From Rhodothermus sp. (GTDB lineage Bacteria; Bacteroidota; Rhodothermia; Rhodothermales; Rhodothermaceae), in the NCBI GenBank assembly GCA_026989375.1, contig JALSJJ010000256.1, positions 1 to 36,495 of the forward strand: a stretch of 36,495 nt of DNA, written 5' to 3'. A model generated the notes under the pieces. That model was not told the origin of the DNA and searched no databases. It worked only from the letters and a program-made list of their open reading frames with translations. A program made the translations under genes and the position numbers. Positions 1 to 36,495 of this stretch are shown here, in pieces (the first letter of the stretch is position 1; each line of letters begins with the position of its first letter).

Positions 1-353
1 TGTGGATCATTCTGGACGAACGCGGATGTGCGATCTGCATCGCCGTGGAAATGGATCACCTGAACCGATACTGGCCTGCGCTGCAGGCGTTCACCCGTGT
101 GGTGTATGCTGGCAGGCAACGCATTTATCTCCAGGAGCACCCACTCGGTTTCGATTACGCGTGGGTCCCGGATGCGAAGAATGTCTGGGGCCGGGAGCTG
201 CCCCCCATCAATCCCGTTGCTTTACTGTTCATCGACGGACGCCTGGTGAGCGTACGACTGGCTGACCCCACGATCCCCTTCTACGAAGCCTATACAACCG
301 CGTGGTACGAGGGCATCCGGACATTAGGGAGGCAGGTACACAATGTGTTCTAA
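1..353 (+). CDS. C-terminal part of a thioredoxin-fold-like protein (5' end outside window)
   Basis: The frame is open from the left edge (first whole codon at 3) to the TAA at 351-353, giving about 116 residues. It reads a beta-strand-like stretch (WIILDERG), then a C-A-I-C motif encoded at 27-38, followed by a helical segment. Near the C-terminus it has an N-P-V followed by LLFIDG and a further strand. This order (strand, CxxC, helix, Pro before a strand) matches the thioredoxin fold with its cis-Pro loop, so I infer a thiol-disulfide or redoxin-like protein. An internal ATG at 45 lies downstream of the CxxC and is probably not the start. Family assignment is by pattern only; the missing N-terminus would show whether it is exported. 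Confidence 0.6.
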   Translation, partial: WIILDERGCAICIAVEMDHLNRYWPALQAFTRVVYAGRQRIYLQEHPLGFDYAWVPDAKNVWGRELPPINPVALLFIDGRLVSVRLADPTIPFYEAYTTAWYEGIRTLGRQVHNVF

Positions 354-397
354 ATTCGGCAACGCCTTTCTAACTTCTCTATAGCGCCGCAGCCAAA

Positions 398-466
398 ATG
401 GAGCCCTGCATCCGCACTGGCGAGGAAGACGAAGCGGCCGTCACGCCGGTTATGGTGCACCCCTGA
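398..466 (+). CDS. possible 22-codon small ORF ahead of a terminator
   Basis: An ATG at 398 opens a 22-codon frame (begins MEPCIRTGEE) ending in TGA at 464-466, 22 nt before the hairpin of the intrinsic terminator at 489-519. The upstream CDS ends at 353, so this is the only complete frame of note in the 354-581 gap on this strand. It could be a small protein, a leader peptide, or part of an untranslated RNA. I see no clear ribosome-binding site, so confidence is low. Confidence 0.2.
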   Translation: MEPCIRTGEEDEAAVTPVMVHP

Positions 467-488
467 GCCATCGCCTTTTGGACCGCCG

Positions 489-519
489 CCCCGCGTCCCT
501 GCAGGCGCGGGGTTTTTTT
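489..519 (+). terminator. Rho-independent terminator
   Basis: The 7-bp arms CCCCGCG (489-495) and CGCGGGG (506-512) are perfectly complementary around a 10-nt loop and are followed by seven T residues (513-519). It would end transcription from the thioredoxin-like gene and the small ORF, and it isolates the downstream sigma-like gene. Confidence 0.85.
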
Positions 520-581
520 GTTGCAGAAACGGTACGTTTCTGCCGGAACTCTGCGAGGCCTGGTTGCGCTTTTTCTGGTGC

Positions 582-1256
582 ATGGATCAGGCAACCAGAC
601 CAGAAGTGACCTTGGCGATCGAAACCCTTACACCCTCCTGGAAGACCGTTCTGGAAGGCGACCGGCGCGCCTTCCGCCGGTTGATCGAGCCCTATGTGGA
701 CGAACTGCTTCGCGCGGCCCACCGCGAACTGGCGCACTACCGGCGGCTCAAGGAGCTGCGCCCCGAAGATCTGACCGCCGAAGAGCTGGTCGGCGAAACG
801 CTGATCACGGCCTGGCGCCAGCGCCATCGCAAGCCGCGCCGGCTGAGCATTCGGGCCTGGTTGCTGGGCCTGTTGCACCGCGTGCTCCAGCGTTACGTGC
901 AGCGTGAGCGGCTCTTTCGCCAGCTCTGGGAGTTGTCGCTGGAGGCGCCGGTCCCCCCTGAACCGATTTACGACGACGAAGAATCCTTCTGGGAGTGGTA
1001 CCAGCCCGACGACCTGGAACGCTGGGAGGATGTCCTTCCGGATCCGAGCTCACTGGAGGAAGAGCGGCTCATGGTAGAAGAGATGCCGCCTGAAGCGCTG
1101 GAGACGCTGGAGCCTATTGAGCGTCAGGTGCTGTTGCTGCACGACGCGCATGAACTGCCCGTTCGGGAGGTGGCCGTGGTCGTTCGGCGGTCGGTGCGCG
1201 AAACGGTCGAGCTCCTGCGTCGTGCACGCCAGCGCGTGCAGGCAGCACGCGCCTGA
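582..1256 (+). CDS. sigma-70-like (ECF-size) RNA polymerase sigma factor
   Basis: The predicted protein has 224 aa. Residues about 15-110 resemble sigma region 2: FRRLIEPYVDELLRAAHREL, then AEELVGETLITAWRQR, then a helical RAWLLGLLHRVLQRY stretch. An acidic, Trp-rich linker (EESFWEWYQPDD) follows. The last ~55 residues match region 4 (LEPIERQVLLLHDAHELPVREVAVVV, then SVRETVELLRRARQRV), a helix-turn-helix for -35 recognition. There is no clear anti-sigma gene beside it. ATG at 582 is chosen; an in-frame TTG at 564 preceded by GAGG (555-558) would add six residues and is a real alternative. The gene lies just after a terminator and 56 nt before the release-factor-like gene, with which it may be cotranscribed. 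The promoter set it controls cannot be told from sequence. Confidence 0.75.
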   Translation: MDQATRPEVTLAIETLTPSWKTVLEGDRRAFRRLIEPYVDELLRAAHRELAHYRRLKELRPEDLTAEELVGETLITAWRQRHRKPRRLSIRAWLLGLLHRVLQRYVQRERLFRQLWELSLEAPVPPEPIYDDEESFWEWYQPDDLERWEDVLPDPSSLEEERLMVEEMPPEALETLEPIERQVLLLHDAHELPVREVAVVVRRSVRETVELLRRARQRVQAARA

Positions 1257-1312
1257 TCTCCCACAATCGGCCGAAGTACCCCTACGTTTGTCACCAAACC
1301 GGAACGAACCCT

Positions 1313-2530
1313 ATGGAAAAACCGACCGTGCATTTGACCGAAACGATCTCGCCCGAGTTGCGGGATCGCATCCTGAGCCGGCTCGAAGCGGAGCGAATCG
1401 AGCCGGCCTATCGTCTGTTGACACCTGCTGCGCTCCGGCAACTGGGCACGATCCAGTCGGCCGACGAGCCGATCGTCAGTCTGTACCTGGAGCTGACGCC
1501 GGCGCGTCGGCTGAAAGACGCCTGGCACGTAGCGTTTAAGAACCTGGTCCGGACCAGGCTGGCCAGCCTGAAAGATCGACGGCTACGGGAACAGGTCGCC
1601 AGCGAACTGGCGCGCATCGAGCTGGCCCTGAAAGAAGGGTTGCCGGCCATGGGACGCGGTGTAGCCTTCTTCGTATGCGAATCGCTGGGCCTGTGGCGAC
1701 AGATCGCCCTGCCCATTCCGCTGCCCGATCGGCTGGAGCTGGCTTCGACGCCCTACACGCGTCCCCTGGTGCGCACGCGCGATGAACACGACCGTTTCGT
1801 GGTGGCCCTGCTTTCCCGCGAGCACAGCCGCTTTTTCATCAGCCAGATCGGCTATGTCGAGGAAGTCCTGACCCTGACCGGTCCTCGGCTCCGGGGCCTG
1901 GTTACCGACTGGATCGACTGGAATCAGCGGGACGATCTGGAGCTGCAGCTTATCCATCAGGAAGGCAAAGCCCTGGCCACGATCGCGTCCCTCGTCTTTC
2001 AACAGTTTGAAGCCCGCTATCTGCTGTTTTCGGCGCCTGAAAAGCTCAAGCCAAGCTTTCTGGAACATCTGCCCAAAGCCATCCGGGAACAGGTCGGTGG
2101 CGAGTGCTCGGTGGACGTACATGCGCCGGTGCATCAGGTAGCCGAGGCCATCGAGCCGGTACAGCGGGCCGTCGAGGCGCGCGAAGAAGTGCGCACGCTG
2201 GAACGGATCCAGGAAAGCCTGCCCGAACGAGGCGTCTGGGGCGTAGAGTCGGTCATCGACGCGATCAATCAGCGGCGCGTTATGACAGTGGCCGTGGACG
2301 ACGCGTTCCAGGTGCCGGGCGGCTATTGCCCGCACTGTGAGCTGCTGGTGCTGGACGCCTCGAAGCCTTGCCCGGCCTGCGGCCAACCGGTAGAAGCCGA
2401 AGGCGACCTCGTCGATCGCGCGCTCGAAATGGCCCTGGCCCAGGACGCCACCATCGAACTGGTACGCAGCGAAGCCGCCCGTACGCTAATGGCCCAGCAT
2501 GCCCCCATGGGCGCCCTGCTGCGCTTCTGA
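1313..2530 (+). CDS. bacterial archaeo-eukaryotic release factor (baeRF/VLRF1-like) protein with C-terminal zinc ribbon
   Basis: The protein is 405 aa and cytosolic. The N-terminal ~110 residues contain the PIVSLYLEL strand and a helical RTRLASLKDRRLREQ segment typical of bacterial relatives of eRF1. The middle (about 155-260) looks like the RNase-H-like eRF1 domain 2 (FVVALLSREHSRFFISQIG). The C-terminal third resembles eRF1/L7Ae-like domain 3, carrying a four-cysteine zinc ribbon (C339, C342, C353, C356) inside it. Relatives are proposed to act on ribosomes or peptidyl-tRNA in stress or quality control; that role is family knowledge, not shown here. I see no GGQ motif. It sits 56 nt after the sigma-like gene. 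The nearest terminator-like hairpin downstream lies in the next gene's first codons (2633-2664). Confidence 0.7.
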   Translation: MEKPTVHLTETISPELRDRILSRLEAERIEPAYRLLTPAALRQLGTIQSADEPIVSLYLELTPARRLKDAWHVAFKNLVRTRLASLKDRRLREQVASELARIELALKEGLPAMGRGVAFFVCESLGLWRQIALPIPLPDRLELASTPYTRPLVRTRDEHDRFVVALLSREHSRFFISQIGYVEEVLTLTGPRLRGLVTDWIDWNQRDDLELQLIHQEGKALATIASLVFQQFEARYLLFSAPEKLKPSFLEHLPKAIREQVGGECSVDVHAPVHQVAEAIEPVQRAVEAREEVRTLERIQESLPERGVWGVESVIDAINQRRVMTVAVDDAFQVPGGYCPHCELLVLDASKPCPACGQPVEAEGDLVDRALEMALAQDATIELVRSEAARTLMAQHAPMGALLRF

Positions 2531-2590
2531 GCGGTTGTTTTGTGGCAGCAGGCTCCCTAAACTCCCCAGGTGATCTGCGTAGCGCCGGCT

Positions 2591-3397
2591 ATGGCCCTTT
2601 ATCCGCAACCGCAACGTGCCACAACGGCCAGAAGCCACGGCCGCGGGTACCCGTGGCTTTTTTTGTGGCTGCTGATCGGAATCGGAGGGCGCCTCTCCCT
2701 GGCCCAATCGGTCGATCCCGTTGCGCTGGTCCGTGAAGCCGAGGAGGCGATCAAAGGAAAAACCAGCCATGCGGTGCTGGAAATGAAGGTCGTGACGCCC
2801 GACTATCGCCGCACGCGCAAGCTGGAAGCCTGGTGGAAGGGGAACGAAAAAGCCCTGATCGTCACGCTTGAACCGCCCCGTGAAGCGGGCAATCGCACGC
2901 TCAAGCGCGGCAGCGAGCTGTGGATGTACCTGCAGGAAACCGAAACGACCATCAAGATCCCGCCCTCCATGATGCTACAGTCGTGGATGGGCTCCGACTT
3001 CACGTACGACGATCTGGTACGCGAATCGAATCTGGTGCGCGATTATCAGATCCGACTGGTCGGAACCGATACGCTTGACGGCGTGCCCTGCTACGTGCTG
3101 GAGCTGGTGCCCAGACCCGAAGCACCCGTCGTCTGGGGCAAGCTGCGCTACTGGATTCGCCAGACCGACCGCCTGCCTGCCCGCATCGCATACTACAGCG
3201 AGCAGGGCCAACAGGTACGTACGCTCTCTTTTTATGACGTGCGCCGCATGGGCGGTCGCCACCTGCCTACCCGATGGGTGATGCGTAACGATCGCGAACC
3301 CGGCCGTTTTACGGAAATTCGCCTGCTGGAGGCCGAGTTCGACCTTCCCATCCCTGAAGAAATCTTCAGTTTTCGCGCCCTGGAGCAGGGACCATGA
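2591..3397 (+). CDS. LolA-like outer membrane lipoprotein-sorting protein
   Basis: The protein is 268 aa from ATG 2591. A basic N-region (R9, R14, R18), a hydrophobic core (about 22-33) and a likely cleavage after A38 (LSLA/QS) make an export signal. The mature part is a beta-rich LolA/LolB-type half-barrel: SHAVLEMKV, then LEAWWKGNEKALIVTLEPPR, then SELWMYLQETETTIKIPPSM and RLVGTDTLDGVPCYVLEL, the pattern of the COG2834 family. It probably carries a lipid or lipoprotein across the periplasm for the ABC permeases that follow. Its ATGA stop overlaps the next start, so it heads a coupled operon. A GTG at 2570 is an alternative start. Oddly, a strong terminator-like hairpin covers its signal-peptide codons. 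Confidence 0.8.
   Translation: MALYPQPQRATTARSHGRGYPWLFLWLLIGIGGRLSLAQSVDPVALVREAEEAIKGKTSHAVLEMKVVTPDYRRTRKLEAWWKGNEKALIVTLEPPREAGNRTLKRGSELWMYLQETETTIKIPPSMMLQSWMGSDFTYDDLVRESNLVRDYQIRLVGTDTLDGVPCYVLELVPRPEAPVVWGKLRYWIRQTDRLPARIAYYSEQGQQVRTLSFYDVRRMGGRHLPTRWVMRNDREPGRFTEIRLLEAEFDLPIPEEIFSFRALEQGP
2633..2664 (+). terminator. terminator-like hairpin inside the 5' end of the LolA-like gene
   Basis: The 8-bp arms AGCCACGG (2633-2640) and CCGTGGCT (2651-2658) are perfectly complementary and run into seven T residues (2658-2664). By form it is an intrinsic terminator for the release-factor-like gene, yet it lies in codons 15-25 of the best LolA-like reading frame. It may act as an attenuator between the two genes, or the true start may be a TTG at 2663, which would leave a signal peptide with no basic N-region. 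Confidence 0.65.
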
Positions 3398-4614
3398 TCG
3401 GACGGCTGGCCTGGCGCAATCTGGGACGTAACCGCCGACGCACCCTGCTGACGGTGGCGGCCGTCTTTTTTGCCACGTTCCTGATGGTGCTGATGCGCGG
3501 ACTCCAACTGGGAACCTACGACTTCTTCATTCGCCAGAGCACGCGGCTTTCGACCGGCTATCTGCAGGTGCAGCATGCGGACTACCTGGACCGACAATCG
3601 CTCCGCCAGAGCTTCTGGCTTACCGACTCCCTTTTTGCGCGTATTCGTACCACCCGGGGCGTTACCGGGGCCGCGCCCCGCCTGGAAACAGGCGGACTGA
3701 TCAGCAACCGGACCACCTCCTACGGGGTGCGCCTGCTGGGCATCGATCCCTCCTACGAACCGGCGGTGACCGACTTTCCCTCCCGGATCGTCGCCGGCCG
3801 CATGCCGGAGACCAACGATCCGCTGGAAATCGTCGCGGGCTACCGCCTCCTCGAAAACCTGGACGCTTCGGTGGGCGATACGCTGGTGCTACTGGCCGAA
3901 GCTTACCCGGGCTTTCTGACCAGCCGCTTTGCCGTGGTGGTAGGCGCGCTGCGCATCGGGCACGAAGTGCACGATCGATCCCTCGTGCTGTTGCCGCTTG
4001 CTGCCCTGCAGGACCTGCTCGAAACCGGCAACCGCGTGACCGCCGTCGCCGTGGCCGTCCAGCGCAACGCCGACGTCCCGCTTGTACGCGACCAACTGCA
4101 GGCCTGGCTGAACCGCCCTCTCGTCGTGCGCACCTGGGAAGACCTGATGCCCGAGTTGCGCCAGGCTATCGAGCTGGACAACATCAGTGGCCTGCTCTTT
4201 CTGTTCATGCTGCTGATCTTGGTAGCCTTCGGCGTGTTGAATACCGTCCTGATGAGCGTGCTGGAGCGCTCGCGCGAATTTGGCATGTTGCTGGCGCTGG
4301 GCATGCCCAACGCGCGGCTGCTGCGCGTGGTGCTCGTCGAAGCCGTCCTGATGGTACTGATCGGCCTCGTGCTGGGCAGTGCAGCCGGCTTTGCTGTCAA
4401 TGCTTACCTGATTCGCCATCCGATCACGCTGGGCGGCGAGCTGGCGCAGCTCTACGAATACTATGGCTTTCTGCCGATATTGACCTCGTCGGTAGCGCCT
4501 GAAATCTTTCTACGCACCGTGCTGCGCGTGCTGGCCATTGCCGGGATCGCCATCGCGTACCCGCTCTGGCATGTGCTCCGACTGGAACCGCTGAAAGGCA
4601 TTCGCTACACCTGA
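3394..4614 (+). CDS. ABC transporter permease, FtsX/LolC-LolE type
   Basis: The protein is 406 aa in the inner membrane. One N-terminal transmembrane helix (about 13-36, after a basic RNLGRNRRR run) is followed by a large periplasmic domain of about 230 residues (the MacB-periplasmic-core position). Three C-terminal helices follow (about 268-290, 315-340, 370-395). The LERSREFGMLLALGM motif after the second helix is the cytoplasmic coupling loop conserved in FtsX/LolC/MacB permeases. It overlaps the upstream gene by ATGA and the downstream one by TGATG, so the two permeases probably form a heterodimer served by the ATPase at 5849-6541. The substrate is inferred to be a lipoprotein or lipid because of the LolA-like neighbour. 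Confidence 0.88.
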   Translation: MIGRLAWRNLGRNRRRTLLTVAAVFFATFLMVLMRGLQLGTYDFFIRQSTRLSTGYLQVQHADYLDRQSLRQSFWLTDSLFARIRTTRGVTGAAPRLETGGLISNRTTSYGVRLLGIDPSYEPAVTDFPSRIVAGRMPETNDPLEIVAGYRLLENLDASVGDTLVLLAEAYPGFLTSRFAVVVGALRIGHEVHDRSLVLLPLAALQDLLETGNRVTAVAVAVQRNADVPLVRDQLQAWLNRPLVVRTWEDLMPELRQAIELDNISGLLFLFMLLILVAFGVLNTVLMSVLERSREFGMLLALGMPNARLLRVVLVEAVLMVLIGLVLGSAAGFAVNAYLIRHPITLGGELAQLYEYYGFLPILTSSVAPEIFLRTVLRVLAIAGIAIAYPLWHVLRLEPLKGIRYT

Positions 4615-5852
4615 TGCGTTTGCGCGACACCATCGGACTGACCCGGGTGGCCTGGCGCAACCTCTGGCGCAACCGGCGCCGCACGCTGATCGTGCTCAGC
4701 AGTGTGGTGGTAGGCGTGTTCGTCCTGGTGCTCTTCGACACGCTCAACCTGGGCATGGTGGCGCAGATGCTCGACAATCATCTTCGCCTGCACGTCGGCC
4801 ACGTCCAGATCCATCGCGAGGGCTACCATGCCAACCCGGCCGTCGAGCAATTTTTTCAAGATGCCGCGACGGTGCAACAGCAGGTGGCCACGCACCCGGA
4901 AGTGCAGGCGGTTGCGCCGCGCGTGCTGGCCCACGGACTGCTTTCGAGTGCCTACAACAATGGAGGCGTTCAGCTTGTCGGGATCGTACCCGAAGCCGAA
5001 TCGCTGGTCACTTTCATTGCGAAGCAGCTTGTTGCCGGCCGTTATCTGCATGGCGAAGGCCGGGAAATCCTGATCGGCGAACGCCTGGCCCGCAAGCTCG
5101 AAGTGCGCCTCGGAGACCGCGTGGTGGCGATGGCTGCCCGCCCGGATGGACAGATCGGCTCCGAAGTGTTTCGCGTGGCGGGCCTGTTCCGCACGGTCAG
5201 CGCTGACTTCGATCGCACCATGGCCTTCATCCCGATCGACCAGGCCCGTGCCCTGCTGGGATTACCTTCCGATGCCGCCCACGAGCTTGTACTGTTGCTC
5301 AACGACGCGCGCCAGGCCGAGACGTTAAAGGCCCATTTGCAGAGCGCCCTGCCCGACACGCTCGAAGTGCTGACCTATCGCGACATCGTACCGTTGCTCG
5401 TCATGCAGCGCGACCTGTACGCCCAAATGATGTACCTGATTTACCTGATCATCGGAGTAGCCCTCATCTTCGGCATCATCAATGCCATGCTCATGGCCGT
5501 CCTGGAGCGCCTGCCAGAATTCGGCGTGTTGCGAGCCATCGGCATGAGCGAAGGACGGCTATTTCTGCTCGTATCCCTCGAATCGTTACTGATCGGTCTG
5601 CTGGGGACAGCCCTGGGCTGGGGGCTCAGCCTGCCAGTCTATGCCTACCTGGCCCACCATGGGCTGAACCTGGCGGCTTTTTCCGAAGCGCTGACGGCCT
5701 TTGGCATTGGCGCCGTCATCTATCCCCGCCTGACGTTCCGAGTGGTCTGGAACGCCTGGCTCATCATTCCCCTGGTAGCCTGGCTGGGAGCCCTCTATCC
5801 CGCCTGGCGCGCCCTCCATGTTGAACCCGTTGAAGCCATGCGGGCTGTATGA
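4614..5852 (+). CDS. ABC transporter permease, FtsX/LolC-LolE type (second subunit)
   Basis: The protein is 412 aa with the same layout as its upstream neighbour: a basic RNLWRNRRR start, a helix at about 22-45, a periplasmic domain to about 270, and three C-terminal helices. The coupling loop reads LERLPEFGVLRAIGM. The two permeases are clearly paralogous but diverged, as in LolC/LolE. Start and stop overlap both neighbours (TGATG at 4612-4616, ATGA at 5849-5852), supporting co-translation in fixed ratio. It probably extracts an envelope lipid or lipoprotein and hands it to the LolA-like protein. A MacB-type efflux role is less likely because each permease is separate from the ATPase. Confidence 0.88.
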   Translation: MRLRDTIGLTRVAWRNLWRNRRRTLIVLSSVVVGVFVLVLFDTLNLGMVAQMLDNHLRLHVGHVQIHREGYHANPAVEQFFQDAATVQQQVATHPEVQAVAPRVLAHGLLSSAYNNGGVQLVGIVPEAESLVTFIAKQLVAGRYLHGEGREILIGERLARKLEVRLGDRVVAMAARPDGQIGSEVFRVAGLFRTVSADFDRTMAFIPIDQARALLGLPSDAAHELVLLLNDARQAETLKAHLQSALPDTLEVLTYRDIVPLLVMQRDLYAQMMYLIYLIIGVALIFGIINAMLMAVLERLPEFGVLRAIGMSEGRLFLLVSLESLLIGLLGTALGWGLSLPVYAYLAHHGLNLAAFSEALTAFGIGAVIYPRLTFRVVWNAWLIIPLVAWLGALYPAWRALHVEPVEAMRAV

Positions 5853-6541
5853 GTGCGATGGCCATTGTCCAGGCCGAACAGGTCCACAAGATCTACGACG
5901 AAGGTGCCGTGCCCGTCGAAGCCCTGCGCGGCGTCTCGCTCACCATCGCACCGGGCGAGTTTACGGTAATCGCCGGCCCTTCAGGTTCCGGCAAAACGAC
6001 CCTGCTCAATCTGCTGGGTGCGCTCGACGTGCCCACCACCGGACGGGTGTTTTTTGAAGGACAGGACCTGAGCAAACTCTCCCGGCGCGAGCGGGCCCGG
6101 CTCCGGCTCTACAAGATCGGGTTCGTATTTCAGGCCTACAACCTGATCCCGGTATTGACCGCGCTGGAAAATGTCGAATTTGTGCTGCTGCTGCAGGGCG
6201 TGCCCGAACGTGAACGCCGCCGCCGCGCCCTTGAAGTGCTGGAGCAACTCGGCATCGGGGAACTGGCCCATAAGCGCCCGCACGAAATGAGCGGCGGCCA
6301 GCAACAACGCGTAGCCGTAGCCCGCGCCGTAGTCAGCCGCCCCCGTCTGATCCTGGCTGACGAACCCACAGCGAACCTCGACTCGGCCACCGGCGCGCGC
6401 CTGCTCGATCTGATGGAACAGCTCAACCGCGAACAGGGCGTAACCTTTGTGTTCTCATCCCATGACCCTCAGGTGATTGAGCGCGGCCGCCGCCTGCTCT
6501 GGCTTCACGACGGACGCATCGAACGCGAAGAACGACGGTGA
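5849..6541 (+). CDS. ABC transporter ATP-binding protein, LolD/MacB type
   Basis: The protein is 230 aa, the usual length of LolD/FtsE-class ATPases. Walker A is GPSGSGKTT at about 43-51, the Q-loop is in VFQAYNLIPVLTALENV, the signature SGGQQQR is at about 148, Walker B LILADEP is at about 166, and the H-loop is in SSHDPQV. The LolD/MacB hallmarks EALRGVSL and ANLDS are present. It energises the two FtsX-type permeases encoded just before it. It overlaps the second permease by ATGA and the next gene by GTGA. Nothing in the sequence looks degenerate. Confidence 0.92.
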   Translation: MSAMAIVQAEQVHKIYDEGAVPVEALRGVSLTIAPGEFTVIAGPSGSGKTTLLNLLGALDVPTTGRVFFEGQDLSKLSRRERARLRLYKIGFVFQAYNLIPVLTALENVEFVLLLQGVPERERRRRALEVLEQLGIGELAHKRPHEMSGGQQQRVAVARAVVSRPRLILADEPTANLDSATGARLLDLMEQLNREQGVTFVFSSHDPQVIERGRRLLWLHDGRIEREERR

Positions 6542-7665
6542 ACCGCCTGTTACTTTTCACGCTGCTGCTCGTTGCGGCCGATTCGGTGCAGGCCCAGCCT
6601 GTGCGGCTGCGCGGATACGTGCTGGCGCTGCATGCCCGGGAACGCTTCGGGACCGTCGGGGCGCTCCTCTTGGGCGGCGAACGCACGCTGACGCTGAGCC
6701 TGGTCCGCGCCCGTCTGATGCCCGAAGCCCGCCTGCCCGGCCGCCTGCGGCTGCGACTCGCCTATGAGCTGAACCTGCGCTACCTTCGACCACCGGGCCT
6801 GTTCGACAACGCCGATCTATTGCCTCCGCGCCAGCTCGCGAAACTGCGGGCGCGGCTTTACCAGAGCCCAAACGTCCAACTGGTCCACGAAATCGATCGG
6901 CTTTCGATACGCCGCACCTTTACCTGGGGACGCCTCGAAGCCGGGCGCCAGCGCATCGCCTGGGGTGTCGGCCGTCTCTGGACGCCTGTAGATTTTTTCA
7001 ACCCGCTGGCGCCTTTTGAATTTGCCCGGATTGAAAAGACCGGCGCCGATGCCCTCACGCTGCGCTATTACCTGGGCCTGCTCAGCGACCTGGAGCTGGT
7101 GTACAACCCGGAGCGCCAGGGCCGCTGGCACAATCTGGCGCTACGCTGGCGCACCCACGCGGGCACGTACGACCTGGCCCTCGTGGGAGCCCTTCTGCGC
7201 CACCAGGCAACCATCGGGATGACAGCCGCCGGCAACCTGGGGACGGCCGGCCTTCGTGCCGAGCTGCTCTGGGAGCAGCACCGACCGCCCAGCCTGGTGC
7301 TGGGCCTTGATCACCAGCTTTCGCCCCGCTGGTACGGACTGGTCGAGTATTACCGGAACGGCCGGGGCGCAGCCCGTCCCGCAGCCTATGACTGGCGGGC
7401 CCTGGCCCGGGGCGAAGCCGTGCAGGTAGGCCGCGACGAGCTGGCGCTGATGCTGCAATACGAGCTACACCCGCTGGTTCGGCTTCAGGCGCTGCACCTG
7501 CGCAACCTCAACGATCGCAGCAGCTACACCGGCGTCCAGCTCTCCTGGCTGGCCACCCAGGCCGTCGATCTGGTGCTGGGCGGCTGGCTGGGGCGAGGCA
7601 ATCGGCTCAGTGAATACGGCCTCCTGCCCGACGTGCTCTTTCTTCGCGGCCGCGTGTATTTCTGA
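6538..7665 (+). CDS. predicted outer-membrane beta-barrel protein of the Lol-like operon
   Basis: The protein is 375 aa, starting with GTG that overlaps the ATPase stop (GTGA). A signal peptide ends near residue 20 (ADSVQA/QP). The rest is a series of short amphipathic strands with many Arg, Tyr and Leu residues and ends in a C-terminal Phe (RGRVYF), as outer-membrane barrels do. It contains WGVGRLWTPVDFFNPLAPFE, which resembles a conserved segment of DUF1302/porin-like proteins found with exporters. I do not recognise a named family. Its coupling to the operon suggests the transported material is used at, or exits through, the outer membrane. It is the last gene of the operon and faces the oppositely directed thioredoxin-like gene at 7763. 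Confidence 0.65.
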   Translation: MNRLLLFTLLLVAADSVQAQPVRLRGYVLALHARERFGTVGALLLGGERTLTLSLVRARLMPEARLPGRLRLRLAYELNLRYLRPPGLFDNADLLPPRQLAKLRARLYQSPNVQLVHEIDRLSIRRTFTWGRLEAGRQRIAWGVGRLWTPVDFFNPLAPFEFARIEKTGADALTLRYYLGLLSDLELVYNPERQGRWHNLALRWRTHAGTYDLALVGALLRHQATIGMTAAGNLGTAGLRAELLWEQHRPPSLVLGLDHQLSPRWYGLVEYYRNGRGAARPAAYDWRALARGEAVQVGRDELALMLQYELHPLVRLQALHLRNLNDRSSYTGVQLSWLATQAVDLVLGGWLGRGNRLSEYGLLPDVLFLRGRVYF

Positions 7666-7762
7666 GCCACCTGTTCGATCGACGGCACAACCTGGCTCCG
7701 GTGACGCCATCGTCGGGACCAACACCACGCGTCAGCCTCCTGTGATCCTGACGACGCCGGCC

Positions 7763-8308
7763 CTATGGCGAAAGGACCGTATCCGGCTCGGCCAGCGGCA
7801 TCCCGGCCTGCACCCACCGACGGATCCGGTCGATCCCGACCAGCCGGAGCAGCAGTCGGGCTCCCTCTTCCGTTTCCTGATAGAACACCAACTGTGGCGT
7901 GGCCGCCGCACCACCATGAAGCGCCCGCAGCCCCCGAAAGGCCAGGCTGGCCCACCGCCCGCCAGCCGCCACTTCGTGAAAGGGACCCATCCGCTCCAGG
8001 TGCTTCAGGCCGTCCGCAGGCGAATGACTGATGGCGATCCCGACAAAGTGCACGTCCTGCTGATGCGTTTCAGCATACGTCCTCACGTGAGCCTGCATCG
8101 TCCGCAACAGCGCCGGAAGGTCCGGGTGGTTGGACGGCCCACAGGTAGGCGAACCGATGTAAACGACCACCAGACGGGTATCGAAGGCGGGAAGCGCCGC
8201 AGCAGACAATTCCGAAGTGGCAAACAGCTTCTGGTACCACAGATACCCACCCCATGCAAATAAAACAAGGCTGATAAAGTACAGGCTAATAATATAATTC
8301 TTTCTCAT
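7763..8308 (-). CDS. membrane-anchored thioredoxin-like protein with CGPS (monothiol) site
   Basis: The protein is 181 aa. One N-terminal transmembrane segment (about 5-25) lies after MRKN, so the rest should face the periplasm. The fold is thioredoxin-like: strand LVVVYIGS, then the active-site position T-C56-G-P-S59, a long helix, strand FVGIAIS, and a late A-T-P-Q before strand LVFYQE that fits the cis-Pro loop. The resolving cysteine of a classic CGPC is Ser here, so it cannot do the usual dithiol exchange alone; CxxS proteins tend to trap or isomerise substrates. It is the last of three - strand genes, 8 nt after the beta-propeller gene. Its N-terminal codons are AT-rich like that gene, while its body is GC-rich. 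Confidence 0.65.
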   Translation of the reverse strand: MRKNYIISLYFISLVLFAWGGYLWYQKLFATSELSAAALPAFDTRLVVVYIGSPTCGPSNHPDLPALLRTMQAHVRTYAETHQQDVHFVGIAISHSPADGLKHLERMGPFHEVAAGGRWASLAFRGLRALHGGAAATPQLVFYQETEEGARLLLRLVGIDRIRRWVQAGMPLAEPDTVLSP

Positions 8309-8316
8309 TGACAGAC

Positions 8317-9459
8317 TTATATTTTTTCAAAATAATAAATATTAGGATATTCGTGATTTATGTTTATTACTATCTTAGATTTATCATCAATCCATAATAT
8401 TGGATAATCACTATTTGAAACAAAATATCTACCCTTAATATCAAACATAAAAACATAAATATTGAAATTTCCTTTCTTTCTTAATACATATTGAAACATA
8501 AAAGCGCCTCCATTTATATTCAAAATTTTAGGTATAAGTATCATTTTATTTGATTCTTCATAGAAATAAATAGCCCCATCTTTTTCTGTAAATCCACTTA
8601 TATTCACACCTTCTATTCGTGCTTCCCATATTAGATGGCCTGTATCTATATGATAAACCTGAACAATTGGAATATACCTGAACACAACGACAATAATTTT
8701 TTGATCCAAATCACAGATCATGTAATTTTTAGTTATATAATTCCATACTAATCGATTATCTGATTTATACTTGATTATCCCTAATGTATCCATTATTTGT
8801 CCACTTTTGTTTATTTTATATATGAAAGGAGTATTTGCTCTGGCTCTGTGTCCAGAGACAATAAGAATAGAATCACCTACACACAATCCACCGGATGGCA
8901 CAATTGGTAATGAAGAAATCGTTCTATGATATACATATCGTGTTCCCTCTGGCACAAACACATCGATTTTCATTTGACGATCCGCCACAAACAGTGTATC
9001 CTCTTCATCCAAAGCAATCCATTCTGGATATATCCATTCTCCTGGACCTTCACCACGAGCACCTACACTGAATAAGTATGCTCCTGCCGAATTAAATACG
9101 CGCACCTCTGCATTCTTTCTATCCAGGACAAAAATGCGCCCTCGACTATCTCGCGACACATCCTTGATCTCACCAAACATCTCCTCCTTTCTTCCTACCA
9201 GCGCTCCGATCTGCCAACGCGGCTGCATAGCCTGCAGCCGAGAGATCACGAGCTCTAACGAATCCTCAGATCTCATTTGATCGATATAAAAAATATGATC
9301 AAACGCTTCACGAGGAGGTAATAATGCTGGATCTGGGTGATAACGCTCTTTAACGTCCCTATTTTGACACCCCACTAATAATGCACAAATTAAAGATATG
9401 AATATACATTCAATTTTTAAAAAGTTAATAATTCGAATATTTATTATAAAATTTTTCAT
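8317..9459 (-). CDS. six-bladed beta-propeller lipoprotein (NHL-like)
   Basis: The protein is 380 aa. It has a long hydrophobic leader and a lipobox L-V-G-C31, so it is predicted to be a lipoprotein. From about residue 95 it shows NHL/six-bladed-propeller signatures: DVSRDSRGRIFVLDRKNAEVRVF, a GARGEGPGEW loop, then WIALDEEDTLFVADRQMKIDVF. Later blades are more diverged. Such lipoproteins are common in Bacteroidetes relatives next to small secreted peptides and thioredoxins, but their job is not established. Base use is odd: the last ~200 codons and the leader are very AT-rich while roughly 8950-9320 approaches the GC of the genome, as if the gene were a mosaic. No Shine-Dalgarno is seen. It is 26 nt after the peptide gene. 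Confidence 0.72.
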   Translation of the reverse strand: MKNFIINIRIINFLKIECIFISLICALLVGCQNRDVKERYHPDPALLPPREAFDHIFYIDQMRSEDSLELVISRLQAMQPRWQIGALVGRKEEMFGEIKDVSRDSRGRIFVLDRKNAEVRVFNSAGAYLFSVGARGEGPGEWIYPEWIALDEEDTLFVADRQMKIDVFVPEGTRYVYHRTISSLPIVPSGGLCVGDSILIVSGHRARANTPFIYKINKSGQIMDTLGIIKYKSDNRLVWNYITKNYMICDLDQKIIVVVFRYIPIVQVYHIDTGHLIWEARIEGVNISGFTEKDGAIYFYEESNKMILIPKILNINGGAFMFQYVLRKKGNFNIYVFMFDIKGRYFVSNSDYPILWIDDKSKIVININHEYPNIYYFEKI

Positions 9460-9485
9460 ACTATAAAAATCAATTTAACTTTACT

Positions 9486-9710
9486 TTATTCAGGTTCAAA
9501 GCAACTTTTTGTAACACAGTCATTATAGTTTATCATGTCACAATAAGTTTTCTCTCCTGTATTAGGAATACATTCTTCTATTCTACGTCCCCAAAAATCC
9601 CATCTTACATTACATTCATCTTCCTCACAGGGAGGAAGGGCGTTCGTTGACGCTTCAGGCCACAACACAGCCCCTCCCAGAAACGCCAGCGAGCAGACCA
9701 GCAGGATCAA
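9486..9710 (-). CDS. small secreted six-cysteine peptide (NVEALA-like in style)
   Basis: The predicted product is 74 aa from a TTG at 9710. A hydrophobic leader (about 2-17) is followed by STNALPP and a mature part of about 50 residues with six cysteines (C28, C33, C47, C57, C65, C70). It is acidic and carries no helix-forming repeats. Secreted, Cys-rich, with an N-A-L motif at the processing region, it resembles in style the NVEALA peptides of Bacteroidetes; I cannot claim homology. The start is uncertain: an AGGAGG (9734-9729) is 5 nt before a CTG (9723) that is one base out of frame and hits TAA at once, while the TTG is 18 nt from it. Thus the start may be weak, use an unusual context, or be damaged. 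It leads the three-gene unit with the propeller and thioredoxin-like genes. Confidence 0.5.
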   Translation of the reverse strand: MILLVCSLAFLGGAVLWPEASTNALPPCEEDECNVRWDFWGRRIEECIPNTGEKTYCDMINYNDCVTKSCFEPE

Positions 9711-9814
9711 CGCTTTACTTCAGGGCGCCCTCCTGTTTTGATTTGGTTGACCATGGATTGAATCTTCTTGAAATTTCTCTCTCGTCAAGTATTCATTTTT
9801 GAAATTTTAGTTAA

Positions 9815-10010
9815 TCAAAGGAAGTCTTCAAGAATACCTCCCAGGAAGGCGTCACTTTGCTGCGATAGCTCAGCCGTCGCCTGGTGAAACAACGCCAGGG
9901 CTTGCCGCGCCCGACGCATTGCCCATCATGGTAACCAGAGGCTCTCGGCACACCAGCGCATCACGCTCCCGAAAATCGACCCGCTCCACCCGGCAGCGGC
10001 GTGCGACAGC
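9815..10010 (-). pseudogene. decayed coding remnant, frameshifted
   Basis: On the - strand, 10010 to about 9920 reads openly as a GC-rich frame (containing RVERVDFRERDALVCREPL). A different frame then continues from ATG 9919 to TGA 9817-9815 as 34 codons (MRRARQALALFHQATAELSQ and on), a helical sequence. Joined by one frameshift they would make a single C-terminal fragment of about 60 residues. No family is recognised. It lies upstream of the AT-rich unit and next to the repeat field, consistent with an old insertion or deletion scar. Confidence 0.25.
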
Positions 10011-10032
10011 CTAATAAAAATTAAAATCACAT

Positions 10033-10177
10033 GCTCCCCCTCTCAGGGGAGCTGTCCGAAGGACTGAGGGGGTGGTCTGTTGAAAACAGCGTTGCGGTGA
10101 AGACAAAACGGTTAGCCTAATCAGGCGGAGGTGGCTGGAGCCCCTCCCCCTGTCCCCCTCCCCAATGGGGAGGGGGG
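10033..10177. repeat. palindromic repeat unit 1
   Basis: The left end is a hairpin (GCTCCCC/GGGGAGC) followed by a short stem GTCC-GAA-GGAC (10054-10064) and TGAGGGGG. The right end (10138-10177) is a C-rich run closing in CCCCTCCCC/GGGGAGGGG. The interior is not conserved with the other units. Confidence 0.75.
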
Positions 10178-10304
10178 AAGTCATAGAAGTAAAGCCTGAC
10201 ATTTAGTAGCTTTGCTGCTAAGTGTGCCTTTCCTGCAGCAAAAAGCCTGGGCTATCACTCTGCTGTTGCCTGTAATTGGTACTGCCGTAGAAATCAGAAA
10301 ATCC

Positions 10305-10441
10305 GCTCCCCCTGCCAGGGGGAGCTGTCGCGTAAGCGACTGAGGGGGTTATTCTCGGACCACAGCGCCAACCTCTGGGACAATAGCGTTGGTGGCGGGA
10401 CAGAGCCCCTCCCCCTGTCCCCCTCCCCAGAGGGGAGGGGG
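10305..10441. repeat. palindromic repeat unit 2 (best preserved)
   Basis: The left end is a 21-nt palindrome at 10305-10325 with 10-bp arms (GCTCCCCCTG/CAGGGGGAGC), then stem GTCGC-GTAA-GCGAC (10327-10340) and TGAGGGGG. The right end (10403-10441) is nearly identical to that of unit 1 and closes in CCCCTCCCC/GGGGAGGGG. Only the ends are shared; the roughly 60-nt interior differs. Confidence 0.8.
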
Positions 10442-10509
10442 ATACCTTGTAACAGTCTCCGCAGAGAGCCAGCGCCTACGCCACAAACAACCCTCCTCAC
10501 GGAATCAAA

Positions 10510-10673
10510 GCTCCCCCTGCCAGGGGAAGCTGGCTCAACGGGCCTGAGGGGGTCTTTCATCCAAGCAACAATGCTGACGTTTAGGCCAATAGCAAAGCCG
10601 TTCCCTATATAGAGTTCAGGCCACGGCCCATGGCAGCAATGTTTGGGATAAGCCCCTTCCCAATGGGAAGGGG
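10510..10673. repeat. palindromic repeat unit 3
   Basis: The left end GCTCCCCCTGCCAGGGGAAGC matches unit 2 apart from small changes, its second stem is weaker (GGCTC/GGGCC), and TGAGGGGG follows. The right end (10651-10673) is a shorter CCCCTTCCC/GGGAAGGGG palindrome. It is the longest unit, about 164 nt. Confidence 0.65.
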
Positions 10674-10755
10674 AACTCTGAGATACACGTCCAGCGATCT
10701 TAGGGCTTGCCACTAATCGTTGGAAGCTATTACAGGTCTGACGCACTGATGATTG

Positions 10756-10878
10756 GCGCCCCTTCTCCGGAGGAGCTGGCCCGAAGGGCCGGAGGGGGCC
10801 CTACACCTGACAGGAATACCGACATCCGGGACAATGTCAGGGGCGCAGGACAGGGCTCCTCCCCCATGGAGAGAGAGG
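10756..10878. repeat. palindromic repeat unit 4 (diverged)
   Basis: The left end is a degenerate form (GCGCCCCTTCTCCGGAGGAG), but the second stem is strong: GGCCC-GAA-GGGCC (10778-10790), then GGAGGGGG. The right end CTCCTCCCCCATGGAGAGAG is decayed. The 123-nt length is similar to units 1 and 2. Confidence 0.5.
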
Positions 10879-11328
10879 ACTCAGGAGAAAGCACCGGATT
10901 AACAGACGCAATCAGGTGTTTATACGTCCACTGCGAAAATCTTCGGGTTGACGAAGACAGCCTGGCGGATGCATGTCGAAAAAACGGTACCTCCTTTCTG
11001 GAAGAGCTGTTGTGCAGTGACAAAAAAAGGAGGTGCCGGTTGCCCCTGCGGCGTTGAAACCCGAACGAGCTCCGCAACCGAACGGGTAGCAGAGAGAGCG
11101 TCTCCTCGCGTTGCCAAGGTAAGGGAATGAAGTACCGTTATCCAACCAGTCATTCCGGGCAACACGGCGCTTCCTCAGAGACAAAGCCCATCCTTAGCCT
11201 GAAGGGGCGTCGCGCTGCGGACCGTCTGGAGTAGCTCTGTTTCGTCATCAAGAAAACCTCATGCCGCCCTCGCGCCGCAGGCATAGAACTGTTCGCCTGG
11301 CCATAGGCATCGGGGCCTTCTTGGTGCT
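10879..11328. other. gene-free stretch beside the repeat field
   Basis: I see no convincing gene. Short frames on both strands are low in coding character and have no recognisable motif. The only structure of note is a set of imperfect inverted pieces (for instance AGGAGGTGCCGG near 11028 against CCGGTACC-like sequence near 10983). It reads like decayed intergenic or repeat-derived DNA. Confidence 0.4.
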
Positions 11329-11832
11329 TCAGAGACGGCCCAGCCACACCACCAGGCCTATATTGGGAAGCCAATCCAGCCGGAACGTGCGCTGCCGAGT
11401 AAAGCCACCACGTCCTTCTCCTATGTCTACCACCACCCGTTCCTCCCATCGGGGAAAGGCAATCGCGCCCCCTTCTATGACTAACCATCGTCCCGGCAGC
11501 CACAACCGCACCCCGGGCTCCAGTCCCCAGACAATCGCACTACCCCCACCAAGTGGATCGGCCGCCCATACCAAATGCATCCGTCCGAAAACATCCACCG
11601 GCCCCTTCGTATGGGTGACCACCCCGGCAAATCCGTCGATCAGCAGCAGCAAGTAGCCACCCCCCAGCGTCCCATACACACCCGGACTGAGCTCTGCTTC
11701 GGCCATCACCCCTATTCCACCGATGATTTTTCCCTGTCCACCCCACCGAGGGGCATCCTGTCCATAACTTACCCATGCTGTTTTTCCCACCAATAGGCCC
11801 AGTACGAGGAGCAGCATCCTCCTTCCAAACAT
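11329..11832 (-). CDS. small exported protein of unknown function
   Basis: The protein is 167 aa from ATG 11832. A signal peptide (basic GRR, then LLLVLGLLVG) probably ends near residue 24 (VSYG/QD). The mature part is Gly-rich with alternating hydrophobic strands (GVYGTLGGGYLLLLIDGF; VRLWLPGRWLVIEGGAIAF; LDWLPNIGLVVWLG), suggesting a small beta-structure or outer-membrane barrel. No family is recognised. It is transcribed away from the AmrS-type gene, sharing an AT-rich 88-nt divergent intergenic region, and stands alone next to the repeat field, so it may be accessory. Confidence 0.5.
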   Translation of the reverse strand: MFGRRMLLLVLGLLVGKTAWVSYGQDAPRWGGQGKIIGGIGVMAEAELSPGVYGTLGGGYLLLLIDGFAGVVTHTKGPVDVFGRMHLVWAADPLGGGSAIVWGLEPGVRLWLPGRWLVIEGGAIAFPRWEERVVVDIGEGRGGFTRQRTFRLDWLPNIGLVVWLGRL

Positions 11833-11920
11833 CGCTCCTACCCGCTCTCAGCTTGGATGGAACCTTTACCCTGGAAAGATAAAATTACAAAAATTAGACC
11901 CGCTCAAACCCTTGTTTCTG

Positions 11921-13009
11921 ATGCGCATCTATACCGCCACAAAATACTGGCAGCCACTGAAAGATGGACGTGTTCAGTGCGACCTGTGTCCGCGGCACTG
12001 CAAGCTGCACGAAGGCCAGCGGGGCTTCTGCTTTGTCCGGATGAATCAGGGCGGACAGATTGTGCTCACCACCTATGGCCGTTCCAGCGGCTTCTGCATC
12101 GACCCGATCGAGAAAAAACCGTTGCATCATTTTCTGCCGGGCACCGCGGTGCTCTCGTTCGGGACCGCCGGATGCAACCTGGGCTGCCGTTTCTGCCAGA
12201 ACTGGGACATTAGCAAATCACGCGAGATGGATACGCTGGCCGACGAAGCCGCGCCGGAAACGATCGCGCGTGCGGCCGAAGCGCTGGGCTGCCGGAGCGT
12301 CGCCTTCACCTACAACGATCCGGTCATCTTTCACGAGTATGCCATTGAGGTGGCCCGGGCCTGCCACGCGCGTGGCCTCCGGACGGTAGCCGTCACGGCC
12401 GGCTACGTCTGCCCTGAGCCGCGGGCCGAATTCTACGCCCACATGGATGCTGCCAATGTCGACCTGAAGGCCTTTTCGGAGCGCTTCTACCGTAAGATCT
12501 GTGCCGGTGCCCTAGCGCCTGTGCTCGACACACTCCGCTACCTCTATCATGAAACCGATACCTGGCTGGAGATCACCACGCTGCTTATTCCCGGAGAAAA
12601 CGACAGCGATGCCGAGTTGCACGCGCTCACCGAATGGATCGTCACCCACCTGGGCCCGGACGTTCCCCTGCACTTCACGGCGTTTCATCCGGACTGGAAA
12701 ATGCGCGACCGACCGCCTACGCCGCCGGCCACGCTGCGCCGCGCCCGGACCATTGCCCTGAAAAACGGCCTTCGGTATGTGTACGTCGGTAACATCCTGG
12801 ACCCGGAAGGACAGAGCACCTACTGTCATGCCTGTGGTCGGCTCTTGATCGGCCGCGCTGGCTACCGGATTACCGCCTGGCACCTTGATGCGCAGGGGCA
12901 CTGTCCGGATTGCGGGACCCCCTGCGCCGGCGTCTTCGAAGCGCAACCTGGACACTGGGGTCCCCGCCGCCGGCCCGTGTGGCTCAAGGCCTTTGCATCC
13001 ACACCATAA
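11921..13009 (+). CDS. amrS: AmmeMemoRadiSam-system radical SAM enzyme (AmrS type)
   Basis: The protein is 362 aa. The radical SAM [4Fe-4S] motif is C85-NLG-C89-RF-C92. An N-terminal CDLCPRHC pair and KLHEGQRGFCFVR lead precede it, and FGTAGCNLGCRFCQNWDISK is the family's most typical block. YNDPVIFHEYA and FHPDWKM further support AmrS. The C-terminus has an extra zinc-ribbon-like part (YCHACGR ... CPDCGTPCAG), which longer members also carry. The reaction is unknown in detail: family members act with Memo (AmrB) and AmrA-type proteins, and neither is in this window. ATG 11921 is chosen over an in-frame TTG at 11912. It converges on RNR, whose terminator abuts its stop codon. Confidence 0.85.
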   Translation: MRIYTATKYWQPLKDGRVQCDLCPRHCKLHEGQRGFCFVRMNQGGQIVLTTYGRSSGFCIDPIEKKPLHHFLPGTAVLSFGTAGCNLGCRFCQNWDISKSREMDTLADEAAPETIARAAEALGCRSVAFTYNDPVIFHEYAIEVARACHARGLRTVAVTAGYVCPEPRAEFYAHMDAANVDLKAFSERFYRKICAGALAPVLDTLRYLYHETDTWLEITTLLIPGENDSDAELHALTEWIVTHLGPDVPLHFTAFHPDWKMRDRPPTPPATLRRARTIALKNGLRYVYVGNILDPEGQSTYCHACGRLLIGRAGYRITAWHLDAQGHCPDCGTPCAGVFEAQPGHWGPRRRPVWLKAFASTP

Positions 13010-13043
13010 AAAAGCGCCCGGTCCGAAAGCCGGAGCCGGGCGC
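13008..13043 (-). terminator. Rho-independent terminator of the RNR gene
   Basis: Read on the - strand, GCGCCCGG and CCGGGCGC (13043-13036 and 13021-13014) form an 8-bp stem around a GC-rich loop, followed by six T residues (13013-13008). It overlaps the TAA of the convergent radical SAM gene. Confidence 0.85.
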
Positions 13044-13069
13044 CCTGTCCCGCGCAAGCAAACCGTCGA

Positions 13070-16069
13070 TCAACCGCAGCCGCTCGAGCTACCGCAGTTC
13101 GGACACACGTAGCAGGCGCCCGAGCGCACCGTGATCGAGCCACAGTTCGAGCAGGCTGGCGCATCTTCCTGGTTCTGAAAAGCGGCTGCTGCCATAGCCG
13201 TCGTCTCCGGTGCAGCCGCTGCGCTCTTCTGCTGCGTCTGCAGGAAAGTTTCAATGGTCTGTCCCACCAGCGGCGTAACCTCGCCGGTCGGCTGCGTCTC
13301 GAAGCTCAACTCCAGTTGTCGCTCATCACGGGCCGGCCCACTCCGCTTCATCTCGGCCTCCACGCCATCCTGTGGATTTTCCGATTGCTCCTCCTGTGGC
13401 CGTCCCAGGAATTTGAGGGACAGGTAGCGGAAGATGTAGTCCATGATGGACTTGGCAATCGGAATCTGCGGGTTGTTCGTAAAGCCGGCCGGCTCGAAGC
13501 GCATGTGGCTGAACTTGTTGCACAGGTCTTCCAGCGGCACGCCATACTGGAGTGCGATCGAGATGGCCGTCGCAAACGCATCCATCAGCCCCGAGATCGT
13601 CGATCCCTGCTTGGCCATGGTGATGAAGATCTCGCCCGGCATGCCGGTGTCCGGGTAGAGGCCGATGTGCAGATAGCCCTCGTGGCCGGCCACGGAAAAC
13701 TTGTGCGTGATCGAAGGCCGCTCGTCGGGCAGCCGCTTGCGCACCGGTTTGTAGACGACCTTTTCCACAATCTTCTCGACCACCTGCGGCTCACCGGCAG
13801 CCACCCCGTCGCCTGCTGTCTCGGCCTGCCGCTCCTCCTTGCGCGTCGAAAGCGGCTGGCTCCGCTTGGAGTTCTCCCGGTAGATAGCCAGTGCTTTCAG
13901 TCCCAGCTTCCAGCCCTGGATGTAGGCGTCCATGATCTCCTCGACCGTCACATGCTCGGGCATGTTGACCGTCTTGGAGATGGCCCCACTGATGAAGGGC
14001 TGGCAGGCGGCCATCATCTTGATGTGGCCCATGTAGTGAATAAAGCGCTGCCCCTTGTAGGGCTTAAAGGCGCAGTCGAAAACCGGCAGATGTACCTCCT
14101 TCAGGTGCGGAGCCCCTTCAATCGTGTCATTTTCTTCAATGTAGGCGAGGATCTCTTTGATCTGCTCTTCGCTGTAGCCCAGGCGGCGCAGGGCAATGGG
14201 CACCGTGTTGTTGACGATCTTGAACATGCCATCGCCTTTGCCCGCCAGCAGCTTGTACTTCACCAGCGCGATGTCCGGCTCGATGCCCGTGGTATCGCAA
14301 TCCATCATAAAGCTGATGGTCCCCGTGGGCGCGAGCACCGTTGCCTGCGCGTTACGGTAGCCGTAGCGCTCGCCCAGCGCGACCATACGCGCCATGCTCT
14401 CACGGGCGGCCTCCTTCAGATCCGCCGGACAGCTTGGATGAATATCCTCGACGGCCGCCTGGTGCAGGCGCATCACTTCCAGCATGGGCTCCCGGTTTTT
14501 CTCGAAGCCCGGGAACGGCCCAATACGCTCAATGGCCGCGATCTCCGCACTCCGGGCATAGGCTTCCGCATGCATGATGGCCGTAATGGCGCCGGCTACC
14601 GCCCGCCCTTCATCGCTGTCGTACGGCAGGCCCATCGCCATCAGCATCGCGCCCAGGTTAGCAAAGCCCAGCCCGAGTGGTCGGTAGTCGTGGCTGTTTT
14701 GCGCAATCTTTTCCGAGGGATAGCCGGCATTATCGACCAGGATCTCCATGGCCGTGATGAAAATCCTCACGGCCGCCCGGAAGCGCTCGACGTCGAACGA
14801 TCCATCCTCCCGCTGAAACTTGCGCAGGTTCAGCGAGGCCAGGTTGCACGCCGAGTTGTCGAGAAACATATATTCGGAACACGGGTTACTCGAGTTGATC
14901 GGGCCGCTGCGCTTGCAGGTGTGCCACTTCTGGATCGTATCCTCGTACTGCAACCCGGGGTCGCCGCAGATCCACGTGCCTTCGGCCACCTTGTAGAGCA
15001 GCTCATAGGCATCCACTTCGTCGATCACCTCCCCGGTCGTTACGGCCCGAAGCGGGAATTTCTTCCGGGCCAGCACAGCCTCCATGAACTCGTCCGTAAC
15101 GCGCACGGACTGGTTCACATTCTGGAAAGCGACCGAGCTGTACGCCTCGCCATTGAACGAGCCGTCGTAGCCCTGCTCGATCAGTGCCCAGGCCTTCTTT
15201 TCCTCTTTGGCCTTGGCCGTCACAAACTCCATGATGTCGGGATGCCAGACCTTCAGCGTCTGCATGATGGCCGCCCGGCGCGTCTTGCCCCCGGACTTGA
15301 TCGTGGCGCCGGTGGCATCCTGCACGCGCATGAACGAGACTGGCCCTGAGGGCCGTCCACCACCGGAAAGTTTCTCCTTCGTAGAGCGCAGCTTAGACCA
15401 GTCGGCCCCCACACCCGAGCCAAACTTGAACAGGCGGGCGCTTTCGGCCATGAGCTGCCAAATATCGTCAATCGAATCCTCTACCGAGATGATGAAGCAG
15501 GCTGAAGCCTGCGGCCGCTCGTATGGATCAACAGGCACCACCTGCTGCTTTTCAAAATCCCAGCCAAAGATCGTCTTGCCCCCCGTGTCGCGCACCCCGT
15601 ACTGATGGTACAGACCCACATTGAACCAGACCGGCGAATTGAAGGCCCCGTACTGGTGCAGGCAGAGCCAGGTCAACTCGTCGTAGAAGCGTTCGGCGTC
15701 TTCCGGCGTCGCGAAATATCCCTGCGCCTTGCCCCAGTCGGCAATCGTGCGGGTCACCCGATGAATGAGCTGCTTCAGGCTGTACTCCCGTTTGCCCTCC
15801 CGGGGATCGCCGTTGCCGGCGGCCAGGTCGCCGTAAAAGTATTTGGAAGCGACCACGTTCGTGGCCAGTTGGCTCCACGTGGAGGGAAATTCCACGTCCT
15901 TCTGTTCAAAAACCGCTTCGCCTTTGCTGTTATAGATGGCGGCCGTCCGGCGCTCCCAACGGACCGTATCAAAGGGATGCACGCCTTCCTGAGAGAACAC
16001 GCGCGTAATGCGCAGACCATGACGGAGCGCCTGTGCGTCTGTCGGTGACTTGCGAGGAGACTTTGCCAT
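13070..16069 (-). CDS. nrdJ: adenosylcobalamin-dependent ribonucleoside-diphosphate reductase (class II)
   Basis: The protein is 999 aa. It converts ribonucleotides to deoxyribonucleotides using a B12-derived radical, so it works with or without oxygen. The first redox cysteine lies in SACFIISVEDS (C191), and the NPCSE block holds the radical-site residues N395, C397 and E399. DNSACNLASLNL follows. The region of about 750-880 matches the C-terminal TSCPD domain of the B12 family (GYLHIGLYPDTGMPGEIFI; KQGSTISGLMDAFATAISIALQYG). The tail ends in a cysteine-rich C-x2-C ... C-x2-C-x2-C motif, likely the swinging re-reduction or zinc module. No N-terminal ATP cone is seen. ATG 16069 gives MAKSPRKSP. 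The leader upstream has inverted repeats but no cobalamin riboswitch that I can identify. Confidence 0.95.
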   Translation of the reverse strand: MAKSPRKSPTDAQALRHGLRITRVFSQEGVHPFDTVRWERRTAAIYNSKGEAVFEQKDVEFPSTWSQLATNVVASKYFYGDLAAGNGDPREGKREYSLKQLIHRVTRTIADWGKAQGYFATPEDAERFYDELTWLCLHQYGAFNSPVWFNVGLYHQYGVRDTGGKTIFGWDFEKQQVVPVDPYERPQASACFIISVEDSIDDIWQLMAESARLFKFGSGVGADWSKLRSTKEKLSGGGRPSGPVSFMRVQDATGATIKSGGKTRRAAIMQTLKVWHPDIMEFVTAKAKEEKKAWALIEQGYDGSFNGEAYSSVAFQNVNQSVRVTDEFMEAVLARKKFPLRAVTTGEVIDEVDAYELLYKVAEGTWICGDPGLQYEDTIQKWHTCKRSGPINSSNPCSEYMFLDNSACNLASLNLRKFQREDGSFDVERFRAAVRIFITAMEILVDNAGYPSEKIAQNSHDYRPLGLGFANLGAMLMAMGLPYDSDEGRAVAGAITAIMHAEAYARSAEIAAIERIGPFPGFEKNREPMLEVMRLHQAAVEDIHPSCPADLKEAARESMARMVALGERYGYRNAQATVLAPTGTISFMMDCDTTGIEPDIALVKYKLLAGKGDGMFKIVNNTVPIALRRLGYSEEQIKEILAYIEENDTIEGAPHLKEVHLPVFDCAFKPYKGQRFIHYMGHIKMMAACQPFISGAISKTVNMPEHVTVEEIMDAYIQGWKLGLKALAIYRENSKRSQPLSTRKEERQAETAGDGVAAGEPQVVEKIVEKVVYKPVRKRLPDERPSITHKFSVAGHEGYLHIGLYPDTGMPGEIFITMAKQGSTISGLMDAFATAISIALQYGVPLEDLCNKFSHMRFEPAGFTNNPQIPIAKSIMDYIFRYLSLKFLGRPQEEQSENPQDGVEAEMKRSGPARDERQLELSFETQPTGEVTPLVGQTIETFLQTQQKSAAAAPETTAMAAAAFQNQEDAPACSNCGSITVRSGACYVCPNCGSSSGCG

Positions 16070-16144
16070 AGCGGTCTCTACGGTGGATACATCATGCGCT
16101 TGAGGGATAACACCGCACCCTTAGGGCAATAACAGCATATACCC

Positions 16145-16184
16145 TGCCACTCACTGGCACAGATGCGGGTTCTTTAATAAAGAA
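16145..16184. promoter_or_regulatory. two small palindromes in the RNR leader
   Basis: TGCCA-CTCAC-TGGCA (16145-16159) and TTCTTTA-A-TAAAGAA (16170-16184) lie 76-115 nt upstream of the RNR start. The second has perfect 7-bp arms and the look of an operator for a dimeric regulator. It does not match the NrdR box as I know it. Confidence 0.3.
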
Positions 16185-16272
16185 TGCCAAGACCCGTTTT
16201 GCAAGGACGAGTTAATCACAACTTTTCCACATCCATCCCGGTAGCAGAGGACATAACAGCCATCAAACCATC

Positions 16273-16366
16273 TAATTGCCGTTATTCGTCAAGACCATTC
16301 AAGACTGTGACAAAATAAAAGGAAAGGCCCGTTAAAAGGAAAAGCTATGGTGCATAACGGCAATTA
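16273..16366. repeat. 13-bp perfect inverted repeat between RNR and the acidic-protein gene
   Basis: TAATTGCCGTTAT (16273-16285) and ATAACGGCAATTA (16354-16366) are exact reverse complements separated by 68 nt. The spacer is AT-rich with CAAGAC repeated (GTCAAGACCATTCAAGAC). The pair could be two half-sites of a looping regulator, the ends of a small element, or a long hairpin in the RNR transcript. Confidence 0.55.
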
Positions 16367-16370
16367 AACG

Positions 16371-16399
16371 AAAAACCCTGACACCTCACATGCGTGTCA
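16371..16399 (-). terminator. probable terminator of the acidic-protein gene
   Basis: On the - strand TGACAC (16399-16394) pairs with GTGTCA (16384-16379) and is followed by GGG and five T residues (16375-16371). A second hairpin, CTGCTGT-ACACG-ACAGCAG (16406-16424), sits between it and the stop codon at 16430. Confidence 0.55.
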
Positions 16400-16429
16400 A
16401 GGACGCTGCTGTACACGACAGCAGGGCAC

Positions 16430-16681
16430 TCAGAACGCTTCCTCCTCGTCAAAATCGTCTTCAAAGTCAAAATCTTCCTCGTCGAAGTCCTCAAAGTCAT
16501 CAAACTCCTCCTCGTCAAAGTCCTCCTCGAAGTCGTCAAAGTCCTCTTCAAAATCCTCCTCCTCAAAGTCCTCAAAGTCTTCCTCCTCGAAATCTTCTTC
16601 TTCAAACTCATCAAAGTCCTCTTCGTAAGCCCAGAGGGACTGCAGTGGCAGCCGATCCGGCGCAAATGTAGCGCTACGCAT
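16430..16681 (-). CDS. hyperacidic Glu/Asp/Phe-repeat protein
   Basis: From ATG 16681 the protein has 83 aa; an upstream in-frame ATG at 16792 would add 37 ordinary-looking residues. After a short lead (MRSATFAPDRLPLQSLWAY) the remaining 64 residues are only Glu, Asp and Phe apart from one Ala. Phe recurs every 2-5 positions in units such as EEEDF and EDF. The tail should be intrinsically disordered and extremely negative, with Phe as regular stickers. No family or function is known to me. Possible roles are a nucleic-acid mimic, a metal or polyamine binder, or a phase-separating linker. Synonymous codons vary between repeats (TTT and TTC, GAG and GAA), so protein sequence is being kept, which argues for a real gene. 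Two hairpins follow the stop. Confidence 0.6.
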   Translation of the reverse strand: MRSATFAPDRLPLQSLWAYEEDFDEFEEEDFEEEDFEDFEEEDFEEDFDDFEEDFDEEEFDDFEDFDEEDFDFEDDFDEEEAF

Positions 16682-16885
16682 GGTCGGAAAAGACGATCGT
16701 TTTGATGGAGCGTGCTTCGGCCGAAACACCCGGCCACTTTCCAAAAATACGCAACACCTGCATGAAAGCAAGCCCTCGTGATGATCCGACATTATGAAAA
16801 TTTGTACCGTTGCTTTCCTTGAACCGAATCGGTCTGAGCGAGTACATGCTTATTTGCAGCAGCCTATGAACAAACAGAATGGACG

Positions 16886-17293
16886 ATGTACGACACGGAC
16901 CGTAGTGCGTATCCGCACCCTGACGAATTCAAAGTGAAACGGCCGGAATACACGCAGTTGGAAGATGGATACTATCGGGCCACCATAGAGATCGCGCCCT
17001 TTAAGGTCGTAGGAGAAAGTCGGACCAAGGCGGGTGCCCGGCGTGTTGCCCTTTACCGGGCCGCCCTGACTTATCGTTCCTACCACCCATCCTACCGGGT
17101 GGAGAATCCCTACCCGGACGAGTTTGTCGATCAGGAAGGTACGCGCTGGCGTCGGCTTCCTCCCTCGCAGCGCGAACTCGGCGACTATGCCTTTGTCGGA
17201 CCCGACGGCGACGAAGATTACGCTACCATTGAACAGATGCTGATGTGGGATATCCGACCCGCCACGACTCCAGAAGCAGAAGAAACTTCCTGA
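16886..17293 (+). CDS. conserved-looking hypothetical protein with a dsRBD-like helix motif
   Basis: The protein is 135 aa, with no signal peptide or membrane segment. It is rich in Tyr, Asp and Arg. YRATIEIAPFKVVGESRTKAGARRVALYRAAL looks like the last strand and helix of a double-stranded RNA-binding fold (strand, Gly, basic Thr-Lys, then an Ala-rich helix). This is a resemblance only, and the N-terminal helix of such a domain is not obvious. PDEF occurs twice (about 12-15 and 78-81), hinting at an internal duplication. It is divergent from the acidic-protein gene, ends in a clear terminator at 17308, and so is a single-gene unit. Confidence 0.6.
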   Translation: MYDTDRSAYPHPDEFKVKRPEYTQLEDGYYRATIEIAPFKVVGESRTKAGARRVALYRAALTYRSYHPSYRVENPYPDEFVDQEGTRWRRLPPSQRELGDYAFVGPDGDEDYATIEQMLMWDIRPATTPEAEETS

Positions 17294-17307
17294 TCGTTGA
17301 CATTTGC

Positions 17308-17336
17308 GGGCGCTCCTTGGTGAGCGCCCCTTTTTT
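17308..17336 (+). terminator. Rho-independent terminator
   Basis: GGGCGCTC (17308-17315) pairs perfectly with GAGCGCCC (17322-17329) around a 6-nt loop and is followed by C and six T residues (17331-17336). It ends the 135-aa gene and argues against longer upstream starts for the aldolase-like gene. Confidence 0.9.
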
Positions 17337-17424
17337 ATTGCAGCGTGGCCAGCATACGTACAATCACGTAATTACTTTTTTGCTTAACTTCTATCATTCT
17401 CTATGGATACCTTCGAAAACTGCG

Positions 17425-18690
17425 ATGAGGCAGACGCAGGCGCTGCTTCCTCCTCCTTTTGATCGGCTGGCCGCCTACCCCCGGGGAATTGTCGGCTGGA
17501 TTACTGAGCTGTTGCGAGGACCGCTGGCCTATCAGCACACCTTGCTGGCTGTCTGTCCCAACTCAGAAGCCGTAACACGCGCCGCGCTGGAAGCTGCGCA
17601 AGAGGCCAATGCACCTTTGCTTTTTGCGGCCACCTTGAACCAGGTGGATCTTGACGGCGGCTATACAGGCTGGACCCCTGCCGCACTGGCTCATTTCGTG
17701 GCGGCGGAGCAGGCCCGCCAGCATCTGCGTATCCCGATCGTGCTTGGTCTGGATCACGGCGGTCCCTGGAAAAAGGATGTGCATGCCCGGCGTCGTCTGC
17801 CTTTTGAGGAAACCTTTCAGGCTACACTTCGAGCGATAGAAGCCTGTCTGGATGCAGGTTATGGCCTGCTTCATCTGGACCCAACTGTGGATCTGGAGCT
17901 GCCGCCTGGGACGCCGGTCCCCATCCCCCGCATTGTCGAACGCACGGTAGCGCTTTTACGACATGCCGAGACGTACCGGCAACGACACAACCTGCCCCCG
18001 GTCGCCTACGAGGTCGGTACTGAAGAAGTGGGCGGCGGCTTACAGGCCGAAGCCCGCATGGCCGAATTTCTGGATCGTCTCTGGGACGCGCTTGATCGTG
18101 AAGGATTGCCTCACCCGGTATTTGTGGTGGGCGACATTGGCACCCGGCTCGACACGCGCACTTTTGACGTGGAACGCGCGCGACGCCTGGACGCGCTGGT
18201 GCGCCGCTATGGGGCCCTGATCAAGGGTCACTATACGGATGGGGTAGAACGCCTGGATCTCTATCCCCGGGTCGGTATTGGCGGAGCGAATGTGGGCCCC
18301 GGGCTGGCTGCTGTCGAGCTTGAGGCCCTGGAAGCACTGGTGGCCGAAGCACGCCGTCGCAAACTCCCGGTCACGTTTGACCAGGCCCTCCGCCAGGCGG
18401 TAATCGAAAGTGGACGCTGGAAAAAATGGCTCCGCCCCGAAGAGCAAGGACGCCCGTTTGAAGCACTGGCTCCTGAACGGCAGCGCTGGCTGGTGGCTAC
18501 AGGCAGCCGTTATGTATGGACGCATCCGTCCGTTCTACAGGCGCGGCGTGAACTATACCAGAGGCTTGCGCCCTGGTGCGACGCTGACGCTTTTGTGCGC
18601 GCGCGCCTCAAAGCGCGCCTGCTGGACTACTTTCGCGCCTTCAACCTGATCGACTTCAACGAACGCCTGCAGGCCTTTCTGCCTCACTGA
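17425..18690 (+). CDS. class II D-tagatose-bisphosphate aldolase non-catalytic subunit (GatZ/KbaZ-like)
   Basis: The protein is 421 aa from ATG 17425, close to the usual GatZ/KbaZ length. Family hallmarks are CPNSEAVTRAALEAAQEAN near the start, FAATLNQVDLDGGYTGW, VLGLDHGGPW, LHLDP, YEVGTEEVGGG, and GIGGANVGPGLAAVELEAL. In enterobacteria this subunit stabilises the catalytic GatY/KbaY aldolase that splits tagatose-1,6-bisphosphate. No catalytic partner is in the window, so its substrate here is open; stand-alone members may have their own sugar-phosphate role. A longer frame back to 17245 exists but runs through the terminator at 17308-17336, so I reject it. The gene converges on the nucleotidyltransferase gene with a 2-nt gap. 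Confidence 0.82.
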   Translation: MRQTQALLPPPFDRLAAYPRGIVGWITELLRGPLAYQHTLLAVCPNSEAVTRAALEAAQEANAPLLFAATLNQVDLDGGYTGWTPAALAHFVAAEQARQHLRIPIVLGLDHGGPWKKDVHARRRLPFEETFQATLRAIEACLDAGYGLLHLDPTVDLELPPGTPVPIPRIVERTVALLRHAETYRQRHNLPPVAYEVGTEEVGGGLQAEARMAEFLDRLWDALDREGLPHPVFVVGDIGTRLDTRTFDVERARRLDALVRRYGALIKGHYTDGVERLDLYPRVGIGGANVGPGLAAVELEALEALVAEARRRKLPVTFDQALRQAVIESGRWKKWLRPEEQGRPFEALAPERQRWLVATGSRYVWTHPSVLQARRELYQRLAPWCDADAFVRARLKARLLDYFRAFNLIDFNERLQAFLPH

Positions 18691-18692
18691 GG

Positions 18693-20345
18693 CTATGTCG
18701 GCTCGTCGGCCGGTGCCAGCGCTTCGTCTTTGACCCGGTGCAGGTAGGCCAGGGCTTCCTCTCGATCAGCCGGAAGCTCTCCTTTAAAAATGACCTCCTT
18801 AATGGCTCCCAGTGCTCGTCGCTCTGGCCCCCGAAGCGAGGCGGCCATCTCGTCAAACAGCGCGGCCCGCCGCAAGGCCTCGTCTTTGATCTGCATCATG
18901 TACTGAAAAGCCGCATCGTGCTCGTTGGGGATCCGCCCTTCCAGAATCGCTTCTTTGATGGCTTCCTTGATGATGCCCACTGCCACCCCTTCCCGGATGC
19001 CCAGCGTCCGCATGATCTCTTCGCCATCGACAGGCGGCTGGAAGTTACGGATGCGGTCTTTCTCCTCCACCTCCGCCATGCGGGCCTCCAGGCGGTCGAA
19101 GGCCTCCAGGTAGCGACGCACGCGCCGGGGATTTTTGGACGTAACGTCGGCCCGCACCAGCAGCATCAGATCCTCCAGCTCGTTACCGGCTTCAAAGAGC
19201 AACCGCCGAATGGCCGAATCGGTTACCTGTTCATCAACCAGGGCAACAGGGCGGTGATGCAGCCGAACCAGCTTTTGCACGTAGGCCATGCGCTCATCCA
19301 TAGGCAGTTTGAGCCGACGGAAAATACGGGGGACCATACGCGCCCCCAGTTCCTCGTGCCCATGAAAGGTCCAGCCCGTTCCCGGCACAAAGCGTTTGGT
19401 AGCCGGTTTGGCAATGTCGTGCAGCAGGGCAGCCCATCGGAGCCAGACGGCGTCGTTCTCGCAGGGGCGATCGGCCGTCATGCGGGCCACGTTGTCCACC
19501 ACCTGGAGCGTGTGGTAGAAGTTGTCTTTGTGGCGGTGTCCCTCAATGGTCTCGACGCCTTTGAGCGCCACCAGCTCGGGAAAAATGTGCGTCAGAATGC
19601 CGGTAGATTCCAGGATTTTGAAGCCAATGGACGGCTGCGGCGCGCACAGGATCTTCTGGAGCTCGTCGGTAATGCGTTCCTGACTGAGAATTTCGACGCG
19701 ATGGGCCTTTTCACGCATGGCCGCGAACGTGTCGGACTCGACGCGAAAGTTTAGTTGCGCGGCAAACCGGGCGGCCCGAATCATGCGCAGGGGATCATCT
19801 TCAAAGGTTTGACGCGGGTCGAGTGGCGTGCGCAGCAGTCGGTGCCAGAGGTCGCGCCGCCCCTGAAAAGGGTCGATCAGGGTGCCCCAGCGCATGGGCC
19901 ACAGGTCGAGCGCCATGGCGTTGATCGTAAAGTCGCGGCGGCGCAGGTCATCATCAAGCGTTCCATCTTCAACGATGGGCTTACGAGAGTTTTTGCGATA
20001 GCTTTCCCGACGGGCCGCCACAAACTCCAGGACAAAGACGCCCGTGCGATCCGGCGCGGGCACGCGGATGGCGGCCGTGCCAAAGTTTTCATAGACGTGC
20101 ACGGTGCGTCCACCCAGGGCACGGGCCACCAGTCTGGCCAGCCGGATGCCCGTCCCTGCTCCCACGGTTACAAAGTCGATGTCCGTCGTTGGTCGATCCA
20201 GAAACAGATCGCGTACAACACCGCCAACGGCATAGACCGGAATGTGGTGCTGCTGTCCCAGCTCGCCGATGCGTCGCAGCAGCGGCGCGAACGGACGGGC
20301 TTCCAGCCGTGCCTGTATGCGTAGAGGTAAAGGCCGGATCGTCAC
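18693..20345 (-). CDS. CCA tRNA nucleotidyltransferase / poly(A) polymerase family protein with HD domain
   Basis: The protein is 550 aa with GTG start at 20345. The polymerase-beta-type head has VYAVGGVVRDLFL and the metal-binding D55-I-D57. RRRDFTINAMAL and DPLRMIRAARFAAQL are the class II CCA-enzyme motifs. An HD phosphohydrolase domain follows (HRHKDNFYHTLQVVDNV; L-L-H309-D310-IAKP). The last ~110 residues are a helical extension with two similar pieces (AIKEAIL.GRIPNEHDAAFQYMMQIKDEAL and AIKEVIF.GELPADREEALAYLHRVKDEAL), which look like an internal duplication beyond the standard enzyme. It adds or repairs the tRNA CCA end, or polyadenylates RNA; the sequence alone does not decide. It is 32 nt downstream of the oxidoreductase gene. 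Confidence 0.88.
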   Translation of the reverse strand: MTIRPLPLRIQARLEARPFAPLLRRIGELGQQHHIPVYAVGGVVRDLFLDRPTTDIDFVTVGAGTGIRLARLVARALGGRTVHVYENFGTAAIRVPAPDRTGVFVLEFVAARRESYRKNSRKPIVEDGTLDDDLRRRDFTINAMALDLWPMRWGTLIDPFQGRRDLWHRLLRTPLDPRQTFEDDPLRMIRAARFAAQLNFRVESDTFAAMREKAHRVEILSQERITDELQKILCAPQPSIGFKILESTGILTHIFPELVALKGVETIEGHRHKDNFYHTLQVVDNVARMTADRPCENDAVWLRWAALLHDIAKPATKRFVPGTGWTFHGHEELGARMVPRIFRRLKLPMDERMAYVQKLVRLHHRPVALVDEQVTDSAIRRLLFEAGNELEDLMLLVRADVTSKNPRRVRRYLEAFDRLEARMAEVEEKDRIRNFQPPVDGEEIMRTLGIREGVAVGIIKEAIKEAILEGRIPNEHDAAFQYMMQIKDEALRRAALFDEMAASLRGPERRALGAIKEVIFKGELPADREEALAYLHRVKDEALAPADEPT

Positions 20346-20377
20346 CGCGATTACTGGCTGGTTCCGAGGGACAATAC

Positions 20378-21208
20378 TTAACGCAGGCGACTCATTAAAC
20401 GTTCGACGATATGAAGTACCTGAATCGTCTCCAACAGCGACACGGGCGCCGGCTGGCGAGCGGCCAGCGCCTTCAGAAAAGCAGCCACCTCGGCTTGCTG
20501 CAGTCGGTTATTGGCGGCCTCTAAGCGGACCTGACGATGCCAGCCAGTACGGGCCAGATATAGCTCCGGGGTTGTACCCTCACCGTCCCGCCACATCAGC
20601 ACCTGCGCATAAGTACCGCTGTAAAAACGAAGGCCAAAGGCGACAGCTTCAAGCCAGGTAGGCCCTCCTCGGACGGCTTCGCCCTCGATACGAAGCACAC
20701 TGCTGGAATGAGCCAGGGCGCAACACAGATCAATCGCCTCGGCCAGTCGAGCATGCCAGGGCACCACACCCTGACCACCTACCTGCTGTCGATAGACCAG
20801 TAAAACGGGCGGTATTTTTTGCTGGAGACTTTGAAGAACCGGGTGAAAACGAAGCGGCCGGCTGACACCTACCTCCACACGGGCTTCTTCGGCCAGGCGG
20901 TTCAGCCGTTCCAGATCCCGCAGTGCCGGTGCCGGCGGCCAGGCTACAAAGCAGTGTACGCCCTGGCGCAACGCAATTTCTGTCACGCGAAAGCGCTCGG
21001 CCGGTGGCGTCGCAATGAACACCACATCCAGCGTCTGCATCCAGGCTGCCAGCTGCGCGTCCGGCACCTCCAGTGTATTTTTCGCGAATCGAAGAAAGGA
21101 ACGGTCCGGGAGCAGCGCGCGCAAGGTGGTCGCCAGGTTACGCGCTTCTCGACCTCCACCGATCAGGCCAATCTGAAAGGGCTGTTCAGTAGCCTGCGGC
21201 GTGTCCAT
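20378..21208 (-). CDS. Gfo/Idh/MocA-family oxidoreductase
   Basis: The protein is 276 aa from ATG 21208 (MDTPQATEQ). The Rossmann N-terminus has IGLIGGGREARNLATTLRALL, then VVFIATPPAERFRVTEIALRQGVHCFVAWPPA, the strand-helix pattern of the family with the usual E-K-P replaced by A-W-P-P. The catalytic EKP lysine therefore seems absent, so it may be a regulatory or non-oxidoreductase member. It is also short (typical members have 330 or more). The start overlaps the end of the gamma-glutamyltransferase gene by 23 nt, so the two are coupled. A longer frame back to 21427 overlaps that gene without family similarity and is rejected. Confidence 0.7.
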   Translation of the reverse strand: MDTPQATEQPFQIGLIGGGREARNLATTLRALLPDRSFLRFAKNTLEVPDAQLAAWMQTLDVVFIATPPAERFRVTEIALRQGVHCFVAWPPAPALRDLERLNRLAEEARVEVGVSRPLRFHPVLQSLQQKIPPVLLVYRQQVGGQGVVPWHARLAEAIDLCCALAHSSSVLRIEGEAVRGGPTWLEAVAFGLRFYSGTYAQVLMWRDGEGTTPELYLARTGWHRQVRLEAANNRLQQAEVAAFLKALAARQPAPVSLLETIQVLHIVERLMSRLR

Positions 21209-22967
21209 CCTTGCGCATTTCCGAAGCTCCGTGATAGACGCCCAGCGAATCACGCAAAATGGCCTGGTAGCCGCCAAAGGCCCCCCGCGTAAACCGGACG
21301 CGATGACCGCGACGCTCCAGTTCGCGTACGACGGCCGGATCAAAACCACTCTCGAGCAGCAGTATCCCACCGCCTTCGCTCGTACCCAAGGGAGTGCGTC
21401 CGCCAATATGCCGCCAGCGGGCCGCATCGCCCGCTTCCTGCACGTTCATGCCAAAGTCGATCAGGTTCGTCAGGATCTGCACATGCCCCTGGGGCTGCAT
21501 ATCGCCCCCCATCACGCCAAAGCTCAACCAGGGCCGGCCATCCTTCATCACAAAACCCGGGATAATGGTATGGAAAGGACGTTTGCCTGGGGCATAGGCA
21601 TTGGGATGGTCGGGCACCAGAGCAAAGAGTGCGCCTCGATTTTGCAGCATAAAGCCCAGCCCGTCGGGCACCAGACCGCTTCCCATGCCGATGTAGTTGC
21701 TCTGGATAAGTGATACCATCATCCCTGATGAGTCGGCCACCGTCAGATAGATGGTATCCCCCTCCGGTAGAGGTTCCTCCAAACCAGGATCCACCTGGGC
21801 CATCACCGTATCCATACGAATCAGGCGACGTCGCTCGGCTGCATAGGCCTTGGAAAGCAGTTGCTCAAGCGGCACCTGGTAAAAGTCCGGATCGGCATAA
21901 AAGCGAGCGCGGTCCTCAAAGGCCAGCCGTTTGGCTTCGGCCATAACGTGCAGATAGTCGGCGCTGCCCCATCCCATGGCTTTGAGATCAAATCCTTCCA
22001 GAATGTTGAGCATCTGGAGCACGGCAATCCCCTGGCCATTGGGAGGCAGCTCGTACACCTCATAGCCGCGGTAGGTTACCGAGACGGGTTCGACCCATTC
22101 GCTTCGATGGGCACTCAGGTCCTCCTTGCGCAGGTAGCCGCCAATGCGGCGCATGTAGGCATCGATCGTCTCGGCGATCGGGCCCCGATAAAAGGCATCC
22201 CGGCCCTGCTCGGCCAGCAACTCGTAGGTACGCGCCAGATCCGGGTTGCGAAAGATTTCTCCTTCGCGAGGTGCCCGACCGCCGGGGAAGAATGTTCGCA
22301 ATGCATTGTCAAATTCGGGAATCAAGTGGCGGTTTTCCTGAAACCGCTCCAGATTCTGCGCCCAGTAGTGGGCAATCACCTGGGAAACCGGGAAGCCTTC
22401 CCGGGCATAGCGAATGGCGGGGGCCAGCACCTCACGCATGGGCAGACGGCCAAAGCGAGCATGCAGCTCAAACCAGCCGTCCACCGCACCGGGAACGGTC
22501 ACGGGCAACACGCCCCAGCGGGGTATCGTCGGCAGCTCACCGGCTTCTGGAGGCTGCAACCGCTTCGCTTCGGCCACTATGACCTCAAACGAAAGGCCCC
22601 GAGGGGAGCGACCGCTGGCGTTCAGGCCGTAAAGCTGCTGCGTTTCGGGATCCCATACAATAGCAAACAGGTCTCCTCCGATGCCGCATCCGGTCGGTTC
22701 CATCAGGCCCAGCACGGCATTGGCCGCAATGGCAGCATCCACGGCCGAGCCTCCCTTTCTCAGGATATCCAGGGCGACCTGCGTAGCCAGCGGTTGGCTG
22801 GTAGCCGCCATGCCTTGACGCGCCAGCACCGGGCTCCGGGTGGCAAAAGGAGCCCCGACAATTCGATCACCCCTTCCGTGTCCGAAGACCTGTCCCTGTG
22901 CGTGTGTCTGAGGAATCCACATGCCAGAAGCCAGCAGGCAGGTTAGTAAAAGCGCAAGCCGGATCAT
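21186..22967 (-). CDS. ggt: gamma-glutamyltransferase
   Basis: The protein is 593 aa. A signal peptide (LALLLTCLLASGMWIPQTHA/QG) predicts export to the periplasm. It is made as a proenzyme that cleaves itself before the nucleophile. GD-T405-IYLTVADSSG fits that site, giving subunits of roughly 404 and 189 residues. Other family blocks are ATSQPLATQVALDILRKGGSAVDAAIAANAVLGLMEP near the start, GCGIGGD, and the small-subunit loop SGLVPDGLGFMLQNRGALF. It hydrolyses or transfers the gamma-glutamyl group of glutathione-like thiols and related peptides. It shares ATGA with the upstream macrodomain gene (22964-22967) and overlaps the downstream oxidoreductase gene, so the three are one transcription unit. 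Confidence 0.92.
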   Translation of the reverse strand: MIRLALLLTCLLASGMWIPQTHAQGQVFGHGRGDRIVGAPFATRSPVLARQGMAATSQPLATQVALDILRKGGSAVDAAIAANAVLGLMEPTGCGIGGDLFAIVWDPETQQLYGLNASGRSPRGLSFEVIVAEAKRLQPPEAGELPTIPRWGVLPVTVPGAVDGWFELHARFGRLPMREVLAPAIRYAREGFPVSQVIAHYWAQNLERFQENRHLIPEFDNALRTFFPGGRAPREGEIFRNPDLARTYELLAEQGRDAFYRGPIAETIDAYMRRIGGYLRKEDLSAHRSEWVEPVSVTYRGYEVYELPPNGQGIAVLQMLNILEGFDLKAMGWGSADYLHVMAEAKRLAFEDRARFYADPDFYQVPLEQLLSKAYAAERRRLIRMDTVMAQVDPGLEEPLPEGDTIYLTVADSSGMMVSLIQSNYIGMGSGLVPDGLGFMLQNRGALFALVPDHPNAYAPGKRPFHTIIPGFVMKDGRPWLSFGVMGGDMQPQGHVQILTNLIDFGMNVQEAGDAARWRHIGGRTPLGTSEGGGILLLESGFDPAVVRELERRGHRVRFTRGAFGGYQAILRDSLGVYHGASEMRKDGHAAGY

Positions 22968-23509
22968 GATTCCTCGGGCTGTTGTAAGCGGGTAAGCACT
23001 TCCTCATGAACCGCTCGAGCGCGCTCGTCAAAAAGTACGAAGCGCACATGGCGCACGTGCTTGCATCTGGGACCCTCTTCCAGGACTGTTCGCAGCGCTA
23101 CCTGTGCGGCCTCCTCCAAGGGATAACCAAACACGCCCGTGGAAATAGCCGGAAAGGCCACCGAACGCACGCCGCGCGCGTCGGCTACCTTCAGGGCGTT
23201 TCGATACGCTTCGGCCAGAATCTGATCCGAAGGCACATCGCGTCCATAGACGGGCCCCAGCACGTGGACCACGTACCGATTAGGCAGCCGAAAGCCTGGC
23301 GTAATCACCGCCTGTCCCGGACGGATCGGTGCCAGCGGACGACAGGCCTCGGCCAACTCGGGGCCGGCTGCTCGATGGATGGCGCCGGCTACGCCACCCC
23401 CGGGCATTAGCTGCGCATTGGCGGCGTTGACAATTGCCTCCATGTCGGGTTGCCTGGTAATATCGCCTTGAACGATCTCCAACGTAAAATCTCCTTGCTG
23501 CACACGCAT
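22964..23509 (-). CDS. macrodomain protein (O-acetyl-ADP-ribose deacetylase-like)
   Basis: The protein is 181 aa from ATG 23509 (an in-frame TTG at 23515 is less likely). It is a single macrodomain: EIVQGDITRQPDMEAIVNAANAQLMPGGGVAGAIHRAAG carries the ADP-ribose-binding Asp and the NAAN and GGGVAG motifs, and VAFPAISTGVFGYPLEEAAQVAL is the second conserved loop. Relatives remove O-acetyl-ADP-ribose or mono-ADP-ribose from proteins or nucleic acids. It heads the - strand operon and overlaps ggt by 4 nt. It faces away from fabF across a short divergent promoter region holding a 13-bp direct repeat. Confidence 0.9.
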   Translation of the reverse strand: MRVQQGDFTLEIVQGDITRQPDMEAIVNAANAQLMPGGGVAGAIHRAAGPELAEACRPLAPIRPGQAVITPGFRLPNRYVVHVLGPVYGRDVPSDQILAEAYRNALKVADARGVRSVAFPAISTGVFGYPLEEAAQVALRTVLEEGPRCKHVRHVRFVLFDERARAVHEEVLTRLQQPEES

Positions 23510-23531
23510 AGCCAACGTTCAACGATAGCCT

Positions 23532-23674
23532 GTCTTTTTGCCAAAGATAAGGTGTCTGTTTGCAAAGTGCAGTGCTTGCTACGGGCTGACTTTTATGCGA
23601 CTTTTTTGTTTTTTAGGCAGCAGCGCAGGACGAAAGTCTTGCCTGTGACGTACAAACGTCCGTCTTTTTGCCAA
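23532..23674. repeat. 13-bp direct repeat in the macrodomain/fabF divergent region
   Basis: GTCTTTTTGCCAA occurs exactly at 23532-23544 and again at 23662-23674, one copy near each divergent start (about 23 nt and 21 nt away). The spacing suggests paired sites of a shared regulator or promoter parts (the TTTG core is like Bacteroidetes promoter elements). Chance is possible in this short region. Confidence 0.4.
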
Positions 23675-23694
23675 CTGAAAATTCCGGATCTGCT

Positions 23695-24966
23695 ATGAAG
23701 CCGACCCATACCGTTATCTCCCGACGTGTTGTCGTAACCGGCCTGGGTGCCGTTACCCCGATCGGCCTTTCGCCGCAGGCCTTCTGGGAAGCCATGATGC
23801 GCGGCGAAAGTGGAGCCGGGCCAATTACCCGCTTCGATGCTTCCTGTTTTGACACGCGCTTTGCCTGTGAGCTCAAAGGATTCGACCCGCTCAACTACAT
23901 GGATCGCAAGCTGGCTCGCCGGCTGGATCCCTATGCACAGTATGCACTGGCGGCTGCGCGGCAGGCCCTCAGCGATGCGGGAATCGATACAAGCACACTT
24001 TCCGATGAAGCCCGGGAGCGTTTTGGCGTGGTGTTCGGCTCAGGTATCGGGGGGCTGCGGCTCTTTGAGGAGCAGACTGCCCTGTATCTGCGAGAGGGTC
24101 CGCAGCGCCTGTCGCCTTTCTTCGTGCCCATGATGATCTCAAACATGGCGGCCGGACTGATTGCCATCGAACACGACCTGCGTGGTCCAAACTATTCCGT
24201 GGTCTCGGCCTGTGCCACCGGCAACCATGCCCTGATTGATGCCACCATGCTCCTGCGGCACGGCCATGCGGACATCGTGCTGTGCGGTGGCAGCGAAGCG
24301 CCTATTACGCCGCTGGGTATCGGTGGCTTTAATGCCATGCGGGCCCTTTCGACGCGCAATGATGATCCCAAGACGGCCAGTCGCCCATTCGACAAAAACC
24401 GGGACGGCTTCGTAGTAGGCGAAGGCGCGGGGGCCCTGGTATTGGAAACGCTGGAGCATGCCCTGGCCAGGGGTGCGCGCATCTACGCCGAGCTGATTGG
24501 GTTTGGGATGTCGGACGATGCCTATCATTTTGCGGCACCGGAGCCGACGGGCCGCGGCGCCTGTCAGTCCATGCAGCATGCCCTGGAAGACGCTGGCATT
24601 GCTCCGGAAGAAGTCGATTATATCAACATGCATGCAACCTCAACGCCGGTAGGCGATCCCATTGAGTCGGAAGCCATCAAAGGAGTTTTCGGCGAACATG
24701 CCTATCGGCTGAGCTGCTCGGCTACCAAGAGCATGACGGGCCATCTGCTGGGCGCCGCCGGTGCTGTCGAAGCAATAGCTACTGTGCTGGCCATCTGGCA
24801 CCAGACCGTGCCCCCCACCATCAACGTTGAGGAGCTGGATCCGGCCTGCGATCTGGACTATACGTTGCACAAGCCGCGCCAGCGAACAATTCGCGTGGCG
24901 CTTTCCAACGGCTTTGGTTTTGGGGGTCACAATGCAACCGTAGCCTTCCGACGTTATGAAGCATGA
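23695..24966 (+). CDS. fabF: beta-ketoacyl-ACP synthase II
   Basis: The protein is 423 aa from ATG 23695, the standard FabF length. The catalytic triad is C173 in SACATG, H313 in NMHATSTPVGD and H350 in GHLLGAAG. VVVTGLGAVTPIG opens the protein and NGFGFGGHNATV closes it. It condenses malonyl-ACP with acyl-ACP in fatty-acid elongation and is favoured in the C16 to C18 step in many bacteria. The TTG at 23668 upstream is in frame but the ATG is the normal family start. No acpP or other fab gene is next to it, so it stands apart from the usual cluster. It overlaps fmt by 11 nt. Confidence 0.95.
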   Translation: MKPTHTVISRRVVVTGLGAVTPIGLSPQAFWEAMMRGESGAGPITRFDASCFDTRFACELKGFDPLNYMDRKLARRLDPYAQYALAAARQALSDAGIDTSTLSDEARERFGVVFGSGIGGLRLFEEQTALYLREGPQRLSPFFVPMMISNMAAGLIAIEHDLRGPNYSVVSACATGNHALIDATMLLRHGHADIVLCGGSEAPITPLGIGGFNAMRALSTRNDDPKTASRPFDKNRDGFVVGEGAGALVLETLEHALARGARIYAELIGFGMSDDAYHFAAPEPTGRGACQSMQHALEDAGIAPEEVDYINMHATSTPVGDPIESEAIKGVFGEHAYRLSCSATKSMTGHLLGAAGAVEAIATVLAIWHQTVPPTINVEELDPACDLDYTLHKPRQRTIRVALSNGFGFGGHNATVAFRRYEA

Positions 24967-25915
24967 GACGTCTCAGCGTGAAGTTGCCTCTCCGCTGCGC
25001 ATCGTTTTCATGGGTACTCCGGAGTTTGCCGTTCCTTCGCTGGAGCGGCTCGTCGAGGCCGGTTATCGTCCTGTAGCGGTGGTAACCGGTCCCGATCGTC
25101 CGCGTGGACGCGGACAGCGCGTGCAACCTACGCCCGTCAAGGCGGCCGCCGAACGCCTGGGGCTATCTCCTATTCTCCAGCCAGAATCTGTGCGCGATCC
25201 GGCCTTTGCAGAAGCTGTTGCGGCCCTGCAACCTGACATTATTGTGGTGGTGGCCTTCAAAATCTTGCCACCCGAGGTATACACGCAGGCCCGCCTGGGG
25301 GCCTTTAACCTGCACGCTTCTCTGCTACCTCGCTACCGGGGGGCGGCTCCGATTCACCGGGCCATTATGGCCGGTGAAACCGAAACCGGGGTCACCACCT
25401 TCTTTCTGCAACCTCAGGTGGATACCGGCGACATCATTCTTCAAAAGCGCACCCCCATCGGCCCCGAAGAAACGGCTGGCGAGTTGCACGACCGTCTCAT
25501 GCAGTTGGGCGCCGAGGCCGTGCTCGAAACGATCCGACTGATCGAACGCGGCGAAGTTCACCCCCGGCCGCAGGATGACCGCCAGGCCACCCGGGCTCCC
25601 AAGCTTACGCGTGAGGAAGCCCGGGTGCCGTGGGACCGTCCGGCACCGGTTGTGCACAACCATATCCGGGGGTTGTCGCCGCATCCAGGCGCCTGGACGA
25701 TGCACGGGGACCGACAGCTCAAGCTCTATCGTTCCCGAGTGGCCGAAGGGGAAGCCTCTCCGGGTACAGTACTGGAAGCCAACAATCGGCTGGTAATAGC
25801 CTGTGGCGAAGGAGCCGTGGAAATCCTGGAGCTGCAGCAGGAAGGACGTCGCATCCTGCCGGCTCATGCTTTTCTGCGCGGCTACCCGCTTCGTCCCGGC
25901 GACCGGTTGACCTGA
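24956..25915 (+). CDS. fmt: methionyl-tRNA formyltransferase
   Basis: The protein is 319 aa from ATG 24956. Catalytic residues are N118 and H120 (NLHASLLPRYRGAAPIHRAI) and D156 (QVDTGDII). The N-terminal RIVFMGTPEFAVPSLE and the RGRGQRVQPTPVKAAA loop are typical, and the C-terminal OB-like domain is complete (to PLRPGDRLT). It formylates initiator methionyl-tRNA with 10-formyl-THF. It overlaps fabF by 11 nt and may be translated with it. No def (peptide deformylase) gene, its common partner, is beside it. An 102-nt spacer to the next gene holds no clear feature. Confidence 0.95.
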   Translation: MKHETSQREVASPLRIVFMGTPEFAVPSLERLVEAGYRPVAVVTGPDRPRGRGQRVQPTPVKAAAERLGLSPILQPESVRDPAFAEAVAALQPDIIVVVAFKILPPEVYTQARLGAFNLHASLLPRYRGAAPIHRAIMAGETETGVTTFFLQPQVDTGDIILQKRTPIGPEETAGELHDRLMQLGAEAVLETIRLIERGEVHPRPQDDRQATRAPKLTREEARVPWDRPAPVVHNHIRGLSPHPGAWTMHGDRQLKLYRSRVAEGEASPGTVLEANNRLVIACGEGAVEILELQQEGRRILPAHAFLRGYPLRPGDRLT

Positions 25916-26017
25916 AAACCTACAGTACCCCTGAACTGTCTGATATGCAAGAACGTATGCGAAACAAGAGCGCCTCGTTCTGAACCTGCACAGCCATTAC
26001 ATTCCTTTACGGAATCT

Positions 26018-27232
26018 ATGGATCTTTCACCCACCAACGGTACCAATAGCCCGCTGTTGCGCATCTATCAAGAGGCGCTCACGCGTCTGGAAGCCAAGGC
26101 GCCCCCCACGCCCCAGGGACATCGGGAGCGATGCCAGGCTTTGCTCCAGCAGTTGGATCCGAACAATTCGGGTACCCCGCACATCGCGTTTGTACACGGA
26201 GCGCCGGCCTTACTGGCAGCCCATACGCATTATTTCGACGGGTTTGCCCTGCTACTGGCTGTTGCGCACGGAACCGCTGTGGCTGTTCGTCCGAGTCGAA
26301 AGGCCACCAACCGCCTCCTGCTCTGGCCAGACGAAACACTCTGGACCTTGCCCTCCGGAGCCTCGGTACCTCTGGACTGGCCCCTTGAAGTAGTGCTGGC
26401 TTTTTCCGTACTACGTCATTGCTGTCCCGAAACGCATTTTGACGTAGCGGTATTCAGCTCGGTACCGCCATTTGCCCGCGAAATACGGCTGGCCACGCTG
26501 GCTGTCACGCTGACCCAGGCTCTGAAGCAGTCCCCGACGTCCTCTGAGCAGCTCCGGGCGTTGACTGCAGTGATTGAACGCTGCACAGGTTTCCCCTTCA
26601 GCCTTGCCTACCTGCTGGCCGCTTCGGTAGCCCGTCCGGGGGCTTTTGTGCTGATTGATACCGCCTCGCTGGAGCATCTTGAGCTGGCAGGGCCACCACC
26701 GGAAGTGTTGCGCTGGCTGCTGATTGATGCAGGGTGCACCCTGTTACCTCCTCCCGAATATCATCGTCGGCAACGGGCTCTGGGACAGCAGATTGTCGAA
26801 ATCCTGCAACGGCGTGGTTTCCATGAGCTGACCTCCTTGCGCGACCTGGTCTATCGCGATCTCCCTCGCGCACAGGCATTGCTGCCCCGTCGGCTGCATC
26901 CCGTGCTGCGCTATCTGGTCACTGAAAATCACCGGGTACACCACATGGTAGTGGCTATTCGGCAGCAGGACTGGCAAAAATTGGGATCGTTGCTGCTTAT
27001 GTCGCATGCGGCGCTACGGCACGACTGGCAGGCTTCCTGTGCCGAAGCGGATTTGATCGTCGAAGTCGCCGAAACCATGAGCCTGGAAGGCATCTTTGGT
27101 GCCAGCATGAACGGCTACGGCAACGGCGTCCTGGTAGCCGGTCGGCCTTTCCAGCTTCCCCTCTATCTGGAACGCCTGCATCAGACGTTCGAAACCCAGT
27201 TTGGTCGCGCACCGGAAGTCCTGCTGCTCTGA
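26018..27232 (+). CDS. galactokinase-family protein, apparently catalytically inactive
   Basis: The protein is 404 aa, cytosolic. The frame follows galactokinases along its length. The substrate loop GEHTDYNxG is A-A-H69-T-H71-YFDG here. LIDTASLEHLEL and LLIDAGCTL precede EYHRRQRAL. LHPVLRYLVTENHRVHHMVVAI and LLLMSHAALRHDWQASCAEADLIVEVA match the C-terminal hallmarks closely, and EGIFGASMNGYGNGVLVA takes the place of the TGAGFGGC loop. Missing are the ATP-binding GLSSSA (SSVPPFAREIRLATLAV instead), the Glu and Asp of GEHTD, and the catalytic Asp of MDQ (YLLAAS instead). I infer a pseudokinase, perhaps a sensor or scaffold for a sugar or nucleotide. It overlaps the next gene (TGATG). Confidence 0.75.
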   Translation: MDLSPTNGTNSPLLRIYQEALTRLEAKAPPTPQGHRERCQALLQQLDPNNSGTPHIAFVHGAPALLAAHTHYFDGFALLLAVAHGTAVAVRPSRKATNRLLLWPDETLWTLPSGASVPLDWPLEVVLAFSVLRHCCPETHFDVAVFSSVPPFAREIRLATLAVTLTQALKQSPTSSEQLRALTAVIERCTGFPFSLAYLLAASVARPGAFVLIDTASLEHLELAGPPPEVLRWLLIDAGCTLLPPPEYHRRQRALGQQIVEILQRRGFHELTSLRDLVYRDLPRAQALLPRRLHPVLRYLVTENHRVHHMVVAIRQQDWQKLGSLLLMSHAALRHDWQASCAEADLIVEVAETMSLEGIFGASMNGYGNGVLVAGRPFQLPLYLERLHQTFETQFGRAPEVLLL

Positions 27233-28290
27233 TGGGAACCCCTGGAGTCGCCGAGACTTCGAGAAGGCGATTCCCGAATGAATTTGCCTTCAAGATGTCT
27301 TCGTTTGATCTGGCCCGCATCAATGCGCGTATCGAAGCAGACAGCGCCTTTCTGGACGCCCTGCGGACAGAAATAAGGCGGGTCATTATTGGACAGCACT
27401 ACCTGATCGATCGCCTGTTGATCGGGCTGCTCTGCGGAGGACATGTGCTGCTGGAAGGCGTGCCGGGACTGGCCAAAACGCTGACAGTCAGCACGCTGGC
27501 GCGTGTGCTGGGCGTCCAGTTCCAGCGGATTCAGTTCACGCCTGATCTGTTGCCCGCCGATCTGCTCGGCACGCTCTATTTCAATCAGAAGGAAGGAACC
27601 TTTTCGATCCGAAAAGGCCCTATCTTCGCCAACCTGATCCTAGCCGACGAAATCAACCGGGCTCCGGCCAAAGTGCAGAGCGCCCTGCTGGAGAGTATGC
27701 AGGAGCGACAGGTGACGCTGGGCGACACGACGTTTCGGCTACCCGAGCCATTCCTCGTACTGGCTACCCAGAATCCCATCGAACAGGAAGGCACCTATCC
27801 CCTGCCGGAGGCCCAGCTTGATCGTTTCATGCTCAAACTGCAGGTGGACTATCCCTCCCGCGAAGAAGAGCTGGCCATCATGCGGCGGATGGCACGCACA
27901 GACGGGCTCCCAGAAGTGCGCCCCGTCGCCACAGGTGCCGACATCCTTCGAGCCCGCCAGGCGCTTAACGAGCTGTACGTGGACGAACGCGTTGAGCAGT
28001 ACATTGTGGACCTGGTAGTGGCTACGCGCACGCCCGAAGCATACGGGCTGGAAGCACTGCGTCCATACCTGGAATTCGGCGCTTCCCCCCGGGCCACCAT
28101 CTATCTGAACCTGGCCGCACGGGCGCATGCTTTTCTGGAGCATCGTCCCTATGTGACCCCCGACGACGTGCGGGCCGTAGCACCTGACGTGCTCCGTCAC
28201 CGCCTGATTCTCAGCTACGAAGCCGAAGCCGAAGCCGTCACCAGCGATCTGCTGATTGAGCAACTGCTTGCCCATATTCCTGTACCTTAA
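27232..28290 (+). CDS. MoxR-family AAA ATPase
   Basis: The protein is 352 aa with ATG 27232 one base inside the preceding stop (TGATG). Walker A GVPGLAKT is at 76-83, Walker B LILADEINRAP is at about 136, sensor 1 is in ATQNPIEQEGTYPLPEAQLDRFML, and EFGASPRATIYL is the MoxR sensor 2 block. A second ATG at 27295 (MSSFDLARI) would remove a 21-residue extension not typical of the family. MoxR proteins usually work with DUF58 and VWA-domain proteins in maturation of other proteins; neither is here, since the neighbours are the galactokinase-like gene and hprK. Role therefore unclear. Confidence 0.9.
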   Translation: MGTPGVAETSRRRFPNEFAFKMSSFDLARINARIEADSAFLDALRTEIRRVIIGQHYLIDRLLIGLLCGGHVLLEGVPGLAKTLTVSTLARVLGVQFQRIQFTPDLLPADLLGTLYFNQKEGTFSIRKGPIFANLILADEINRAPAKVQSALLESMQERQVTLGDTTFRLPEPFLVLATQNPIEQEGTYPLPEAQLDRFMLKLQVDYPSREEELAIMRRMARTDGLPEVRPVATGADILRARQALNELYVDERVEQYIVDLVVATRTPEAYGLEALRPYLEFGASPRATIYLNLAARAHAFLEHRPYVTPDDVRAVAPDVLRHRLILSYEAEAEAVTSDLLIEQLLAHIPVP

Positions 28291-28307
28291 AACCGCCACG
28301 ACCGGCC

Positions 28308-29327
28308 ATGCCCTACCAGCCTAACCGCGTCTACCGCAAAGAGTCGATCACGGTTGCCTTCATGGTCGAACAGCTCCAGAAGACGGTCGGCCTGCCGGTA
28401 ACCCGCGTCAACCAGGTCGACGACACGCTGCGCCTGGTGGTGGAAAGCGAGCTGAACCGCCCCGGTCTTGTTCTGGCCGGCTATACCGAACTGTTTACCT
28501 ATCAACGTGTCCAGATTCTGGGCAACACGGAAAATCGCTACCTGCGTCACCTGCCCCCTGAGCAACGCCGCCAGGCATTCCAGAACCTGTTACAGTTTCC
28601 CATTCCCTGTATCTTTTTGACTGACAATAACGAGCTGGAGCCTGAGCTGGTCCAGATGGCTACCGAAGCCGGCGTGCCGATTTATCGGACGCCGGTACCT
28701 TCGACCCGCTTTATGGCGCTGCTGCGCGACTTTCTCAACGATCAGTTCGCGCCCCAGATGACCGTTCACGGTTCCCTGGTGGACGTTTACGGCATCGGGC
28801 TACTGCTAATTGGCAAGCCAGGCATTGGCAAAAGCGAGGTCGCCCTCGACCTAGTCGAACGCGGCCATCGCCTGGTCGCCGACGACGTGGTGATCGTTAC
28901 GCGTAAGGAAGAAACCGTCCTGATGGGCACAGGCACCGACCTGGTGCAGCATTTCATGGAAGTACGCGGGCTGGGGCTCATCGACGTGCGCGCCATGTTT
29001 GGCGTGCGGGCCATCCGCTTCCAGAAACGGATCGAAGTCGTGGTCAAAATGGAACTGTGGGACCCGGACGAAGAATACACCCGCCTGGGCATGGTAGAAG
29101 AGACCTACCGCCTGCTCGACGTAGAGCTGCCTATGGTGAAGGTGCCTATCACCCCCGGCAAAAACATCACGGTGCTCTGCGAAGTCATTGCCATGAACCA
29201 TCTGTTGCGGCACTATGGCTACGATCCGGCCGAAGTCTTTGCGCAACGCCTGAGCGAGCGCATTCGCCAGAAAGCCTCCTCTGTCCCCCTGCGCGGCACC
29301 GAATACTTTGAGCAAGATTACGAATAA
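28308..29327 (+). CDS. hprK: HPr kinase/phosphorylase
   Basis: The protein is 339 aa, of normal length for HprK. The N-terminal domain (about 1-140) is followed by the kinase core: H154 in VHGSLVDVYG, P-loop GKPGIGKS at 169-176, then RLVADD and the MEVRGLGLIDVRAMFG signature. It phosphorylates HPr on Ser in Gram-positives; in Bacteroidetes-type bacteria it occurs without a sugar PTS and its partner is uncertain. No ptsH is in the window. It lies 17 nt after moxR and is likely in the same transcript. A clear sigma-70-type promoter follows it for the next gene. Confidence 0.93.
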   Translation: MPYQPNRVYRKESITVAFMVEQLQKTVGLPVTRVNQVDDTLRLVVESELNRPGLVLAGYTELFTYQRVQILGNTENRYLRHLPPEQRRQAFQNLLQFPIPCIFLTDNNELEPELVQMATEAGVPIYRTPVPSTRFMALLRDFLNDQFAPQMTVHGSLVDVYGIGLLLIGKPGIGKSEVALDLVERGHRLVADDVVIVTRKEETVLMGTGTDLVQHFMEVRGLGLIDVRAMFGVRAIRFQKRIEVVVKMELWDPDEEYTRLGMVEETYRLLDVELPMVKVPITPGKNITVLCEVIAMNHLLRHYGYDPAEVFAQRLSERIRQKASSVPLRGTEYFEQDYE

Positions 29328-29382
29328 GCCGTCGGCGCGTAAAAAAGAAACCAAACCTACCCTTTTGTTCAGCCTTTCTCCA

Positions 29383-29411
29383 TTGACACAAGAAAGACCA
29401 CCTTGTATTTT
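29383..29411 (+). promoter_or_regulatory. sigma-70-type promoter for the M23 peptidase gene
   Basis: TTGACA (29383-29388), a 17-nt spacer and TATTTT (29406-29411) match the -35/-10 consensus well, placing the transcript start near 29418, about 128 nt ahead of ATG 29546. The RBS GGAAGGGG (29531-29538) precedes that ATG. Confidence 0.6.
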
Positions 29412-29545
29412 CCTATGCGTTTTGGTTAAAATAAGGGGCCCCACCTGTTTGTAGGCCGCCGGCTATTGAAGCAAGACAAGCCGGGCACGATTTTTAACCG
29501 GGTGGGGTGCGGTGTGAAATTTCGGTATACGGAAGGGGTGGTATC

Positions 29546-30517
29546 ATGCCGAAGAACCGGTACTACTATTTTGACCATGAGACGTGTTCATTTGTAGAGG
29601 TACAGCCGCATCCGATGCGGCGCTTGTTGCTGTTTATCAGCTTTGTAGTCGTGCTGCTTGGTGCTGGCGGGTTGCTTTTCTGGTATTCTACAGGTCGGCT
29701 GGCCACCCCACGCGAACTGGCCCTGGAAGCGGAGAACGAGGCCTTACGGGCGCAGTTAAGTCGCCTGAATCAGAAGCTGGATCAGTTTGCTATGCGGCTC
29801 AACGAGCTGGCTGCCCACGACCAGTCGCTTTATCGCACGTTGCTCCAGGCTGAGCCGATCTCGGCGGACGTATGGCAGATGGGCGTGGGCGGCACCGATA
29901 CCTATGCCGCATTTGACCGCTTCAGCAAGCCGACCGCAACACTGTTGCGGGAAACGGCTCAAAAGCTGGATGCCCTGGAGCGTCGAATTGCCCTGCAGAA
30001 CGCCAGCTATCGGGAGCTGGTGAAGCTGGCCGAAGCGCGGGAGAGCTGGCGTCGGCAGATGCCAGCCGTGCTGCCGGCCGATGGAGTTATTGTGTCAGGC
30101 TTCGGTATGCGTCTGCATCCTATCCTGCGGGTGCGCAAAATGCACGAAGGGATCGACATCTTGCTGCCCTACGGCTCCCCCGTTTATGCCCCAGGCGACG
30201 GAGTCGTGCAGAAAACTGGCCGCAGCGCTGGCTATGGCCTCTATATCATTCTGGAGCATCCAGCTACGGGTTACCGTACACTCTACGCGCATCTGTCTAA
30301 AATCCTGGTACGCCGAGGTCAGAAGATCCAACGAGGCGACCTGATCGCACGCAGCGGTAACTCGGGACGCTCTACCGGACCTCATCTGCACTACGAAGTG
30401 CGCGACCGCCGGGGACGTGCGCTCAATCCGCTCCAGTTTGTAGCCCCGAGCATGACGCCACATCAATATCAGCAATTGCTCGAAGCCGCGGAAAATTCCA
30501 GAATTTCTCTGGATTGA
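29546..30517 (+). CDS. membrane-anchored M23 (LytM) peptidoglycan endopeptidase
   Basis: The protein is 323 aa from ATG 29546. One N-terminal transmembrane helix (about 25-50, after MRR) puts the rest in the periplasm. Residues about 55-95 and 130-165 are coiled-coil-like (LEAENEALRAQLSRLNQKLDQF). The C-terminal peptidase has FGMRLHPILR, H200-EGI-D204 and H280-LH282, the zinc ligands of LytM, so it looks active. It cuts cross-linked peptides in the cell wall and may serve division or shape. A GTG at 29507 is in frame but would add 13 residues before the anchor without an RBS. It has its own promoter and stands upstream of the DUF2795/BamA group. Confidence 0.88.
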   Translation: MPKNRYYYFDHETCSFVEVQPHPMRRLLLFISFVVVLLGAGGLLFWYSTGRLATPRELALEAENEALRAQLSRLNQKLDQFAMRLNELAAHDQSLYRTLLQAEPISADVWQMGVGGTDTYAAFDRFSKPTATLLRETAQKLDALERRIALQNASYRELVKLAEARESWRRQMPAVLPADGVIVSGFGMRLHPILRVRKMHEGIDILLPYGSPVYAPGDGVVQKTGRSAGYGLYIILEHPATGYRTLYAHLSKILVRRGQKIQRGDLIARSGNSGRSTGPHLHYEVRDRRGRALNPLQFVAPSMTPHQYQQLLEAAENSRISLD

Positions 30518-30602
30518 AAACGCATGGCAGACCCTTCTAACGGGAACCCTTGGCGCCTTTCGCCGATAGGGAAAAAAGCCGATATATTAGGAGTGCTACC
30601 TC

Positions 30603-30631
30603 TTGCATTTTTCGGGTCGGTGTGCTATTGT
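30603..30631 (+). promoter_or_regulatory. sigma-70-type promoter for the DUF2795 gene
   Basis: TTGCAT (30603-30608), a 17-nt spacer and TATTGT (30626-30631) form a plausible promoter 61 nt upstream of ATG 30692. It would also serve the BamA-like, cNMP-domain, rlmD and epimerase genes that follow closely. Confidence 0.5.
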
Positions 30632-30691
30632 GCCGGCCCATAGGGGGGGAAACAAAAAAGAGATTGTGTTAACCAAACCTGTGTGCCGACG

Positions 30692-30913
30692 ATGGGGTAC
30701 TGGACGCTTGAGCTGGCTTCCTACCTGGAAGATGCGCCCTGGCCGGCCACCCGTGACGAGTTGATCGACTACGCGGAACGCACGGGTGCACCCATTGAGG
30801 TGATCGAAAACCTCAAAGAGCTGGAAGACGACGGGGAGCCCTACGAGAGCATCGAAGAAATATGGCCGGACTATCCAACGGCCGACGACGACTTCTACTA
30901 CGAAGAAGAGTAA
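30692..30913 (+). CDS. DUF2795 family small acidic protein
   Basis: The protein is 73 aa from ATG 30692 (a GTG at 30683 would add three residues). The sequence YWTLELASYLEDAPWPATRDELIDYAERTGAPIEVIENL and the acidic EDDGEPYESIEEIWPDYP tail are the family pattern I recall for DUF2795 proteins of this lineage. It folds as a small helical domain and has no signal peptide. Function is unknown. The 3' end lies inside the longest BamA-like frame (which opens at 30862), and it is the first gene of this closely packed group. Confidence 0.8.
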   Translation: MGYWTLELASYLEDAPWPATRDELIDYAERTGAPIEVIENLKELEDDGEPYESIEEIWPDYPTADDDFYYEEE

Positions 30914-33378
30914 GCCGTAGAATCGCTTCAGTCGGCCGTCCGGCCACTCCCCATCTGCTTAAGGGATTGCTGTACTGGTTGATCGGCTGGGGGCTGCTGG
31001 GTGGGCTTCCGGTGTGGGGGCAAGCCCAGCAGCAATTTTTTTCTATGCCCTGGCTGGTCCGTGAAGTTCGTCTGGAAGGCAACCATACCTTCTCTGATGA
31101 AGTCCTCCGCCCCTACCTCCACACGGTCGCCAATCGGCGCTTTCTGGGTATCCCCGGCTTTACCTGGTGGTTGTGGCTCTACCGACTGGGGGCCTCAGGT
31201 AGTCTGGGGGGACTACTGAGCCGTGCACTGATGGCCAGTGGTGAGCCGCCGGCTTATTACGAACCGACGGTCGTCCAGGCCGATGCAGAGCGCCTTACCC
31301 TGTTCTATCGCCAGGAAGGATTCCCCCAGGCCCGGGTAGAAGCCCGATTGGACACCCTGCGCCCGGGCCACCTGCGGGTCATTTTTCACATTGAAGAAGG
31401 TCCACCCACCTATCTGCGGCACATTCGTTACCGCGGTATCGAAACACTCCCTCAGGCTCTCCAACAGGCGCTCGTGCAAAACTCTCGGCTGCGTCATGCC
31501 CCGCTGTCCGATACATCGTTACGACTCCAGGCACGTCATCAGCGCTACTCGGAACTGGCGCTGCTGGAGGAACGCCAGCGCCTCATGGAATTTCTATGGG
31601 ACGCAGGCTATGCAGCCGTCACGCGCGATTCTATCCAGGCGATCATTATCCCTGTACGTCCTGATTCTTTTGACGTGGTTTTTCGGATTCGTCCCGGACC
31701 TCGTTTTCGCTTTGGTGATCTGTATGTGGAAATCGAGGGCCCGGAGCCCGAGCTGTTCTTCCGACACGATACGCTCTGGCTACCTCCAGTTGCCGATACC
31801 CTCCAAGCTGGCCGCCTGTTTGTCATTCGCTCTCGGGAACGTCGCCTGAAGCTTGCTTTTCTGGCGCGTATGCTACGCTTCCGACCGGGCGACTGGTACA
31901 ATCGCTCCCTGCTTCTAAGCACCCGACGCCGGCTGGAAGCCACGGGCCTGTTTTCCTACGTTCGCATCGAACCCCGCTGGCGCGACACGTTGCATATTCC
32001 CGGGGAGGCAGCTCCCCGCCTGCCTCATCAATTTGTATTGACCACCCGCCCCCGTCACCGCATACGGGTAGAAACCTTCATGCTGCAACGTAACGGTTTG
32101 CTCACCGGTAGCGAGAACGAGCTGGGGACAGGCATGGCCATCACTTACGAAAATGCCAACCTGCTGGGCCGTGCCGAAACGTTCAGCCTTCGCACATCCG
32201 GTTCCATTTCGGGAAACTTTGAAGAAGGCCTGCTGACCTCAGCCCAGCTCGAAATCACGGCCTCGCTGGTCTATCCCTATGCCGTCCGCCCCTTTGGCGC
32301 GCTTGAACGCTGGCTCCAGCTCTACGATGCCCGCACGCGCCTTTCGCTCAGCCTGCTTACGGCCCGCCGAGACATCCTCCGGCTGGTTATTCGGGGACGT
32401 GGTGCCGCCCGCTTCCGCCTTGAGCTCCAGCACACGCCAACACTCACTTCATTCGTGGACCTGCTCGACTTGAGCCTGAGCAATCCAGACACGTTGTATG
32501 GTTTTCGTGCTGCCTTCCTTGATGAAGTGCTGCGTCCCATTGAAGATCCGGTGCAACGAGCCCAGATCCTCGACGACTACACGGTGCCCCAGATCAATGA
32601 TGTGTTCCGTTATACGCTGCAGGCTGCCCGCTTCAACCCGCTGCGCCGTGAACGCGGCTATGCCCACGAACTTTCTGTCGAAGTAGGGGGGATGCTATCA
32701 GATCTGCTTGACCGCGCCGTGTTCACACCGGGCCAGCACGAAGGCACGCTGCCGGGACTGCCTCTCTTCCGCCGCGGACCCTCTGGCAACCGGCTGCTCT
32801 ACCGCCCGTATGTACGCATCAGCCTGGACGTCCGCCGATATCATCCGCTTCGCTCCGGCACCGTACTGGCCGGCAAGCTGCAACTTGGTCTGGCCCATCC
32901 AGTCGGCACACCCGACGTGATACCCTTTGACCGGCGTTTCTACAGTGGCGGCGCCACCAGTGTCCGCGGATGGCCGCTACGCGGACTGGGCCCGGGCCGC
33001 CTTCAACTTCAAGAAAACGTAGAGGGCGCCAACCTGCTGGGAGGGGAGATCAAACTGGAAGCCAGCCTGGAGTTGCGTCAGCGGCTACTACGGCGGGTAC
33101 TGGCTGCCGACTGGGTCGGCGCATTCTTTACCGACGCAGGAAACGTCTGGCTTGGGCCCCGCAATCCGGGTGCCGCGGCCGGACACTTCCGGCTCGCCCG
33201 TTTCGTTCAGGATCTGGGCTGGAGCGCGGGCATAGGCTTGCGTCTGGCCTGGGAATATCTCATTCTTCGACTGGATATGGCCTATCGGCTGCACGATCCG
33301 GCCCGTCCAGAGGCCGGACTGTTACCCGATGGGCTACGTCGCCCAATGCTTCATTTTGGCATTGGCCACACTTTTTAA
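30862..33378 (+). CDS. BamA/TamA-like outer-membrane protein
   Basis: The predicted product has up to 838 aa. It has POTRA-like repeats (VREVRLEGNHTFSDEVLRPYL; then FRFGDLYVEIEG) across about 55-380 and a 16-strand barrel to the end. GGATSVRGWPLRGLGPG is the RGF/Y-type loop of the Omp85 family, and the C-terminal F in HFGIGHTF is the barrel signal. Family members insert barrels into the outer membrane or export autotransporters. The start is unsettled: ATG 30862 gives a 52-nt overlap with DUF2795 and an Arg-rich lead before the hydrophobic core, while TTG 30967 lies after that gene and gives MLYWLIGWGLLGG. The signal probably ends near VWGQA. Confidence 0.85.
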   Translation: MAGLSNGRRRLLLRRRVSRRIASVGRPATPHLLKGLLYWLIGWGLLGGLPVWGQAQQQFFSMPWLVREVRLEGNHTFSDEVLRPYLHTVANRRFLGIPGFTWWLWLYRLGASGSLGGLLSRALMASGEPPAYYEPTVVQADAERLTLFYRQEGFPQARVEARLDTLRPGHLRVIFHIEEGPPTYLRHIRYRGIETLPQALQQALVQNSRLRHAPLSDTSLRLQARHQRYSELALLEERQRLMEFLWDAGYAAVTRDSIQAIIIPVRPDSFDVVFRIRPGPRFRFGDLYVEIEGPEPELFFRHDTLWLPPVADTLQAGRLFVIRSRERRLKLAFLARMLRFRPGDWYNRSLLLSTRRRLEATGLFSYVRIEPRWRDTLHIPGEAAPRLPHQFVLTTRPRHRIRVETFMLQRNGLLTGSENELGTGMAITYENANLLGRAETFSLRTSGSISGNFEEGLLTSAQLEITASLVYPYAVRPFGALERWLQLYDARTRLSLSLLTARRDILRLVIRGRGAARFRLELQHTPTLTSFVDLLDLSLSNPDTLYGFRAAFLDEVLRPIEDPVQRAQILDDYTVPQINDVFRYTLQAARFNPLRRERGYAHELSVEVGGMLSDLLDRAVFTPGQHEGTLPGLPLFRRGPSGNRLLYRPYVRISLDVRRYHPLRSGTVLAGKLQLGLAHPVGTPDVIPFDRRFYSGGATSVRGWPLRGLGPGRLQLQENVEGANLLGGEIKLEASLELRQRLLRRVLAADWVGAFFTDAGNVWLGPRNPGAAAGHFRLARFVQDLGWSAGIGLRLAWEYLILRLDMAYRLHDPARPEAGLLPDGLRRPMLHFGIGHTF

Positions 33379-33391
33379 CCTCTACAGAACC

Positions 33392-33976
33392 ATGCAAGCC
33401 CTGCAACGCTTCTATCGGCGCCTGTTTCGCGCACAGGAAGACGCCCACACCCGTGAGTTGCTGCACATATTACGCCACGTCCCCCTTTTTCAGCACTTGC
33501 CCCGGCACGTCTTAAAGACGTTGCTCCCTTATCTGCATGTCCGCACCTACCGGCGCCACGAAGTGATTTACTTCGAGGGGGATCCCGGACTGGGCCTGTA
33601 TATCATTACGCGGGGAACCGTGCGTCTGCTTATGGAAAACGAAAACGGCCAGCTTGAAGAGCTGGCCCGGCTGAGCGAGTACGACACATGCGGCCATCTG
33701 GCACTGCTGGGAGAATTCCGTCGGCTGGAGACGGCACAGGCAGCCACCGACGTTCAAGTCCTGGGCTTTTTCCGTCCAGACCTTAAGCTGCTGCTCCGAC
33801 GCCATCCGGCCGTTGGTGCCGCTGTTCTTCAGACAGTAGCCCGCTACGTAGCTGCTCGACAAGTCGCGCTTATTGAATTGCTGGACCAGAGCGCCGATCG
33901 TCGTCAGGCGCTGATCTGGCTACAGGAGGCCGGGCGCCACGCCGAGCATCGCCTGTCTTCGCTCTATGCTGACTGA
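33392..33976 (+). CDS. cyclic-nucleotide-binding-domain protein without DNA-binding domain
   Basis: The protein is 194 aa from ATG 33392 (the frame's earlier ATG at 33329 overlaps the BamA-like gene). A beta-roll cNMP fold covers about 30-145: LFQHLPRHVLKTLLPYLHVRTYRRHEVIYFEGDPGLGLYIITRGTVRLL. At the phosphate-binding site the usual Gly-Glu-Leu and Arg-Ser/Thr read G-H-L and E-T-A (GHLALLG, then LETAQA). Ligand binding may therefore be lost or changed. The C-terminus is a short helical tail with no helix-turn-helix, so it is not a CRP-type regulator. It lies 13 nt after the barrel gene and directly abuts rlmD. Confidence 0.75.
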   Translation: MQALQRFYRRLFRAQEDAHTRELLHILRHVPLFQHLPRHVLKTLLPYLHVRTYRRHEVIYFEGDPGLGLYIITRGTVRLLMENENGQLEELARLSEYDTCGHLALLGEFRRLETAQAATDVQVLGFFRPDLKLLLRRHPAVGAAVLQTVARYVAARQVALIELLDQSADRRQALIWLQEAGRHAEHRLSSLYAD

Positions 33977-35449
33977 ATGATAGCGACTGAACCCTTTCGC
34001 CTTCTTGGTGGTTTGTTGAGCCCGACTGCGAATCCATCCGAAGCTACCGTGCTGAAGAAAGGGGCCGAGCTGGAACTGATTGTTGAAAAATTCGCAGACC
34101 GCGGGAAGTCGCTCACCCGCATCGATGGCTACGTGCTGTTTATCGAAGGCGGCGTGCCCGGCGACCACGTGCGCGTGCGCGTTACCAGACGCAAGAAAAA
34201 CTACGCCGAAAGCCGCATCGTCGAACTGCTCGAGCCGAGTCCGCTGCGCACCGAGCCACGCTGCCGATACTTCGGCACCTGCGGGGGCTGCAAATGGCAG
34301 CACGTGCGCTACGAAGCCCAGCTCGAAGCCAAACGCCAGCGCGTCTATGAGGCGCTCGTCCACCATGGCGGTTTCGAAGACGTGGAGGTTCGTCCCACAC
34401 TACCCTCGCCTCGACTGTACAACTACCGCAACAAAATGGAATTTTCCTTCAGCGCCGACCGCTGGCTGACCTCCGATGAGATCGCCAGCGGCCAACCGCT
34501 CGACCGCCACTTTGCCGTGGGCCTGCACGTGCCGGGCAACTTCTACAAGGTAATCGATCTGGAAGAATGCCACCTGCCCGAACCCATCACGGTACGTTTG
34601 CTCAACGAGCTGCGGGCGTTTTTCAAAACGCATGGCTGGGAACCCTGGGATATTCGAGAGCACCGGGGATACCTGCGCCACCTGGTCATTCGCACCGGCA
34701 TGCGCACCGGCGAGGTGATGGTCAACCTGGTTACCAGTCGCTACGACGAAGCCCGCATGGCGGAGCTGGGCGCCTTTTTGCAGCAGCGTTTTCCAGAAGT
34801 CATCACGCTGGTCAACACAATCAATTCGCGTCCGGCCCAGGTCTCCTACGGGGAAGCCACCTACACGATCTTCGGGCCGGGCGTTATCCACGACGGCATC
34901 GGGCCATTTCGCTTTGAGATTGCACCCGATGCCTTTTTCCAGACCAATACGGAGCAGGCCGAACGGCTCTATGAAGTGGCGCGTGAGCTGGCGGCGCTGC
35001 GCCCGGATGACCTGGTGTACGACCTGTACTGCGGTACCGGAACGATCTCCATTTTTATGGCGCCGCACGTGCGCCACGTGGTCGGCGTGGAACTGGTCGC
35101 GTCGGCCGTCGAGAACGCCCGCGCCAACGCGGCCGCCAACGGCATCACGAACTGTACGTTCGTGGCCGGCGATCTGCTGGAGGTGCTTACCCCGGCGTTT
35201 GTGCAAACGCACGGCCGGCCCGACGTGGTCATCGTCGATCCTCCACGGGGCGGCATGCATCCGAAGGTGGTGCGTCGCATCGGCCAGCTCCGTCCGGAGC
35301 GGTTCGTTTATGTGAGCTGCAATCCGCAAACGCAGGCGCGCGACCTGAAGCTGCTTCGCGAGCAGTACCGGATCGAGGCCGTACAGCCCGTCGATCTGTT
35401 TCCCCACACTGACCATGTGGAATGCGTCGTCGCCCTGCGGGCTCGCTAA
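33977..35449 (+). CDS. rlmD: 23S rRNA (uracil-5-)-methyltransferase RlmD
   Basis: The protein is 490 aa; ATG immediately follows the preceding TGA. An N-terminal TRAM domain is followed by the [4Fe-4S] ligands C96, C102, C105 (CRYFGTCGGC) and probably C198. The SAM-dependent part has YDLYCGTGTISIFMA and DPPRGGMHPKV, and the nucleophile is C448 in YVSCNPQTQ. It methylates U1939 of 23S rRNA in E. coli; the same position is presumed here. A paralogous uridine site (RlmCD, TrmA) cannot be excluded from sequence. It is coupled to the cNMP-domain gene and 12 nt from the epimerase gene. Confidence 0.9.
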   Translation: MIATEPFRLLGGLLSPTANPSEATVLKKGAELELIVEKFADRGKSLTRIDGYVLFIEGGVPGDHVRVRVTRRKKNYAESRIVELLEPSPLRTEPRCRYFGTCGGCKWQHVRYEAQLEAKRQRVYEALVHHGGFEDVEVRPTLPSPRLYNYRNKMEFSFSADRWLTSDEIASGQPLDRHFAVGLHVPGNFYKVIDLEECHLPEPITVRLLNELRAFFKTHGWEPWDIREHRGYLRHLVIRTGMRTGEVMVNLVTSRYDEARMAELGAFLQQRFPEVITLVNTINSRPAQVSYGEATYTIFGPGVIHDGIGPFRFEIAPDAFFQTNTEQAERLYEVARELAALRPDDLVYDLYCGTGTISIFMAPHVRHVVGVELVASAVENARANAAANGITNCTFVAGDLLEVLTPAFVQTHGRPDVVIVDPPRGGMHPKVVRRIGQLRPERFVYVSCNPQTQARDLKLLREQYRIEAVQPVDLFPHTDHVECVVALRAR

Positions 35450-35461
35450 TCTGAGTGTGCC

Positions 35462-36469
35462 ATGCATCGAGGTATTGCGTTCGTAACGGGCGGAACCGGC
35501 TTCATCGGCAGCCACCTGGTCGAAGAGCTGCTGCGCCGGGGCTACCGCGAAGTGCGCTGCCTGGTACGAAACCGGCTGCGCTGGCTGGAAGGGCTCGACA
35601 TTGTGCCTGTGCGCGGCGACTTCTCCCAGATCGAGGTGCTCTGGGAGGCCGTACGTGACGCCGACGTCGTCTTTCACGTCGCTGGCGTCACACGCGCCCG
35701 CGACTGGGCTACCTTCGAGCAGGGCAACATCACGGCCACGTTGAACCTGCTGGGCGCTGTCTTGGAGGCCAACCCGAACGTCCACAAAGTGCTCATCACC
35801 AGCAGTCTGGCCGCCGTAGGCTACTGCCCGGGCGGCGTGGCGACCGAGACGTCGCCCCTGCGTCCGATCAGCGCCTACGGACGCAGCAAGGCGCTCATGG
35901 AACAGGCGCTCCAGGCACCTCGCGCCGAAGGGCCACCGTTCACCGAGGTGCTTCCCCTGGTAGTGGTGCGTCCACCTGCCGTTTACGGTCCTCGCGACGC
36001 CGACATCTACACGTTCTTCCGAACCGTCAGCCGCGGCCTGTGCCCCATCATCGGGAGCGGCCGCCACCCCGAGCTGAGCCTTGTGCACGTACGCGACCTG
36101 GTACGTGGCATGGTGGACGCTGCCGAGTCGGACGCCACCACCGGGCAAACCTACTTCATCGGTAGCGAACGGTTCTACTCCTGGCGCGAGATCCGGGACG
36201 CCACGCTGCGTGCCCTGGGCCGCCGAGCCCTGACCGTCCACATCCCGCCGTTTCTGGTGGAGCCCATCGGCGCGCTGGTGGAACTGGCCGGACGCCTGAC
36301 CGGAACCTATCCCCCACTCAACCGCGAAAAGGCCCGCGAAATCCGGCACGCCTGCAAAATGTGCGCGGTGGACAAAGCCCGTCGCGACTTCGGCTACCGC
36401 CAGCAGATCGGCCTCGAAGAGGGCCTCCAGGAAACCATCGCCTGGTACCGCCAGCAGGGCTGGCTGTAG
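35462..36469 (+). CDS. NAD-dependent epimerase/dehydratase family protein (extended SDR)
   Basis: The protein is 335 aa. The Rossmann motif TGGTGFIG is at 9-16, the catalytic pair is Y139-x3-K143 (SAYGRSK), and the serine of the triad lies in LITSSLAAVG. VVVRPPAVYGPRD and RHPELSLVHVRDLV match extended SDRs that act on sugar nucleotides or on sterol-like and flavonoid-like substrates; the substrate cannot be read from the sequence. A nearly hydrophobic C-terminal stretch (LVEPIGALVELAGRL) is common in the 3-beta-HSD-like subgroup. It is 12 nt after rlmD and is the last complete gene of the window. Confidence 0.88.
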   Translation: MHRGIAFVTGGTGFIGSHLVEELLRRGYREVRCLVRNRLRWLEGLDIVPVRGDFSQIEVLWEAVRDADVVFHVAGVTRARDWATFEQGNITATLNLLGAVLEANPNVHKVLITSSLAAVGYCPGGVATETSPLRPISAYGRSKALMEQALQAPRAEGPPFTEVLPLVVVRPPAVYGPRDADIYTFFRTVSRGLCPIIGSGRHPELSLVHVRDLVRGMVDAAESDATTGQTYFIGSERFYSWREIRDATLRALGRRALTVHIPPFLVEPIGALVELAGRLTGTYPPLNREKAREIRHACKMCAVDKARRDFGYRQQIGLEEGLQETIAWYRQQGWL

Positions 36470-36473
36470 CCTC

Positions 36474-36479
36474 TTGACA
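36474..36479 (+). promoter_or_regulatory. possible -35 element at the window edge
   Basis: TTGACA directly after the epimerase stop is followed by ATTG and a run of eight T residues before the window ends, so any -10 lies outside. Without it the call is tentative. Confidence 0.25.
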
Positions 36480-36495
36480 TTGTTTTTTTTGCTTA

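Follow-up and report, generated by a model that had tools for sequence, protein, structure and literature searches.

The nearest known arrangement to the gene set described here comes from Bacteroidota, in which genes for NVEALA peptides (PF14055) adjoin genes for propeller lipoproteins (PF17170, TolB_like PF15869 or DUF4221). These neighbours are annotated in Bacteroidota, and no explanation for them was found in the literature searched; a search that covered few subscription journals returned no paper describing either the NVEALA-propeller arrangement or its counterpart in Rhodothermia. We confirmed the peptide-propeller layout of NVEALA loci in one genome (G375), and recognised no monothiol thioredoxin at the NVEALA loci of that genome. 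The Rhodothermia loci share with the NVEALA pairs a gene for a small exported cysteine-containing peptide that immediately precedes the gene of a propeller lipoprotein, in several pairs per genome, but differ from them in that the peptides do not match PF14055, hold to a fixed frame of six cysteines and are joined by a monothiol thioredoxin-like protein. Bacteriocin/immunity pairs appear analogous in that the peptide always occurs with its partner, the partner is kept without the peptide and the two diverge as a pair, but the triad contains no known bacteriocin or immunity family and no exporter. BamB and other propeller lipoproteins likewise present a propeller on a lipid anchor, whereas the triad propellers are variable accessory genes and not core envelope genes.

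The window is a stretch of 36,495 nucleotides from Rhodothermus (genome G000, contig C256); among the genomes compared, G005 (contigs WFPM01000233.1 and WFPM01000169.1) is a Rhodothermus sp. MAG. An earlier note on this DNA had described three minus-strand frames in a row with spacers of 26 and 8 nt, and both spacers were confirmed: the order of transcription is peptide, 26 nt gap, propeller lipoprotein, 8 nt gap, thioredoxin-like protein (Table 1). The six mature cysteines reported for the peptide are all present, with a further cysteine inside the signal. The six-bladed propeller lipoprotein was borne out by a match to PF17170 ("6-bladed beta-propeller") of 51.6 bits against a curated cut-off of 22.9 (E 1e-13), and by a lipoprotein signal with a lipobox cysteine (LICALLVGC) read by eye from the sequence. 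This match aside, no known toxin, immunity or defence domain was found in the triad using Pfam, NCBIfam and PADLOC, and anti-phage defence was rejected as its role in view of the PADLOC result. No dedicated exporter for the peptide was recognised; the ABC/FtsX genes at 3394-6541 were rejected as a candidate because they are intact in genomes where the triad is absent. We also noted, at 10032-10178 and 10289-10442 of the window, a dispersed repeat of about 145 bp that has some 80 full or partial matches in the genome, often in tandem.

Table 1. Features of the triad in the window and signal peptidase genes at related loci.
Feature	Position	Strand	Remarks
Six-cysteine exported peptide	9486..9710	-	74 aa from TTG, frame open back to 9719
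Six-bladed beta-propeller lipoprotein (PF17170)	8317..9459	-	380 aa, ATG, lipobox LVG/C
Membrane-anchored monothiol (CGPS) thioredoxin-fold protein	7763..8308	-	181 aa, ATG, cis-Pro TPQ
AGGAGG (9734-9729) and place of lost start	9717..9734	-	Alignment with relatives
Conserved upstream and signal-sequence block	9647..9814	-	80% DNA identity with a second species at the syntenic locus
S26-type signal peptidase at or directly behind thioredoxin gene	L198:4174-4665		Pfam match
S26-type signal peptidase at or directly behind thioredoxin gene	L252:3965-4669		Pfam match
S26-type signal peptidase at or directly behind thioredoxin gene	L253:3875-4768		Pfam match

Following a signal-like N-terminus, the window peptide reads CEEDEC-x13-C-x9-C-x7-C-x4-C. 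Twenty related Rhodothermus peptides follow the frame C-x4-C-x(4-14)-C-x(8-9)-C-x(6-8)-C-x4-C, with CExDxC first and the last cysteine missing in a single case, and each of the twenty is followed closely by a propeller. Apart from the cysteines, the CE and the D, the mature peptide varies strongly, and a comparison of seven pairs of relatives gave dN/dS values of 0.08-0.37. Since purifying selection is accompanied by a recurrent gene order, we judge from these sequences that the peptides are real genes and that the family is coding despite the damaged start of the window copy described below. The mature peptide was modelled as four strands with a pLDDT of about 80-90, and no solved fold in the PDB resembled the model below E 5. 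PF14055 matched neither the window peptide nor the other peptide types, nor anything within G000; the Rhodothermia peptide was therefore not filed as NVEALA, although the arrangement is alike.

In Rhodothermus the thioredoxin accompanies only the six-cysteine CExDxC peptide type, and a thioredoxin or its remnant (in L086 a fragment only) follows the six-cysteine operons wherever the contig continues. Some of these operons contain two peptides and two propellers with a single thioredoxin, as in L093, where one thioredoxin stands behind two peptide-propeller units. Other kinds of small exported cysteine-containing peptide precede Rhodothermus propellers with no thioredoxin (L067, L069, L070, L079, L087, L097, L099, L103 and L104), and these have no Pfam or NCBIfam match.

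Alignment of the window with relatives revealed that its peptide gene is damaged at the start, a feature not remarked in the earlier note. The canonical start, an ATG in all four aligned relatives, has been lost in the window because it is replaced by CTG (9723-9721) and an extra T at about 9717 breaks its frame. The remaining TTG start sits 18 nt downstream of AGGAGG, and a peptide begun there would have a signal without its basic residues. Upstream, a TTGAC box at about 9788-9784 is common to all five loci and the Shine-Dalgarno region to the window and three of the four relatives. By its sequence, the window copy may be silent or weakly made, or the start lesion may be an assembly error. 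Separately, a conserved leader some 125 nt long, with CTTGACA, a TG run and a GC-rich hairpin, was observed at G000:C95:2045-2183 and at 21 further sites across five Rhodothermus genomes. It precedes several of the peptide or propeller genes and could be a control element that they share.

The earlier note had called the third protein monothiol and thioredoxin-like, correctly on both counts, as CGPS holds its sole active-site cysteine and an AlphaFold2 model (mean pLDDT 79) consists of a long N-terminal helix followed by a thioredoxin fold. Searched against the PDB, the model gave 39 matches at E values of 0.001 or lower, of which DsbE, ResA and further proteins of TlpA type were the best (E 2e-5). 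In common with the TlpA/ResA/DsbE thioredoxins it has the predicted fold, the N-terminal anchor and the cis-Pro loop, but the peptide-linked protein has CxxS or CxxA, and thus one thiol, in place of the CxxC of those oxidoreductases, no Pfam or NCBIfam match, and TM scores of about 0.45-0.56; its sequence profile gave spurious matches only against PDB sequences. Across 49 thioredoxin sequences the only invariant residues are the first cysteine (Cys56), two glycines and the cis-proline (Pro138). Outside the genus, 27 of 40 relatives carry CxxS or CxxA, and 22 of these 27 have a peptide beside them compared with 4 of the 13 that carry CxxC (p 0.0036, uncorrected for relatedness). A tree-corrected test pointed in the same direction and was not significant, because it offered too few independent pairs (four well supported), and we treat the association suggested by these counts as a lead. 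Together with the restriction of the Rhodothermus thioredoxin to the six-cysteine type and the joint loss in one genome, it makes it plausible that the thioredoxin would act on the disulfides of the peptide. In addition to the three signal peptidase genes in Table 1, an S26-type signal peptidase recognised by motif only lies near an NVEALA cluster (L244:16835-17725).

To survey the triad more widely, 196 Rhodothermia genomes were searched separately with peptide and thioredoxin profiles. Matches to the thioredoxin profile came from 44 genomes (22 of the 71 genera), those to the peptide profile from 17 genomes (9 genera), and the two separate searches converged on the same operons. As in the window, a propeller lipoprotein gene lies directly downstream in 36 of the 38 peptide matches, and the exceptions are two of the three weakest. 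Outside Rhodothermus, 42 of 55 full-length thioredoxin genes stand directly behind a recognised propeller, and an exported peptide (45-120 aa, begun by ATG and containing four cysteines or more) lies upstream of 24 of these 42 pairs, compared with 1 of 172 control genes, which itself precedes a thioredoxin. The corresponding Fisher p of 2e-19 is only a guide, because related genomes are not independent. Among 395 genomes from the wider phylum the thioredoxin was found outside the class once, as a CGPC protein beside which no propeller or peptide was recognised. It also occurs in Gemmatimonadota-type MAGs, one of which (L252) carries peptide, propeller, thioredoxin and S26 signal peptidase consecutively.

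The triad is thus a real, recurring gene set. A search for the three families as neighbours, as the earlier note had proposed, recovered the triad order not only in Rhodothermus but also in many other Rhodothermia and one Gemmatimonadota MAG, and this recurrence in both groups strongly supports the link among the three genes that the note had drawn from order and spacing. The note had also held that propeller or thioredoxin homologues never accompanied by a cysteine-rich peptide would speak against it. Many propellers indeed have no visible peptide, and to that extent the objection stands in part; the converse was not seen, every confident peptide having a propeller.

Comparison of the window with the syntenic site of a second Rhodothermus species (G004), which has matching flanks, revealed very uneven divergence. 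Most neighbouring proteins are 80-97% identical and the thioredoxin 79%, and the promoter and signal DNA (80%) and the signal peptide (79%) are similarly conserved, compared with 35% for the mature peptide and about 40% for the propeller, both within 35-42%. In the R. marinus-like genomes G002 and G003 the flanks are the same and the site that they enclose is empty. At another site in G004 (L077, contig C7), both peptides are deleted, the thioredoxin is frameshifted and two propellers are intact, both of them under purifying selection (dN/dS 0.12-0.17). On these comparisons peptide and propeller are seen to vary together and the propeller to outlast the peptide, the converse being unseen; such asymmetric loss is the pattern that an immunity or receptor protein would leave and does not prove that the propeller is one. 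Propeller numbers also differ between genomes, with about 19 matches each in G000 and G006 and 0-2 in G001-G003; the window propeller has a GC content of 34% against about 65% for its flanks, and a search of the genome contigs with it as query gave no match. The earlier note had offered receptor, transporter or maturation scaffold as roles for the propeller; because the peptide-propeller pair varies and orphan propellers are retained, a putative partner that confers immunity or serves as receptor seems to us more likely than a general transporter. The same comparison revealed an intein-like, in-frame insertion of 354 codons in the ribonucleotide reductase of G004 (L075:13560-14675, starting CVTGDTLV and ending VHN before C), at a site opposite 14879-14881 of the window. 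The insertion is absent from the window genome, and one of equal size is present in the ribonucleotide reductase of G006 (L114).

The reading that we favour, with somewhat less than even confidence, is that the triad makes a secreted disulfide-rich peptide whose bonds would be sorted by the monothiol thioredoxin and whose partner would be the propeller, acting between cells, with antagonism placed ahead of signalling. The peptide would cross the inner membrane by its Sec signal and then be cleaved, a step brought to mind by the signal peptidase gene that follows the thioredoxin in three relatives. The membrane-anchored thioredoxin would reshuffle the three disulfides of the peptide with its single cysteine, as an isomerase and not an oxidase. 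At the outer membrane the propeller lipoprotein would specifically bind its own peptide, as an immunity protein or, less likely, a receptor, and the peptide would have its effect on other cells, its likeliest role being narrow-range antagonism or kin recognition. This reading builds on operon conservation, the six-cysteine framework, purifying selection, the monothiol motif, joint variation and asymmetric loss, all of which are observed; from the sequences we infer the export route, the isomerase role, the binding and the target of the peptide. The cysteine-containing peptides that stand beside other Rhodothermus propellers without a thioredoxin, and the damaged start in the window, count against it, as do the failure to recognise a dedicated exporter or a toxin domain, the peptide model's want of a counterpart among solved folds, and the tree-corrected result for the monothiol motif.

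Receptor-ligand signalling would also explain why peptide and propeller vary together, as would simple replacement through horizontal transfer. If the peptide were a pheromone matured by the thioredoxin, the propeller its surface receptor and the orphan propellers listeners, then the same gene order, pairing and variation would result; the several peptide-propeller types per genome and the leader conserved upstream of several pairs, which suggests common control, would also be accommodated. We nevertheless consider such a signalling pair unlikely, if a serious contender, since among the immediate downstream neighbours examined the operons showed no recognisable sensor kinase, sigma factor or anti-sigma factor and the recurrent unit ends at the thioredoxin in most loci. 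That the peptide might instead be a carrier, binding metal, haem or another ligand for uptake of the loaded peptide by the propeller while the thioredoxin keeps its thiol state, is suggested by the six cysteines and acidic CExDxC, which could bind metal, and by propellers being often ligand-binding. Scavenging of this kind is rather improbable, as neither the strong variation of the mature peptide nor the replacement of pairs between close species would be expected for a shared nutrient, and no TonB-type receptor was recognised adjoining the triads.

Propeller lipoproteins such as BamB are assembly scaffolds and the triad thioredoxin is membrane anchored, so the peptide might never be released, being a small subunit or substrate that is put together at the outer membrane by the thioredoxin and the propeller. 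This too is improbable: a core part of the envelope should be replaced less often, whereas the triad is absent from close relatives and freely lost, and propellers persist without the peptide. The loss of the ATG in the window would suit a further explanation, in which the three genes adjoin by accident and the peptide frame is no true gene, but it is refuted for the family by the recurrence of the order, by purifying selection and by the comparison with control genes, and we give it almost no weight.

Relative to the annotated NVEALA-propeller neighbours, the present analysis adds that the pairing recurs in other lineages with a six-cysteine frame, a monothiol thioredoxin, paired divergence and one-sided loss. 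More tentative than our reading of the triad is a generalisation that we consider rather doubtful: Rhodothermia, Gemmatimonadota and, through the NVEALA pairs, Bacteroidota would possess a class of systems for antagonism or kin recognition, in which secreted disulfide-rich peptides each have a private propeller lipoprotein as immunity or receptor protein and, in one branch, are folded by a dedicated one-cysteine thioredoxin. A vague neighbourhood has become a testable claim, of binding between each peptide and its own propeller and of disulfide sorting by the thioredoxin, and the test is practical since Rhodothermus is culturable; the peptides, being of thermophile origin, may be stable. If true, this class of antagonism or kin-recognition systems would be both widespread and previously undescribed.
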